Source of the DNA: Erythrobacter sp. YJ-T3-07
GTDB lineage: Bacteria > Pseudomonadota > Alphaproteobacteria > Sphingomonadales > Sphingomonadaceae
NCBI RefSeq assembly: GCF_015999305.1
Contig: NZ_JAEAGP010000001.1
Span: 496,001-560,000 of the forward strand
DNA length: 64,000 nt
Direction of reading: 5' to 3'
Below the pieces are notes generated by a model that worked only from the letters and a program-made list of their open reading frames with translations, was not told the origin of the DNA and ran no database searches. Shown in pieces: positions 1 through 64,000 of this stretch; position 1 is the stretch's first letter, and each line of letters starts with the position of its first letter. The position numbers and the translations under genes are program-made.

Positions 1-14
1 TCTTGCAGGCGCGC

Positions 15-206
15 TCAGCGCGGGCGGTGCAGCCTGCCTTCGCCAGGAGTGATGAACAGCGCACCCGCCTCTGCCACGACATCGGCGGCGGTGCGCTGCG
101 CATAATCCTCGTACCAGTCCGTCCCGATGAAGGGCGGCTACGCCAGTACAGTCGCCCCCAGGCCGAGATGGACCGGGTTTTCGGACAGGTTTCGTGCCCT
201 AGCCAT
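15..206 (-). pseudogene. Decayed cupin-domain protein, internally deleted
   Basis: This frame starts at an ATG (206-204) that overlaps the end of the upstream VOC gene, so it was once translationally coupled to it. It reads MARARNLSENPVHLGLGATV, then an in-frame amber codon at 138-140, then PPFIGTDWYEDYAQRTAAD, and ends ALFITPGEGRLHRPR. From memory of the family, NPVHLGLGAT and the WY..Y..RTAAD stretch belong to the N-terminus of a small cupin protein, and ALFITPGEG..HRPR to its C-terminus. The central beta-barrel with the metal-binding histidines is missing, so about 64 codons remain of an expected 130 to 150. The join falls at a TAAD-like sequence, suggesting deletion between short repeats. 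The family assignment is from pattern memory and the loss of function is inference. Confidence 0.65.
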
Positions 207-597
207 CTGCTGGGGTCATGCAGAAGGCATTGAGCTTGTTGCCGTCGCGGTCACGGAAATAGGAGGCGTAGAACACCAGCCCGTTCTCGTCCGCATCGCC
301 GCGCGGTCCGGGCGCGCCCTCGTCGGTGCCGCCATTGGCCAGCGCGATTTCGTGCAGGCGGTGGACCTGTTGCTTATCCTTCGCCTCGAACGCGACCATC
401 GTGCCGTTGCCGACGGTCGCTTCGTTGCCGTCGAAAGGCTTGGTTAGCGCGACACCTGCCGCGCCGCCGGGTTCACCCCAGGCGATGTACATGTCGAAGT
501 CCATCATCCGGCCGACGCCCATCTCCTTCGCGATGGCATCGTAGAAGGGCGCATTGCCCTGCAGGTCGTTGGTGCCCAGCGTGACGTAACCGATCAT
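199..597 (-). CDS. VOC (glyoxalase/bleomycin-resistance) family protein
   Basis: A 132-residue single-module VOC protein. It opens with MIGYVTLGTNDLQGNAPFYD, the usual first beta-strand and helix of the fold, and carries the characteristic late motif RDRDGNKLNAFC, where the last strand normally supplies a metal ligand or substrate contact. Members are cytosolic metal-dependent lyases, dioxygenases or antibiotic-binding proteins, and the exact reaction cannot be read from sequence. The stop codon overlaps the start of the decayed cupin gene by 8 bases, so the two formed an operon. No signal peptide is visible. Confidence 0.85.
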   Translation of the reverse strand: MIGYVTLGTNDLQGNAPFYDAIAKEMGVGRMMDFDMYIAWGEPGGAAGVALTKPFDGNEATVGNGTMVAFEAKDKQQVHRLHEIALANGGTDEGAPGPRGDADENGLVFYASYFRDRDGNKLNAFCMTPADG

Positions 598-669
598 CGT
601 CCTGTCTCCCGAGTAGCGACCCTCAGGACTGGAACATTGCGGGAACGCAGGCCGATTCGCAAGCCGCCT

Positions 670-2502
670 TCAGAGCGGCTGGGTGTGCCGCTCCAGCCAG
701 TCCGCACCCTGTCCGTCGAGACGGGGCGCGAGAATTTCGCGGCAGCACGCGTGGTAGTGGTCGACCCAGTCGCGCTCTTCGGGGGTCAGCAGGTCGACAT
801 CGATCAGCGCGCGGTCGATCGGCACCCAGGTCAGGTTCTCGAACCCGAGCCACGTGCCCTCGTCGGCGTTCTCGATCTGCCGTTCCTCGATCAGGATCAG
901 GTTCTCGATCCGGATGCCGAATTCGCCTGCCTTGTAATAGCCGGGCTCGTTCGAGCAGATCATTCCGGCGGCGAGCGGTTCCATCGTGCCGCCCTGAGAT
1001 CCGGTGGTCTTGGCGATCCGTTGCGGGCCCTCGTGCACGCCGAGCGCGCTGCCGACGCCGTGGCCGGTGCCGTGCGCGTAGTCGCAGCCAACTTCCCAAA
1101 GGTGCATGCGCGCCAGCGTATCGAGCTGGCCGCCGGTGGTTCCTTCGGGGAAGATCGCGCGGGCGATGGCGATGTGGCCCTTGAGAACCCGGGTGAAGCG
1201 GTCCTTCATCTCCGCAGTGGGCTGCGCCTTGCCGTCGGCACTGCCGACCCACACGGTGCGGGTGATGTCGGTCGTCCCTGCGCCGCCGTCGCCGATATAC
1301 TGGCCACCCGAATCGCACAGGAAGATGCTGCCCGGCGGGATGGTGATGTTGCTGTCCTCATCGACCTTGTAGTGCGGCAGCGCGGCGTGGCCCGCTGCGG
1401 CGGAGATGGTATCGAACGAGGTATCCTTCAGCCCGCCGTCGACGCTGCGGAATTCGAGCAGCTTGGCCGCGGCGGTCAGTTCGTCGATTTTGCCCGAGGG
1501 TGCCTCGGCTTCGATCCAGGCGAGGAAGCGCGATACCGCCGCGCCATCGCGCGCCTGCGCATCGCGGTGGCCGTCGACCTCGGCCTCGTTCTTGATCGCG
1601 CGTGGCAGGATCGTGGGGTCGCGGGTTTCGACCACCTTTGCGCCGCCCTCTTCCAGCGCCTGCGCAATCGCAGCGACGCCGTATTCCGGGTCGAGCGCAA
1701 TCCGCTTGCCCTTGAATGCACCCAGCGCGCCTTCGAATTCACTGCGCGGACGGATGGTGACGGCATTGCCCAGATGCTGCTTCATCTCGGGCGAAACCTT
1801 GGCCTCGTCGATGAACAGCTGCGCGGTGCCGTTCTGGTCGACCAGCGCGAAGGCCATTGCCACGGGGGTATGCGCGATGTCGGCCCCGCGAATATTGAAT
1901 GCCCACCCGACCGAATCGAGCGCGCTCAACACCACGCCGTCGAGCTTCTCCTTCGTCAGCCAGTCGGCGATCGCGGCGCGCTTTTCCTGCGCATTGCGGC
2001 CTGCATGCGTGTCTTCGTGGATCCGTGCGGGCGCATCGCTCTGCGCGGGCTGGTCCTGCCACACCGCGTCGATAGGATTGCCGTCCACCGCGACCAGCTG
2101 CGCGCCGACCTTTTCCAGTGCAGCGCTGGTCGAGCGGACCCAGCCCGGCGTCGCAAGCCACGCGTCGTAGCCGATCTTGGCGCCTTCCCCGGCATTCTCG
2201 GCGAGCCAGTTCGCCGGATTGTCCTTGGGCACGCCGCGATATTCGAACAGGCGTTCTTCAACCTGGTCGCGCACCTGCACGGTGTAGCGCCCGTCGACGA
2301 AGATCGCCGCCTTGTTCTGGAGCACCGCCGCGCTGCCCGCAGAGCCGCCGAAACCGGTCAGCCAGCGCAGCCGCTGCGCATCCTCGCCGACATATTCGCT
2401 CATGTGCGCGTCGGCGATGGGGACGACGAAACCGTCCAGACCCCGCCGCTTGAGTTCCTCGCGCAGGGCGGAGAGTCGGGCTTCGTGGGTCTGCATCAGC
2501 AT
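670..2502 (-). CDS. pepP: Xaa-Pro aminopeptidase, M24B family
   Basis: A 610-residue cytosolic metalloaminopeptidase predicted to remove N-terminal residues preceding proline. Two creatinase-type N-terminal domains (about 1-310) precede the M24 pita-bread domain (about 315-545) and a short M24 C-terminal extension. The five metal ligands are all visible: Asp397 (CDSGG), Asp412 (TTDITR), His481 (HGTGHGVG), Glu519 (NEPGYY) and Glu533 (RIENL). The three-domain length matches the long eukaryotic-like aminopeptidase P1 group, longer than the E. coli enzyme. The start could be either Met1 or Met3, which lie two codons apart. It is divergent from the oligopeptidase gene beginning at 2615, so the 112-base gap holds both promoters. 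The gene symbol denotes the family, not strict orthology. Confidence 0.92.
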   Translation of the reverse strand: MLMQTHEARLSALREELKRRGLDGFVVPIADAHMSEYVGEDAQRLRWLTGFGGSAGSAAVLQNKAAIFVDGRYTVQVRDQVEERLFEYRGVPKDNPANWLAENAGEGAKIGYDAWLATPGWVRSTSAALEKVGAQLVAVDGNPIDAVWQDQPAQSDAPARIHEDTHAGRNAQEKRAAIADWLTKEKLDGVVLSALDSVGWAFNIRGADIAHTPVAMAFALVDQNGTAQLFIDEAKVSPEMKQHLGNAVTIRPRSEFEGALGAFKGKRIALDPEYGVAAIAQALEEGGAKVVETRDPTILPRAIKNEAEVDGHRDAQARDGAAVSRFLAWIEAEAPSGKIDELTAAAKLLEFRSVDGGLKDTSFDTISAAAGHAALPHYKVDEDSNITIPPGSIFLCDSGGQYIGDGGAGTTDITRTVWVGSADGKAQPTAEMKDRFTRVLKGHIAIARAIFPEGTTGGQLDTLARMHLWEVGCDYAHGTGHGVGSALGVHEGPQRIAKTTGSQGGTMEPLAAGMICSNEPGYYKAGEFGIRIENLILIEERQIENADEGTWLGFENLTWVPIDRALIDVDLLTPEERDWVDHYHACCREILAPRLDGQGADWLERHTQPL

Positions 2503-2614
2503 TTTGTCGATCCTGTCGTTCTAGTGTCTGGCTCTGCCCCCGATCTGGGGTCATACCCCAGCAACGCAAGGCTTTCAAAGCCGTGAGCCATCGCGCACAG
2601 GGGGACCGACACCA

Positions 2615-4789
2615 ATGAGCAAGCTTTTTACCGCCGCAATCGCCTTGACCGCGCTCTCCCTGCCGGTCGGCGCAGTGGCGCAATCCAATGGAGCCGATAC
2701 CAGCGTGAGCGATAATTCGAGCGAACAGGCGCCTACTTCTCCCCCCGTGGCGGAGCGGCGCGATTACAGTTTCACCACCCACGGGATCACGCTCTCCGAT
2801 CCCTATCACTGGCTGAAGGACCCGTCCTACCCGACCGTCGATGACGAGGACGTGCTCGCCTACGTCAAGGCGGAGAACGCCTGGTTCGAAGCGCAGATGG
2901 CGCCGCACAAGCAACTGGTCGACACGCTGTTCGAAGAGATGAAGGGCCGCATCAAGGAAGACGATTCCACGGTCCCTCAGAAGGATGGCGACTGGCTCTA
3001 CTGGTCCGAATTCGAAGAGGGCAAGGAATACCGCCTGCACTACCGCAAGCCGGTTGGCGGAGGCGAAGCACAGTTGCTGCTGGACGAGAACCAGCTGGCA
3101 GAGGGCAAGGATTACTTCCGTCTCGGCTCGTTCTCGATCAGCAAGAGCGGGCGCTTCCTTGCCTATTCGGCGGACGACAACGGGTCCGAGCGCTACACCG
3201 CGCGGATCAAGGATCTCGCGACGGGCGAACTGCTCCCCGACGAGCTGACCAACCTGCGCGGCGGCCTGACCTGGGTCGCGAACGACAGCGCGCTCGTCTA
3301 CGGCCCGTCGACCGAGGAATGGCGCACGCTCGAAGCCAAGCTGCACGTGATCGGCATGCCGGTTGCGAGCGACGTGACGCTCTACAAGGAAGCGGATGAA
3401 AGCTTCAGTGTCGGCACCGGGCTGAGCGCGCAGGAAGACTGGCTGATCATCGCCACCGGCGACAACGAGACGAGCGAAATCCGCCTGGTCAGCGCCGACA
3501 ATCCGACCGGGGAGCAGATTCTGGTCAAGCCGCGTCAGAAGGGCGTTGAGTACGACGTCGATGTGCGGGACGGCACGCTGTTCGTCCACACCAACGACGA
3601 TCACATCAACTTCCGCCTCGCGACCGCGCCGCTTGCCAACCCCGGCGAGTGGGAAACGCTGATCGGCGGCGCCGACGAATTCTACCTGACCGATTTCGAA
3701 CTGTTCAAGGATTTCTACGTCACCGAAGGGCGCGAGAACGGCCTCGATCAGGTCGAAATCCGTTACTACGACGATCCGGAGCATTCGACCTATATCGACT
3801 TCCCCGAAGCGAGCTACACCACCGGGCTGTCGAACAATCCCGAATACGATGTGCAGAAGCTGCGCCTGTCGTACCAGAGCATGGTCACGCCCGGTTCGGT
3901 CTACGATTACGACGTGAAGACGGGCGCGCTGGAACTCCTCAAGCAGCAGGAAATCCCCAGCGGCTACGACGCAACGCTCTACAAGACCGAGCGGCTGACG
4001 ATCACCGCGCGCGACGGCACGCAGGTTCCGGTCAGCGTGGTGATGCGCAAGGATCGCCCGGCAGGGGCCGGCCCGCTGCACCTCTATGCCTATGGCGCCT
4101 ATGGTTATGCGGTGCCGCCGGGCTTCTCGACCAGCCGCCTGAGCCTGGTCGATCGCGGCATGGCCTACGCCATCGCGCATATCCGTGGCGGCGACGATCT
4201 GGGCCGCCGCTGGTACCTGCAGGGCAAGCTGAACGAGCGGACCAACACGTTCGAAGACTTCGTCGACGTGGCCAAGGGCCTGATCGACGCAGGCTACACG
4301 AGCAAGGGCCAGATCAGCGCCAGCGGCGGCAGCGCCGGGGGCGAGCTGATGGGTGTGGTGGTCAACACCGATCCCGACCTGTGGGGCGCGGTGGTCGCCG
4401 ATGTGCCCTTCGTCGACGTGCTCAACACCATGCTCGATAAGGATCTGCCGCTCACGCCCGGCGAATGGCCCGAATGGGGCAATCCGATCGAGAGCAAGCA
4501 GGCCTTTGCCTACATGCTCAGCTATTCGCCTTACGATCAGGTCGTCGCGCAGGATTATCCGCCGCTGATGGTCACCGCCGGCCTCAACGATCCGCGCGTG
4601 ACCTATTGGGAGCCCGCCAAGTGGGTCGCCAAGCTGCGCGCGACCAAGACCGACAATAACACGCTGCTGCTCAAGACCAACATGGGTGCGGGCCACGGTG
4701 GCAAGTCCGGACGCTTCGCCTCGCTGTACGAAACGGCGGAGGAATTCGCCTTCATCCTGACCCAGCTGGGCGTGGTCGAGGGTGAGTAA
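2615..4789 (+). CDS. Exported S9A prolyl oligopeptidase / oligopeptidase B
   Basis: A 724-residue serine peptidase. The N-terminus (MSKLFTAAIALTALSLPVGA, cut after AVAQ) is a signal peptide, so the protein should act in the periplasm, whereas classical oligopeptidase B is cytosolic. A seven-bladed propeller (about 60-440) caps the C-terminal alpha/beta-hydrolase domain. The triad is visible: Ser573 in GGSAGGELMG, Asp659 in GLNDPRV and His694 in GAGHGGKSG. The DPYHWLKD motif near residue 70 is typical of S9A enzymes. The stop codon overlaps the alternative GTG start of the following exported metallopeptidase, so the two form a probable peptide-degrading operon. Cleavage after basic residues versus proline cannot be decided from sequence. 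Confidence 0.93.
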   Translation: MSKLFTAAIALTALSLPVGAVAQSNGADTSVSDNSSEQAPTSPPVAERRDYSFTTHGITLSDPYHWLKDPSYPTVDDEDVLAYVKAENAWFEAQMAPHKQLVDTLFEEMKGRIKEDDSTVPQKDGDWLYWSEFEEGKEYRLHYRKPVGGGEAQLLLDENQLAEGKDYFRLGSFSISKSGRFLAYSADDNGSERYTARIKDLATGELLPDELTNLRGGLTWVANDSALVYGPSTEEWRTLEAKLHVIGMPVASDVTLYKEADESFSVGTGLSAQEDWLIIATGDNETSEIRLVSADNPTGEQILVKPRQKGVEYDVDVRDGTLFVHTNDDHINFRLATAPLANPGEWETLIGGADEFYLTDFELFKDFYVTEGRENGLDQVEIRYYDDPEHSTYIDFPEASYTTGLSNNPEYDVQKLRLSYQSMVTPGSVYDYDVKTGALELLKQQEIPSGYDATLYKTERLTITARDGTQVPVSVVMRKDRPAGAGPLHLYAYGAYGYAVPPGFSTSRLSLVDRGMAYAIAHIRGGDDLGRRWYLQGKLNERTNTFEDFVDVAKGLIDAGYTSKGQISASGGSAGGELMGVVVNTDPDLWGAVVADVPFVDVLNTMLDKDLPLTPGEWPEWGNPIESKQAFAYMLSYSPYDQVVAQDYPPLMVTAGLNDPRVTYWEPAKWVAKLRATKTDNNTLLLKTNMGAGHGGKSGRFASLYETAEEFAFILTQLGVVEGE

Positions 4790-4790
4790 C

Positions 4791-6188
4791 ATGACGCGGA
4801 TGCTGGTTGTCGTCGGCGCGCTGATCGCGCTGCTGTTCCCCACCGTCGCCACCGCGCAGGAGGCCGCAGAGCCGGCCGTGCGGGTCGAGGTGCTGCACGA
4901 CGCGGGGGGATGGACCGCGACGTTCCATTTCCCGGGCGACGCGCAGGGCTGGGCCTTCCCCCGCTCCAACCGTGCGCGGCGGCAGGACACGGGCTGGCGC
5001 GAATTGAGCTGGACGGTGGAGACCGACGGCGTTTCGCTCCAGCGGATCGACGAGACCGACGTGCTGCTGGCCGATGATGGCGGGGCGCTGCCGCACGAGG
5101 TGACCGTGCGCTTCGTGCCCTTCGCCGACGATCTGATGGCCGATTACGACCCCGCCTTGCAGTTCACCGACGGCACACTGGCGCTGTTCACCGGCCACTT
5201 CTCGGGTCTCCCGTGGCTGCGCGATACGCAGGAGATGGCCGAAGATGGTCCGGTCGTGGAGATGATCTTCCGCGATGCGGACGGCCCGCTGCTGTACAAG
5301 GGCCTGCCCTACGACAGCGCGACCACGCGCGACGATTCCACCTACGTGGTCTTCGGCGATCCGCAGCCGATCAGCACCGATCACCTGACCGCAATCATCG
5401 ACCCGCAGACGCCCGCCTGGCTGCGGCGCGAGATGCTCGACTTCCTGCCGCAGACCTTCGCGATCTATGCCGACCGGCTGGGCGAGCGGGCGGGCGGCGG
5501 CAAGCCGATGGTGCTGTCCAGCTGGGCAGGGCCGACGCCGGAGCTGTACAGCCAGGGCGGAAGCGTGCTTCCGGGCCTGCTGACCGTGCGGCTGGAGGGC
5601 GAGGGACTGGTGACTGAGAGCACGCAGGCCCTGCAGGGGATGCGCTGGTTCATCGCCCACGAAGGCGCGCATTTCTGGCTCGGCCAGACGGTTGGATACG
5701 AAACCGATGCCGATGCCTGGATCATGGAGGGCGGGGCTGACCTGCTCGCCTTCCGGCTGATCGAGCGGATCGACCCCGATTACGACGCCGGCACGACGCT
5801 CGCGAACAAGTGGCAGACCTGCCTCGCGCTGTCGGTCGACAAGCCGCTGGCCGGAGCGAGCGAGCGCCGCGATTACGACGCCAATTACGCCTGCGGCACA
5901 GTGCTCGGCATGATCGCCGAAGGCGCGGCGCAGGCAAACGGCGGGCGCGACTTTTTCGATTTCATCGCCGCACTGGTCGCGGCCAACCGCGAGGATGCGG
6001 GCGGCGACGGTGTCGTCTCGTTCGACGACTGGCTCGGCCAGCTGGTCGCGGAGAGTGGCGATGAGGAGCTGGCGGCGCAGGTGAAGGCCTTCGTCTATCA
6101 GGGCACCGAGGATCCGCAGGGCGATCTGTGCGCGATGCTCGCCCGGGTGGACCGCGCAGCCCCGGGATGCGCGGCGGTGGCCGACTGA
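4791..6188 (+). CDS. Exported gluzincin (M1-like) metallopeptidase homolog
   Basis: A protein of about 465 residues with an N-terminal signal peptide ending near TVATAQ. The zinc signature is complete: HEGAH at about residue 290, followed after exactly 18 residues by Glu in WIMEGGADLL. HExxH-x18-E is the arrangement of M1-type gluzincins. The rest lacks the GAMEN motif of true aminopeptidase N, so I call it only a family relative, possibly close to M61-like proteins. Translation may start at GTG 4782, inside the end of the oligopeptidase gene, or at ATG 4791; GAGGGTGAG just upstream favours ATG 4791. Coupling to the oligopeptidase suggests joint periplasmic peptide turnover (inference). Confidence 0.75.
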   Translation: MTRMLVVVGALIALLFPTVATAQEAAEPAVRVEVLHDAGGWTATFHFPGDAQGWAFPRSNRARRQDTGWRELSWTVETDGVSLQRIDETDVLLADDGGALPHEVTVRFVPFADDLMADYDPALQFTDGTLALFTGHFSGLPWLRDTQEMAEDGPVVEMIFRDADGPLLYKGLPYDSATTRDDSTYVVFGDPQPISTDHLTAIIDPQTPAWLRREMLDFLPQTFAIYADRLGERAGGGKPMVLSSWAGPTPELYSQGGSVLPGLLTVRLEGEGLVTESTQALQGMRWFIAHEGAHFWLGQTVGYETDADAWIMEGGADLLAFRLIERIDPDYDAGTTLANKWQTCLALSVDKPLAGASERRDYDANYACGTVLGMIAEGAAQANGGRDFFDFIAALVAANREDAGGDGVVSFDDWLGQLVAESGDEELAAQVKAFVYQGTEDPQGDLCAMLARVDRAAPGCAAVAD

Positions 6189-6262
6189 GCGGTGGATCGG
6201 CGCGCGCTGCGCTTCTATGGGACCGGCTGAGACCAGAACCCTCCAGCCTTAGCGAGCCCCTC

Positions 6263-6907
6263 ATGACCCAGCGCGCCACCCCCATCCGCAACGTCGTCCT
6301 CGATGTCGGCAACGTGATTGTCCGGTGGGAGCCGCAGACGATCGTCGAGCTCGCCTTCGGTCACGACCTGCCCGCCGGGATCACCAGCCAGGACCTGTTC
6401 GGCGGGGACATCTTCCGCGCGCTCAACCGCGGCGCGATGAGCCTGACCGAAACGCAGCGCATGTTCGGCGAGCGTCACGGGTTCGACCGCAAGACCTGCG
6501 ACCGGCTGGTCTCCGCGCTGTTCGAAAGCCTCGTCCTGATCGAGGAGACGCCCAAGCTGATGCGCCGCCTCAAGGCGAGCGGATATGGCATCTATGCGAT
6601 CACCGACAATGTGCACGAGATCGTCGCCTACCTGCGCGGGCGCTACGATTTCTGGCCCTTGTTCGACGGCGCGTGCGTCTCCGCCGATCACTCCACGCTC
6701 AAACCCGATCCGCGCATGTATACCTGGCTGACCGAGACCTACGATCTGGTGCCGGAGGAATGCGTGTTCTTCGACGACCTGCCCAAGAACGTGGCGGGCG
6801 CGAAGGCGGTGGGGATGGAGAGCTTCGTCTTCACCACCACCGCGCAGGCCGAGGCGGACCTGCGCAGCATCGGCGTCGATCCGGACGCCAGGCTTGAGGC
6901 GGCGTGA
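6263..6907 (+). CDS. HAD-superfamily phosphatase, subfamily IA
   Basis: A 214-residue cytosolic HAD hydrolase. Motif I is LDVGNVIVRW, where the nucleophile is Asp14 and the second Asp of DxD is replaced by Gly-Asn, as in YihX-like alpha-glucose-1-phosphate phosphatases. The motif II Thr lies in YAITDN, the motif III Lys in TLKPDPR, and the motif IV acidic pair in FFDDLPKNVAGA. Substrate is likely a small phosphorylated metabolite but cannot be named. An open frame extends upstream to 6128 inside the previous gene; ATG 6263 fits the family N-terminus. The stop lies 10 bases before the next start, so the gene is probably cotranscribed with the thioesterase. Confidence 0.88.
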   Translation: MTQRATPIRNVVLDVGNVIVRWEPQTIVELAFGHDLPAGITSQDLFGGDIFRALNRGAMSLTETQRMFGERHGFDRKTCDRLVSALFESLVLIEETPKLMRRLKASGYGIYAITDNVHEIVAYLRGRYDFWPLFDGACVSADHSTLKPDPRMYTWLTETYDLVPEECVFFDDLPKNVAGAKAVGMESFVFTTTAQAEADLRSIGVDPDARLEAA

Positions 6908-6917
6908 GGAGGATGGC

Positions 6918-7340
6918 GTGAGCGAGAACACTTCCGACGAGAGCTGGGCCTTCGAGCGCGACTACACCGCGAGCCCCGAGCATATCGACGAGCTCGGCCA
7001 TGTGAACAATGCCGAATGGGTCCGCTGGATTCAGGACATCGCAGTGTCGCACTGGCATGCGGTCGCGCCCGACGAATACCGTGATCGCTACATCTGGGTC
7101 GTGACCCGGCACGAGATCGATTATCGCGGCAACATTCGCGAAGGCGAGGTCGCGCACGGCAGCACCCGTGTTTCGGGCAAGCCGCGCGGCGCGCAGTTCG
7201 ACCGCGAGGTGCAGTTCGTGGACGATGCAGGCAAGGTGCTCGTCCGTGCGCTCACCCGTTGGGCGATGCTCAATGCCCAAACCTTGCGCCCCGCGCGCGT
7301 TACCGCGGAAATCGCGGCGCCGTTCATGGCGGGTCGCTGA
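6918..7340 (+). CDS. Acyl-CoA thioesterase, 4HBT hotdog fold
   Basis: A 140-residue hotdog-fold thioesterase of the YbgC/FcbC type. The diagnostic stretch is IDELGHVNNAEWVRWIQD, corresponding to the D..GHVNN..Y core of 4-hydroxybenzoyl-CoA thioesterase relatives, where the aspartate participates in hydrolysis. It should hydrolyse acyl-CoA thioesters in the cytosol, chain length unknown. GTG 6918 is chosen because GAGGA lies about 8 bases upstream and the family usually begins just before this point; a TTG at 6894 would add eight unlikely residues. A weak GCGCTCAA/TTGAGGCGC hairpin follows the stop. Confidence 0.85.
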   Translation: MSENTSDESWAFERDYTASPEHIDELGHVNNAEWVRWIQDIAVSHWHAVAPDEYRDRYIWVVTRHEIDYRGNIREGEVAHGSTRVSGKPRGAQFDREVQFVDDAGKVLVRALTRWAMLNAQTLRPARVTAEIAAPFMAGR

Positions 7341-7452
7341 TTCATCCAGCGCGCTCAACTCGGTCGAATTGAGGCGCATGCGTTTCGGGATGGCGCGGCA
7401 CTTGTGAACCGCAATCCATTGCCTCACCGTTCCGCAAGGCTATCACGGTCGC

Positions 7453-8232
7453 ATGATCGACACCCGCGCGTTTCCCGCGCTGAGCGCGCTTGGAATTTTC
7501 GCGATCTACGCGATCACGATGACGATCGCGACGGGCCTAGACGCCCGACACCTCTATTCCGCAGCGGTCAATGTCGCGGCGCTGTTTGCCTGCTTCGCCA
7601 TCGCGTCGGCGATACTCGACGCTCTTGCACCCGCGCGGCGACAACTGGCGGCGCGCATGGTGGCACACGTGATCCTCGCGATCCTGTTCACCTTCGGCTG
7701 GTACGCCCTCGTCCTCGCCGGATTTGCGATCGGCGGCGGCTGGCTCAGAGACGGCGTGGTGGCGCGGGCCTTCACCGAGAACACCATGGTCTGGCAGCTC
7801 CATTACGGGGCCATGATGTATGTGATGCTGATCCTGTATCGCGCGTGGAGAGCGCAACGCGATGCGCGGTCGATCGCATCATCGCCGCCGGGCTCCCGCC
7901 CCGACGCCGAGGCCGAGCACCTCCTCCTGCGGCAGGGCAACGAGATGGTCCGCATATCGCCCGACGAGATCGTCAGGATATCTGGCGCGGGCGATTATGC
8001 GGAGATCGTGACGCGAAGCGCACGCTTCATGTCCACCAAGTCGCTCGACCATTTCGAAGAGACTCTTTCGCCGGAACTCATTCGCGTTCACCGTTCGCAT
8101 CTCGTCCGGCTCGGCGCGATCGAACGGACCGAGCCGGCGGGCAACGGGCGTCTGCAACTCCATCTTGCGAACCGGGATACGGTGACGACCAGCCGTGACG
8201 GGGGTAAGCGTCTGCGTGCACTGGTGCGTTAG
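7453..8232 (+). CDS. Membrane-anchored LytTR-domain transcriptional regulator
   Basis: A 259-residue regulator. Residues 1-140 hold four hydrophobic segments, then a polar linker, then a LytTR DNA-binding domain (about 155-259) with the hallmarks EIVRISGAGDYAEIVT, the FEE segment and RVHRSHLVRL. LytTR domains bind DNA with beta-strands. With no receiver domain, the membrane part is the likely sensor of a one-component system. It stands 76 bases upstream of a lipoprotein serine hydrolase on the same strand, an obvious candidate target (inference). The signal it senses is unknown. Confidence 0.9.
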   Translation: MIDTRAFPALSALGIFAIYAITMTIATGLDARHLYSAAVNVAALFACFAIASAILDALAPARRQLAARMVAHVILAILFTFGWYALVLAGFAIGGGWLRDGVVARAFTENTMVWQLHYGAMMYVMLILYRAWRAQRDARSIASSPPGSRPDAEAEHLLLRQGNEMVRISPDEIVRISGAGDYAEIVTRSARFMSTKSLDHFEETLSPELIRVHRSHLVRLGAIERTEPAGNGRLQLHLANRDTVTTSRDGGKRLRALVR

Positions 8233-8308
8233 GATCGTTCACCGGCGGCCAGGGTCTCTTCACGGAAAAAATGGGAGACCTGCGCGCCGCAAGGGGCAGG
8301 GATGGGGG

Positions 8309-9493
8309 ATGATCACGTCCATCCCCCGCAGCGCAGGTTCGCTGCTCGTCCTCCTCGGCGCATCCCTCATGTCGGCGGGCTGCTCTACGCCGTCCCCACC
8401 CGGCGGAGTTCCTGTCGGCGAAGTCGATGCCGAGATGCGCGTCCAGCGAGAAGCCATCGAACGCGTCCTTGCCGATCATCGCCCGCAGGCGGCCGCGATC
8501 GGCATCATCAGGGGCGGTTATCTCTATCGCGAATACTATTTTGGGCAGGAGCGCGAAGGGGTTGCCGTGAATGCGGCCAGCCGCTTCGAGGTAGCCTCGG
8601 TCTCAAAGATGATCGCCACAGAAACCTTCCTGCGGATGGTCGCGGCCGGCGACGCATCGCTCGACATGAAACTCGCGGATTACTGGACCGACCCCGATCT
8701 TGCTGGGGACCCCCGGCTCGAGATGCTCGCCGCCCGCCATGTGCTGACCCACAAGACGGGCTTTCCCAACTGGCGCTTTTTCCGGGCCGACGGGAAGCTG
8801 GCGTTCGAAGCCGATCCGGGCGCCCGCTATGGCTATTCGGGGGAGGGCTTTCAGTATCTCTTCCGGGCGCTCGAACATAAGACCGGCCTCACCTACCCGC
8901 AGATGGTCGAGCGCTATCTGCTGGTGCCGTTGGGCATCGACGACGCAGTCGTGGGCTTCGAAGACCAGGTCGGCCCGGCAATGGTCTGGAACCGCACGCC
9001 GGAGGGCGCATGGTTGCGGCCCGATTGCCGCCCCGGGTTCTGCTGGCCCGCAGGCGACTGGTCGGCAGCCGGCGGCCTCAAGATCTCACTGGAAGATCTG
9101 GCGCGGATCCTGATTTCGGTCGGTTCCGCAGATGGCTACGATGACGCGCTGGCCGAAGAGCGCGACCGGATCGTCACCGATCGCGGAACCGAGGCGACGG
9201 TCGATTGCGCGTTGGCACCGACCCAATGCCCGCTCGCACAGGGTTACGGTCTTGGCATGCTCCGCGTCGATGGCCCACAGTCTCGCTGGATCGGGCACGA
9301 GGGCGGCGACTGGTCGCAATTGACGTTGGCGGTGATCGACCGGACCGACGGCGATGGGATTGTCGTCCTGCTGGCCGGGCCGATGGAACAAGACGTCGGC
9401 CTGATGAGCGATCTTCTCGAGCTTATCGACCCCGACAATCCCTGGACAGTGCGGTTTGCCCAGTGGCAGGCGCAGATCGCCGAGGATCGATAG
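8309..9493 (+). CDS. Beta-lactamase-fold serine hydrolase lipoprotein
   Basis: A protein of about 394 residues in the class C beta-lactamase/penicillin-binding protein (ABC, COG1680) superfamily. The N-terminus is a lipoprotein signal with lipobox LMSAGC, so Cys25 would be lipidated. The nucleophile motif SVSK places Ser97 and Lys100 in SxxK order; a YSG tripeptide (ARYGYSGEGF) takes the YxN position; the third motif is probably HEGG. The missing Asn in YxN and the unusual HEGG argue for an esterase or peptidase rather than a true beta-lactamase. ATG 8309 is chosen because AAGGGGCAGG lies upstream and the signal peptide begins there. The upstream LytTR regulator may control it. Confidence 0.85.
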   Translation: MITSIPRSAGSLLVLLGASLMSAGCSTPSPPGGVPVGEVDAEMRVQREAIERVLADHRPQAAAIGIIRGGYLYREYYFGQEREGVAVNAASRFEVASVSKMIATETFLRMVAAGDASLDMKLADYWTDPDLAGDPRLEMLAARHVLTHKTGFPNWRFFRADGKLAFEADPGARYGYSGEGFQYLFRALEHKTGLTYPQMVERYLLVPLGIDDAVVGFEDQVGPAMVWNRTPEGAWLRPDCRPGFCWPAGDWSAAGGLKISLEDLARILISVGSADGYDDALAEERDRIVTDRGTEATVDCALAPTQCPLAQGYGLGMLRVDGPQSRWIGHEGGDWSQLTLAVIDRTDGDGIVVLLAGPMEQDVGLMSDLLELIDPDNPWTVRFAQWQAQIAEDR

Positions 9494-9516
9494 GCGTTCG
9501 ATCCAGCGATGCGTGG

Positions 9517-10515
9517 CTAGGCCCCGTCGACCATCTCCTCGCTCATCGCCCACAGGCGCTCGGCGCTGGCCTCGTCGACCGCGTAGGGCTGCACCTTGTC
9601 GAACCGGCTGGGCTCGTCCGCGTCGGCCAGTGCGGCGATATCGCAGTCCTCGCAATACTCGCCGCCGCGTGTCCGCAGCGCAGGGCTGGTCGCGGCCCAC
9701 AGCGTGGTCGAGGCGCCCTGCGTCGGGGTCTTGAACATCTTCGCCGCGCGCTCGGACGGCTCGCCATCCTCGTTCATCCAGCCCATCGCGACCATCTCTT
9801 CCGTGTCGAGATGGCGTTGCAGCGGGGTCATGATCCCGCCGGGATGGACCGAGAACGCGCGTCCGCCATGCTCGGCCAGCCGCGTGTTCATGCCCACGGC
9901 AAACAGCGCGTCGGCGGTCTTGGCCTGTCCGTAGGCCTTCCACTTGTCGTATTCGCCCTCGTTCCAGTGCGGATCGTCCCAGCGGATATCCGAGAGCTTG
10001 TGGCCGGTGGAGGACAGCGCGACCACGCGCACGTCGCTGCCGGGCTTGCTGGCCGTCTCCACCAGCAGCGGCATCAGCGCCTGTGCCAGCGCGAAGTGGC
10101 CGAGGTGATTGACGCCGAACTGCTGTTCCCAGCCCGGGCCCCCACCCCGATCCAATCGGGTCAGCGGGCAGGCCATGATCCCGGCATTGTTGATCAGCAG
10201 ATCGAGCCGGTCGTGCTGCGCCATGACCTCGGCCGCGAAGGCGCGTACCGTGGCGACGTCGGCGAGGTCCATCGCCATGATCGTGACATCGCCCGCCACA
10301 TCGGAGAGATTGCCCACCGCCTTGGCATGGTCGCGCGCGGGCACGATCACTGTCGCGCCCGCCCCGGCGAGCCCGCGCACGGTTTCGATCCCGATGCCCG
10401 AATAGCCGCCGGTAACGATCGCGACCTTGCCGGAGAGATCGATGCCGTCCAACACCTCCTGCGGTTCACTCGTCCGGCCGAAGCCTGAATTCACCGGTTG
10501 CTGGATGCCCATCAT
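9517..10515 (-). CDS. SDR-family NAD(P)-dependent oxidoreductase
   Basis: A 332-residue short-chain dehydrogenase resembling retinol dehydrogenase/WW-domain oxidoreductase-like SDRs. The Rossmann motif is TGGYSGIG near residue 37, followed by NNAG, the catalytic Ser in VVALSSTGH and the Tyr/Lys pair in YGQAK. The extra C-terminal region (about 250-332) is longer than in minimal SDRs. The substrate is probably a lipophilic alcohol, ketone or aldehyde, unspecified. It stops 23 bases after the convergent serine hydrolase gene and lies 27 bases downstream of ald on the same strand. Confidence 0.9.
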   Translation of the reverse strand: MMGIQQPVNSGFGRTSEPQEVLDGIDLSGKVAIVTGGYSGIGIETVRGLAGAGATVIVPARDHAKAVGNLSDVAGDVTIMAMDLADVATVRAFAAEVMAQHDRLDLLINNAGIMACPLTRLDRGGGPGWEQQFGVNHLGHFALAQALMPLLVETASKPGSDVRVVALSSTGHKLSDIRWDDPHWNEGEYDKWKAYGQAKTADALFAVGMNTRLAEHGGRAFSVHPGGIMTPLQRHLDTEEMVAMGWMNEDGEPSERAAKMFKTPTQGASTTLWAATSPALRTRGGEYCEDCDIAALADADEPSRFDKVQPYAVDEASAERLWAMSEEMVDGA

Positions 10516-10542
10516 ATCTCTCCCGCTCAGCTCATTGTCGTA

Positions 10543-11658
10543 TCAGGCAAGCGCCTTTTCGACCGGAACATATTCGTATCCCAGGTCTTCGGCCACTGCC
10601 TTGTAGGTGACCTTGCCGTCCCACACGTTGAGCCCTTCGGCGAGGTGCGGATTGGCGCGCATCGCGGCCTTCCACCCGTTGTCCGCAATCTGCAGCGCGT
10701 GGGGCAGGGTCACGTTGTTGAGCGCGTAGGTGCTGGTGCGTGCGACTGCGCCGGGCATGTTGGCGACGCAGTAGTGGACGATGCCGTCGACCACATAGGT
10801 CGGGTTGTCGTGGGTGGTCGCCTGGCTGGTTTCGAAGCAGCCGCCCTGGTCGATCGCGACATCGACCAGCACCGCGCCCTTCTGCATGTCGCGCAGCATC
10901 TCGCGCGTGACGAGCTTGGGTGCCGCCGCGCCGGGGATCAGCACCGCGCCGATCACCAGGTCCGCCTCGCACACTGCCGCGTGCAGGTTGGCGGCGTTGG
11001 AGAAGCGCGTCTTGGCGCGGGTTTCGAAATGGGTGCCGACCCGCTCCAGAACTTCGGGATCGCGATCGAGGATGGTCACGTCCGCGCCGACGCCCGCGGC
11101 CATCTGCGCCGCGTTGAAGCCGACCACGCCGCCGCCGATCACCACGACCTTGCCCGGCATCACGCCCGGCACGCCGCCCAGCAGCACGCCGCGTCCGCCA
11201 TGCGCCTTCTCCAGCGCGGTCGCGCCTGCCTGCACGCTCATCCGCCCGGCCACCTGGCTCATCGGCTTCAAGAGCGGGAGCGAGCGGTTGGGCCCGGTGA
11301 CGGTTTCGTAGGCGATCGCGGTAACGCCCGAATCGACCAGATCGACCGTCTGCTCGCGGTCGGGCGCGAGGTGCAGGTAGGTGTAGAGGATCTGGCCTTC
11401 GCGCAGCTTCTTGCGCTCGACCGCCTGGGGTTCCTTCACCTTCACCACCATCTCGCACTCGGCGAAGATCGGGTCGGGCCCGTCGACGATCCGCGCACCG
11501 GCGGCCTTGTATTCCGCGTCGGTCGCGTCGATGCCGAGGCCGGCGCCGCTTTCGATCCACACTTCGTGGCCGTGGCGCGCCAGCTCGCCGGCGCTTTCAG
11601 GGGTCAGCCCGACCCGGTATTCGTGGTTCTTGATTTCCTTCGGGCATCCGATGCGCAT
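10543..11658 (-). CDS. ald: Alanine dehydrogenase
   Basis: A 371-residue cytosolic enzyme for reversible NAD-dependent oxidative deamination of L-alanine to pyruvate and ammonia. It starts [20 protein letters not shown], the near-invariant N-terminus of the family. Substrate-site residues appear in VKVKEP and YLHLAPD, and the NAD-binding glycines in [16 protein letters not shown]. The C-terminal [11 protein letters not shown] and GLNVWDGKV stretches are also conserved. Length is normal. ATG 11658 fits the family; an in-frame extension to 11721 is not supported. It is divergent from pstS, with a 195-base shared regulatory region. Confidence 0.97.
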
Positions 11659-11774
11659 GAGTGAGAAAAGCCTTTTTTCCGTTACGTCGCGCTCGTTAGG
11701 TTGGCGCGCGGTCCACGGCAAGGCAAAGCGGGCAGGCGCGCGACGGGACGAGGATGAGCGATCGCCACCGGGGT

Positions 11775-11792
11775 GGTCATATGAGTGTCACA
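11775..11792 (+). promoter_or_regulatory. Candidate Pho box upstream of pstS
   Basis: Two direct half-sites, GGTCATA (11775-11781) and TGTCACA (11786-11792), each match the PhoB half-site TGTCATA at six of seven positions and start exactly 11 bases apart, the known Pho-box period. They lie 62 bases before the pstS start. The site suggests phosphate-starvation control, but with only two half-sites it is a prediction. Confidence 0.45.
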
Positions 11793-11853
11793 CTTGCACT
11801 CTAGCCGTCCCGGCTTTGCAGGCCTTACCAATTTGAGAGAAAGGCGTTTCCCA

Positions 11854-12963
11854 ATGAAAATCACGCATGTTCTGGCGATGGCGGCGGCTGCCGGCCTGAT
11901 GCTGACCGGGTGCGACAGCAGCGGCGGCACCCGCGAATCGATCCGCGCGGTAGGATCGTCCACCGTCTACCCCTTCGCCAAGCTGGTGTCGGAGAGCTTC
12001 TCGCGCTCCAATCCCGGCATGCGTTCGCCGCTGATCGAATCGACCGGTAGTGGCGGCGGCATCGCGCTGTTTTGCAAGGGCGTGGGCGCGGATACGCCCG
12101 ACATGGCCAATGCCTCGCGCCGGATGAAGGTCAGCGAGTTCGAAATCTGCCAGTCGAACGGCGTAAGCGAGATTACCGAGATTCAGGTCGGGCTCGACGG
12201 GATCGCCTTTGCCAGCGCGCAGGGCGGGATCATGATGAACCTGACGCCGGAAATCGTGTACAAGGCGCTCGCCGCCAATCCTTACGGCAAGGAACAGACC
12301 AGCCAGACCTGGGCCGATGTCGACCCCTCGCTGCCCGCGACCCCGATCCTGGTCTACGGCCCGCCGTCGACCAGCGGCACGCGCGATGCGCTGAAGGAAC
12401 TGGTGCTGACCGCGGGTTGCGAAACCGACCCGGCGATGGAAGCCCTGAAGGATAGCGACAAGGACGCGTTCGAGCGGACCTGCACCGAAGTCCGCAGCGA
12501 CGGTAAATACGTCGACCAGGGCGAGCAGGACAATCTGATCGTCCAGAAGATCCAGGGCAACAAGAACGCCGTCGGTATCTTCGGCTATTCCTACCTCGAG
12601 GAGAACGAGGGCAAGGTACAGGGCCTGCCGATGAACGGGGTCGAGCCGACCTACGACAACATCGCCAGCTTCAAGTACCCGGGCGCGCGCCCGCTCTACA
12701 TCTACGTCAAGCTGGCCCACCTGCAGGCGATTCCGGGCCTTCAGGCCTATCTCGACCAGTGGATGGACATGTGGAGCAAGGATGGTCCGCTGGCCAAGAT
12801 CGGCCTCGTTGCGCTGCCTGCCGGCACGATGGAAGAAATGGCCGGGCGCATCAAACAGCACCCCAAGCTGACCGCCGCCGATCTCGAGAACGACAGCGTG
12901 CTCGAGGCGGAGCGGGCCGAGGCGCAGACCGGCAACGGCAAGCAGGGCGAAGCGGCCGAGTAA
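11854..12963 (+). CDS. pstS: Phosphate-binding lipoprotein of the ABC transporter PstSCAB
   Basis: A 369-residue periplasmic phosphate-binding protein. The N-terminus is a lipoprotein signal with lipobox MLTGC. Phosphate-loop motifs are clear: AVGSSTVYPFA near residue 30, STGSGGGIALFC, and GPPSTSGTRDALKEL. The family binds inorganic phosphate and delivers it to the PstCAB permease. No pstC, pstA, pstB or phoU is adjacent, so this copy is an orphan here and the permease must be elsewhere. A candidate Pho box lies upstream and a strong terminator follows the gene. Confidence 0.93.
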   Translation: MKITHVLAMAAAAGLMLTGCDSSGGTRESIRAVGSSTVYPFAKLVSESFSRSNPGMRSPLIESTGSGGGIALFCKGVGADTPDMANASRRMKVSEFEICQSNGVSEITEIQVGLDGIAFASAQGGIMMNLTPEIVYKALAANPYGKEQTSQTWADVDPSLPATPILVYGPPSTSGTRDALKELVLTAGCETDPAMEALKDSDKDAFERTCTEVRSDGKYVDQGEQDNLIVQKIQGNKNAVGIFGYSYLEENEGKVQGLPMNGVEPTYDNIASFKYPGARPLYIYVKLAHLQAIPGLQAYLDQWMDMWSKDGPLAKIGLVALPAGTMEEMAGRIKQHPKLTAADLENDSVLEAERAEAQTGNGKQGEAAE

Positions 12964-12987
12964 GGCCCACCGCCACCCACGGCTAAC

Positions 12988-13028
12988 AAAAAGGCCGCCC
13001 GCTCCTGTCGAGCGTGGCGGCCTTTTTT
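12988..13028. terminator. Bidirectional intrinsic terminator
   Basis: A GC-rich hairpin (GGCCGCC-CGCTC, loop CTGTC, GAGCG-T-GGCGGCC; 12993-13022) is preceded by five A and followed by six T. It can end both pstS on the plus strand and the convergent COG4705 gene on the minus strand. Confidence 0.85.
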
Positions 13029-13048
13029 GCGTGCGTTATCGCGATTGG

Positions 13049-13861
13049 TCAGCCAACCAGCCGCTCCTGCTGCGTGACCGTTTCGGGCCGTTGCGGCAGC
13101 AGCGTCACCAGCAGCACGATTGCTGCGGCGAGCACGGCCGATGCCGCCAGCCGGCTCAGTTCGAGCCCGCCATGCGCCACCGGCTTGTCGAGGAAATCGC
13201 CGACCACCGCACCCAGCGGGCGGGTCAGGATGAAGGCCGACCAGAACAGCAGCGGCTTGGAGATGCGGGTGGTGTAGTGCGCCAGTGCCACCAGCGCGAG
13301 CGCACCGCCGAAAATCCCCGCCGCGCCCAGATAGCCCAGCGGCCCGTCCGCGACCCAGTCGCCCAGCGCGGTGCCCAGCGTCTGCGAGAAGGTGATCGTG
13401 ATCCAGTAGAACAGCTCCGCCTCGCGGGTATGGACCGAGGCCGCCGAAATCCCGCCGAGCGTGCGATGCCAAGCGAACAGCGATACGAGCACAAGCGAGA
13501 ACAGCAGAATCGATCCGCCCGGATAGCCGATCCCCAGAGATCGCGTCGCGAAGTCGGCCAGCGTCGTGCCCGCCGTGGTCGAGGCGATGATCGTCGCCCA
13601 GTAGAGCCACGGATGGAACCGCCTGGCGCGGATCTGGAAGAAGGCGAAGATCGCCAGCGCAGCGCCGAAAATTGCAGTGCCCACGACATAGCCGTTCAGA
13701 CCCGACTGCCCGGCGCTGGCGGACGTTTCGCCCAGCCAGCTCATGCTCACGGTGTCGCCCGCGGTCTCTCCCAGAGTGGTCGCAAGGATCTTGATGATCC
13801 AGAAGCCCAGGGTGACCGCGGGCACCTTCGCCGCAGTTTCCAGCATCTCGTGTCGCGTCAT
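13049..13861 (-). CDS. COG4705/DUF347 membrane protein
   Basis: A 270-residue integral membrane protein with about eight hydrophobic segments. The repeated motif characteristic of this family is present: K..ATTLGETAGDT near the N-terminus and related TLGTALGDW and RPLGAVVGDFLDKP later, each at the end of a membrane segment. The internal repeats imply duplicated membrane units. The family is of unknown function; some relatives are annotated around manganese transport, which I would not carry over. ATG 13861 is preferred over an extension to 13924 because MTRHEMLETAAKVP is a natural start for the family. Confidence 0.8.
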   Translation of the reverse strand: MTRHEMLETAAKVPAVTLGFWIIKILATTLGETAGDTVSMSWLGETSASAGQSGLNGYVVGTAIFGAALAIFAFFQIRARRFHPWLYWATIIASTTAGTTLADFATRSLGIGYPGGSILLFSLVLVSLFAWHRTLGGISAASVHTREAELFYWITITFSQTLGTALGDWVADGPLGYLGAAGIFGGALALVALAHYTTRISKPLLFWSAFILTRPLGAVVGDFLDKPVAHGGLELSRLAASAVLAAAIVLLVTLLPQRPETVTQQERLVG

Positions 13862-13972
13862 CTCGCCATCTCCATGTGCCCGGCCTGCTTCCGAGCCGTG
13901 GCGACAGGTTGGACGGCGGGGCACCGGAAGCTATAAGCACGCGCTTATGCGGCGCAGTTTCCGCATGTGCTT

Positions 13973-13978
13973 AGGAGG
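13973..13978 (+). promoter_or_regulatory. Strong Shine-Dalgarno that decides a TTG start
   Basis: A perfect AGGAGG sits 9 bases before TTG 13988. It lies inside the frame that would begin at GTG 13967, so the TTG start is favoured for the following regulator. Confidence 0.6.
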
Positions 13979-13987
13979 GTTGCGACC

Positions 13988-14518
13988 TTGCCCCAGACCC
14001 CGCGAAAGGGACAAAACCAGCGCAGGGCCGCGCTCGCCGCCTCGGCCTTCGTGGCGTTGCAGGGGATCGCCGCGCTCTATTTCCTCGGCGACGGGATCGA
14101 CGACATCGCGGCGCAGATGCGCTCCGGCATTGGCATCGAATCGATCATGGAATGCGTTATCGCCATCGCCCTGCTGGCGGGCACCATCCTCGGCGCGCGC
14201 TACACGCAGCGGCTGCTGGCCGACGCCCGGCGCAGCGAACGGGCGCTGGGCATGGCGCGCGGCGCGATGGCGCAGCTGATCGAGATGCGCTTTGCCGAAT
14301 GGAATCTCACCCGGTCGGAAGGCGAGGTCGCGCTGTTCGCGATCAAGGGCAGCACGATTCCCGACATCGCCCGCCTGCGCGGCAGTGCCGAGGGCACGGT
14401 GCGGTCCCAGCTGAGCCAGGTCTATGCCAAGGCCGGGGTCGCCAACCAGACGATGCTGCTGGCGCTGTTCCTCGACGACCTGATAGATCCGCTTGCAATG
14501 CCCGGCGAACGCGGGTGA
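13988..14518 (+). CDS. Membrane-bound LuxR-type HTH regulator
   Basis: About 176 residues: two transmembrane segments (roughly AALAASAFVALQGIAALYFL and MECVIAIALLAGTILGARYT), a short linker helix, and a C-terminal LuxR/GerE-like helix-turn-helix. The HTH reads LTRSEGEVALFAIKGSTIPD and continues through IARLRGSAEGTVRSQLSQVYAKAG, with the TVRS.LSQVYAK recognition-helix signature. There is no receiver domain, so the membrane segments may sense the signal. It lies 31 bases before the next gene, a TspO-related membrane protein, and may regulate it (inference). Confidence 0.8.
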   Translation: MPQTPRKGQNQRRAALAASAFVALQGIAALYFLGDGIDDIAAQMRSGIGIESIMECVIAIALLAGTILGARYTQRLLADARRSERALGMARGAMAQLIEMRFAEWNLTRSEGEVALFAIKGSTIPDIARLRGSAEGTVRSQLSQVYAKAGVANQTMLLALFLDDLIDPLAMPGERG

Positions 14519-14549
14519 ACAGATTCGAAACAGCAGAGCGTGTGACATA

Positions 14550-15341
14550 ATGGAACCCAGCGAAACCCGGACCGAAGGCAATCCGGCCGTCGTCCTTGCC
14601 GTGATCCTCGCGGCGCTTCTCCAGTTTCTCACCACCTCGCTGCCAGCGCTGGGCATCGGCGATCCGATCGGCTCGCAATCGAATGCGGTGCGCACGCTGA
14701 TTACGCCTGCGGGCTGGGCATTCTCGATCTGGGGGCCGCTGTTCGCGGGGACGATCGTCTTCGCGATCTATCAGGCGCGGCCCTCGCAGCGGACCAACGC
14801 GCTGTTGTTGCGCATACGCCTGCCCGCCGCGGGTGCCTTTCTCGGCAATGCGGTCTGGGCGCTCTATACCCAGTGCTTCGGGCTGGGGGTGTTTTCGGTG
14901 GCGATCATCGCCGCCACGCTCGCCTGCCTGATCGTGATCTACCGCGTGTTCGCCCGGTGGGAGCCAGAGTTTTCGACCGGAGAGCGGTGGTGCGCGGTTC
15001 TGCCGTTGAGCGCGCTGGCCGCGTGGCTGACCGCCGCCACCATCGTCAACATCGCCGCCACGCTGCTGTTCTACGGCGTCGATGGTGGAGAGGCCGCGCC
15101 GCTGGTCTCGGCGCTGGTGGTGCTGACCGGCGGGATCATCGCCTGTCTCGCGCTCGTCAGAGGGCGGGGCAATCCGCTCTACGCGATCGTGTTCCTGTGG
15201 GCGCTCTCGGCGATCTTCGCCGCGGGTGGACAGCGCGCGGAGCCGGTTGCCATCGCGACGGGTGTTGCCGCGCTGCTGGTGATCGCCGGCGCGGTGATCG
15301 GCCTGCGATCGGCCGGGCTCAGACGCTGGTTCGGCGGATGA
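14550..15341 (+). CDS. TspO/tryptophan-rich sensory protein-like membrane protein
   Basis: A 263-residue protein with about seven hydrophobic segments. The motif TPAGWAFSIWGPLFAGTIVF resembles the P..W.F...W...Y signature of TspO/MBR proteins, and related long sphingomonad proteins are annotated as tryptophan-rich sensory proteins. True TspO has five segments and about 160 residues, so this is a distant, enlarged relative. ATG 14550 is chosen; an open frame upstream overlaps the preceding regulator and is not needed. Function is unknown. Confidence 0.6.
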   Translation: MEPSETRTEGNPAVVLAVILAALLQFLTTSLPALGIGDPIGSQSNAVRTLITPAGWAFSIWGPLFAGTIVFAIYQARPSQRTNALLLRIRLPAAGAFLGNAVWALYTQCFGLGVFSVAIIAATLACLIVIYRVFARWEPEFSTGERWCAVLPLSALAAWLTAATIVNIAATLLFYGVDGGEAAPLVSALVVLTGGIIACLALVRGRGNPLYAIVFLWALSAIFAAGGQRAEPVAIATGVAALLVIAGAVIGLRSAGLRRWFGG

Positions 15342-15365
15342 GCGCGCGGGCGGGGCGCGGGCCGC

Positions 15366-15800
15366 TCAGTCGCGGCGCTCACCGCGCTTCTGCTCGTCCT
15401 CGCGCGCGTGCATCTCTGCCCACAGCTTCTCCGTCCCCGCCTCGACCGAGCGGTTCACATATTGCGAGGCGACCAGCCAGCCCTTGATCGGGCGCAGCGG
15501 CAGCAGGCAGCCAAGGCTCATCAGCGGCACCGCGATGATCAGCAGCAGCCATATCGGGGGTTCCAGCGCGACCTGCACCCAGACCATCAGGAAGACCAGC
15601 GGAAAGGCGACGAAGCACAGCGAGAAGAACGCAGGGCCATCGTCGGGCGAGGCGAAGCGGTAATCGAGCCCGCACACGTCGCACCTGTCGCTGACCTTGA
15701 GCCAGGACTTGAACATCTTGCCCTTGCCGCATCGGGGGCACAGCCCCTTCCATCCGGCCTTGAACACCCATGCGGCATGTTCGTTGATCTCAAGCTTCAT
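15366..15800 (-). CDS. DUF983 zinc-ribbon membrane protein
   Basis: A 144-residue DUF983 protein. The N-terminal domain holds two CxxC pairs, LCPRCGKGKMF and CDVCGLDY, forming a small zinc ribbon. Two hydrophobic segments follow (FFSLCFVAFPLVFLMVWV and IWLLLIIAVPLMSLGCLLPL). The RPIKGWLVASQYVNR end is typical of the family. DUF983 proteins are widespread in Alphaproteobacteria and often sit near respiratory-assembly genes, but no function is established. The gene converges on the TspO-like gene with a 24-base gap. Confidence 0.88.
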   Translation of the reverse strand: MKLEINEHAAWVFKAGWKGLCPRCGKGKMFKSWLKVSDRCDVCGLDYRFASPDDGPAFFSLCFVAFPLVFLMVWVQVALEPPIWLLLIIAVPLMSLGCLLPLRPIKGWLVASQYVNRSVEAGTEKLWAEMHAREDEQKRGERRD

Positions 15801-15998
15801 CTCTCGCCTCCAGGCGTATCCGCGACCATCGCCTTGCCGTGCGGCAGGCGATTTTAGGGTCGACCGTGGAGGTTCTGCGGGCAAAGCACAATTGCGATAA
15901 GGTTCATGCGGGTTGCAGCCGGTACACGGGTGGGCACAGGCGCTACGACGGATATTCTTGGGATGATCCAGCTGGGCACCGGATCAGCCAGTCGGCAG

Positions 15999-17288
15999 CT
16001 ATCCCCCGGCTTCCACCGCTTGCGCAAACGCGGTTCGGATGTCCGTACGATCCCGCTCTGTCTGCGCGCGGCCTTCTGCGTGATCGCGTAAAGCGCGGGC
16101 GGCATCTTCGAGGTAGGATACCAGCCGCGCCGAACCACTCGTTTGGTCGACACCGCGCATCACGCGACCGTAATTGTCGATCATCCTGATTGAGACGGCG
16201 GGATAATCCGCCGCCGCCTGCCGGAACGCGGCGAGCGGATCGCCGAACAGACCGCGGAAATCCTGCCCGGGCAATTCGAAGCGGGGATGGTCCGCCGATA
16301 CCGCGACTTGGCCTGGATCGACCCAGCTGTCGCGATGGCGTAGCATGATTTCGGCCAACGCATCCGCTGCGGCGAGCGCGGTGTAGAAGTCGTTGACCGC
16401 AGGCGAGAGCGCCCGAGCCGCGACCTCGACGATCAGGCGGATCTGGAAGACCGCACCTTGCCGATCGCTTCTGAAAGGGCCGATGGGTAGCGCCTTTTTG
16501 ACCGCCTCGGGCGAGGTCAGCGCGCGCTCGAACCGGGCCAGCGGTTCACCTTCCAGCACGTGCTGCCCCGGGGCCACGCAAATCCGCACCGCGCCATCGT
16601 GCCCGGCAAGACCGTCGACCAGCAGATCCAGATCGACCCCCTCGACATAGCCGCCGCGCGGGGCCGCAACCGTCTGCGCGAAGGAGCCGGAAAACGGCGC
16701 CCGTCCGGCAATCGCGCCCACCCCGGCAATCGCATCGCCCGCCAGTGCGTCGATCGCCTTGTCGACGAACATGGTCCGCCCGAGATCGTGCAGGGCGACC
16801 GCCAGCATGGCGACATTGACCGCGAGTAGTAGCAGTGTGATCGAAAATGTCGCGAGAGGCGTCTGCGCCAAGGGCGCGTCCGCGTCGATTGCTGCCAGCG
16901 TCAGCACCGCGAATATCAGGCTGAACGACAGACCGGCGATCGATACCCGCACCAGTTTGCGGCCCAGCCAGCGGTCGATCAGGCGAACGCCCAGATTGCC
17001 TGCCGCGATGGTCAAGACGATGAGCGAAATCGAGAAATAGAGTGTGATGAAGGCCGCATCGATCCCCGCGATGACGCTGGCGACCTCTTTCGCGGTATCC
17101 GATGTGGCGACCGGAGCAAGGTCGTGCGCGATAAGCCAGCCTGACAGATAATGCCGATCGAGGGCCACCGAGGCCGCGAAGGCAAGTGGTGCGGCGATGA
17201 CGGCGCAGATCGCCAGAAACCAGTAGTTCGCAACCAGCCGGTGCGCGACCCAGCCCCACAGGCTGGTCGAAGGCCGATTCAATTGCAC
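15999..17288 (-). CDS. DUF2254 membrane protein
   Basis: A 429-residue DUF2254 protein. Four membrane segments occupy the first half (near 20-45, 75-100, 118-138 and 143-165). The soluble half carries the family motifs APRGGYVEGVDLD, AARALSPAVNDFYTA and DFRGLFGD. The gene is divergent from the rhodopsin gene, with 139 bases between the starts. Biochemical role is not established for the family. The neighbourhood may reflect a shared promoter region rather than shared function. Confidence 0.9.
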   Translation of the reverse strand: MQLNRPSTSLWGWVAHRLVANYWFLAICAVIAAPLAFAASVALDRHYLSGWLIAHDLAPVATSDTAKEVASVIAGIDAAFITLYFSISLIVLTIAAGNLGVRLIDRWLGRKLVRVSIAGLSFSLIFAVLTLAAIDADAPLAQTPLATFSITLLLLAVNVAMLAVALHDLGRTMFVDKAIDALAGDAIAGVGAIAGRAPFSGSFAQTVAAPRGGYVEGVDLDLLVDGLAGHDGAVRICVAPGQHVLEGEPLARFERALTSPEAVKKALPIGPFRSDRQGAVFQIRLIVEVAARALSPAVNDFYTALAAADALAEIMLRHRDSWVDPGQVAVSADHPRFELPGQDFRGLFGDPLAAFRQAAADYPAVSIRMIDNYGRVMRGVDQTSGSARLVSYLEDAARALRDHAEGRAQTERDRTDIRTAFAQAVEAGG

Positions 17289-17427
17289 GCCATGCCCCAG
17301 AGTCCTTTTGTCAGTTCAGGAACTTAACACCGGACCGGCAATTTGGTTGCGGCGTACCCTGTGCCGGGGGCTCTTTGGTGGAGAAGGCATTCGGTCCGTG
17401 ATTGTCATCCTTTGAAAGGCACGGATT

Positions 17428-18294
17428 ATGGTCACTTCCGAACTTGCCAGCCAATTCGGCAGCATCGAGAATGTGGTCGCGCTCAGCGTCGACCAATATA
17501 CTTCCGGTTCGCTCATCCTGATGGTGAGCTACGGAGCCCACTTCGCGTTCATCCTGTTCTTCCTGGCGATGGCCTGGCAGCTGGCGCCGCGCTATCGGAT
17601 CGTCCCGATCCTTTCGGCCGTGGTCATGGCCTCTGCCGGTCTCAGTCTGCTGCGCGAATTCATGATCTGGGAACAGAGCTACGAGCTGGTCGGCGGGGTC
17701 TATCGCCCGCTGGCCGACAATACGAGCTTCACCAACGCATTCCGGTATGGGAACTGGACGATCACGGTCCCCATCCTGCTCACCCAGCTCGCCATCGCGT
17801 TCGGTCTGCCGCGGCCCGAACTGCACAAGCGCGCCGTTCGCATGATCATCCCGGCGCTGCTGATGATCTGGACCGGGCTCTACGGCCAGTTCGGCGAAAC
17901 CGGCGACTTCCTCCGCCTGAACATCTGGGGCGTGATTTCGACGGTTTTCTTCGTCTGGCTGATCATCGAAGTGCGCGGCGTGATCGGTCGCGGGATCGCA
18001 ACCAGCCCGCCCGAGCTGAAGGGCTGGCCGAAGAACATCTGGTGGTACTTCCTGGCGACCTGGGGACTGTACCCCATCGCCTATGCGCTGCCCCAGCTTG
18101 GCTTCGACGGCGATATCGTGGTCGTCCGCCAGCTGCTGTTCTCGATCGCGGACATCAGTTCGAAGCTGCTCTACGGCCTGATCCTGAGCCGTTACGTCCT
18201 GCGGAGGAGCGCGCTGGAAGGCTACGTGCCCGCTGCAGAGGCTCTGGAAACCTCGCCGCTGGGGGCCGTGGTCGCTTCCGAGCGGGGGGACTGA
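17428..18294 (+). CDS. Microbial rhodopsin with NTQ motif, probable inward chloride pump
   Basis: A 288-residue seven-helix retinal protein. The retinal lysine is Lys246 in ADISSK, four residues after Asp242 (the BR Asp212 equivalent). Helix C reads FRYGNWTITVPILLTQ: Arg106 equals BR Arg82, and the three ion-transport positions (BR 85, 89, 96) are Asn109, Thr113 and Gln120. NTQ at this exact +4/+11 spacing is the signature of light-driven inward chloride pumps such as those of Nonlabens and Fulvimarina. Loss of the acidic proton acceptor and donor argues against a proton pump. Leu117, the spectral-tuning site, predicts green absorption. A Blh gene follows after 5 bases and would supply retinal. 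Hand counts on three lines give about 59% GC, a little below the surroundings. Fold is certain; ion specificity is inferred. Confidence 0.95.
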   Translation: MVTSELASQFGSIENVVALSVDQYTSGSLILMVSYGAHFAFILFFLAMAWQLAPRYRIVPILSAVVMASAGLSLLREFMIWEQSYELVGGVYRPLADNTSFTNAFRYGNWTITVPILLTQLAIAFGLPRPELHKRAVRMIIPALLMIWTGLYGQFGETGDFLRLNIWGVISTVFFVWLIIEVRGVIGRGIATSPPELKGWPKNIWWYFLATWGLYPIAYALPQLGFDGDIVVVRQLLFSIADISSKLLYGLILSRYVLRRSALEGYVPAAEALETSPLGAVVASERGD

Positions 18295-18299
18295 CCGGC

Positions 18300-19112
18300 T
18301 TGGCGCAGACAGCCGCCATTCCAACCAGAGGGCTCCGGCATGATGCCGGGGCCCTCGTCACCGTTCTGGCGGTCGCCGCAGCGGTGGTGGGCGAGCTTGC
18401 CGGTGGCACCGCGTCGACACTCGTCTCGCTCGGCATCTTCGCAGCGGGCGTCCTGCACGGGGCGGCCGAGGAGGACGAAGGCGGCATCTATCGCTACTCG
18501 GCTGCGCATGCCGCAGGTTATGTCGCCTTCGCCGCAGCCATTGCGGCGCTCTATCTTGCCGCACCCGTCGCTGGCCTCGTGGCGTTCCTGATTCTTTCTG
18601 CGTGGCACTTCGCCGATGGCCGCTGCGATTTCTGCCCCGCGTCGCGTTGCGCGATCGCAGGCGTGGCCATCGGGGGCAGCGCGCTGTTCATGCCGACGCA
18701 GACCGCGGCGGTGTTCGCTGCGATAACCGGGCAGCCGGTACCCGATTTCCTCGTCCAGATACTCGCCTTCGCTGGAATGGCGGGAATGGCCTGCGCCGCC
18801 TATGCGATCGTCCGTAGGCAAAGCGGCGCGGGCTATGCAATCATCGCGACGCTGGCCGCGATGCTGGTCGATCCGATGATGGCGGTCGCCCTGATTTTCT
18901 TCGTTGCGCACGCCGCGCCGGTGCAGCGCAGACAGATTGCAAGGCATGGGCTGAAGCAGGTTCTGAGTGCAAGCCTTGCGACTGGCCTGATCGCCTTGTT
19001 CGGCACGGCCGTGCTTGGCGCCCTCGCGTGGTCGGGGACGATCGCGATTCCGGTTGCCGTCGCAATCGCCTTCGGCATGGCCACTCCGCACATGCTGGCA
19101 GACGGTCTGTAG
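18300..19112 (+). CDS. blh: Brp/Blh-family beta-carotene 15,15'-dioxygenase
   Basis: A protein of about 270 residues with roughly eight membrane segments. Family motifs with conserved histidines are visible: GVLHGAAEED, LSAWHFADGRCDF, FFVAHAAPVQRRQI and FGMATPHMLADG. Blh cleaves beta-carotene into two retinal molecules at the membrane and is the standard partner of bacterial rhodopsins. No ATG is available in frame near the start, so TTG 18300 is chosen, 5 bases after the rhodopsin stop and preceded by the purine run GCGGGGGGA. The pair must be one transcript. Beta-carotene synthesis genes are not in this window. Confidence 0.92.
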   Translation: MAQTAAIPTRGLRHDAGALVTVLAVAAAVVGELAGGTASTLVSLGIFAAGVLHGAAEEDEGGIYRYSAAHAAGYVAFAAAIAALYLAAPVAGLVAFLILSAWHFADGRCDFCPASRCAIAGVAIGGSALFMPTQTAAVFAAITGQPVPDFLVQILAFAGMAGMACAAYAIVRRQSGAGYAIIATLAAMLVDPMMAVALIFFVAHAAPVQRRQIARHGLKQVLSASLATGLIALFGTAVLGALAWSGTIAIPVAVAIAFGMATPHMLADGL

Positions 19113-19298
19113 ACGGGAATCGTGCCGCCACATGGCACAATGGCCTTGGCGTCGGCCCGGCGCGCGTAGCCGCTGTCCTACACGCCCCCGTAGCGCTAGG
19201 CTCCACGCCGCTCTTCCACACCATCGACCCCTGCCGAAACCGCGCCTCGCAAGGGGCGAGGGTTTCTCCCTCAGGACACTGTGTCAGGTGTGTCAGAG

Positions 19299-21665
19299 CT
19301 AGAGCGGGTTGCCGTCCTTGTCGCGGTACACGTCGCGGCGGCCGACGTGGTTGGCGGGGCCGACCAGGCCTTCGCTCTCCATCCGCTCGATCCACTTGGC
19401 GGCGGTGTTGTAGCCAACGCCCATCTGGCGCTGGAGCCAGCTGCCGCTCGCCTTCTGGTTCTCGAACACGACCTGGCACGCCTGCCGGTACTTGCGCTCT
19501 TCGGGATTGTCGCTCGCGGTCAGTTCGTCCTCGAAGGCGAAGCCGCCGCCGCCGTCCATCGGTTCTTCGGTGACCGCGTCGACATAGGCGGGCGATCCCT
19601 GCTGGCGCCAGTGCTCGGCCACGGCCTCCACTTCCTCGTCGCTCACGAAGGGGCCGTGGACGCGGGTCAGGTTGCCGATATTGGGCTTGAACAGCATGTC
19701 GCCCTTGCCCAGCAGCGTTTCCGCGCCCTGTTCGCCCAGGATCGTGCGGCTGTCGATCCGGCTGGTGACCTTGAAGCTGATCCGGGTGGGCAGGTTGGCC
19801 TTGATGACGCCGGTGATGACATCGACCGACGGGCGCTGCGTCGCCATGATCAGGTGGATGCCCGCCGCGCGGCTCTTCTGGGTAAGGCGGCGGATCAGGA
19901 TCTCGATGTCCTTGCCCACGACCGCCATCAGGTCGGCGAGCTCGTCCACGATCACCACAATCAGCGGCAGCTCTTCGTAATCGAGCTCCTTCTCCTCGAC
20001 GATCTCCTCGCCGGTTTCGGGATCGTAGCCGGTCTGGATGCGGCGGCCGAGCGGTTCCCCCTTGGCCTTGGCCGCGCGGACGCGTTCGTTGAAGCCGGTG
20101 AGGTTGCGCGCGCCGACCTCGCTCATCTTGCGATAGCGCTGCTCCATCTCCTCGATCGTCCACTTCAAGGCGCGGATGGTCTTTTCCGGCTCGGTGACGA
20201 CGGGGGAGAGCAGATGCGGGATATCCTCATAGCTCTTGAGCTCCAGCACCTTGGGATCGACCATGATCAGGCGGCATTCGGCGGGCGTGAAGCGATAGAG
20301 CAGCGAGAGGATGATCGTGTTGAGACCGACCGATTTACCGCTGCCCGTGGTCCCCGCGACGAGCAGGTGGGGCATCGCGGCAAGGTCTGCGATCACGGGT
20401 TCGCCCGCAATGTCCTTGCCCAGGATGATCGGCAGATCGCCCGGCGCATCGACGAAGTCGGCGCAGGCGGCGAGTTCCTTGAAGCCGACCATCTGGCGTT
20501 CGGCATTGGGAAGTTCGATGCCCATCACGGTCTTGCCCGGGATCGTGCTGACGCGTGCCGAAATCGCGCTCATATTGCGGGCGATGTCTTCCGACAGGCC
20601 AATCACGCGGGCCGCCTTGGTGCCGGGCGCAGGCTCGAGCTCGTACATCGTCACGACCGGGCCGGTGCGCACGGCGGTGACTTCGCCCTTCACGTTGAAA
20701 TCGTCGAGCACCGATTCGAGCAGGCGGGCATTGCGTTCGAGCGCCTGCCGGTCGAGCGGGACGATATTGGCATCGCCGCGGTCGGACAGCAGCTCGAGGC
20801 TGGGCAGGTCGAACGCGGCGAACATGTCCTTCTGGCGCGTGATCGCGTGGCTATCCGCCTTGCGCGGGGCGACCTTGGGGTCGACGATCCTGGGCGCGCG
20901 GCGGGCTGCCGCAGGCTCGGCAGCAGGCTCTTCCATCGCGGGTTCGTCGACCGGGGCACGCTTGGCCGTGCGTCGCTCCGGCTTGGGCCTGGCAAGGGTG
21001 GGCTCGGCCCGCTCGCGCTGCATCCGGCGCGGCAGGCTGGGCAGGGTCAGCAGCCCGCGCCAGTCGATCGCGAACACCCGCGCGACCAGCGTCGTCCCGA
21101 CCGCCAGCAACACCAGCGCGACCGCCAGGATCAGCCAGCCTGCCGCCGGGCCGACCAGCCGCGTCGCGATCCCCTCGGTCAGGGTCGCGCCGAGCAGCCC
21201 GGTCAGTCCGCCGGCACCCGCAGGCAGCGCGATCGCCGCATCGGCGAAGGTCAGCGCGGCCACCGTGGAGAGCAGCGTCATCGCCAGCAGCAGCGCCGCC
21301 GCCGGGCGCCACCAGCGCGTATGCCGCTCCACCGTCTCGTCGTCGTTCGCCGCACGCCACAGCCCGCGCGCGCCGATATAGAGCAGCGGCAGGGCGAGCA
21401 CGCTGATCCAGCCGAACAGGAACAGCGCACGCTCCGCCGCCCATGCTCCGGGAGTGCCCATCCAGTTGCCGATCGGCCCGTCGGGCGCGGCGGCGGTGGA
21501 GGGGCTGGGGTCGGTCTGGGTGTAGCTGATCAGCGACAGTGCGAGGAACAGCATCGCGCCCAGCAGGATCACCGCGCCGGTCATCTGCAGCGCGCGCTTG
21601 ACCGAGTGGCGCAGCGCGTCGCGCCAGTCGACCTGTTCGGTCGTAACGAGTGCCTTGCTGGCCAT
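19299..21665 (-). CDS. ftsK: DNA translocase FtsK
   Basis: A 788-residue septal DNA pump that moves chromosome termini at division. N-terminal hydrophobic segments (within about 1-190) anchor it in the membrane; a Pro/Ala/Arg-rich linker follows; the RecA-like motor has Walker A GTTGSGKSVGLN and Walker B LPLIVVIVDELADLM. The C-terminal gamma winged helix, which reads KOPS DNA signals, is present (SWLQRQMGVGYNTAAKWIER). The linker is short, as is usual in Alphaproteobacteria. ATG 21665 follows a GGGAGA ribosome site; an upstream ATG at 21713 is less likely. Confidence 0.96.
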   Translation of the reverse strand: MASKALVTTEQVDWRDALRHSVKRALQMTGAVILLGAMLFLALSLISYTQTDPSPSTAAAPDGPIGNWMGTPGAWAAERALFLFGWISVLALPLLYIGARGLWRAANDDETVERHTRWWRPAAALLLAMTLLSTVAALTFADAAIALPAGAGGLTGLLGATLTEGIATRLVGPAAGWLILAVALVLLAVGTTLVARVFAIDWRGLLTLPSLPRRMQRERAEPTLARPKPERRTAKRAPVDEPAMEEPAAEPAAARRAPRIVDPKVAPRKADSHAITRQKDMFAAFDLPSLELLSDRGDANIVPLDRQALERNARLLESVLDDFNVKGEVTAVRTGPVVTMYELEPAPGTKAARVIGLSEDIARNMSAISARVSTIPGKTVMGIELPNAERQMVGFKELAACADFVDAPGDLPIILGKDIAGEPVIADLAAMPHLLVAGTTGSGKSVGLNTIILSLLYRFTPAECRLIMVDPKVLELKSYEDIPHLLSPVVTEPEKTIRALKWTIEEMEQRYRKMSEVGARNLTGFNERVRAAKAKGEPLGRRIQTGYDPETGEEIVEEKELDYEELPLIVVIVDELADLMAVVGKDIEILIRRLTQKSRAAGIHLIMATQRPSVDVITGVIKANLPTRISFKVTSRIDSRTILGEQGAETLLGKGDMLFKPNIGNLTRVHGPFVSDEEVEAVAEHWRQQGSPAYVDAVTEEPMDGGGGFAFEDELTASDNPEERKYRQACQVVFENQKASGSWLQRQMGVGYNTAAKWIERMESEGLVGPANHVGRRDVYRDKDGNPL

Positions 21666-21760
21666 TGCGAAGTCTCCCGAGGGAAGGGCGGGGGGAATAC
21701 GGGAACGCATCATGAATCCTCGGCTGGTGCCGGGTCAAGGCTTTTGGGGTGCGGAGAGCC

Positions 21761-22303
21761 TCAGGAAAGCCCGTCGATCGCCGCCCAGCGCGCGACGCCA
21801 AGGTCGCGCGCGCGCTCTGCCGTCATCCCGCCCAGCGCGATAACCGGGAGGCGGGTGCGCCGCGCGAGATCGTGGAAGCCCTCAGGGCCAAGCACGGGGG
21901 CGCCGGGATGGCTGCGGGTGGCAAACACGGGGGAGATCATCACCGCGTGCGCATCTGCGGCCCCGGCGGCGACAAGTTCGGCGGCATCATGCGCGGTGGT
22001 GATGCGCAGCATGTCCGCAGCATCGCCGAGCCTGCCGGGCGGGCCATAGACACCGTCCGCACCCCACGCACGCGCCTCCGACGCGCGGTTCGACAGGATC
22101 AGGCGCACGCTTTTGCTGCGGCAGATGCTGCGCAGCATTTCGAACCTCTCCCGCCGCGCCACGCTGCCCAGATGATAGTGCCGGAAGACGAGCGCGGAGC
22201 TTTCCGGCAGGCGCGCCAGGGCATCCTCCAGCACTGCGTCGTTGCGGGCGTCGGACATCAGCCAGAGACGTGGCAGTTCTTCGGGTCGGGGCTGGATCGG
22301 CAT
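21761..22303 (-). CDS. Thiamine-phosphate synthase-like (ThiE/TenI) protein
   Basis: A 180-residue TIM-barrel protein of the ThiE/TenI group. Recognisable features are LILSNRASEARAWGADGVY (the phosphate-site region before G.DG.HL in ThiE) and the C-terminal ISPVFATRSHPGAPVLGPEG with PVIALGGMTAER, matching the SP.F.T.SKP...LG and P..AIGGI.. motifs of ThiE. The diphosphate-binding residues are only partly kept and it is shorter than canonical ThiE (about 210), so catalysis is uncertain. It is divergent from the YggS gene with 25 bases between starts. Confidence 0.75.
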   Translation of the reverse strand: MPIQPRPEELPRLWLMSDARNDAVLEDALARLPESSALVFRHYHLGSVARRERFEMLRSICRSKSVRLILSNRASEARAWGADGVYGPPGRLGDAADMLRITTAHDAAELVAAGAADAHAVMISPVFATRSHPGAPVLGPEGFHDLARRTRLPVIALGGMTAERARDLGVARWAAIDGLS

Positions 22304-22328
22304 CGTCCAGCCGCTATAGCGGCGCGCG

Positions 22329-23000
22329 ATGGATAGCGCAGCAGCCCTTACACAAGTCGAAGAGCGGATCGCCCGCGCCTGCACGATCGCCAAGCGCGAG
22401 CGGGCCGAGGTCAACCTGATCGCGGTCAGCAAGACCCACCCGGTCGATCGGATCGAACCGGTGCTGGAAGCAGGCCAGCGCCTGTTCGGCGAAAACCGCG
22501 TGCAGGAGGCGCAGGACAAGTGGCCCACCCTGCGCGAGCGCTTCCCCGACGTGGAACTTCACCTGATCGGCCAGCTGCAATCGAACAAGGCGGAGGACGC
22601 CGCCACACTGTTCGACGTGATCCACTCGCTCGACCGGCCCAGCCTGCTCAAGGCGCTGGCCAAGGCGTATGACAAGCTGGGCAGGCGCGTGCCGTGCTTC
22701 ATCCAGGTCGATGTCGGCGAGGAAGACCAGAAAGGCGGCTGCGCGATTGCCGACCTGCCCGATCTGATTGAGCAGGCGCGAGAGGCGGAGATCCCGCTAC
22801 TCGGCCTGATGTGCATCCCCCCCGCCGACAAGGAACCCGCGCCCTTCTTCGCGCTGCTGGGCGAACTGGCGCGCCGGCACGAGCCCGAGCCGGGTGCTTG
22901 GGGCCTGAGCATGGGGATGAGCTCAGACTACGAGACGGCGATCATGCTCGGCGCGACCCACATCCGCGTCGGCTCCGCACTGTTTGGTGAGCGGGGCTGA
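22329..23000 (+). CDS. YggS-family PLP-binding protein
   Basis: A 223-residue type III-fold PLP protein that buffers cytosolic pyridoxal phosphate. The Schiff-base lysine lies in LIAVSKTHPVDR near residue 36. Other family motifs are FGENRVQEAQDKW, LHLIGQLQSNKAED, VDVGEEDQKGGC and SMGMSSDYETAIMLGATHIRVG, which forms the phosphate site. Length and motifs are normal. The family has no assigned enzyme activity; loss disturbs vitamin B6 and amino-acid pools in other bacteria. Confidence 0.95.
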   Translation: MDSAAALTQVEERIARACTIAKRERAEVNLIAVSKTHPVDRIEPVLEAGQRLFGENRVQEAQDKWPTLRERFPDVELHLIGQLQSNKAEDAATLFDVIHSLDRPSLLKALAKAYDKLGRRVPCFIQVDVGEEDQKGGCAIADLPDLIEQAREAEIPLLGLMCIPPADKEPAPFFALLGELARRHEPEPGAWGLSMGMSSDYETAIMLGATHIRVGSALFGERG

Positions 23001-23247
23001 CGGGGGGCGCAGCTTCTGCGCCGATTGCTGTGAATCCGCTCTTGAGGCCGAGCTGCTTGGAAAGCAGGCGACCGTTCACTTGGCTACTGGGGTCGAAAGG
23101 ACAGGATCATGGCCATTCCGCGAGACTTTCCGGTTCCCAACTCCGGACGCTCGTTGGTGCAGTCTTAAGTCGGCGGCGCCGTGGTATGCTTGGATGGGCA
23201 TGCCCGATATCTAAAGGTCGTCATCGTTGCGGTAGGGAGGCCATTGC

Positions 23248-23904
23248 TCAAAGTTGATTGATGCGCCGGTCGATCGCCGCATCGATCATCTCCACCGCCG
23301 CACTTTCGGACTCGTGGCCCAAAAGCTGCAGCGACACTTCGCGACCCATCGCAAACGCCAACAGGCTCGAGATCAGGAGCAGCGCGTCGGTGCGGTCGGC
23401 AGGGGTGGCCTCCCGCCCGCCGCGCGCCAGGCCGACGAGCTGCGCCAGCCCCGCGACGCCGGGTGCCCAGAGCTGATCGTGCAGGATGGCGAAGCCCGGG
23501 CCGCGCTCTCGCAGTTCGCGGATTGCGAAATCCGCCTGCGTCTGGCCGCCGACCGGATCGAGGAACAGGCGCAGCACGCGCTTGAGCGTATCGGCGATCA
23601 GCGCGCGTGCGGCGTCCGGGTCACCGGGCGCGGAGGCCAGCCGCGCGAGCGGCGCGGTCAGCTCGCTGGTCGCCTCCTGAAAACGCCGAACGATCTCGTG
23701 CGCGCAGGCGACATACAGCCCCTCCTTCCCGCCGAAATGATAGGCGATCGAAGGCAGCGTGACGCCTGCCGCGTCGGCGATCCGCCGCGTGGTTGCCGCA
23801 GCGAAGCCGTGCGCGCCGAATTCGGTGAGCGCGGCTGCCAGGATCGCCGCCTGAGTTGCGTCGCTCTTGGGATAGCTCCCGCTGCGCTTCGCGCCCTCAG
23901 CCAT
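23248..23904 (-). CDS. TetR-family repressor, CerR/DUF1956-like
   Basis: A 218-residue regulator. The N-terminal HTH is classical: ILAAALTEFGAHGFAAATTR, IADAAGVTLPSIAYHFGGKEGLY. The ligand domain (about 75-218) resembles the DUF1956/CecR-type C-terminus, with HEIVRRF and a late AFAMGREVSLQLL. ATG 23904 overlaps the last 8 bases of the MpaB gene, so both are on one transcript. The 32-base palindrome in front of that operon is the obvious operator, implying autorepression. The inducer is unknown, perhaps a hydrophobic substrate of the oxygenase. Confidence 0.9.
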   Translation of the reverse strand: MAEGAKRSGSYPKSDATQAAILAAALTEFGAHGFAAATTRRIADAAGVTLPSIAYHFGGKEGLYVACAHEIVRRFQEATSELTAPLARLASAPGDPDAARALIADTLKRVLRLFLDPVGGQTQADFAIRELRERGPGFAILHDQLWAPGVAGLAQLVGLARGGREATPADRTDALLLISSLLAFAMGREVSLQLLGHESESAAVEMIDAAIDRRINQL

Positions 23905-25222
23905 GATCTTCGCGCATCTTGCCTCCATCGCTGACGAACTCGGCGTGGCCATAGCGCTTCAGCAGGCGCTGCAGCTTCGATACCAGATGCCGGTCGGCAA
24001 CGTCGCGCACGCCGGGCACGGTCGCCAGCGCGTCGTATAGCCGCAGCTGCGAGAAAATGCGCGCTGCCGCAAACACCGCGAATTTGCGGTCGCGCATCGA
24101 GTAGCGAACCCCCATCGCCTTGGCGCGCGCGGTATCGCCCTTCAGGAAGTGGCGGATGAAGAAGGCGCGGGCGAAGCTGCGTTCCAGCTCGCGGTCGATC
24201 CGTCCGATCGGGGTGTCGTCGTGCGACAGCTCCGCCTCCAGCGTACCGCGCACGAGCATGCCGCACGTCGCATCGTCGAAATCGGCGCGCAGCGTCGCCT
24301 GCCGTGCCAGCATCAGCCGCAATATCTGTTGCGGGGTTTCGCCCAGCAATTCCCTGGGCAGCCCCAGCAGGAAGCAGCGGTAGCGCGCGATTTCGATTCG
24401 CGCGCGCTCGTCGCTGGTGAAATCGCGCCCCTGCCGCAATGCGTCGCTCGCCATCAGCAGCGAGCCGATCTGGCCGGCGGGCATCTGATCGACCTGCGGG
24501 ATCGGTACGCCATAGACGCTGGCGTCCCACACCCCTTCGCGGCGCATCGCGTTCACGCGCACCATCGAATGCATCAGCCGCACCATCGCCGCCGCCTTGA
24601 ACGCGGCGCCGTGGCGTTCGAGCGCGCCGGGCATTACGGTGAGGGTGAAAAAGGTCGCGGTCTCGTGCACCCGCTTCGCCGCCAGCTTGTCGGAAAGATT
24701 GCCGGTCAGCGCCATCGGCAGCGCTGAGTAGCGGTTCATGAACGTGGCCAGAAACGCGCCGCGAATGGCGAAGGGCACCAGATGCGCGAACTGGTTCCGC
24801 TCGATCCGCGCGCCTTCGCGCACCAGATCCATGTCGATCCAGTCGGGCGTGTTCGCCATCGCCGCGATGAACGGGGCGAGTTCGGGCGGCGCGTCGGGCA
24901 CCGCGTCGATACCCTCGTCGCAGGCGAGCTGGAGCATTTCGATGAGGTGATGGAATTTGATATCCGTCATGCGCGCGGCATAGGCGTCGGCAACGCTGTC
25001 GCCGATCATCGTATAGGCGGCCATCAGGTCGACAAGCTCGGCATCGTTCAGCACGTCTGCTTTTTGCGCGTCAAAGCCGGGAATGCTTTCGCCGTCTGCG
25101 TCGATGGTGAAGCGCTCGGGCATGGCCGAGAAATCTATCTTTGCATAAATCTGCGGCACAGCATCGGCTTGCGCGCGCGCCTGACGCCACAGGTGTCCAT
25201 GATTTTCAATTAAACCAACCAT
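23897..25222 (-). CDS. MpaB/DUF2236 family oxygenase, latex-clearing-protein-like
   Basis: A 441-residue member of the DUF2236 family, which includes the haem-b rubber oxygenase Lcp and fungal MpaB. Arg184, Thr188 and His218 (KRVHETATF ... RLMHSMVR) keep the exact spacing of Arg164, Thr168 and His198 of Lcp from Streptomyces K30, where His is the haem ligand. The neighbouring Lcp Lys167 is Glu187 here. No signal peptide is visible, unlike secreted Lcp, so the substrate is probably an intracellular polyene or isoprenoid rather than rubber (inference). It is first in an operon with a TetR repressor and begins 16 bases from its operator. Confidence 0.85.
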   Translation of the reverse strand: MVGLIENHGHLWRQARAQADAVPQIYAKIDFSAMPERFTIDADGESIPGFDAQKADVLNDAELVDLMAAYTMIGDSVADAYAARMTDIKFHHLIEMLQLACDEGIDAVPDAPPELAPFIAAMANTPDWIDMDLVREGARIERNQFAHLVPFAIRGAFLATFMNRYSALPMALTGNLSDKLAAKRVHETATFFTLTVMPGALERHGAAFKAAAMVRLMHSMVRVNAMRREGVWDASVYGVPIPQVDQMPAGQIGSLLMASDALRQGRDFTSDERARIEIARYRCFLLGLPRELLGETPQQILRLMLARQATLRADFDDATCGMLVRGTLEAELSHDDTPIGRIDRELERSFARAFFIRHFLKGDTARAKAMGVRYSMRDRKFAVFAAARIFSQLRLYDALATVPGVRDVADRHLVSKLQRLLKRYGHAEFVSDGGKMREDHG

Positions 25223-25237
25223 ATCCGTAATCCTTAC

Positions 25238-25269
25238 CTATCAAACGATAGATATCTATCGACTGATAG
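25238..25269. promoter_or_regulatory. Palindromic TetR-type operator of the mpaB-tetR operon
   Basis: The sequence reads CTATC-AAA-CGATAGAT, then ATCTATCG-ACT-GATAG: two nested inverted repeats around a central AT-AT, symmetric over 32 bases except for the AAA/ACT spacers. It lies 16 bases before the MpaB start and would overlap its promoter. Size and position fit binding of two TetR dimers. Confidence 0.75.
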
Positions 25270-25633
25270 GTTTCAAGGATGGGATGCGGATTTACGAGCG
25301 GCGGCAGGTCCGAGGCGTCCCCTCAAATCCGCTCAACGACCGGCGTGAGGTCACGTAGCTGCCATCAACGCGATCCCAGAAGAACGGCAGCCATCTAATC
25401 GCGGAGACAAGGTCTCGGAATTGCCGAAATCGGGGCGCTAGCCCGCCATTCGCCTTCACACGCCGGTAGCTCCTCGACGTCTTCCTACTCGGGTATCCGA
25501 TGCTAGCGTCGCTGGCCCGCTTCTCGCGTCGTGATTTGCGGCAATTTCTGCGCGCCTCCGGGACTGGGCTTTCGTTGGAAAGACTTGCGGATCGGAGGAG
25601 CTTCCGGCCCTCCCGATCCGCTATCCGGTCGCC
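25270..25633. other. Intergenic region without a convincing gene
   Basis: These 364 bases between the mpaB operator and the 3' end of the porin gene hold no open frame with family features. They include one copy of a dispersed repeat (25485-25545), described separately. Nothing else is evident. Confidence 0.6.
25485..25545 (+). repeat. Dispersed ~60-bp repeat, copy 1
   Basis: TTCCTACTCG, nine variable bases, then an uninterrupted 21-base identical block containing GCTAGCGTCGCTGGCCCGC, then a weaker matching tail ending near TTTGCG. It aligns without gaps to 29053-29112 in the same orientation, 3.56 kb away. Both copies lie downstream of the 3' end of a minus-strand gene. No coding or terminator role is obvious. 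Confidence 0.7.
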
Positions 25634-26998
25634 CTAGAAGCCGTACTTCGCTGCGAATTCTATCCGGTCCAGCTGGCCCCGCTCGCCCGAGACCAGCTCG
25701 CGCTCGCCGTGCCGCAGTTCGATGCCGACGTCGAGCTGCTTCACCGGGGAATAGAACAGGTTCACCGAGGTGCTCCAGGCCTGCTTGTTCAGGCCGGCGA
25801 AGACAAGGCCGTCGAACGTGGGGCCATCGGGGTAGTCAATCCGCTGCGCGCTCGCCATCAGGGTGGAGCGCAGGCGGTCCGTCCAGCCGATCTTCACCGC
25901 GGCAAAGCCCGCGGTAACCGGGAAGGTTTCCAGCTCGGTGCTGCCGGGCAGCAGGATGGCATCGGGCGAGAGGTTGAGGCCGACATACCGGCCGATCCCC
26001 TCGCCGCGCGTCACCATGAAGCGCAGGTCGTGCCGCTTGTCCTGGTCGAGCGCGATCTTGCCGGCCAGCGATACGCCCCACCCGAACGCGCTTTCATCGT
26101 CGCCCGCTGCCTCGATGCTCACATCGCGGGCCAGACCCGCGAGCGAGAATTCGGCGTTGCCCAGCGCAAGGTTCAGCCGCCCGGTCAGATCGGGCATGCG
26201 ATCGGTGTCGTGCTCGACGATGGCCGCCGAATTGGCGACGGCCACGGTGGCAGCCGGGTTCTCGAGCGACAGCGAAAGCGTCAGCGCCTGTGACAGCGGC
26301 ATGGTGTAGCGGACCTGCGCCTGCCGCGCGAACACGGTCCCTTCGCTCGGCCCCAGATAGTCCGTCGTCTCCGGCAGCGCCGGCAGATACTGGAAGTTCG
26401 TCCATTCCTGCCCGATCAGCAGGTTGTCGAAGGTGATGAACGCGCGCCGCAATGCAGGGCTGTAGGCATTCGTCACGCGCTGGTTGCCCGCGCCGGGGGA
26501 GGACTGGAAATCCACTTCCAGCAGGCCATCGAGCCGGTGCCCGGCCACGGGCGTGCTTGCCTTCACGACGATGCGCGTCTGCTTGGCATCGCCGCGGAAG
26601 GCGGTGCTCTCGTCGCCGCCGCCGACCGGGATCGTGGCCGGGACGTAGAAATCATTGCCAGCCGAAGTGCTCGCCAGCGCACCATCGGAGAGGCGGCTCA
26701 GCGAGACGTGCGTCTTGAAGAAGCCTGACAGTTGCACCGTGGTCTTGGCTGGCTGGGCAGCGGGGACGGCCGCCGCGGGGGGCGCTGCGTCGGGCGCGAC
26801 GCCATCCGCCGCGCTCGTGCTGCGGGCAGCGGCGAGCTGCGCGCGCAGCTCGGCCATGCCCGCCTCGAGGGTCTTGAGCCGCGCCTCGAGCGCTTCGACC
26901 TCGGAGGTCTGAGCCATCGCGGGCGTGGCAGCCAAGCCGGCGCCCAGCGAGGCAGCGCCGCACAGCAGCGCAAGGCGCGCCTTGGATATCGTCTTCAT
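25634..26998 (-). CDS. DcaP-type trimeric outer-membrane porin
   Basis: A 454-residue outer-membrane protein. A signal peptide (MKTISKARLALLCGAASLGA, cut after AMAQ) is followed by a short coiled coil (EVEALEARLKTLEAGMAELR), a Pro/Ala linker, then a beta-barrel ending in the terminal Phe signature (EFAAKYGF). This order is that of DcaP-like porins, which take up small, often dicarboxylated, solutes. The alternating-strand pattern through FKTHVSLSRL and the later barrel supports it. Start ATG 26998 precedes the signal peptide; upstream open frame is antisense to the chemoreceptor gene's tail and rejected. Confidence 0.85.
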   Translation of the reverse strand: MKTISKARLALLCGAASLGAGLAATPAMAQTSEVEALEARLKTLEAGMAELRAQLAAARSTSAADGVAPDAAPPAAAVPAAQPAKTTVQLSGFFKTHVSLSRLSDGALASTSAGNDFYVPATIPVGGGDESTAFRGDAKQTRIVVKASTPVAGHRLDGLLEVDFQSSPGAGNQRVTNAYSPALRRAFITFDNLLIGQEWTNFQYLPALPETTDYLGPSEGTVFARQAQVRYTMPLSQALTLSLSLENPAATVAVANSAAIVEHDTDRMPDLTGRLNLALGNAEFSLAGLARDVSIEAAGDDESAFGWGVSLAGKIALDQDKRHDLRFMVTRGEGIGRYVGLNLSPDAILLPGSTELETFPVTAGFAAVKIGWTDRLRSTLMASAQRIDYPDGPTFDGLVFAGLNKQAWSTSVNLFYSPVKQLDVGIELRHGERELVSGERGQLDRIEFAAKYGF

Positions 26999-27077
26999 CG
27001 GTATTCTCCTGCGGGATGGCGATCCCGCCCTGGGTCGGGGGCCGGCCGGCTCGCGTGTCCGGCCGATCGAAGCGCGG

Positions 27078-28883
27078 CTAGGCCGCCAGTGATGAGGGCT
27101 GCGAAGTCGCCGCACTGCGCGAGCGGGTTCTGGATACGGACGCCGATGCGGAGCCCTGATCCGTTTTGAACTGCGCCGCACCCTCGCTCAGATGGGCGAC
27201 TTCGAGCGCGAGGTTCCGTGCGGCTGCCGAGGTTTCCTCGACCATCGCCGCGTTCTGCTGGGTCGCCTGGTCCATGCTTCCCATCGCGGTGGTGATCTCG
27301 CCGATCGTCATCGATTGCGCGCGGTTGTCTTCCACGACGGTCCCGATGAGCGTGTGGACCTGCTCGACGCTGCCGATGATGTTCTCCAGCGCTTCGTCGA
27401 CGCTGCGGACGGTTTCCACCGCCGTCGAGATGTCGGCCTGGGTGGTCGTAAGCTCGTCCCGCGCGCGCTTCGCCTCCTCTTCGGAGCGCATCGCGAGCGC
27501 GGAGACGAGATCGGCGACAACCGCGAACCCGCGGCCCGCTTCGCCGGCCCGTCCCGCCTCGACCGCGGCATTCATGGCGAGAACGCGCGTCTGGAAGGCG
27601 ATCTTGTCCAGCCCTTCGATCACGCTGTCGATGCCTTCGGCACCACCCGAGACCCGGTTCATGGCGCCGACGGCCTTTTCGGCGGTCGCCCGGCCGACTT
27701 TCACAAGCTGCGTCGCCTCGACGGTCTGGTCGGCCGTCCGGCTCGCAGCCTCTGCCGTCGTGCGAAGGCGTGTTTCCATCTGCGCGATTGCGGCAGAGGT
27801 TTCCTCCAGGCTCGCGGCATTGCTTTCGGTGCGCTGCGCAAGATCCTCGGAAGCCTGAGCGATCTCGCTGGATCCGGTGCGGATCGCGAGCGTCGCGGCC
27901 GAGAAAGATCCGATCAGTTCGCGCAGTGCGCCGATGGCCGTGTTGAAGTTGTTCTTCAGGGACGCGTAGGCGGCCGGGAATTCGACGTCGATCCGGGTCG
28001 TCAGGTCACCGTCGGCAACCTTGGACAATCCCTGGGACAGCTCGTCAACGACGAATTTCTGCTGCGCATCGGCCTGTGCCTTGGCGGCTTCGGCTTCGTT
28101 CTTGGCAACCGCGGCATCGCGGAAGACGCGCAACCCACGGGCCATCTCGCCGACTTCGTCGCCGCGATCTATGCCCGGGATGGAGGTGCTCGTGTCACCC
28201 TCGGCAAGTCCGCGCATCCGGGTGGTGATCGCAGCGATCGGGCGCGTGATCGAGCGGCTGAGGAACAGGTTGCACCCGCCGACCAGCAGCGCGATGACGA
28301 GGGCGAGCGTGCCGATCTCCATCGCGACCTTGGTGACCGCCGCCTGGATATCGTCAACGTACACCCCGGACCCGATCACCCAGCCCCAAGGTGCGAAGCC
28401 CTTGACGAAGGAAATCTTCGGCTGCGCCTCTTCGAAGCCCGGCTTGGGCCATTTGTAGTCGACGAAGCCACTGCCGCTTTCCTTCACGACGTCGACCATC
28501 TCGCGGAAGAGATACTTGCCGTCCGCGTCCGCGTTCTCGCTCAAATCCGTGCCGTCGAGTTCGGGCTTGATCGGGTGCATGACCATGTTCGGGCCCATGT
28601 CGTTCACCCAGAAATACTCGGTCTCGTCGTAGCGCATGGACCGGATCGCGTTCAGCGCGGCAGTCTGCGCTTCCTTGCGCGTCATCTGGCCCGAGCGTTC
28701 CAGCTCATAGTAGTGGGCCGCCGTGCTGTGGGCGATCTCCACGACCTTTTGCGTGCGATCGGCAATATCGCTGCGCATCACGCTATCGATGCGGACCAAC
28801 GACAGCACGAGCACAAGCGCCAGCCCCGCCAGTGCCACGAGGCTCACGACGGTTAACCGCCCACCGATCTTCAACCTACCCAT
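27078..28883 (-). CDS. Methyl-accepting chemotaxis protein with single Cache domain
   Basis: A 601-residue chemoreceptor. Transmembrane segment 1 is near residues 10-32, a periplasmic sCache_2-like sensor covers about 33-185 ([33 protein letters not shown]), segment 2 is near 190-210, then HAMP and the signalling coiled coil. The hairpin tip is [20 protein letters not shown] followed by [13 protein letters not shown], with Thr-Arg where Asn-Leu is commonest. There is no CheB/CheR-binding pentapeptide at the C-terminus. sCache domains often bind small carboxylates. No che or flagellar genes lie in the window. AGGAG lies 6 to 8 bases before the start. Confidence 0.93.
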
Positions 28884-28909
28884 TCACAAAGCTCCTGAAA
28901 TTCTCCCGA

Positions 28910-28915
28910 ATTATA
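28910..28915 (-). promoter_or_regulatory. Consensus -10 element of the chemoreceptor gene
   Basis: A perfect TATAAT on the minus strand, 27 bases before the start codon. The -35 region is not a good sigma-70 match, and the adjacent GCCGCCTATAA has only loose resemblance to a flagellar sigma-28 site. Confidence 0.4.
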
Positions 28916-29052
28916 GGCGGCCGATCGACTTTCTGGCCGATATGCGGGCTTTTTTTGAGCTTTGGTTGGGTTGCCACTGGCGTGCGAGGCGGCTGCGTCG
29001 TCGATCGAGGTGAGGCTCGCGGGACGCCCCGGCAAGATGTGCGCGCGCGCGT

Positions 29053-29112
29053 TTTCCTACTCGCGGGCCCGGTGCTAGCGTCGCTGGCCCGCTCTTTCAC
29101 ATCGTAATTCGC
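29053..29112 (+). repeat. Dispersed ~60-bp repeat, copy 2
   Basis: Matches copy 1 at 25485-25545: TTCCTACTCG, nine variable bases, the identical 21-base block, then ATCGTAATTCGC corresponding to GTCGTGATTTGC. It lies between the chemoreceptor promoter and the 3' end of glnD. Confidence 0.7.
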
Positions 29113-29200
29113 AACGCCTCCACGCGCGCTCTTTCAAACGCATTGCGCTGCATGTGCTCCATCAACTTGCGTTTTACGCCAGCGAGCGTCGTGCCGGACC

Positions 29201-31965
29201 CTAAGCAGGCTCCAGCTCGGCCTGCATCTCGTCGCTGGCCGCGTCGGACAGGGCGGCGCGCAGGGCCTCGAGGCGGCCGGGATCGGTGATCTTGTCGCCG
29301 GTCAGATCGGTTACGTAAAAGGTGTCCGCTGCGCGCTCGCCGTAGTGGGTGATGTGGGCGGAGCGGATCATCGCGTGCTGTTCGAACAGCGCGCGCGCGA
29401 GCCGGTTGAGCAGGGCGGGGCGATCGCGCGCGCCGACCTCGATCACGGTGAAGCGGTGCGAGGCGTCGTTGTCGAACGCGACCGAGGGCCGCACCTCGAA
29501 CGCACCCGCGCCGCGCCTGGGCAGCGGGCGCTTGGCCAGCTTGGGCACCAGCTGCACGCCGCCGGTCAGCCCGTCGGCAATGCTGCGCTCGATCCGGGCG
29601 AGCTGGGCGTCTTCCCCGAACGGGCGGCCGAGCGGGTCCTGCACCAGGAAATTGTCGACCGCATAGCCGGTGCGCGTGGTGTGAATGCGCGCGTCGATGA
29701 TGTTGCCGCCGACCAGATGGATCGCACCCGCGATCCGCATGAAGATGCCCGGATGGTCCGCCGCGATCACGGTGACCAGCGTCGCGCCGCGTTCCTCGTC
29801 CGCCTCGCAATGGACCGACAGCGCCTCGCCCAGCTCGCGCGCGACCGTATATTGGACGATGTTGCGTGCGGCGATGTCGGGCGGCTCGGCGATCCAGTAG
29901 GGTGCCGTGAACAGGTCCTCGTGCGTGTCCATCAGCGCGGCCTTGTCGCCCAGTTCGGCGCGGACCGCCTCCTTCTTGGCCGCGACCCGGCCCTTGCGCC
30001 CGCTGGTCGCATGGCCCAGCCGCAACCGCTCGTGCGAGAGGTCGTAGAGTTCGCCCAGCAGCTGGCCCTTCCAGCTGTTCCAGGTGCCGGGACCGACCGC
30101 ACGGATATCGACCGCGGTCAGGATCGCGAGTTGGCGCAGCCGCTCCAGCGTCTGGACCTCGGCGACGAAATCCTCGACCGTCTTGGGGTCGGCGATGTCG
30201 CGCTTGAAGGCGGTGTGGCTCATCAGAAGATGCTGCCGCACCATCCAGGCGACCAGCGCGGTTTCATCCTCGGTCAGGCCGAAACGCGGGCACAGCTTCT
30301 CCGCCACTTCGGCGCCGAGCACCGAGTGGTCGCCCCCGCGCCCCTTGGCGATGTCGTGCAGCAGCGTCGCGACGAACAGCGCGCGGCGGCTCTTGAGCCG
30401 GTGGATCTCCCTGCTCGCACGCGGATGTTCCTCCGACAGCGAGCCTTTTTCGATCCCGTTGAGGAAACCGATCGCGCGGATGGTATGCTCGTCCACCGTG
30501 TAGTGGTGATACATGTTGAACTGCATCTGCGCGTTGACCCGCCCGAAATCGGGCACGAAGCGGCCGAACACGCCCGCCTCGTTCATCCACCGCAGCACGG
30601 TTTCGGGGGCGTTGCGGCCGCACAGCAGATCGAGGAACAGCGCATTGGCGCGCGGGGATTCGCGCACCTCGTCGTTGATCAGCCCGCTGTCGCGATCGGC
30701 CTGGCGCATGGTGCGCGGGTCGATCTCCAGCTGTTCGGACTCGGCCACCTGAAAGATCTCGATCAGGCGGATCGGGTCCTTGCGGAACCAGTCGTCACCC
30801 GGCGCGGCGAGCTTGCCGGCGAAGGCGGTGTAGCCGCGGACCATGCGCGGGCGCGCGTTGAACCCGGCGAGCAGGCCGCGCCGCGCGCGCTTCTTCGCGA
30901 ACTGTTCCTCCAGCTGGCCGAGGAACACGCCGGTCAGCGAGCCAACCCGCTTCGCCTGCAGGAAATAGTACTGCATGAACCGCTCGACCGCTGCCTTGCC
31001 CTGCCGGTCGGCGAAATGCATCCGCCGCGCTATCTCCTTCTGCAGGTCGAAGGTGAGGCGGTCTTCCGCCCGGCCGGTGATTTCGTGCAGGTGGCAGCGC
31101 ACTGCCAGCAGGAAGCCCTCGGCGCGGCGGAAGCTGCGGTACTCGGCCTTGGTGAAAAGCCCTGCGTCGACCAGCTCGGCGGCGTCGCGCACCCGGTGGA
31201 TATACTTGCCGATCCAGTACAGCGCCTGAAGGTCGCGCAAGCCGCCCTTGCCCTCTTTCACATTGGGTTCGACCACGTAGCGCGTGTCGCCCATCCGCTT
31301 GTGCCGGGCATCGCGCTCGCGCAGCTTGTCGGCGACGAACTGCCGCTCCGTCCCGTCGACGACCTCGGCATAGAAGCGCCGCCGTGCCTCTTCGTAAAGC
31401 GCTTCGTCGCCCCACAAATAACGGCATTCGAGCAGCGAGGTGAGGATCGTGCCGTCGGATTTCGACATGCTCACAATGTCGTCCACCGTGCGCACCGAAT
31501 GGCCGACGGTCAGGCCCAGATCCCACATCAGGTAGAGGATCGCCTCGATCAGCTTGACGGTGCGCGGATCGTCCGCCCGCTCGACGAAGAAGGCGATGTC
31601 GATGTCGGAATGCGGGGCAAGTTCCTCGCGCCCATAGCCGCCTGCGGCGACCAGCGTGATCGCCCGAGCGGGCTTGCCCTCCGGCAGAGGGGCGAGGTGG
31701 TCGCTCGCGAAATCGTGGATCAGCCGCAGCAGCTGGTCGATCAGGAAGCTTTGCCCCCCGCATTGCGCGTGGCCGGCAGAGGGATGCTCTGCCAGCCGGC
31801 GCGACAGTTCCGTACGTCCGTTCCCCAACGCCTTGCGCAGCAGGGCGAGCACCGCGTCACGCGCGCTGCGGCCATCGCCGTCCGCCTCGCCGATCGTTTC
31901 ACCGATCTTCTGAGCGAGCTTGCGCCGGTCGACGATGGCGCGCTGGTTGGAGAGTGGCGGAGCGC

Positions 31966-31969
<4 letters not shown>
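29201..31969 (-). CDS. glnD: [Protein-PII] uridylyltransferase/uridylyl-removing enzyme
   Basis: A protein of about 922 residues that senses glutamine and adds or removes UMP on PII proteins. Domain order: nucleotidyltransferase (GGYGREELAPHSDIDIAF), a linker region with EPNVKEGKGGLRDLQ, an HD hydrolase domain (TLLHDIAKGRGGDHS), and two C-terminal ACT domains (ATLVTVIAADHPGIF; FTVIEVGARDRPALLNRLA). All catalytic motifs are intact. TTG 31969 overlaps the TGA of the upstream ligase as TTGA, with AAGGA about 12 bases before; longer frames running into the ligase gene are rejected. The coupling to an acyl-CoA ligase is unexpected for a nitrogen sensor. Confidence 0.95.
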
Positions 31970-33657
<1,688 letters not shown>

Positions 33658-33797
33658 TGATTTCCTCTCTCCGGGTGACCCGCCGACCGCTGTGGCCGTG
33701 CGAGCAATGTCCTTTTTTCTGACATCCGCCTGTGCCAATGCAAGCCGCGTTGGCGCAAGGCGGGATCGTTCGGGCGCATCTCTAAGGGGTCGATGGA

Positions 33798-34682
33798 ATG
33801 CTGTCACTACTGGCAGAAGCTGCAAACCAGCCGATTTACTGGTCGGACCTCGGCCTGACGCCGGGGATCGACCTCGGCTTCTTCACTCTGCGGTGGTACT
33901 CGCTGGCCTATATCGCAGGGATCGTCCTTGCCTATTGGCACCTGTCGCGGATGATCAAGGCGCCTGGCGCGCCGATGAATCAGGCCCATGTCGACGACCT
34001 GCTGTTCTACTGTACGCTGGGCGTGATCTTCGGCGGGCGGCTGGGCTACGCGATCTTCTACCGCCCCGAACTGTTCGTCGATTTCAGCCATGAAGGCTGG
34101 ATGCCATGGGGTCTGCCGCGCCTGTGGGACGGCGGGATGAGCTTCCATGGCGGGGTGATCGGCGTGGTTCTGGCACTGCTGTGGGTCAGCTACCGCAACA
34201 AGCTCAACTGGCTGCGGGTGTCGGATTACATTGCGGTCAACGTGCCCTTCGGCATGTTCTTCGGCCGGCTCGCCAATTTCGTGAACGGAGAGCTGTGGGG
34301 CCGCCCGACCGACGTGCCATGGGCGATGGTTTTCCCCTCGGACCCCAGCCAGCTCGCGCGCCATCCCAGCCAGCTCTATCAGGCGGGGCTGGAAGGGCTG
34401 GCGATGATGGCGATCATGCTGTCGCTGTTCTGGCTCACCAAAGCTCGCTGGAAGCCCGGCCTGCTGGTCGGCGTGTTCACCGCCGGAATCGCGACCGCGC
34501 GCTTCATCAACGAATTCTTCCGCCAGCCCGATGCGCAGCTGACCGAATTCGCGATGCGGACCGGGCTGTCGATGGGCCAGTGGCTGAGCATTCCGATGAT
34601 CCTCGTCGGAATCGCGGTGATCGTCTACGCGATGCAGAACAAGACGGGCCGCGTCGATGCGCCCGCGACGAGCGAATCCTGA
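33798..34682 (+). CDS. lgt: Prolipoprotein diacylglyceryl transferase
   Basis: A 294-residue inner-membrane enzyme that transfers diacylglycerol to the lipobox cysteine of prolipoproteins, the first step of lipoprotein maturation. Seven membrane segments are predicted. Active-site motifs are DGGMSFHGGVIGVV (catalytic His) and GRLANFVNGELWGRP (essential Arg and the lgt signature). Substrates in this window include the PstS, serine-hydrolase and 5'-nucleotidase lipoproteins. The TGA overlaps the CTG start proposed for midA. Confidence 0.97.
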   Translation: MLSLLAEAANQPIYWSDLGLTPGIDLGFFTLRWYSLAYIAGIVLAYWHLSRMIKAPGAPMNQAHVDDLLFYCTLGVIFGGRLGYAIFYRPELFVDFSHEGWMPWGLPRLWDGGMSFHGGVIGVVLALLWVSYRNKLNWLRVSDYIAVNVPFGMFFGRLANFVNGELWGRPTDVPWAMVFPSDPSQLARHPSQLYQAGLEGLAMMAIMLSLFWLTKARWKPGLLVGVFTAGIATARFINEFFRQPDAQLTEFAMRTGLSMGQWLSIPMILVGIAVIVYAMQNKTGRVDAPATSES

Positions 34683-35743
34683 CCCACAGCAGTGAGCACA
34701 CCGATCTGGGTGAACGGTTCCGGCGGCTGATCGCGACGCACGGGCCCATGCCGGTCGCGCGCTTCATGGGGGAGAGCAACGCGCATTATTACGCCGCGCG
34801 CGATCCGCTGGGCAGCGGGGGCGATTTCACCACTGCGCCCGAGATCAGCCAGATGTTTGGCGAGCTGATCGGCCTTTGGCTGGCCGATATCTGGACCCGC
34901 GCGGGCAGTCCGCCCGATGCGATCTATGTCGAACTGGGGCCGGGGCGGGGCACTCTGGCGGCGGACGCGCTGCGCAGCATGGCGCGCTTCGGCCTGCAGC
35001 CGGAAGTGCATTTCGTCGAGGGATCGCCGCCGCTGCGGGCATTGCAGGCCGCAGCCGTGCCCGGCGCACGGTTTCACGACGACCCGACCAGCCTGCCGAA
35101 TGACTGCCCGCTGCTGCTGGTGGCGAACGAGTTCTTCGACGCGCTGCCGGTCCGCCAGCTGGTCCGCACCGAGCAGGGCTGGCGCGAGCGGATGGTCGGC
35201 TTGGGGGAAGAGGACGATTTCCGCTTCGTGGCGGGCGATCAGCCGATGGACAGCGCGGTCCCCGCCGATCGCGCCGATGCCGAGGTCGGCACGATCGTGG
35301 AGACATGCCCTGCGGCGGCCGCGATCCTGCAGGATGTCGCGCAGCGGCTTGCAGAGCAGGGTGGAGCGGCGCTGCTGATCGATTACGGCCATCTCACCCC
35401 CCGCATTGGCTCCACCCTGCAGGCGATCGCGCGGCACGAGAAGGTCGACCCGCTGGCAATGCCGGGCGCGGCGGACCTGACCGCCCATGTCGATTTCGCC
35501 GCGCTGGCCGAGGTCGCGCAACGCGAGGGGGCGCGGGTGCTGGGCAGCGCGACGCAGGGCGCGTTCCTGTCAGCGCTCGGGATAGATGCGCGCGCGGCGG
35601 CGCTGGCCAGGGCCGCTCCGCAGCGCGCGGAAGAAATCGAAACTGCGCGCCACCGGCTGGTTTCGGGCGAACAGATGGGCGATCTGTTCAAGGTGCTGGC
35701 CATTGCTCACCCTGAATGGCCCGTAGGCGCCGGACTGGTCTGA
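34679..35743 (+). CDS. MidA/NDUFAF7-family SAM-dependent methyltransferase
   Basis: A protein of about 354 residues, homologous to the mitochondrial complex I assembly arginine methyltransferase NDUFAF7/MidA. Motifs are RDPLGSGGDFTTAPEISQMF, GELIGLW, the SAM-site ELGPGRGTLAAD, and ANEFFDALPVRQL. Bacterial members may methylate a complex I subunit. Start is uncertain: homologues keep a helix equivalent to LGERFRRLIATHGP, which lies before the only ATG (34748), and no ATG, GTG or TTG is in frame ahead of it. CTG 34679, overlapping the lgt stop as CTGA, is therefore proposed. Confidence 0.88.
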   Translation: MTHSSEHTDLGERFRRLIATHGPMPVARFMGESNAHYYAARDPLGSGGDFTTAPEISQMFGELIGLWLADIWTRAGSPPDAIYVELGPGRGTLAADALRSMARFGLQPEVHFVEGSPPLRALQAAAVPGARFHDDPTSLPNDCPLLLVANEFFDALPVRQLVRTEQGWRERMVGLGEEDDFRFVAGDQPMDSAVPADRADAEVGTIVETCPAAAAILQDVAQRLAEQGGAALLIDYGHLTPRIGSTLQAIARHEKVDPLAMPGAADLTAHVDFAALAEVAQREGARVLGSATQGAFLSALGIDARAAALARAAPQRAEEIETARHRLVSGEQMGDLFKVLAIAHPEWPVGAGLV

Positions 35744-35803
35744 AATCCGCCTTGTAGCCATTCATCTTGCGGAACGCCTGGTTCTGATAGATGGTTGGCA
35801 AGT

Positions 35804-36229
35804 ATGAAGAAACTTCTCCCCACGATGCTCGCAAGTGCCGCCGCTCTGGCCGCGCTCGCCGTTCCCGCCCTTGCCGCCGATCCTATCGGCGGGCAATGGG
35901 TCACGCAGGACAAGGACGCGGTCGTCACAATCGGCGATTGCGGCGGCAGCGTGTGCGGCAAAATCACCAAGTTCCTCAAGACCCCGCCCGGCGGGGCCGA
36001 TCAGCGCGACACGAAAAACCCCGACAAGGCGCTGCGCAGCCGCAAACTGATGGGCCTGCCGGTGCTCAGCGGCTTCAAGCAGGATGGCGACGAGTGGCGC
36101 GGGGAAATCTACGATCCCAAGTCAGGCAAGACCTACCGCTCGGTGATCCAGCGCAAGGGGGGCAACACGCTGGAGGTGAAGGGCTGCGTCGCGATCTTCT
36201 GCCAGACGCAGGTGTGGACCCGGTCTTGA
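35804..36229 (+). CDS. DUF2147 exported protein
   Basis: A 141-residue periplasmic protein. A signal peptide (MKKLLPTMLASAAALAALAV, cut after ALAAD) precedes a DUF2147 lipocalin-like domain starting PIGGQWVTQDKDAVVTI. Motifs are CGGSVCGKITKF, LSGFKQDGDEWRGEIYDP and the C-terminal CVAIFCQTQVW. Four cysteines could form two disulfides. The family is common in Alphaproteobacteria and uncharacterised. A TTG nine bases upstream is possible, but ATG gives the normal signal peptide. Confidence 0.88.
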   Translation: MKKLLPTMLASAAALAALAVPALAADPIGGQWVTQDKDAVVTIGDCGGSVCGKITKFLKTPPGGADQRDTKNPDKALRSRKLMGLPVLSGFKQDGDEWRGEIYDPKSGKTYRSVIQRKGGNTLEVKGCVAIFCQTQVWTRS

Positions 36230-36276
36230 TCTGACGGCTTTCCCACGCGCGCCGGCCGGCCCGACGCGGAAAGCCG

Positions 36277-37827
36277 CTATTCCAGCCCGACTTCTTTCGC
36301 GAGCCAGCCTGCCGCCTCGCGCGGAGACTTCTTGTCGCCATCGGTGCGGTCGACCGAGAAGTTGGCCTCGCGCATTGCTTCGACGTTGATCGTACCTAGC
36401 AGCGGACGCAGCGTCGCGATCAGCCGTTGGTCATTCGCCCGCTCGGGCGAGAGGATGATCAGCGTGTCGTAGCTGGGCAGTGCTTCGCGCGGATCTTCCA
36501 GCACGCGCAGGCGATCGGCGGCAATCCGCCCGTCCGAGGTGTAGGCGGTGATCACGTCGGCTTCGCTGGAGCGGAGCGCGTCGTACATGAAGGTGGGCGA
36601 GAAATTGCGCTGGTTGGCGAATTTCAGGCCATAGGCATCGCGCACCGCGAACCATTCGGGCCGCTCGAACCATTCCGGATCGCCGCCCGCCACCAGCCGC
36701 GGGGCTGCGCGCGCCAGATCCTCGATCGTGCGAATGCCCAGCTCGTCTGCCCGATCTTCGCGCATTGCAAAGGCATAGGCGTTTTCGAACCCCAGCTTGC
36801 CGAGCACGCGGGTGCCCTGAACTTCGCGCTCCCATTTCTGGATCGCTTCGTACATCGCATCGCGGCCCGGATTATCGGTCCGCTTCATCTGGTTGGCCCA
36901 GATCGTGCCGGTATAGTCGAAATAGAGGTCGATCGACCCATCGGCGACGGCCTGCGCGACCACTGCCGAGCCGAGGCCTTCGCGATATTCGACGTTGTAG
37001 CCCGCCTCCTCCAGCTGCGCCCCCACCAATCGGCCGAGGATCAGCTGTTCGGAGAATTGTTTGGTCCCGATGACCACCGTGTCGCGCCCGTCGTCGCGGC
37101 TCCAGTCGACCTGGCTGACGAAGGCCGCTGCGACCCCGATGGCGACCGCAATCGCACCGCCCAGCCACAGGCGGCGGTCGCGGCGGCGGAAGCCCGCTTC
37201 GATCGTGCCGAGCAGCGCGTCGGCGATGATCGCCAGCCCGGCGCTGGCGATGCAGCCCGCCAGCACCAGCGACCAGTTTTGCGTCTGCAGCCCGGCGAAG
37301 ATCGGATCGCCCAGGCTCGGCTGGCCGATGGTGGTGGAAAGGGTCGCCGCGCCGATGGTCCACACCGCGGCGGTGCGGATGCCCGCCATGATATAGGGCG
37401 CGGTGAGTGGTGCCTCGACCAGCCGCAGCCTCTGCCAGAAATTCATGCCCACGCCGTCGGCCGCCTCGATCACGCCGGGATCGAGATTGGCCTGCGCGGT
37501 CACCGCGTTGCGCAGGATCGGGAGCAGCGCGTAGAGCGCCAGCGCAAGCAGCGCGGGCAGAAAGCCGAGCGTGGGCAGGTCTTCACCGAAGACCGCGCGC
37601 AGGCTCAGCAGGATCGGGAAGAACAGCGCCAGCAGCGCGAGCGCGGGGATCGTCTGGACAAGGCTGGCAAAGCCCAGCGCACCGCGCGAGACAGCTTGGC
37701 TGCGGCTCGCCCAAACCGCCAGCGGAAGCGCAACCGCGATGCCGAGGCCGATCGCGCAGGCAGCCAGGATGACATGCTGGGCGAGCACGCCGCCAAGCCC
37801 CATCAGCGCGGTCCACACGCCGCTCAT
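36277..37827 (-). CDS. Osmoprotectant ABC transporter, fused permease and binding protein
   Basis: A 516-residue OpuBC-type fusion. Residues 1-230 form a permease with five to six membrane segments and the binding-protein-dependent loop EAADGVGMNFWQRLRLVEAP. Residues 245-516 form the glycine betaine/choline-binding domain (VVIGTKQFSEQLILGRLVG; DLYFDYTGTIW). The fusion tethers the receptor to the outside of the inner membrane. It overlaps the end of the ATPase gene by four bases (ATGA), so they are one transcript. Ligands are probably betaine, choline or similar. Confidence 0.92.
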   Translation of the reverse strand: MSGVWTALMGLGGVLAQHVILAACAIGLGIAVALPLAVWASRSQAVSRGALGFASLVQTIPALALLALFFPILLSLRAVFGEDLPTLGFLPALLALALYALLPILRNAVTAQANLDPGVIEAADGVGMNFWQRLRLVEAPLTAPYIMAGIRTAAVWTIGAATLSTTIGQPSLGDPIFAGLQTQNWSLVLAGCIASAGLAIIADALLGTIEAGFRRRDRRLWLGGAIAVAIGVAAAFVSQVDWSRDDGRDTVVIGTKQFSEQLILGRLVGAQLEEAGYNVEYREGLGSAVVAQAVADGSIDLYFDYTGTIWANQMKRTDNPGRDAMYEAIQKWEREVQGTRVLGKLGFENAYAFAMREDRADELGIRTIEDLARAAPRLVAGGDPEWFERPEWFAVRDAYGLKFANQRNFSPTFMYDALRSSEADVITAYTSDGRIAADRLRVLEDPREALPSYDTLIILSPERANDQRLIATLRPLLGTINVEAMREANFSVDRTDGDKKSPREAAGWLAKEVGLE

Positions 37828-38579
37828 CTCTCCAGCTCCTTGAGCCGTTCGGCCTGATGCCGCGGAACCGCGACCAGCCCTTGCGCGACCTCTCCGCCGC
37901 CGCCGCTGGCGAGTGCCTGGGGGGGCTCGTCGGCGACGATCTTCCCTGCATCCATCACCAGCACGCGGTCGGCGAGGATCAGCGCCTCGGCCATGTCATG
38001 CGTAACCATCAGCGTCGTCAGTTCGAGCCGGTCGTGCAGATCGCGCACGCGGGTGCCCAGCGCATCGCGGGTGACCGGGTCGAGCGCGCCGAACGGTTCA
38101 TCCATCAACAGCAGGTCGGGATCGCCTGCCAGTGCGCGGGCCACGCCCACGCGCTGCTGCTGGCCGCCCGACAATTCTTCGGGCAGACGGCTGGCCATCG
38201 CCGGGTCGAGGTCGACCAGTTCGAGCAATTCGCCGATCCGCTCCCGGCTCAGGTTGTCGCCGACCAGTCGCGGGCCGATCGCGATATTCTCGCCCACGCG
38301 CATGTGGGGGAACAGCCCGATCCGCTGGAAGACATAGCCCATCTGGCGTCGCATCGCGGTCGCATCGCGGGTGGTGACGTCTTCGCCGTCCAGCAGCACG
38401 CGACCGGTGGTCGGTTCGACCAGGCGGTTTATGGTCTTGAGCAGGGTCGACTTGCCGGAGCCCGACGCGCCGACCAGCGCCACGAAGCTGCCAGCCTCGA
38501 TCGTCAGGTCGATACCGGCCAGTGCCTCGGTCGTATCATAGCGTTTGGTGACGCCGTCGAACGTGAGCGATGCTGCCAT
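37824..38579 (-). CDS. Osmoprotectant ABC transporter ATP-binding protein
   Basis: A 251-residue ATPase partnering the fused permease. Walker A is GASGSGKST, the signature LSGGQQQRVGVARAL and Walker B LLLMDEPFGALDP. The Q-loop region GYVFQRIGLFPHM is typical of the OpuBA/ProV group. It lacks the C-terminal CBS pair that senses ionic strength in OpuA, so osmotic gating would need another element. ATG 38579 is the family start. It lies 11 bases after the sensor-kinase gene on the same strand. Confidence 0.93.
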   Translation of the reverse strand: MAASLTFDGVTKRYDTTEALAGIDLTIEAGSFVALVGASGSGKSTLLKTINRLVEPTTGRVLLDGEDVTTRDATAMRRQMGYVFQRIGLFPHMRVGENIAIGPRLVGDNLSRERIGELLELVDLDPAMASRLPEELSGGQQQRVGVARALAGDPDLLLMDEPFGALDPVTRDALGTRVRDLHDRLELTTLMVTHDMAEALILADRVLVMDAGKIVADEPPQALASGGGGEVAQGLVAVPRHQAERLKELER

Positions 38580-38590
38580 GCGGCGGGCCG

Positions 38591-40102
38591 TTATCCCGCC
38601 AGCGCGACAAGCGACAGGTCGAGCACGACCGACAGTCCGTCGTCGCTCCACTGGCGGTCGATCCGCCCCTGCATCTGCCCCTCGACGCTCATCTTGAGCA
38701 GGCGCGAGCCGAAGCCTTCGCTGCCGGTCTCCTGCGGAGCCACGCCGGGTTCGTGCCATTCGATCCGCAGCATGTCGTGATCCGCCTGCGAAATGGTGAC
38801 GTCGACCACGCCTTCCTCGTTCGCGAGCACGCCGTACTTCGCCGAGTTGGTCGCCAGTTCGTGGAACACCAGCGCCAGCGGGGTCGCCGCGCGCCCCTGG
38901 ATCGTGGGGTTGGAGCCTGTCACCGTGATCCGCTGTTCATGCTGCGAATTATACGGCGCGAAGATCTGTTCGAGCAGGCCGTGCAGCGTGTTTTCGCGCA
39001 CCATCCCGGTGGGCGCGACGAATTCGTGCGCGCGGCCCAGCGCGGCGATCTTGTCGGTCATTTCCTGCGCGAAATAGCGCAGGTTCGGATCGCGCCGGGC
39101 GGACAGCGTGATCAGGCTCGCGACCACCGCGAAGATGTTCTTGATCCGGTGCGACAGCTCGCGCGCCAGCAGGTCGCGGCTTTCGGACAGCCGGTGCGCG
39201 TCGTCGATATCGATGATCGTGCCGACCCACCGCCAGCGGCCATTGCCCAGCTGGATCGGCACCGCGCGGCTCAGCGCCCAGCGGTACGATCCGTCGGCTA
39301 GTCGCAGCCGCCACTCGTCGTCGAACACGCGCTTCTGCTGCACCGCTGCCTCGAACTTGGCGATGGTCCTGCCGAAATCCTCGGGGTGAATGTGCGCCTC
39401 CCAGGCGGCGGTGGAGCGGGGAGGTTCGGCGCCGGTTACTTCGTCCCAGCGCGCGTTGAAGAAATCGAAGGTCAGATTCTCGTCGGCCGACCACGCGATG
39501 CCCGGAACCGAATCGAGCACCAGATTGAGCATCCGTGCGCGTTCTTTCGCCTGGTCGCGCGAGCGCAGTGCCTCCCGCTCGTTGACGAAGCGGCGCACGG
39601 CGGAGCGGGCGAGCACGCGCATCCCCTCGCGCTGCAACTCGTTCAGGCCCTCGGGATGCGGCTCGGTGTCGATCACGCACAGCGCGCCCAGCTCGGTCCC
39701 GTCCTCGGTCACCAGCGGGGCACCGGCGTAGAAGCGCAGGTGCGTCTCGCCCGTGACCAGATCATTATCGGCAAAGCGCGGATCCTGCGTGGCGTCGGGC
39801 ACCACGAACAGCTCGTCCCCCTGCATCGCGTGGGCGCAGAAGCTGACCGAGCGCGGCGTCTCGTTGCTCTCGAGCCCATGGCGGGCGAGGAAGCGCTGCC
39901 GGCGTTCCTCGACGATGGTGACGCTGGCGTTTGGCGTGCCGCACAGCTTGGCGGCGAAGGCGGCGATCGATTCGAGCTCGAAGTCGTCTTCCAGCGAATC
40001 GATACCGAAGGGCGCAAGCTCCCGCGCGCGGTCCTGCGGCGCACTGGCCGCTGCATTCGGACGATTCGCGTCCGTGCCCTTGGTTTCGAAAAGAGTGTCC
40101 AT
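38591..40102 (-). CDS. GAF-PAS-HWE family sensor histidine kinase
   Basis: A 503-residue cytosolic kinase. A GAF domain (about 40-175, SVSFCAHAM and FYAGAPLVTEDG) is followed by a PAS/PAC domain (about 190-305) and a HWE/HisKA_2 kinase: phospho-acceptor His318 in ELSHRIKNIFAVV and the N-box FHELATNSAKYGVL. HWE kinases are abundant in Sphingomonadales, and many act in the general stress response or light responses. No LOV FMN cysteine motif (NCRFLQ) is seen in the PAS domain. No response regulator is adjacent, so it is an orphan. It lies 11 bases upstream of the osmoprotectant transporter genes. Confidence 0.92.
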   Translation of the reverse strand: MDTLFETKGTDANRPNAAASAPQDRARELAPFGIDSLEDDFELESIAAFAAKLCGTPNASVTIVEERRQRFLARHGLESNETPRSVSFCAHAMQGDELFVVPDATQDPRFADNDLVTGETHLRFYAGAPLVTEDGTELGALCVIDTEPHPEGLNELQREGMRVLARSAVRRFVNEREALRSRDQAKERARMLNLVLDSVPGIAWSADENLTFDFFNARWDEVTGAEPPRSTAAWEAHIHPEDFGRTIAKFEAAVQQKRVFDDEWRLRLADGSYRWALSRAVPIQLGNGRWRWVGTIIDIDDAHRLSESRDLLARELSHRIKNIFAVVASLITLSARRDPNLRYFAQEMTDKIAALGRAHEFVAPTGMVRENTLHGLLEQIFAPYNSQHEQRITVTGSNPTIQGRAATPLALVFHELATNSAKYGVLANEEGVVDVTISQADHDMLRIEWHEPGVAPQETGSEGFGSRLLKMSVEGQMQGRIDRQWSDDGLSVVLDLSLVALAG

Positions 40103-40246
40103 GATCCCGTCCGCGACAGGATATAACCATCGGCACCGGTTCCGCCACCAAAGGTTTATATTGCATGATATTTGTTAAACTTGCCGGGCCGGTTTGCGGG
40201 GGCTCGCGGGCTTGCTATGCGCACCCGCAAACAGAAGGATACCCCC

Positions 40247-41416
40247 ATGCGCGCAACCCCTGAATTCGACTTCCAGCTTGGTGAAAGCGCGGAGATGATC
40301 CGCGAGAGCGTCGGCCGCTTCGCCGACGAGCAGATCGCCCCGCTGGCCGAAAAGATCGACCGCGAGGACTGGTTTCCCAAGGACGCGCTGTGGGCGCAGA
40401 TGGGCGAGCTGGGCCTGCACGGGATCACCGTCGATCCGGAGGATGGCGGGCTTGGCCTCGGCTATCTCGAACATGTGATCGCGGTCGAGGAAGTCAGCCG
40501 GGCGAGCGCTTCGCTGGGGCTCAGCTATGGCGCGCACTCCAATCTGTGCATCAACCAGATCCGCCGCTGGGGCAATGAAGAGCAGAAGGCGAAGTACCTG
40601 CCCGGCCTTATCAGCGGCGAACACGTCGGCTCGCTCGCGATGAGCGAGGCGAGCGCGGGGTCCGACGTCGTCTCGATGAAGCTCAAGGCCGATGCGGTTG
40701 ATGGCGGCTACCGTCTGAACGGCACCAAGTTCTGGATCACCAACGCGCCCTACGCCGATACGCTGGTCGTCTATGCCAAGACCGACAGCGAGGCCGGATC
40801 GCGCGGCATCACGGCCTTCCTGATCGAGAAAGGCGACGAAGGCTTCTCGATTGGCCAGAAGATCGAGAAGGTCGGCATGCGCGGCTCGCCCACGGCAGAG
40901 CTGGTGTTCGACGATTGCTTCGTGCCCGAGGACCGCGTGATGGGCCCGGTCGGCGGCGGCGTCGGCGTGTTGATGAGCGGGCTGGATTACGAGCGCGTGG
41001 TGCTCGCCGGGCTTCAGCTCGGCATCATGCAGGCCTGCCTCGACACGGTGATCCCCTATCTTCGCGAGCGGACCCAGTTCGGCAAGCCGATCGGCAGCTT
41101 CCAGCTGATGCAGGCCAAGGTCGCCGACATGTACGTCGCGCTGCAATCGGCGCGCGCCTACACCTACGCGGTCGCCAAGAGCTGCGACGCGAACAAGACG
41201 ACGCGGTTCGATGCGGCGGGCGCGATCCTGCTGGCGAGCGAGAATGCCTTTCGCGTCGCGGCGGAAAGCGTCCAGGCGCTGGGCGGGGCTGGCTACACGC
41301 TCGACTGGCCGGTGGAACGCTATATGCGCGATGCCAAGCTGCTCGACATTGGTGCGGGCACCAATGAAATCCGCCGCATGCTGATCGGCCGCGAACTGAT
41401 AGGAGCCGCAGGGTGA
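40247..41416 (+). CDS. ivd: Isovaleryl-CoA dehydrogenase
   Basis: A 389-residue FAD enzyme converting isovaleryl-CoA to 3-methylcrotonyl-CoA in leucine breakdown. Acyl-CoA dehydrogenase signatures are present: AMSEASAGSDVVSMK, WITNAPYADTLVVYAKT, and the C-terminal AGTNEIRRMLIGREL. The catalytic base is Glu in GLDYERVVLAG, the helix-G position specific to isovaleryl-CoA dehydrogenases; most acyl-CoA dehydrogenases have it near the C-terminus. ATG 40247 has GAAGGA 8 bases upstream. The methylcrotonyl-CoA carboxylase beta gene lies 1 kb downstream, supporting the pathway call. Confidence 0.94.
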   Translation: MRATPEFDFQLGESAEMIRESVGRFADEQIAPLAEKIDREDWFPKDALWAQMGELGLHGITVDPEDGGLGLGYLEHVIAVEEVSRASASLGLSYGAHSNLCINQIRRWGNEEQKAKYLPGLISGEHVGSLAMSEASAGSDVVSMKLKADAVDGGYRLNGTKFWITNAPYADTLVVYAKTDSEAGSRGITAFLIEKGDEGFSIGQKIEKVGMRGSPTAELVFDDCFVPEDRVMGPVGGGVGVLMSGLDYERVVLAGLQLGIMQACLDTVIPYLRERTQFGKPIGSFQLMQAKVADMYVALQSARAYTYAVAKSCDANKTTRFDAAGAILLASENAFRVAAESVQALGGAGYTLDWPVERYMRDAKLLDIGAGTNEIRRMLIGRELIGAAG

Positions 41417-41718
41417 GCGATAGCGAAGATTACGTCTACGACGAGGAAAGCGGCGAGTGGATGCCCGCCTCGGAGCTGGCGGCAAAGCAGGCCGCGGCGG
41501 AGACCGTCGAAGTGCGCGATGCGGTCGGCAACCTGCTGGCCGACGGCGACCAGGTGACGCTGATCAAGGATCTGGAGGTCAAGGGCGCGGGCCAGACGCT
41601 CAAGCAGGGCACGCTGATCAAGTCGATCCGCCTGACCGGCGATTCTCAGGAGATCGACTGCAAATACCCCGGCATCAAGGGCCTCGTCCTGCGCGCGGAA
41701 TTTGTGAAGAAGCGGTGA
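41413..41718 (+). CDS. PhnA/YjdM C-terminal-domain protein
   Basis: A 101-residue protein whose second half is the YjdM/PhnA domain: VRDAVGNLLADGDQVTLIKD, then LEVKGAGQTLKQGTLIKSIR and GIKGLVLRAEFVKK. The usual N-terminal zinc ribbon with four cysteines is absent; a short acidic segment (DYVYDEESGEW) replaces it. GTG 41413 overlaps the ivd stop by four bases. The family name refers to alkylphosphonate uptake, but no phosphonate function has been shown for it and none is implied here. Confidence 0.85.
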   Translation: MSDSEDYVYDEESGEWMPASELAAKQAAAETVEVRDAVGNLLADGDQVTLIKDLEVKGAGQTLKQGTLIKSIRLTGDSQEIDCKYPGIKGLVLRAEFVKKR

Positions 41719-41740
41719 GGATCGGCCTCACCGCCGGGCG

Positions 41741-42292
41741 CTAGCCGTGCTGGCGCTTCAGCGGCTTGGCCATCTTCATCAGCGGGACTTTGACGCCGTC
41801 CACGTCGGCAAAGGCGGGTTCGATCTCTTCGTAACCGCAGGCGGCATAGAGCGGGCGCCCGCTCATCGTGGCCATCAGTTCGACCGTGCGGAATCCTTCA
41901 GCCGCCGCCCGGGCTTCGCATTCGTCGAGGATTGCGCGACCGATCCCGCGCCGGGCGTGGTCGGGATGGGTGTACATCGCCCGCACCCGCGCGGCGTCGC
42001 GTGCCGGATCGAGCAGAGCTTAATTGCGCAAATCCGTGCTGTGGTCGCCGCCATACAGCGTTGCGCGCCGGCTCCACCCGCCGCAGCCGACCGGAGTGTC
42101 GCCGTCCTCGACCACCAGATAGGTGCCGTCGGTCACCAGCTGGGTGTCGAGCCCCATGACCGCGCGGCTGGCGACGACCTGTTCGGGCGAGAGGAAGCCC
42201 GACTGCAACTGCTCGATCGCGAGGTCCATGATCGCCTTGAGAGCGGGAATGTTGGCGGCGGTCGCGGTGCGGATGGTCAGGCGGGGGTCCAT
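41741..42292 (-). pseudogene. GNAT N-acetyltransferase split by an in-frame ochre codon
   Basis: One reading frame holds a complete GNAT fold of about 183 codons: MDPRLTIRTATAANIPALKA, LVVEDGDTPVGCGGWS, then MYTHPDHARRGIGRAILDEC with the acetyl-CoA-binding R/Q-x-x-G-x-G/A loop, and a normal C-terminus. A TAA at 42020-42022 interrupts it after DHSTDLRN, before ALLDPARDAARVRAM. Both halves keep coding character, so the stop is either recent or read through. The ribosome could restart at ATG 41986, giving only the acetyl-CoA half, unlikely to be active. Substrate unknown. Confidence 0.85.
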
Positions 42293-42377
42293 GAACAGCC
42301 CATTGCACAGACGCTCGCAGTAGGAAAACGCCGCATAAACTTTTCAGCGCGCCGCCAAGCCGCTAGGCGATCACACC

Positions 42378-43985
42378 ATGACCGCACCCGTACTCATCTC
42401 GATGCTCGACCGTGAAGCGCCCGATGCCAAGGCGCGCTTCGATCACAACAAGGCGCTGGCGCAGCAATTGCGCGAAAAGGTCGCCGAGGCCGCGCTGGGG
42501 GGCTCCAAAAAGCACCGCGAGCGGCATGTGTCGCGCGGCAAGCTGCTGCCCCGCGAAAGGGTCGAGCGGCTGCTCGATCCCGGCTCGCCCTTCCTCGAGA
42601 TCGGCCAGCTTGCCGCCAACGGGATGTACGAAGGCGACGTCAACGGCGCTTCGATGATTTGCGGCGTCGGGCGAGTTTCCGGGCGGCAGGTGATGATCGT
42701 GTGCAACGATCCGACCGTGAAGGGTGGCTCGTATTACCCGATGACGGTCAAGAAGCATCTGCGCGCGCAAGAAATCGCGCAGGAAAACCGCCTGCCGTGC
42801 ATCTATCTGGTCGACAGCGGCGGGGCGAACCTGCCCTATCAGGCCGAGGTTTTCCCGGACAAGGAGCACTTCGGGCGGATTTTCTTCAATCAGGCGCAGA
42901 TGAGCAGCCTCGGCATTCCGCAGATCGCCTGCGTGATGGGCAGCTGCACCGCGGGCGGTGCCTATGTGCCCGCGATGAGCGACGAGAGCGTGATCGTGCG
43001 CAATCAGGGCACCATCTTCCTCGCCGGACCGCCGCTGGTGAAGGCCGCGACGGGTGAGGAGATCAGCGCCGAGGATCTGGGCGGCGGCGATCTTCACGCA
43101 AAGAAATCGGGCGTGGTCGATCATCTGGCGGAGAACGACGAGCACGCGCTGACCATCGTGCGCGACATCGTCAGCCATCTGGGTGCCAACACTGATGCGG
43201 CGACCAATATCGACCTTCAGGAGCCGGTGCCGCCCAAGTTCGACGCCGAAGACCTCTATGCGCTGATCCCCGAGGATGTGCGCGCGCCCTACGACGTGCA
43301 CGAAGTGATCGCGCGGCTGGTCGACGGCAGCGAATTCCACGAGTTCAAGAAGGATTACGGCTCAACGCTGGTGTGCGGTTTCGCGCATATCTGGGGCATG
43401 CCGGTGGCGGTGCTCGCCAATAATGGCGTGCTGTTCTCCGAAAGCGCGGTGAAGGGCGCGCATTTCATCGAACTCGCCTGCCAGCGGCGCATCCCGCTGC
43501 TGTTCCTGCAGAACATCTCCGGCTTCATGGTCGGGGGCAAGTACGAGGCGGAAGGGATTGCCAAGCACGGTGCTAAGCTGGTGACGGCGGTCGCCACCGC
43601 GAGCGTGCCCAAGGTCACCATCCTGATCGGCGGCAGCTTCGGCGCGGGCAATTACGGCATGGCGGGCCGCGCCTATTCACCGCGCTTCCTGTTCAGCTGG
43701 CCCAACAGCCGCATCTCGGTGATGGGCGGCGAACAGGCGGCTTCGGTGCTCGCCACGGTCCATCGCGACGCGGACTCGTGGACCGAGGACCAGGCCGAGG
43801 AGTTCAAGGCGCCTATTCGGCAAAAATACGAGGACGAGGGCAATCCCTACTACGCCACCGCGCGGATGTGGGACGACGGCGTGATCGACCCGGTCCAGAC
43901 CCGCGACGTCCTCGGCCTCGCCTTCGCCGCCTGCCTCGAAGCCCCGATCGAGGATCGCCCACGCTTCGGCGTGTTCCGGATGTAG
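42378..43985 (+). CDS. mccB: Methylcrotonyl-CoA carboxylase, carboxyltransferase (beta) subunit
   Basis: A 535-residue carboxyltransferase that moves CO2 from carboxybiotin to 3-methylcrotonyl-CoA, the step after isovaleryl-CoA dehydrogenase. Signature stretches are [76 protein letters not shown] and [28 protein letters not shown] favours methylcrotonyl over propionyl specificity. The biotin-bearing alpha subunit (mccA), methylglutaconyl-CoA hydratase and HMG-CoA lyase are not in the window; none follows directly downstream. Confidence 0.95.
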
Positions 43986-44039
43986 CGACGCTATCCGCTG
44001 CCTGAAGGTCGGCCCGCCCCGAGGGGCCGGCCAGTCTGC

Positions 44040-45755
44040 CTACTCGACCGCAGTGATCCGCCCGGTTGCAGGCAGGACGACCATGTCCTTGCCCGCCAGG
44101 TAGGCCTCGATCGCGTCGAGATCGACCGGGCCGGTGACCACGTCGGTGCCGTCCTTGAACACGGTAAAGCTGTCGCCGCCTGCGGCGAGGAAGCTGTTCA
44201 TCGTGACGCGGTACTGCCCTTGCGGATCGATCGGCTTGCCGTCGAGCGTGACCGAGACGACACGCGATCCGACCGGGCGGCTCATGTCGTAGACGAGCGC
44301 GAACCCTTCGGACGGGCTGAAGGTCTGCACGAAGCCGTCATCGTCGAACTGCTGTTCGAGCAACGCGAGCAATTGCGCGCCGGTGAAGGTTTTGGTCACC
44401 AGCGTGTTGCCGAAGGGCTGGACCGAATAGATGCTGCCGAAAGTGATCGTGCCGTCCGCCGCAGGCTCCAGCCCCGCACCGCGAATACCGGAATTGTTCA
44501 TGAAGGCGATCTGCGCGCCCGCATCGCGGGTCGCGAAAAGCTGCGCGTCGGCGATGAAATTGCCCAGCTGGGTTTCCTCGGTCGCGGGGCCGGGGGCTGC
44601 GGGATTGCCGCTGATCCGGCCGACCGGGCGCTGCTCCGCCGCGCTCGCCGCATTGCTGTAGCGCGCGACATATTCGGTGAGGTCGCTGCGCGGGATCAGC
44701 GTGGCGAAGTCCGGATTGGCGTCTTGCGGCGCGGTGCTCTGCACCACGACGTTGTCTGCGGTGACCCCCACCACATCATGCGTCGCCGGATCGAAATCGA
44801 GAGTGATGTCGGTCAGCAGCGAACCGCCATAGCCCGCACTGGTGACGAGGAAGCTGCGCGCCGGGTCGATCTTCGAAAAATCGCACACATAGGCGGCGTG
44901 GGTATGGCCCGAGAGGACCAGATTCACGCGCGGATCGACCTGCTTGAGAATGTCGATCAGCGGCCCGGCGACCCCGCCGCAGCTTTTGTCGTTGAAGCCG
45001 ACATCGGTGTACAGGCCCTGGTGGATCGCGACCACGATCGCATCCGCGCCCTGTTCTTCCAGCAGCGGCACGGTGCGGTTGATCGCTGCCGCCTCGTCGC
45101 CGAAGCTCAGCCCGTCGACACCGCTGGGCGTCACCAGCGTGGGGGTTTCCTTCAGCGTCAGGCCGATCACGCCGATCTTTATCTCGCCCGCGGGGGTCTC
45201 GAACGTCTTGATGCCATAGGCGGGGAACAGCGTGCCGCCATCCTCCATCGCGACGTTCGCGGCGAGGAAGGCGAAGTCCGCACCGGCAAAATCGGGCTCT
45301 ACCGCGCACGGATCGCGCAGGGTCAGCTTCTCGCAGCCGCCATCCTGCACGCGCTTGAGTTCGCGCCAGCCCTTGTCGAATTCGTGATTGCCGACCGCGT
45401 TGAAATCGAGCCCGATGCGATTCATCGCGCCGATCGTCGGCTCGTCGAGGAACAGCGAGGAGACGAGCGGGCTCGCGCCGATCAGGTCGCCGGCTGCGAT
45501 CACCATCGTGTTCTTGTGCTTTGCGCGCACCGCATCGACCGCAGCGGCGAGCCATGCCGCGCCGCCGGCCTTCGCCTCGCGCCCGTCGCCCAGCTTCACG
45601 GGCCGGGTGATCGGCTCCAGATTGCCGTGAAAATCGTTGAGCCCGACGATGCCGATGGTGACCGGCTCAGGCGCGGTGCTCTCTACGGACGGGACGGTGG
45701 CGCAGGCGCCCAGCGAGAGGGCGAGCAGGGCGGCGAGACTTGTGCGTGCGAACAT
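44040..45755 (-). CDS. Bifunctional metallophosphatase/5'-nucleotidase lipoprotein
   Basis: A 571-residue exported enzyme of the UshA/YfkN group. The signal peptide ends in lipobox LSLGAC, so it is probably an outer-membrane-facing lipoprotein. Metal motifs of the N-terminal calcineurin-like domain are IVGLNDFHGNLEP, AAGDLIGASP, NAVGNHEFDKG and VLSGHTHAAYVC. The C-terminal substrate domain has ALLEQQFDDDGFVQ and MNSFLAAGGDSFTVF. It dephosphorylates extracellular nucleotides and related phosphoesters, recovering phosphate and nucleoside. ATG 45755 is the only start giving the lipoprotein signal. Confidence 0.92.
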   Translation of the reverse strand: MFARTSLAALLALSLGACATVPSVESTAPEPVTIGIVGLNDFHGNLEPITRPVKLGDGREAKAGGAAWLAAAVDAVRAKHKNTMVIAAGDLIGASPLVSSLFLDEPTIGAMNRIGLDFNAVGNHEFDKGWRELKRVQDGGCEKLTLRDPCAVEPDFAGADFAFLAANVAMEDGGTLFPAYGIKTFETPAGEIKIGVIGLTLKETPTLVTPSGVDGLSFGDEAAAINRTVPLLEEQGADAIVVAIHQGLYTDVGFNDKSCGGVAGPLIDILKQVDPRVNLVLSGHTHAAYVCDFSKIDPARSFLVTSAGYGGSLLTDITLDFDPATHDVVGVTADNVVVQSTAPQDANPDFATLIPRSDLTEYVARYSNAASAAEQRPVGRISGNPAAPGPATEETQLGNFIADAQLFATRDAGAQIAFMNNSGIRGAGLEPAADGTITFGSIYSVQPFGNTLVTKTFTGAQLLALLEQQFDDDGFVQTFSPSEGFALVYDMSRPVGSRVVSVTLDGKPIDPQGQYRVTMNSFLAAGGDSFTVFKDGTDVVTGPVDLDAIEAYLAGKDMVVLPATGRITAVE

Positions 45756-45825
45756 GCGTGCGGCGTTGCTCCCGCAGCGTTGCAACTTCAAGAAGGCAAT
45801 TGCGCGAGGCGGGGCTTTTGCCGGG

Positions 45826-46995
45826 TCAGAGCGCCTCGCCGCAGGCCTGCCCGCTCGCCCAGGCCCACTGGAAATTGTAGCCGCCCAGCCACCCCGTGAC
45901 ATCAACAGCCTCGCCGATCGCGAACAGGCCGGGCAGCTTCTTCGCCTCCATCGTCTGCGAGGAAAGCTCAGCGGTGGAGATGCCGCCTGCGGTCACCTCG
46001 GCCTTGGCGAAGCCTTCCGTGCCGTTGGGATGGAATTGCCAGCCGCGCAGTCGCTCCTCCGCCTGAACCAGCGCCCTTTCGGAGATGCCCTGGAGCGGGC
46101 CGGACAGGCCCAGCCGCTCGGCCAGCGTGACCGCGAGTCGCTCGGGCAGATGCTCGCGCAGGATCTGCGCCATGCTCGCCTGCGGGGTCTTCGCCTTGCG
46201 TTCGCTCAGCCAGTCGGGGGGCAGATCGGGCAGGAAGTCGATCCGCAGCACCTCGCCGTGCCGCCAGTAGGAACTCGCCTGAAGGATCGCGGGGCCGGAC
46301 AGGCCCTTGTGCGTCAGCAGCGCCGCCTCGCGAAATTTTGCTTTCCCGGCGGTGGCTTCGACCGGGGCGGAGACGCCCGAAAGCTCGCGGAACAGCACGT
46401 CCTCGCCGCCGAGTGTCAGCGGGACGAGCGCGGGGCGCGGCTCGACCACCTTGAGGCCGAACTGGCGCGCGAGGTCGTAGGCAAAACCGCTCGCGCCCAT
46501 CTTGGGGATCGACGGCCCGCCGGTCGCGATCACCAGCGCTGCGGCACGGTGCGTCTCGCCATTGGCTTCCACGACGAACCCCGCGTCGACGCGCGCGACC
46601 GACACGATCTCCTGCCCGGTGCGGATGTCCACTCCTCCTGCCTCGCATTCCGCGAGCAGCATCGCGACGATCTGTTTCGCCGACCCGTCGCAGAACAGCT
46701 GGCCGAGGGTCTTCTCGTGCCACGCAATCCCGTGGCGCTCGACCAGATCGAGGAAATCGCGCGGCGTGTAACGGGCCAGCGCAGACTTGGCGAAATGGCG
46801 GTTGGCCGAAAGGTAGTTCTCCGGCGCCGCACCAAGATTGGTGAAATTGCACCGCCCGCCGCCCGAGATGAGAATCTTCTTCCCCACCGCGTCGGCCTTT
46901 TCTAGCACCAGCACGCGCCGCCCGCGCTGGCCGGCAACGGCTGCGCAGAACAGTCCGGCGGCCCCACCGCCCAGGATGATTGCATCGTGATCCAT
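45826..46995 (-). CDS. HI0933/YhiN-family FAD-dependent oxidoreductase
   Basis: A 389-residue flavoprotein of the HI0933 family. The dinucleotide fold begins IILGGGAAGLFCAAVAGQRG, and the family signature KILISGGGRCNFTN follows near residue 45. The C-terminal VTAGGIST and GLFAIGEAVDVTGWLGGYNF stretches close the FAD site and are invariant in the group. The family is widespread and its reaction is unproved. Its start is divergent from the acyltransferase (ATG 47129) with a 133-base gap. Confidence 0.93.
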   Translation of the reverse strand: MDHDAIILGGGAAGLFCAAVAGQRGRRVLVLEKADAVGKKILISGGGRCNFTNLGAAPENYLSANRHFAKSALARYTPRDFLDLVERHGIAWHEKTLGQLFCDGSAKQIVAMLLAECEAGGVDIRTGQEIVSVARVDAGFVVEANGETHRAAALVIATGGPSIPKMGASGFAYDLARQFGLKVVEPRPALVPLTLGGEDVLFRELSGVSAPVEATAGKAKFREAALLTHKGLSGPAILQASSYWRHGEVLRIDFLPDLPPDWLSERKAKTPQASMAQILREHLPERLAVTLAERLGLSGPLQGISERALVQAEERLRGWQFHPNGTEGFAKAEVTAGGISTAELSSQTMEAKKLPGLFAIGEAVDVTGWLGGYNFQWAWASGQACGEAL

Positions 46996-47128
46996 GGGCC
47001 AGCGCCGTGGACCTTCCCCGCGCGCATGTCGAGCAGCGGCGGTAGGGATTGGCGCGCGCATCGTCCTATCCGGAGACGGTGCATTTCGCGCGCGCGACAT
47101 TGCGCCGGGGGCGGTACAAGGGCGATCC

Positions 47129-48250
47129 ATGGACCCCGAGTCGCCCTCCGGCGCGCAGCGCTACCACCATCTCGACGCCGCGCGGGCGCTGTTCATGCTG
47201 CTGGGCATTCCCTTCCATGCGAGCCTCGCCTTCGCGGGCGGACACTGGCTGGTGATGAGCGGGTCGCGCGATCCGGTGCTCGCTGTCATCCCGCCGCTGC
47301 TGAGCGATTTTCGCATGCCCGGGTTCTTCCTGATCGCCGGGTTCTTTGCCGCGATGCTGCTGGAGCGGCGCTCTCGCGGCGTGTGGCTCAAGGGCCGGGC
47401 CGAGCGTCTGGGCGTGCCGCTGCTGACCGGGATGGCGATCATCCTGCCGCTGCAGGCGGCGATCCTGCGGTATGCGCCGCGCGGCATCGTGGACCCCGCT
47501 GCGGCGGCCCATCCGCTGGCGCACCTGTGGTTCCTGCCCACGCTGCTGATCCTGTGCGCGCTGCTGGCGGCGGTGTGGCCGCTGATTGTCCGCGCACGGG
47601 CATTCGCCGCTCCGCCGGTGATCGCACTGGCGGCAGCGCTGGCGGTGTACGAGTTGGGCCTGACCGTGGTGGAGCATCTGCTCCACAGCGATCTGAGCTT
47701 CCTCGGCGGATATCTGGATCTGCGCTCGCTAGCGATCTTCCTGCCGTTCTTTGCGCTGGGCGTCGCGCTACGGCGGTCGCCCGCGCTGTGGAATCGCTTC
47801 GCCAGGTTCGATCCGGCGGTGGCGATCATCGGGCTGCTCGCGCTGGTGCTGCATGTCGGCCTGTGGGAGGACCGCTCGACGATCGGGATGGCGCTCGACA
47901 TCCTGTTCGACGGCATGTCGTCGGTATGCCTCGTGCAGACCATCTTCGCGCTGCTGCTGCGCCTGTTCAGCAAGCCCTCCGCGCGGGTCGACCGGCTGGT
48001 CGACGCTTCTTTCACGATCTACCTGCTGCACCACCCGGTGGTGGTCGGGCTGGCGATTTTGTGCATCACCGCCGCGGTTCCGCCGCTGCTCGCGTGGGTC
48101 GCGATCTGCCTGGGAGCATTCGCGCTGCCCTATGCCGCACATCGCCTGCTGCGCCGCAGCCCGCTGGCGCTGTGGCTGCTCAACGGTGTGCGTCCGCGGC
48201 AGCGCGGCTGGGGCCTGCTGGTGGGCGCGCGCGAGGGCGCACCCGCCTGA
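47129..48250 (+). CDS. Acyltransferase-3/OpgC-like membrane protein
   Basis: A 373-residue integral membrane protein with about ten segments. The N-terminal motif RYHHLDAARALFMLLGIPFH with LLSDFRMPGFFLIAGFF, and the late SFTIYLLHHPVVVG, are those of acyltransferase-3 proteins that acetylate or succinylate periplasmic glucans and polysaccharides (OpgC/MdoC-like). The first conserved histidine (YHHLDAARA) is the likely catalytic site. The acceptor is unknown. Its stop codon lies within a duplicated copy of the gyrB 3' end. Confidence 0.85.
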   Translation: MDPESPSGAQRYHHLDAARALFMLLGIPFHASLAFAGGHWLVMSGSRDPVLAVIPPLLSDFRMPGFFLIAGFFAAMLLERRSRGVWLKGRAERLGVPLLTGMAIILPLQAAILRYAPRGIVDPAAAAHPLAHLWFLPTLLILCALLAAVWPLIVRARAFAAPPVIALAAALAVYELGLTVVEHLLHSDLSFLGGYLDLRSLAIFLPFFALGVALRRSPALWNRFARFDPAVAIIGLLALVLHVGLWEDRSTIGMALDILFDGMSSVCLVQTIFALLLRLFSKPSARVDRLVDASFTIYLLHHPVVVGLAILCITAAVPPLLAWVAICLGAFALPYAAHRLLRRSPLALWLLNGVRPRQRGWGLLVGAREGAPA

Positions 48251-48286
48251 CGCAGATCAGAGACTGAGATTCGCGACGTTCAGGGC
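48247..48286 (-). repeat. Second copy of the gyrB 3' end
   Basis: These 40 bases match the gyrB end (48305-48344) at 34 positions without a gap, exactly 58 bases away. On the minus strand the copy reads ALNVANLSL and a stop, against ALNVANLDI and a stop in gyrB. The match includes the stop codon and about ten bases beyond it. Confidence 0.85.
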
Positions 48287-48314
48287 CCCAAGCGAAGCCG
48301 ATGTCTGACGCTGG

Positions 48315-51657
<3,343 letters not shown>

Positions 51658-51697
51658 GCGATTGACGTAGCGGAAGGCGTGCCCCATCGGCGCGGGC

Positions 51698-53095
51698 ATG
51701 CTCTCTGTACTCGACATCTTCCGGATCGGGATCGGCCCGTCCTCCTCGCACACGGTCGGCCCGATGCGGATCGCCCGGCGTTTCGTCCGCGCCCTCGAAA
51801 AGGCGGGCGAATTGCCGCAGGTCGAGCGGGTGGCGGTCGAGCTGCAGGGATCGCTCGCGCTGACGGGGATCGGGCACGGCACGGTCGATGCGACCATCCT
51901 CGGCCTCGCCGGGTTCCGGCCCGAGCGGACCGACCCGGACGAGGCGGCTGCCGCGCTGCGCGGTGTCGATGCGGACAAGTGCCTCGCGCTCGGCGGGGTT
52001 GACGGTGGCCATCGCAGAATCCGTTTCGAGCGGGCTAAAGACATCGATCTGGCGGGCCACGTGATCCCCGATCTGCACCCCAATGGCATGGTCCTGCGCG
52101 CTTACGACGCATCGGGCAAACTGCTGCGCGAGGGCACCTATTTCTCCACCGGCGGCGGTTTCGTCGCCTCGCAGGCGCAGCTGAAGAAGCCGCCGAAGGA
52201 CGACCAGGTCAAGGCGGGCGCGAAGGTGCCGCATCCCTTCGGCTCGGCTGCCGAGTTGCTCGCGCTGTGCGATGCGCACGGCCTGTCGGTCGCCGAGCTG
52301 ATCCTCGCCAATGAAGACGCGATGCGCCCGCGCGAGCAAACCGTCGCCGGGCTCGATCGGATCGCGCAGGCGATGGACGGGTGCATCGATCGCGGGCTGA
52401 CCCAGCGCGGCATCCTGCCCGGCGGCCTCAAGGTGCAGCGCCGCGCGCCCGACCTGTGGGACAAGCTCTCCGGCAATCCCCTATCCAACGAGCGCGAGCA
52501 GCTGTTCGACTGGCTCAACTGCTACGCGATGGCGGTGAACGAGGAAAACGCCGCCGGGGGCCGCGTGGTCACCGCCCCCACAAATGGCGCGGCGGGTATC
52601 ATCCCGGCCGTGATCCGCTTCTATTGCAAGACCGCAGACGATGCCGACTGCGCGGAGAAGCGGCGGCTGTTCCTGCTCACCGCAGGTGCGGTCGGCCTGC
52701 TGTACAAGCAGCGGGCGAGCATTTCGGGCGCGGAGATGGGCTGTCAGGGAGAGGTCGGCGTGGCCTGTTCGATGGCCGCCGGTGGCCTCGCCGCGCTATG
52801 GGGCGCAACCCCGCATCAGGTCGCCAGCGCGGCGGAAATCGGGATGGAGCACAACCTCGGCCTGACCTGCGATCCCGTCGGCGGGCTGGTCCAGGTGCCA
52901 TGCATCGAACGCAACGCGATCGGCGCGGTCAAGGCGGTCAACGCCGCGCGCCTCGCGCTGCACCGGACGGGGGCGGAAAGCCTCGTCACGCTGGATCAGG
53001 TGATCGAGACCATGCGCCAGACCGGGCTCGACATGAGCAACAAGTACAAGGAAACCAGCCAGGGCGGGCTCGCGGTCAACGTGGTCGAATGCTGA
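51698..53095 (+). CDS. sdaA: L-serine ammonia-lyase (iron-sulfur)
   Basis: A 465-residue single-chain L-serine dehydratase, making pyruvate and ammonia from serine. The N-terminal beta domain begins [20 protein letters not shown] and the alpha domain includes [20 protein letters not shown]. Cysteines for the [4Fe-4S] cluster lie in [29 protein letters not shown]. Serine is captured by SSSHT and the C-terminal cysteine tail (VVEC) that acts as a plug in related enzymes. It lies 40 bases after the ZIP gene on the same strand. Confidence 0.97.
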
Positions 53096-53110
53096 CCGGC
53101 GGACGCGCGC

Positions 53111-53896
53111 TCAGTCCGAGGGGCCGCTTCCCGAAGCGAAGGCGGGGCGGAAATCGACCGCGCCCTGCCAGATCGCCTGATCGAACACCGGGGCGAGCAT
53201 GGCGCGACTCGCGGCGTCGAACTGGGTGGCGTGGCACTGGGTCGCGGCGGCGGCAGCGGCCAGATCGGTCTCGTCATAGCCGATTCGCACGCTGAGCAGC
53301 GCGGGGTCGGTCTTGGCCCAGTTGGCCAGTTCCGCGACCGGCGCCTGACGATCCGCCCGAATGCCGAAATAGAGCAGCGCGGGCCGGTCGTTGGCGGGCA
53401 TCGCTTCGACCAGCTGGCTGGTAAATGCGCTGACCAGCCGGTGGTCGGCATGGCCATATCCGCCGTCCGGCCCCCAGGTGATGATCGTCTCCGGATGGGC
53501 CGCCGCGATTTCGCTGGCGAGCCGCGCGATCAGGCCATCGCCATCGGGAGTGCCGCGCGCCTCGTCCGCCAGCTTTCCGTCACCATAGCCGAGCATCATC
53601 GGCGCACCGAGGCCCAGCGCCCTGGCGGAGCAGCGGGCTTCGTCTTCGCGCACGGCGGCGAGCGCTTCGCCCGGCTCCAGCTGCGACACGCCCGGCCCGG
53701 CATCGCCGCTGGTCGCATAGACCAGCCGCACATCTGCCCCGGCGCGGGCGAGGGCGGAGAGCGCGGGGGCCATCGGCAGCTCGTCGTCCGGATGCGCGAG
53801 GATCACCATCACCGGACGCGTATCGCCGGTCGGCTGGGCCAGCGCCGCGCTGGCGAGAAGCAGGGCGGACACGCCTGCAAGAAGCGGCTTGGACAT
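53111..53896 (-). CDS. Exported PIG-L family deacetylase
   Basis: A 261-residue LmbE/PIG-L metallo-deacetylase. The signal peptide (MSKPLLAGVSALLLASAALA) directs it to the periplasm. Zinc ligands are in ILAHPDDELPMAPAL and the later GYGHADHRLVSAF, with the ATSGDAGPG loop between. Family members remove acetyl from GlcNAc-containing substrates. In the periplasm the substrate would be a glycan or antibiotic-like molecule (inference). It converges on sdaA with 15 bases between stops. Confidence 0.9.
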   Translation of the reverse strand: MSKPLLAGVSALLLASAALAQPTGDTRPVMVILAHPDDELPMAPALSALARAGADVRLVYATSGDAGPGVSQLEPGEALAAVREDEARCSARALGLGAPMMLGYGDGKLADEARGTPDGDGLIARLASEIAAAHPETIITWGPDGGYGHADHRLVSAFTSQLVEAMPANDRPALLYFGIRADRQAPVAELANWAKTDPALLSVRIGYDETDLAAAAAATQCHATQFDAASRAMLAPVFDQAIWQGAVDFRPAFASGSGPSD

Positions 53897-53964
53897 TGCG
53901 ATTCTCCCCTGTTCCATTCCCGCGCGAAACCCTGCCCCTCGCGTCTCGCAATGTCGAGCGCACA

Positions 53965-54150
53965 CGCGAAAAGGCCCGCGTGCCCTGAGGAGCACGCGGG
54001 CCTTGAGGTCCCCTTGGAGAGAGAGGGACCACCCTCCGGCAATGGCAGGCCCGCTTGGGGCGTATCAGCCTGGAGGAAAAATTGGCCGGCGGGGATCTTA
54101 GGGGGGGGAGAGGTCGATCCACCGCCGGCTCGAGAGGGGAAATAATCTTA
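53965..54150 (-). ncRNA. Candidate small RNA with pyrimidine-rich loops
   Basis: A structured, non-coding stretch read on the minus strand. Hairpin 1 pairs 54085-54097 with 54116-54129 (GCCGGCGG-GGATC arms, one bulge) around a loop reading GACCUCUCCCCCCCCUAA. A linker contains UUUUCCUCC, complementary to Shine-Dalgarno sites. Hairpin 2 pairs 54007-54012 with 54025-54030 around UCUCUCUCCAAG. A strong terminator hairpin with UUUU follows. No gene lies upstream on this strand for the terminator to serve, which argues for a separate transcript. C-rich anti-SD loops are typical of trans-acting sRNAs in Alphaproteobacteria. The 5' end is a guess; a plus-strand reading would have a G-run loop and no U tract. 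Confidence 0.45.
53969..54002 (-). terminator. Intrinsic terminator of the candidate small RNA
   Basis: An 11-bp perfect stem, GGCCCGCGTGC (53973-53983) with GCACGCGGGCC (53992-54002) and an 8-base loop, followed on the minus strand by TTTTC. It is upstream of the PIG-L gene start, so it ends something transcribed from beyond 54005. Confidence 0.75.
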
Positions 54151-54394
54151 CGCCCTGCTATATGAAAGTGAGAAAACACGCAGGGCCGTGCAGTTTTTTG
54201 CAACTAACTTTGTGGGCATGCTTCAGGGCATTTTCAGGTGCTTTATGGGCATCAATATTGCTTTTGCGCCAGATTTTCGGAAATTTGGCTGGCGAGCGAC
54301 AGGTTCGATCCGATGCAACTCGCGATATAAAGCCTCACCTGCATCGCTACGGCACCCGCTGGACAGGCGGCGGGGCAGCACTTACCGCGCGGCC
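54151..54394. other. guaA leader region
   Basis: An AT-richer stretch before guaA with no clear promoter hexamers and no gene. An in-frame extension of guaA to 54188 would add 69 unrelated residues and is rejected. Together with the small-RNA candidate it fills the 498-base gap before guaA. Confidence 0.5.
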
Positions 54395-55969
54395 ATGCAG
54401 CCAGACCATCTCCCCGATTCCATCCTCATCGTCGATTTCGGCAGCCAGGTGACTCAGCTGATCGCGCGCCGCGTGCGCGAAGCGGGCGTCTATTCCGAGA
54501 TCGCGCCTTTCACCCAGGCCGAAGAGGCGTTCGAGCGGATGAAGCCCAAGGGCATTATCCTCTCCGGATCGCCAGCCAGCGTGTGCGATGAAGGGAGCCC
54601 GCGCGCGCCGCAGGTGCTGTTCGACTCGGGACTGCCGATACTGGGCATTTGTTACGGCCAGCAGGTGATGACCACCCAGCTGGGCGGCGAGGTGAAGCCG
54701 GGGCACGAGACGGGCGAGGGCGGTGAATTCGGCCGCGCTTTCCTGACCGTGACCGAGCCCTGCGTCCTGTTCGAAGGCCTGTGGAACGTCGGCGAGCGGC
54801 ATCAGGTGTGGATGAGCCACGGCGACAAGGTGACGCAGTTCGCGCCCGGCTTCCGCATCGTCGCTACCAGCGACGGGGCTCCGTTTGCGCTGATCGCGGA
54901 TGACGAGCGGCGTTATTATGGCACGCAGTTCCACCCCGAGGTGTTCCACACCCCCGACGGCGCCAAGCTGCTCGCCAATTTCGCGCGCCATGTCTGCGGT
55001 CTCTCTGGCGACTGGACCATGGCCGAATACCGCGCGACCAAGATCACCGAAATCCGCGAGCAGGTCGGTGATGCGAAGGTCATCTGCGGCCTTTCCGGCG
55101 GGGTCGATTCCTCGGTCGCCGCGATCCTGATCCACGAGGCGATCGGCGAACAGCTGACCTGCGTTTTCGTCGATCACGGCCTGCTGCGGCTGGGCGAACG
55201 CGAACAGGTCGAGACCATGTTCCGCGACCATTACAACATCCCGCTGGTGGTGGTGGATGCTGAAGAGCGCTTCATGGCGGGCCTCGCCGGCCAGACCGAC
55301 CCCGAGAAGAAGCGCAAGTTCATCGGCGCGGAATTCATCAACGTCTTCGAGGAGGAGGCGAACAAAATCGGCGGCGCGGATTTCCTCGCGCAGGGCACGC
55401 TCTACCCCGACGTGATCGAGAGCGTCTCTTTCACCGGCGGCCCTTCGGTGACGATCAAGTCGCACCACAATGTCGGTGGCCTGCCAGAACGCATGAACAT
55501 GAAGCTGGTCGAGCCGCTTCGCGAACTGTTCAAGGACGAGGTCCGCGATCTGGGCCGCGAGCTCGGCCTGCCCGACATCTTCGTGGGCCGCCACCCGTTC
55601 CCCGGCCCCGGCCTCGCGATCCGCATTCCCGGCGAAGTCACCAAGGAACGCTGCGACATCCTGCGCAAGGCGGACGCGATCTATCTCGAAGAAATCCGCA
55701 ACGCAGGGCTTTACGACGCGATCTGGCAGGCCTTCGCGGTGCTGCTGCCCGTGAAGACGGTCGGCGTGATGGGCGACGGGCGGACCTACGACAGCGTCTG
55801 CGCCCTGCGCGCGGTGACCAGCACCGACGGAATGACGGCTGACGTCTACCCCTTCGACGGCGCATTCCTCGGCCGCGTGGCGACGCGCATCGTAAACGAG
55901 GTGCGCGGGATCAACCGGGTGGTCTACGACTACACCAGCAAGCCGCCCGGCACGATCGAATGGGAATAG
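54395..55969 (+). CDS. guaA: GMP synthase (glutamine-hydrolysing)
   Basis: A 524-residue enzyme making GMP from XMP, ATP and glutamine. The class I glutamine amidotransferase domain has catalytic Cys86 (GICYGQQ) and His/Glu in [12 protein letters not shown]; the ATP-pyrophosphatase domain begins [17 protein letters not shown]. The C-terminal dimer domain has [13 protein letters not shown], and ends IEWE. Length and motifs are canonical. ATG 54395 matches the family start ([18 protein letters not shown]). The leader upstream is long, shared with the divergent small-RNA candidate. Confidence 0.98.
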
Positions 55970-56104
55970 CCGGGCGTCTCGGATGAGAGGGGCCCACTAA
56001 GCACCACCGTCTGGGCATGGACGGAACGCTCCGCTTTGCGCCCGCGTTGTGATTGGCGAACAGCCGCCAATTCCTGCGCGGCGCCAGCTATCCCGGAGCT
56101 TTCC

Positions 56105-57247
56105 ATGACCGATACCCACGCACCGCTACTCGACCCGCTCGACATGGCGGATATCACCACGCCCAACAGGGTGTGGATGGCCCCGCTCACCCGCAGCCGC
56201 TCGACTGCCGGCGACTGCGAGCAGACCCCGCTTCACGCGCTCTACTATGCGCAGCGGGCGGGCGCGGGTCTGATCGTTTCCGAAGCCACGCAGATCAGCC
56301 ACGAAGGGCAGGGCTACGCCTGGACGCCGGGGATCTTCACCGACGACCAGGTCGATAGCTGGAAGCTGGTGACCGACGCGGTGCATAATGCCGGCGGGCG
56401 GATATTCTGCCAGCTGTGGCATGTTGGCGCGATCAGCCACCAGGTGTTCCAGCCCGAAGGCGGCGCGCCCGTTTCTGCCAGCGCGTGGACGCCAGAGGGC
56501 GAGGCCTTCGTCGGCGACCGGCTGAGCGAAGGGCCGACCGTGCCCTTCCCCGAGGCACGCGCGCTCGAACTGAATGAAATTCCGCGCCTGCTCGACGATT
56601 ACCGCCATGCCGCGCGCTGCGCTGCGCGCGCCGGGTTCGACGGCGTGGAGGTGCATGCGGCGAACGGATACCTTATCGACCAGTTCTTGCGCAGCGGGAC
56701 CAACCGGCGCGAGGACGATTATGGCGGCAGTCTCGAAAACCGGCTGCGCCTGCTGGACGAAGTGGTCGCCGCGGTGACCGAGGTCCTGCCCGCGGGCCGG
56801 GTCGGTGTGCGCCTCTCGCCGATGGGCGGGCCGGGCGGCTCGTCCGATGCCAAGCCGGAAGAAACCTACCCCGAAGCAGCGGCCAAGCTTGCCGGGCGCG
56901 GCCTCGCCTACCTCCATGTCGTGCGCCCCAACGGCCATACCGGGAGCGGCGGATCGGACGAGGGCAACGAAATCGTCAAGGACATGCGCCAGCGATTCGA
57001 CGGCGTGTTCGTCGCCAATGGCGAGTTCTCGACCGAGGAAGCCGCGCAATGGGTCGCCGACGGCCATGCCGACGCGGTCGCCTTCGGTCGCCTGTTCATC
57101 GCCAACCCCGATCTACCCGCACGAATCGCAGCGGGCGGCCCTTACGAAGAGGCCAACGAAGCCACGTTCTACGGCGGCGGGGCGGAGGGATATGTCGATT
57201 ATCCCACGCTCGACCGTGTCAGCGACCCGTTGCCGGTTCCGGCCTGA
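56105..57247 (+). CDS. Old Yellow Enzyme family alkene reductase
   Basis: A 380-residue FMN enzyme of the NemA/OYE class, reducing activated C=C bonds with NADPH. The substrate-binding pair and proton donor are in VEVHAANGYLIDQFLR (His-x-x-Asn-x-Tyr). The FMN barrel motifs are RVWMAPLTRSRS, GRIFCQLWHVGAIS, NRREDDYGGSLENR and GHADAVAFGRLFIANPDLP. The Asn in the HxxN pair is the OYE1 form; many bacterial relatives have His. It precedes an alcohol dehydrogenase by 52 bases, suggesting an operon for unsaturated carbonyl compounds. Confidence 0.94.
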   Translation: MTDTHAPLLDPLDMADITTPNRVWMAPLTRSRSTAGDCEQTPLHALYYAQRAGAGLIVSEATQISHEGQGYAWTPGIFTDDQVDSWKLVTDAVHNAGGRIFCQLWHVGAISHQVFQPEGGAPVSASAWTPEGEAFVGDRLSEGPTVPFPEARALELNEIPRLLDDYRHAARCAARAGFDGVEVHAANGYLIDQFLRSGTNRREDDYGGSLENRLRLLDEVVAAVTEVLPAGRVGVRLSPMGGPGGSSDAKPEETYPEAAAKLAGRGLAYLHVVRPNGHTGSGGSDEGNEIVKDMRQRFDGVFVANGEFSTEEAAQWVADGHADAVAFGRLFIANPDLPARIAAGGPYEEANEATFYGGGAEGYVDYPTLDRVSDPLPVPA

Positions 57248-57299
57248 GAGCGCGAAGCCACTCATTAGCACGCCATTTTTCCAGACATCGGAGCCCGAT

Positions 57300-58304
57300 A
57301 TGAAAGCCGTCAAAGTCCGCAATCCCGCCAGTCTCGATTCGCTCGAAGTCGTCGACATCGACGCTCCGGGCGAGCCCGGCCCCGGCGAGGTGCGGGTGAA
57401 GCTGCACGCCTCCTCGCTCAACTTCCACGACTATGCGGTCGTCGCCGGGATGATCCCCACCGACGACTGGCGCATTCCGCTGTCCGATGGCGCGGGCGAG
57501 GTCGAAGCGGTCGGCGAGGGTGTCGAGGAGTTCGCGGCCGGGGACCGGGTGATGTCGGTCTTCTTCCCCGAATGGCAGGATGGACGCCCCCCGATGGGCA
57601 GTTTTGAAACCACGCCGGGCGACGGGATCGACGGGTTCGCCTGCGAGAGCGTGGTGAAGCCCGCCCGTGCCTTCACCCGGATGCCCGAAAATCTCGACTT
57701 CGCGCAGGCGGCGTGCCTGCCCTGCGCCGGGCTGACCGCGTGGCGCGCGCTGATGGAGGACGGCAATCTGCAGGCCGGTCAGACCGTGCTGCTGGAGGGC
57801 ACCGGCGGCGTCTCGATCTTCGCGCTCAGGATCGCCAAGGCAGCGGGCGCGCGCGTGATCATCACCTCCAGTTCGGACGAGAAGCTGGCGAGGGCGCGCG
57901 AGCTGGGCGCCGACCATACGATCAACTACAAGAGCAATGACGATTGGGGCGACGAGGCGTTCGACTGGTCGAAGGGCGGCGTCGATCATGTGGTCGAGGT
58001 CGGCGGGCCGGGCACGGTCAACCAAGCGATCGACGCGATCCGTCCGGGCGGGCACATCCACCTGATCGGGGTCTTGACCGGGCAGAAGGGCGAGGTCGAA
58101 ACCGCCGCGCTGATGCGCAAGATGGGGCGGTTGCAGGGGCTGACCGTCGGGAGCCGCGCGATGCAGTTGCGGATGATCGCCGCGATCGAGGCCAGTGGGA
58201 TCGAGCCGGTGATCTCGGATCGGTTTGCGCTCGCCGATCTGGCCGACGCCTTCCGCCACGAACAGGACCAGAAGCACTTCGGCAAAATCGCGATCGATAT
58301 CTGA
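57300..58304 (+). CDS. MDR-family NAD(P)-dependent alcohol/quinone oxidoreductase
   Basis: A 334-residue medium-chain dehydrogenase. The N-terminal GroES-like half (HASSLNFHDYAVVAG, LSDGAGEVEAVGEGV) lacks the zinc-site cysteines of classical alcohol dehydrogenases, so it is of the zinc-independent quinone-oxidoreductase-like type. The Rossmann half has VLLEGTGGVSIFALRIAKAA, a variant of the GxGxxG motif. The C-terminal FRHEQDQKHFGKIAIDI is typical. It lies between the alkene reductase and the nth-like gene, which begins 7 bases later. Confidence 0.92.
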   Translation: MKAVKVRNPASLDSLEVVDIDAPGEPGPGEVRVKLHASSLNFHDYAVVAGMIPTDDWRIPLSDGAGEVEAVGEGVEEFAAGDRVMSVFFPEWQDGRPPMGSFETTPGDGIDGFACESVVKPARAFTRMPENLDFAQAACLPCAGLTAWRALMEDGNLQAGQTVLLEGTGGVSIFALRIAKAAGARVIITSSSDEKLARARELGADHTINYKSNDDWGDEAFDWSKGGVDHVVEVGGPGTVNQAIDAIRPGGHIHLIGVLTGQKGEVETAALMRKMGRLQGLTVGSRAMQLRMIAAIEASGIEPVISDRFALADLADAFRHEQDQKHFGKIAIDI

Positions 58305-58311
58305 CGGCGCG

Positions 58312-59019
58312 ATGCAGCTTCCCCTTGGCGATGATCCGCGGACCGAAACGCTACGCCAGCTTCAGCCGCGGCTGATCCAGCGGTTCGGGCGGATCGAGCG
58401 TGCGCCGAGGGAGAGGCGCGCGCCCGAATGGGTGCTGGTGCAGGGCGTGATCGGCGCACGCACCCGCTCGGAAACCTCCAATGCGGCGACCGACCGGCTG
58501 CTGGCCGAATATGGATCGTGGGAGGCTGTGGCCGATGCGCCGCTCGAAGGCTTGCAGGCTGAGCTCGCCACCCAGACCTACCCCAATGTTGCGGGTGAGC
58601 GGCTGAAGGCGTGCCTCACCGATCTGGTCGCGCGGCGCGGCGCGGTCGACCTCTCGCATCTCGAGCCGATGGAGACCGACGCGGCGATGGCGTGGCTCGA
58701 GCAGCTGCCCGGCGTGGGGCGCAAGATTGCGGCAGGAGTGGTCAATGCATCCACGCTCGACCGCAAGGCGCTGGTGCTCGATTCGCATCACCGCCGGGTG
58801 CTCCAGCGGATGGGGCTGGTGCCGCACAAGGCCGATACCGCGCGCGCATACACAGCGATCATGCCGGCGATGCCGCCCGAATGGAGCGCGGCAGACTACG
58901 ACGAGCATCATCTGCTGATGAAGGAGATCGGCCGTGCCTTCTGCCGCCCGTCCAGCATGGCGTGCGGGCAATGCCCCGCGCAGGCGCTGTGCGAGACGGG
59001 GCGGGCACGCGAACACTAG
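58312..59019 (+). CDS. Endonuclease III-family DNA glycosylase
   Basis: A 235-residue helix-hairpin-helix glycosylase with an iron-sulfur cluster. The HhH is LPGVGRKIAAGVVNAS (catalytic Lys as in E. coli Nth LPGVGRKTA), and the catalytic Asp is in LVLDSHHRRVLQRMG. The cluster cysteines follow C-x6-C-x2-C-x5-C exactly (FCRPSSMACGQCPAQALC). It probably excises oxidised pyrimidines or is a MIG-type relative. Residues before 20 differ from canonical Nth, so I avoid the symbol. ATG 58312 is used. Confidence 0.88.
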   Translation: MQLPLGDDPRTETLRQLQPRLIQRFGRIERAPRERRAPEWVLVQGVIGARTRSETSNAATDRLLAEYGSWEAVADAPLEGLQAELATQTYPNVAGERLKACLTDLVARRGAVDLSHLEPMETDAAMAWLEQLPGVGRKIAAGVVNASTLDRKALVLDSHHRRVLQRMGLVPHKADTARAYTAIMPAMPPEWSAADYDEHHLLMKEIGRAFCRPSSMACGQCPAQALCETGRAREH

Positions 59020-59040
59020 GGTCGGACGGGCCGCTCGCAC

Positions 59041-59073
59041 GAAAAAGGCCGCCCAAATCGCTCCGGACGGCCT
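59041..59073 (-). terminator. Intrinsic terminator of the following small gene
   Basis: Stem AGGCCGCCC (59046-59054) with GGACGGCCT (59065-59073), one mismatch, 10-base loop, then TTTTT on the minus strand. It serves the minus-strand gene ending at 59099, and lies 22 bases after the convergent nth-like stop. Confidence 0.75.
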
Positions 59074-59098
59074 CTCGCATATCGGAAGATGGGGCCGG

Positions 59099-59503
59099 TC
59101 AGCCTTCGTCCTTCACCCGCTTGTAGGGGATGAAGTCGGTCAGGAAGACGGCTCCGCTGAAGAAGTTGCCCGTCCGGTCGCGGGTGGTAATCTGGGTCGT
59201 GCGGCACAGGCTGGGCGAGGGATCGCGGACGACCAGATAGTCGTCGTCGTCCAGCGCCTCGGGATCCTGCGTGTAGTTCACGTAGATCGTCGATCCGGTG
59301 TCGTAGACCACCGCGGTCTTGTCGATGATGTAGAGCCGCGCGGAGGGTCGATGCGGGACGCAGTTGCTCGGCTCGCCCGCCACGCGGCCTTCAAGCAGCT
59401 TGTCCAGCCGTTCCTGCCCGGTCTGCCTCTCGGCAAGCGCGGGGGTGCTGGCGACGGCGAACGCGGCAAGCATCGGAATGGCGAAACGAAAACGATTGGT
59501 CAT
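59099..59503 (-). CDS. Conserved exported protein of unknown function
   Basis: A 134-residue protein with a clear signal peptide (MTNRFRFAIPMLAAFAVAST, cut after PALA). The mature part is small and probably beta-rich, with two cysteines (SNCVPHRP and SLCRTTQ) that could form a disulfide. I do not recognise a named domain. Proteins of this appearance, starting with a short acidic helix LDKLLEGRVAGEPSNC, are common hypothetical proteins in sphingomonads. A terminator follows. Periplasmic location is the only confident inference. Confidence 0.75.
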   Translation of the reverse strand: MTNRFRFAIPMLAAFAVASTPALAERQTGQERLDKLLEGRVAGEPSNCVPHRPSARLYIIDKTAVVYDTGSTIYVNYTQDPEALDDDDYLVVRDPSPSLCRTTQITTRDRTGNFFSGAVFLTDFIPYKRVKDEG

Positions 59504-59638
59504 GGCGATATCCTCGGCAAAAAATCGTCCCTCTGAGGTGCCTTCGTAGCACGCCCTGTCTGAACAACGCCTGAGAATCGCGGATGCTCCCGGTCGGGCA
59601 TGCCGCCGGTCGCTCTGCCGGTATCTGGGGATGGGTCC

Positions 59639-59905
59639 TTAGGGGGGCCCCGGGTCCGCGCCTTCGGAGATATCGCGCAAGCTGGCCTGGTCCGCGCCGT
59701 CGGCAGGTCCGCCTTCGAGAACGAAGCGTCGGTCGCAATAGCCGCAATCGATATAGCCGTGCTCGTCGATTTCGAGATAGACCTTCGGGTGGCCGAGGGC
59801 TGCGGGCTTGTAGTTGGCGCCCGTGCGAATGTCGGTCGCGCCATCGCACCAGACGCGGCGGGTGGTCACCTTGGAGATTTCGGGCGGAGGCGGCATGATC
59901 GACAT
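59639..59905 (-). CDS. Zinc-finger CHCC (NDUFS6-like) protein
   Basis: An 88-residue protein. The signature is GHPKVYLEIDEHGYIDCGYC, then DRRFVL: a His and three Cys arrangement of the zf-CHCC family that includes the mitochondrial complex I subunit NDUFS6. Another cysteine lies in RRVWCDGA. It probably binds zinc and may act with complex I, which would fit the presence of a MidA-like factor elsewhere in the window. Start is at ATG 59905 or ATG 59896. The Gly/Asp/Pro-rich C-terminus is divergent. Confidence 0.85.
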   Translation of the reverse strand: MSIMPPPPEISKVTTRRVWCDGATDIRTGANYKPAALGHPKVYLEIDEHGYIDCGYCDRRFVLEGGPADGADQASLRDISEGADPGPP

Positions 59906-60009
59906 GGGCACGCGCATATCTTTGTGCTCGTCGCTCGGCAAGAGCATGTGCGCAACAGGACGCGCGCAAAGCGGTGGCCAAGCGGGGCGATGCGTTTTAG
60001 GGCGACGAC

Positions 60010-60957
60010 ATGGAAAACCGGCCCGCAATTTCGATCGACAACCTGACCAAACGCTATGCCCCCGCCAAGGGTGAGAGCGAGGGGAAACTGGCGCTCAAGG
60101 GCGTCAGCTTCGATGTCCCGCAGGGCGGCATCTTCGGCCTGCTGGGCCCCAATGGCGCGGGCAAGTCCACGCTGATCAACATCCTCGCCGGGCTGGTCAC
60201 ACGGACCAGCGGCAGCGCGCAGATCTGGGGCTTCGACACCGCGAAAAACCCCCGCAACGCCAAGCGCGCGATCGGCATCGTGCCGCAGGAAATCGTGTTC
60301 GACCCGTTCTTCACCCCGTTCGAGGTGCTGGAGAATCAGGGCGGCTTCTACGGCATCCCGAAAGCCGAGCGACGCAGCGAGGAACTGCTGAAAGCGGTGC
60401 ATCTGTGGGACAAGCGCGACGCCTATGCCCGCACGTTGTCGGGGGGCATGAAACGCCGCCTGCTGATCGCCAAAGCGATGGTCCATTCCCCGCCGATCCT
60501 GGTGCTGGACGAGCCGACCGCAGGCGTCGACGTCGAACTGCGCCGCCAGCTGTGGGAGCTGGTGACCCAGCTGAATAAGGAAGGCGTCACCGTGGTTCTG
60601 ACCACGCACTACCTCGAAGAGGCCGAGCAGCTGTGCGACCGGATCGCGATCATCAACCATGGCGAGCTGATCGCGAACAAGCCGACCCGCGAGCTGGTCA
60701 GCATGGCGCGCGAGAAGATCATCCGGCTGGACGTGGACAAGCCGCTGGCGGGCGCGCTGATGGACCCGGCCTTCACCCGGTCCGAAGTCACCGCGCCGCG
60801 CACGCTGGAGGTCACCTACGACCGCGACAGGATGACCGCAGGCCAGGTGCTGACGATCGTGCAGGGGCACGGCTACGCGATCCAGGATGTCTCGACATTG
60901 GAGCCGGACCTCGAAGATGTCTTTGTTCAGCTCACCGGCACAGGGCAGGACCGCTAG
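60010..60957 (+). CDS. ABC transporter ATP-binding protein
   Basis: A 315-residue export-type ATPase of the DrrA/CcmA-like class. Walker A is GLLGPNGAGKST, the signature LSGGMKRRL and Walker B ILVLDEPTAGVD, followed by the H-loop TTHYLEEAEQL. The C-terminal domain (about 225-315) ends GHGYAIQDVSTLEPDLEDVF. No permease gene is next to it, which is unusual for this type. The last 32 codons have a diverged second copy 804 bases downstream (61666-61752), beyond a lower-GC insert, so the gene's 3' end has been duplicated or replaced. Confidence 0.93.
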   Translation: MENRPAISIDNLTKRYAPAKGESEGKLALKGVSFDVPQGGIFGLLGPNGAGKSTLINILAGLVTRTSGSAQIWGFDTAKNPRNAKRAIGIVPQEIVFDPFFTPFEVLENQGGFYGIPKAERRSEELLKAVHLWDKRDAYARTLSGGMKRRLLIAKAMVHSPPILVLDEPTAGVDVELRRQLWELVTQLNKEGVTVVLTTHYLEEAEQLCDRIAIINHGELIANKPTRELVSMAREKIIRLDVDKPLAGALMDPAFTRSEVTAPRTLEVTYDRDRMTAGQVLTIVQGHGYAIQDVSTLEPDLEDVFVQLTGTGQDR

Positions 60958-61481
60958 AGCGTTGCTTTGCAAGCATTATAGGCACGCATTGCTTCGGCCT
61001 TCAGGGTCGATGGGGCAGATGTCGTCGCAAGGAAGCTGCCTTCGCTGGTCTTCACCGTGACGCGTTCGCTGATAAGTATTGCCGTTGCTTCGTTAGGAGA
61101 AATCTTGCCGGACAAAACCCAGTGATCGGCAGTGTTCGGATGCGGCTTGATTTCCATATCCACATCCAGATCGAACTTCGCCGCGGCGGCCGACAGCTCT
61201 AGCCGGATGTTTTGGCGGAATGACGGAGCATTCGGGTTGATCGGCGTGAATATCATAACGTTGGATGCGCCCGATCCGGTTTGCGCGATCATCAGCATCG
61301 TCACGCCGGGTCCCGTAAATTGCGCGATCTGACACTCGATCCCGGCTGCCTTGCGCACGTTCATCATGTACGCGCCTTCGACCTCCTGGAACAGTTGCAG
61401 TGGTTCCTCGGGGGCGGTTTGTGCGGACGCGGCCGTTGCCGCGATAGCAGCAAGCAATGCGATTGGGTTCCGGGCTTTCAT
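60954..61481 (-). CDS. Exported protein of unknown function on a low-GC insert
   Basis: A 175-residue protein with a signal peptide (MKARNPIALLAAIAATAASA). I do not recognise a family. The mature part has an opening amphipathic segment (EEPLQLFQEVEGAYMMNVRK), a predicted beta-rich middle (CQIAQFTGPGVTMLMIAQT) and a C-terminal helix with a final Cys (YNACKATL). Its stop shares CTAG with the convergent ABC gene stop. Hand counts over four lines of the segment give about 51% GC against 68% in the ABC gene, suggesting recent acquisition. It lies between two copies of the ABC 3' end. Confidence 0.7.
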   Translation of the reverse strand: MKARNPIALLAAIAATAASAQTAPEEPLQLFQEVEGAYMMNVRKAAGIECQIAQFTGPGVTMLMIAQTGSGASNVMIFTPINPNAPSFRQNIRLELSAAAAKFDLDVDMEIKPHPNTADHWVLSGKISPNEATAILISERVTVKTSEGSFLATTSAPSTLKAEAMRAYNACKATL

Positions 61482-61665
61482 GGCTGCATTCTTCTTCCGC
61501 GTTACATCTTGGCAAAATACCAGCAGAGCCGTGATATGCGGCATTCGAACGCATTCAATTGACAATGACTGTTAGGCCAACGGGCACCTGCGCAAGAATA
61601 TGCCGCCTGGCCGCTGAAGAGTTGCATCTGCTGACTCCAGCGTGCCGCGTCATGGCTTCATCGCC

Positions 61666-61752
61666 CAGGGCCACGGCTACGCGATCCAGGATGTCTCGAC
61701 CCTCGAACCCGATCTCGAAAACGTGTTCGTCCAGCTGACCGGCGCGGGGTAA
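61666..61752 (+). pseudogene. Orphan 3' end of an ABC ATPase gene
   Basis: Encodes QGHGYAIQDVSTLEPDLE, NVFVQLTGAG and a stop, matching the last residues of the ABC ATPase (QGHGYAIQDVSTLEPDLE, DVFVQLTGTGQDR). Twenty-nine consecutive bases are identical; most other differences are synonymous third positions. No start or upstream half exists. It is a remnant of a full homologous gene, not a simple copy error. Confidence 0.85.
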
Positions 61753-61836
61753 CAATCTGACTTTGCGCCGGTTTGTCAGCAGATTGGTGCACGGCGCGAT
61801 AACCATTGGTCAATGACCAGCCGTTAGAACGGCTGC

Positions 61837-63783
61837 ATGGCACGATTGCCACTTCCGTATCGGCTGCGGCCACTATGGCTGCGTCAGGCCTTCTTCCTGA
61901 TCACGCTGGCATGCGCCGTGTCGGGCGGGCAGGCGAGCGCTTGCCTGGGAAGTACCGAGCCGGACATCGCCCGGCTCGAAATCGAGGTCGGGCGCGATCC
62001 GCTCGGCGCGGTCGACAAGATCGCCAGGGCGATTACCAATACCGATCCGGCGAACCGGCGTCGTCTCGCCGAATTGTACATCGTGCAGGCCAAGGCGCTG
62101 ATGATGGGTGGCGGCGATCCCGCACCTGCGCTCGACCAGGCGCGCATTGCGGCGGGCAAGCTCGGGCCGAGCGATCCGGTCAGCATCTTTCTGCGGGTGA
62201 ATGCCTTCAACGATCTGCCCGACGGTCGCGCAAAGCGCGCAGCGCTCGAGTCGTTGGTGCGCGACTATGAGTCGCTGCCGGAGGGGAGCAGCGCGAAGAG
62301 CTGCCGCGCGATCGACCTGGCCTTCAGCTATTCCTACCAGGAGAAACCGCGCGAAGCCTTCATGTTCGCTTCGCAGGCCTATCTCAGCAGTGCCCATGAC
62401 AAGACCTCGCTCGCCCGGGCAGAGGCAGCCTCCGTACTCGCCTATTTCGTCTCCAACGGTCACGATTTCGACTACGCGCGGCGGCTCCATTCCGAAGCGC
62501 TGGCCATCCAGATGAAGCTGGGGATGAGCGACCTTGCCGCCAACGAGCTGCTGATGCGCGGATATACCAGGCTCAACGATGGCAACTGGAACGGCGCGGT
62601 CGCCGATTTCAGGGCCTCGGCAAGGCAGGCGCGCAGCTACGGCAACCGGTACGCGGTCGATTACGCGCTGCTCGGCGTGTGCCAGGCTGCGTTCGAGGGG
62701 GGCAGGATCACCGATGCGACCCGCGAATGCGAGCGCGCCTATCAGGGGCTGGGAAAGCCGACTGAGGCCATGGCCCTGCCGGCCACTGCATTGATGGCGA
62801 AGCTGCTGGTCGAGCGCGGCGATCCGGCGAGGGCTCTTGCGATCCTCGATCCGGCGATCGCGAAGGGCAAGCAGGAAAACGCCTCGGACGACTGGGTGCT
62901 GGCGCTGGAAACCCGGGCGCAGGCGCTGTCGGCACTTGGCCGCAACGCGCAGGCCTACGACCAGATGCGCGAGGCGAGCGAGGCTGCGAAAGCCTTCCGC
63001 GACACCGAAATGCAGAGCGGGACGGCTGCCCTGCAGGCGCGCTTCCAGACCCGCGAGCTGCAGAATCGCCTCGCCGAGGAAGAGCGGGCGAGCAGCACCC
63101 GCCTGCGGCTCGCGATCGCGGTGATCGCGGGCTCCACCACCACGCTGCTCCTGCTCGGCACGCTGGTCTTTTTCCTGTTGCGGCACCGCCGCCGCTTCCG
63201 CCGTCTCGCGATGACCGACCCGCTGACCGGGCTGGCCAACCGTCGCGCGACGCTGGAGCGGGTAAGCGCAGCCCTGCCCGGCCCGGACGCCCAGCAGCCG
63301 CGCGCCTCGTTCGCGCTGTTGGACATCGACCACTTCAAATCGTGCAACGACACCTTCGGCCACGATGCCGGCGACCAGGTGCTGAGCCAGTTCGCGCGGG
63401 TGGTGGAGCGCTGCGTCCGTCCGACCGATATCGTCGGGCGCTGGGGCGGGGAGGAATTCCTCATCATCCTGCCCGCAACCGGACTGGAGAAAGCCCGCGA
63501 CATCATCGAACGGATCCGCAGCGAGGCCGCGCTGGAGGAGTTCGATTTCGCCCCCGGTTACCGGCTGCGCTTCAGCGCGGGCATCGCCATGCCAAGCGAG
63601 ACGGGCGGCCTCACCGATGCGTGTCTCAAGCTGGCCGACCGGCGGCTCTACGCGGCCAAGCACCATGGCCGGAACCGGACCTGTATCGACGCGGGCATCG
63701 CATGGGCCGGACCTCCCGCGCCGTCTCCTCCCCCTTCCAGCGGCGACTCAGGCACCGGCTCAGGCTCCGCGCGGGCCGCGTGA
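61837..63783 (+). CDS. TPR-GGDEF diguanylate cyclase
   Basis: A 648-residue membrane enzyme making cyclic di-GMP. A signal/anchor at residues 12-34 is followed by a periplasmic helical TPR-like region (about 40-400), a coiled coil (LQARFQTRELQNRLAEEERA), a second membrane segment (AIAVIAGSTTTLLLLGTLVF) and a cytosolic GGDEF domain. The active site is GGEEF (537-541) and the inhibitory I-site RPTD lies five residues before it, so the enzyme is predicted active and feedback-controlled. The periplasmic TPR part would sense a protein partner or cell-wall signal. The C-terminus has a Pro/Ser/Gly tail. Confidence 0.93.
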   Translation: MARLPLPYRLRPLWLRQAFFLITLACAVSGGQASACLGSTEPDIARLEIEVGRDPLGAVDKIARAITNTDPANRRRLAELYIVQAKALMMGGGDPAPALDQARIAAGKLGPSDPVSIFLRVNAFNDLPDGRAKRAALESLVRDYESLPEGSSAKSCRAIDLAFSYSYQEKPREAFMFASQAYLSSAHDKTSLARAEAASVLAYFVSNGHDFDYARRLHSEALAIQMKLGMSDLAANELLMRGYTRLNDGNWNGAVADFRASARQARSYGNRYAVDYALLGVCQAAFEGGRITDATRECERAYQGLGKPTEAMALPATALMAKLLVERGDPARALAILDPAIAKGKQENASDDWVLALETRAQALSALGRNAQAYDQMREASEAAKAFRDTEMQSGTAALQARFQTRELQNRLAEEERASSTRLRLAIAVIAGSTTTLLLLGTLVFFLLRHRRRFRRLAMTDPLTGLANRRATLERVSAALPGPDAQQPRASFALLDIDHFKSCNDTFGHDAGDQVLSQFARVVERCVRPTDIVGRWGGEEFLIILPATGLEKARDIIERIRSEAALEEFDFAPGYRLRFSAGIAMPSETGGLTDACLKLADRRLYAAKHHGRNRTCIDAGIAWAGPPAPSPPPSSGDSGTGSGSARAA

Positions 63784-63811
63784 CCACCGGCCGATCGTGC
63801 CGGGCCTGTTT

Positions 63812-64000
63812 CTAGCCCGATGAGCCGGGCGGCAGGGCGAGCCGCGCGATATGGTCGCCATCCAGCTCGATCAGCCAGTTCTCCGGCTCGGCGGTGATCC
63901 AGATCGTCCAGCCGAAATCGAGCAGCACGTCGAGATGGGCGATTCCATCGCTCGCCATCAGCGCCACGCCGGTTTCGAGACCGGTGTCGTAGGAGAAGCG
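63812..64000 (-). CDS. C-terminal fragment of an unidentified protein
   Basis: The window edge cuts this gene; 62 residues remain, beginning RFSYDTGLETGVALMASDGI and ending IARLALPPGSSG. Codon usage is GC-rich and clearly coding. It is rich in hydrophobic and aromatic residues (VLLDFGWTIWITAEPENW), suggesting a beta-sandwich or other small fold. I do not recognise it, and its start and full length lie outside the window. Confidence 0.6.
   Translation of the reverse strand, partial: RFSYDTGLETGVALMASDGIAHLDVLLDFGWTIWITAEPENWLIELDGDHIARLALPPGSSG

Follow-up and report, generated by a model that had tools for sequence, protein, structure and literature searches.

A predicted light-driven chloride pump, a variant Blh-like retinal enzyme and a recurrent DUF2254 neighbour in an Erythrobacter genome

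A rhodopsin gene directly followed by a gene for a putative retinal-forming enzyme raises the questions of which ion the rhodopsin moves, whether its neighbour provides the retinal and whether further genes belong to the same system. These questions were addressed for a stretch of 64,000 nucleotides from Erythrobacter sp. YJ-T3-07, hereafter called the window. The gene order, residues, phylogeny, co-location and purifying selection observed make it highly probable that the locus encodes a light-driven chloride pump together with its retinal enzyme, whereby the adjoining DUF2254 gene stands outside this judgement and both transport and retinal formation are predicted by analogy with characterised relatives. 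According to the mechanism proposed, Blh would cleave beta-carotene to retinal, which would bind to rhodopsin Lys246; chloride would be held between Asn109 and Thr113, next to the protonated Schiff base, as Asn109 replaces the usual Asp counter-ion, and light-driven isomerisation would move it inward. The pump so read is of a known type and the Blh is an unusual version of its kind. To our knowledge, the benefit of inward chloride pumping to marine bacteria is poorly understood, and the recurrent neighbour gene offers a handle on chloride-pump physiology as well as a first lead for DUF2254. This neighbour, the variant Blh motif and a second NTQ rhodopsin go beyond the earlier note on this DNA; no literature report was found for the DUF2254 association (the only one of the three searched by name), the variant Blh clade or a second rhodopsin copy devoid of blh.

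Residues and phylogeny of the rhodopsin

The rhodopsin gene (17428..18294, plus strand) encodes a protein of 288 amino acids, which scored 102.5 bits against Pfam Bac_rhodopsin (cut-off 24.6) and was assigned by ORF, Pfam, alignment and tree to clade A of the NTQ rhodopsins, and hence predicted to be a light-driven pump that imports chloride. With positions numbered from the first codon of the ORF and placed by alignment, the helix-C motif codons span 17752..17787 on the plus strand (Asn109 17752-17754, Thr113 17764-17766, Gln120 17785-17787), with Asn, Thr and Gln at helix-C positions 85/89/96 in BR numbering, and the codons for helix-G Asp242 (18151-18153) and the retinal-binding Lys246 (18163-18165) span 18151..18165 on the same strand. 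ORF and alignment thereby agree with the earlier note, which had described a seven-helix protein with exactly these residues. A regular expression read NTQ in 121/121 rhodopsins, i.e., in the window protein and the 120 homologues listed of 286, and within the alignment N, T, Q, D and K were found to be invariant in 36/36 and 6/6 rows of two NTQ groups, the larger of which contains four rows that repeat one genome included twice. The gene is under strong purifying selection, with a dN/dS of 0.03 against its nearest relative (L004) and of 0.08 against L005. In the L005 rhodopsin gene (6001-6864), codon 28, close to where the first helix begins, is an in-frame TAG.

The closest solved structures are those of the NM-R3 chloride pumps (E 8.6e-54), and the residues N109, T113, Q120, D242, K246 and L117 are the same in NM-R3 according to the alignments. 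In the 49-row tree the window rhodopsin was placed inside a 42-row NTQ clade (support 95/92) that includes the Fulvimarina pelagi rhodopsin (FR, locus L020), with which it shares 75% identity, and five DTE rows and one NDQ row fell outside of this clade. Alignment and tree building against NTQ, DTE and NDQ rhodopsins had been proposed by the earlier note, and its assignment to the chloride-pump type is borne out by this grouping and by the identity to FR, transport itself being predicted from sequence likeness. Since FR is a studied chloride pump, this makes the chloride-pump reading very likely, but also ordinary. FR further shares with the window the NTQ, D and K residues, a blh just downstream and a Blh within the same variant clade (see below), but its locus differs in having no DUF2254 gene within 6 kb, where the window has one. 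The likeness to NM-R3/ClR of Nonlabens marinus (PDB 6ab9, 5b2n, 5fjg) comprises the aligned NTQ, Asp, Lys and colour-position Leu; the protein is however distant from the window rhodopsin and in the tree joined the NDQ row rather than the window clade, with weak support (91/70).

In passages of earlier work FR figures as the type example of NTQ chloride pumps, its colour depending on chloride (PMC4585134), and for NM-R3 it is stated that Asn98 and Thr102 bind chloride and that most mutants at these two sites lose at least half of their pumping (PMC4999514). For a Sphingopyxis NTQ protein a table row appears to give 518 nm (PMC7979833), which would fit green absorption and Leu117. The rhodopsins of Citromicrobium bathyomarinum JL354 and JLT1363, named CbClR and CsClR in a passage of PMC4585134, belong to the same organism group as the window, if the nearest named locus is taken as a guide, and were previously listed as NTQ in parts of PMC4831467 and PMC4585134. 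A passage of PMC3587595 gives a single rhodopsin each for JL354 and F. pelagi, and JL354, likened here by description rather than by sequence, thus differs from the window's genome, which holds two.

A Blh-like gene with an altered histidine motif

Five bases downstream of the rhodopsin ORF a second ORF (18300..19112, plus strand) begins with TTG and encodes a Blh-like protein of 270 amino acids, predicted from ORF, Pfam and alignment to be a beta-carotene cleaving enzyme (PF15461); in its closest homologue (P0123) a Met start lies at the point of this TTG. The protein scored 47.4 bits against Pfam BCD/Blh (PF15461), above the cut-off of 28, but only 69.6 against TIGR03753, below the curated NCBIfam cut-off of 95.25, and was therefore filed in PF15461 and not as a standard Blh. 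With the Brp/Blh beta-carotene 15,15'-dioxygenases (TIGR03753, PF15461) it has in common the PF15461 score above cut-off and four invariant histidines: H53, H103, H204 and H264 were found in 26/26 NTQ-linked and 20/20 other Blh proteins compared. It differs from the TIGR03753 type in carrying HAxPxQ in place of the usual HSPRH. None of the 26 NTQ-linked proteins retains the second His of HxxxH, as opposed to 16 of the 20 others. HAxPxQ is the usual NTQ-linked form, its Gln at +5 occurring in 25/26 (the exception being the G047 copy) and falling into the column of the missing His in a gapped alignment; the four other Blh proteins without the second His all possess Gln at +4 (HSPIQ, HSPTQ and, twice, HALPQ), and both observations suggest that Gln may replace His. 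The ORF and the PF15461 score thus uphold the earlier note's Brp/Blh homologue five bases after the rhodopsin; of its four histidine motifs the four histidines stand, but the motifs as named concealed that HxxxH lacks its second His.

According to passages of PMC9227343, exchange of His21, His78, His188 or His192 for Ala leaves a studied Blh with less than 5% activity. As judged from their spacing, His188 and His192 of that enzyme, whose sequence lies outside the alignment, probably correspond to the HxxxH of motif 3, and the variant clade makes the need for the second His in retinal formation testable. All NTQ-linked Blh proteins, including that of Fulvimarina, and the unlinked Blh of G100 formed one side of the Blh tree (27/47 rows, 100/98). 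The tree program issued a warning here, as the branches that connect the two sides are long. L149, L150 and L151, where rhodopsin and a-type DUF2254 genes lie at another common site, have a Blh that has diverged strongly (32-34% identity over the matched part).

The suggestion that rhodopsin and Blh genes have different histories, which had been made from an estimated GC content of about 59% for the former and about 75% on one early line of the latter, was not supported. Computed values are 62.9% and 66.8% for the two genes, and the first four 60-base lines of blh range from 67 to 73%, none reaching 75%. The rhodopsin GC content is below that of blh in 9/9 pairs (the window and eight of the 19 named loci), and at third codon positions the order is reversed in 6/9, the window included (GC3 0.851 for the rhodopsin gene vs 0.764 for blh). 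As this contrast is steady across pairs, it is no mark of separate origin.

Two alternatives to a chloride pump served by its own Blh were weighed. Solved proton and sodium pumps also match the rhodopsin, which might therefore be a proton pump, a sodium pump or a sensor; these matches are, however, far weaker (e.g., 6.8e-34 for a sodium pump), Asn109 in place of Asp departs from the DTE set, Thr113 in place of Asp from the NDQ set, and the tree groups the protein with FR, leaving such a function very improbable. Somewhat more room, yet still a small share of the probability, is given to the idea that the NTQ-clade Blh is a changed or failing enzyme rather than a retinal synthase, with retinal supplied by an RPE65-family oxygenase or the environment. 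The missing second His and the low TIGR03753 score point in this direction, and the window's genome encodes one RPE65-family oxygenase, but of the 17 genomes that carry an NTQ rhodopsin only four yielded a member of this family. Against a failing enzyme stand also the four invariant histidines, the possible replacement of His by Gln, a dN/dS of 0.20 versus the nearest relative and the position of blh directly downstream of the rhodopsin gene in 19/19 named related loci, the last of which supports the retinal-enzyme gene as partner, as the earlier note had it. The preferred reading of pump and own retinal enzyme is joined by a full-length lycopene-cyclase family match of 279.9 bits in the window's genome, a family broad enough to give weaker matches in 10/14 control genomes, too.

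The divergent DUF2254 gene

On the opposite side of the rhodopsin gene, Pfam and locus comparison identified a divergently transcribed gene for a DUF2254 (PF10011) membrane protein of type a (16002..17288, minus strand; stop codon 15999-16001), which scored 185.1 bits against PF10011 (cut-off 28.8). The protein hence is a member of the family, but of the divergent sub-type a; the literature passages on the family give no function, and in a passage of PMC11184937 part of the family is predicted to be knotted. The two genes share an intergenic region of 139 bases (17289..17427), and a pattern search of this divergent promoter region yielded a conserved element (17319..17350, plus strand) of the form GGAACNNAAC-N13-TTTGGTTGC, written also GGAACTTAAC-N13-TTTGGTTGC, with one match in the window and none in 100 shuffles. 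Its strict pattern was found in 12/19 named loci, 0/7 nadA-rho-b loci and 0/9 a-b loci without rhodopsin; a looser pattern gave 15/19, 1/7 and 2/9, respectively, whereby the matches in the two a-b loci and in L018, one of the 15, are unlike the element and look like chance.

Among the matches listed in a family sample of 249 genomes, a DUF2254 gene adjoins 17/19 NTQ rhodopsins and 0/30 other rhodopsins, where adjoining denotes a match no more than 5 kb away on one contig (the closest edges of the matches are 279-393 bases apart) and the two samples are taken to comprise identical genomes, as their labels coincide. The resulting Fisher p of 2.6e-11 is not a true probability, since the genomes are related. 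Typing of 145 listed DUF2254 genes by score alone (150 matches were listed, those beyond being weaker) placed 24 near an NTQ rhodopsin, comprising 10/24 of type a and 14/121 of type b.

The arrangement most often seen (14/19 named loci) is nadA, then blh and the rhodopsin gene on the opposite strand, then a and b on the strand of nadA, gene a being broken into two frames in L013 and L021. L004 has the order of the window, with ftsK followed by blh and rhodopsin on the opposite strand and by a, and L005 and L019 contain blh, rhodopsin and a, with no nadA in the stretch compared; L011 is a 3.2-kb contig on which the rhodopsin match starts at base 245. Outside the nadA site, gene a lies divergently beside the rhodopsin gene in five flanking contexts (window/L004, L005, L019, L075 and L149/L150/L151), among which no mutual similarity was found at 1e-15 over the approximately 3-6 kb compared per side, except for one weak pair (114 bits). 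Other window neighbours of the cassette were, among the loci compared, found in L004 only; one of them, near the cassette (13052-13924, minus strand), encodes a membrane protein with four DUF347 repeats.

Whether this co-location reflects a partnership is evenly balanced against the view of a plain NTQ pump with Blh, to which DUF2254 is unrelated and merely a neighbour by descent. In favour of the latter, DUF2254 occurs in 117/249 genomes, among the matches listed mostly away from rhodopsins; a-b pairs without rhodopsin lie beside nadA in nine genomes (nadA-a-b in seven, nadA-b-a in two), a-like genes occur alone in four, and the NTQ rhodopsins of Fulvimarina (within 6 kb), G047 and G016 have no DUF2254 gene nearby. 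In G022 (L148, 3500-4684) rhodopsin matches persist at two ends only and blh lies in two pieces next to an intact a-b pair, which looks like loss in progress and, together with the a-b pairs devoid of rhodopsin, indicates that the DUF2254 genes can exist independently of the pump. Mere descent is on the other hand at odds with the five flanking contexts, and also with the finding that the window's genome has each of the two DUF2254 types, which share only about 24% identity, next to an NTQ rhodopsin. If a partnership of pump and DUF2254 is assumed, DUF2254a might, as a guess, take part in the pump's physiology, i.e., in the handling of chloride or turgor.

The second rhodopsin and the phototrophic setting

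The second NTQ rhodopsin of the window's genome (G000:C1:2381626-2382432, minus strand; L001, L082) is 67% identical to the first and resides between nadA and a b-type DUF2254 gene, with no Blh beside it in the locus neighbourhood. A nadA-linked copy was present in 6/6 genus genomes listed with rhodopsins (members without rhodopsin may be unlisted), these copies grouping as a single long-branched clade (100/100 in the 49-row tree), and a window-type rhodopsin was found in addition only in the window's genome and in G095. All six copies without blh retain N, T, Q, D and K, and dN/dS among them ranges from 0.06 to 0.14 (10 pairs from five of the six genomes). The nadA locus is probably the ancestral site, from which blh and DUF2254a have disappeared; the window locus would then be a moved or acquired copy accompanied by exactly these two genes, direction and source likewise being presumptive. 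No PF15461 match was found in the other four of the six genus genomes (G006, G153, G200 and G236), which are 99-100% complete, and an RPE65-family oxygenase was found only in G236 among them. Near relatives of this kind, in which the NTQ rhodopsin is intact but no Blh was found, lend themselves to the search for a retinal source not yet known, such as a passage of PMC7734400 reports for Aurantimicrobium minutum.

Photo_RC genes, four in number, form two distant pairs in the window's genome (G000:C1:1419323-1420995 and 2688558-2690222), and two pairs also occur in 4/5 other genus genomes, so that chloride pumping would coexist with bacteriochlorophyll photosystems. Tentatively, and with more doubt than confidence, the sphingomonad NTQ pump may be envisaged as belonging to a light-driven chloride system not described before, consisting of the pump, a chloride-pump-specific Gln-type retinal dioxygenase and DUF2254 a/b partners that would sense or release the imported ion. 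Within the genus this system would be split into two loci, with one pump working with DUF2254b, in four genomes without a known Blh-type retinal enzyme and, in three of these, with two bacteriochlorophyll reaction-centre sets alongside. A passage of PMC12654162 describes two photosynthesis clusters in Citromicrobium JL354, and the named locus nearest to the window (99%) is that of a Citromicrobium genome bin. In five of the six nadA-linked genus copies, Phe was observed at the place of His38.
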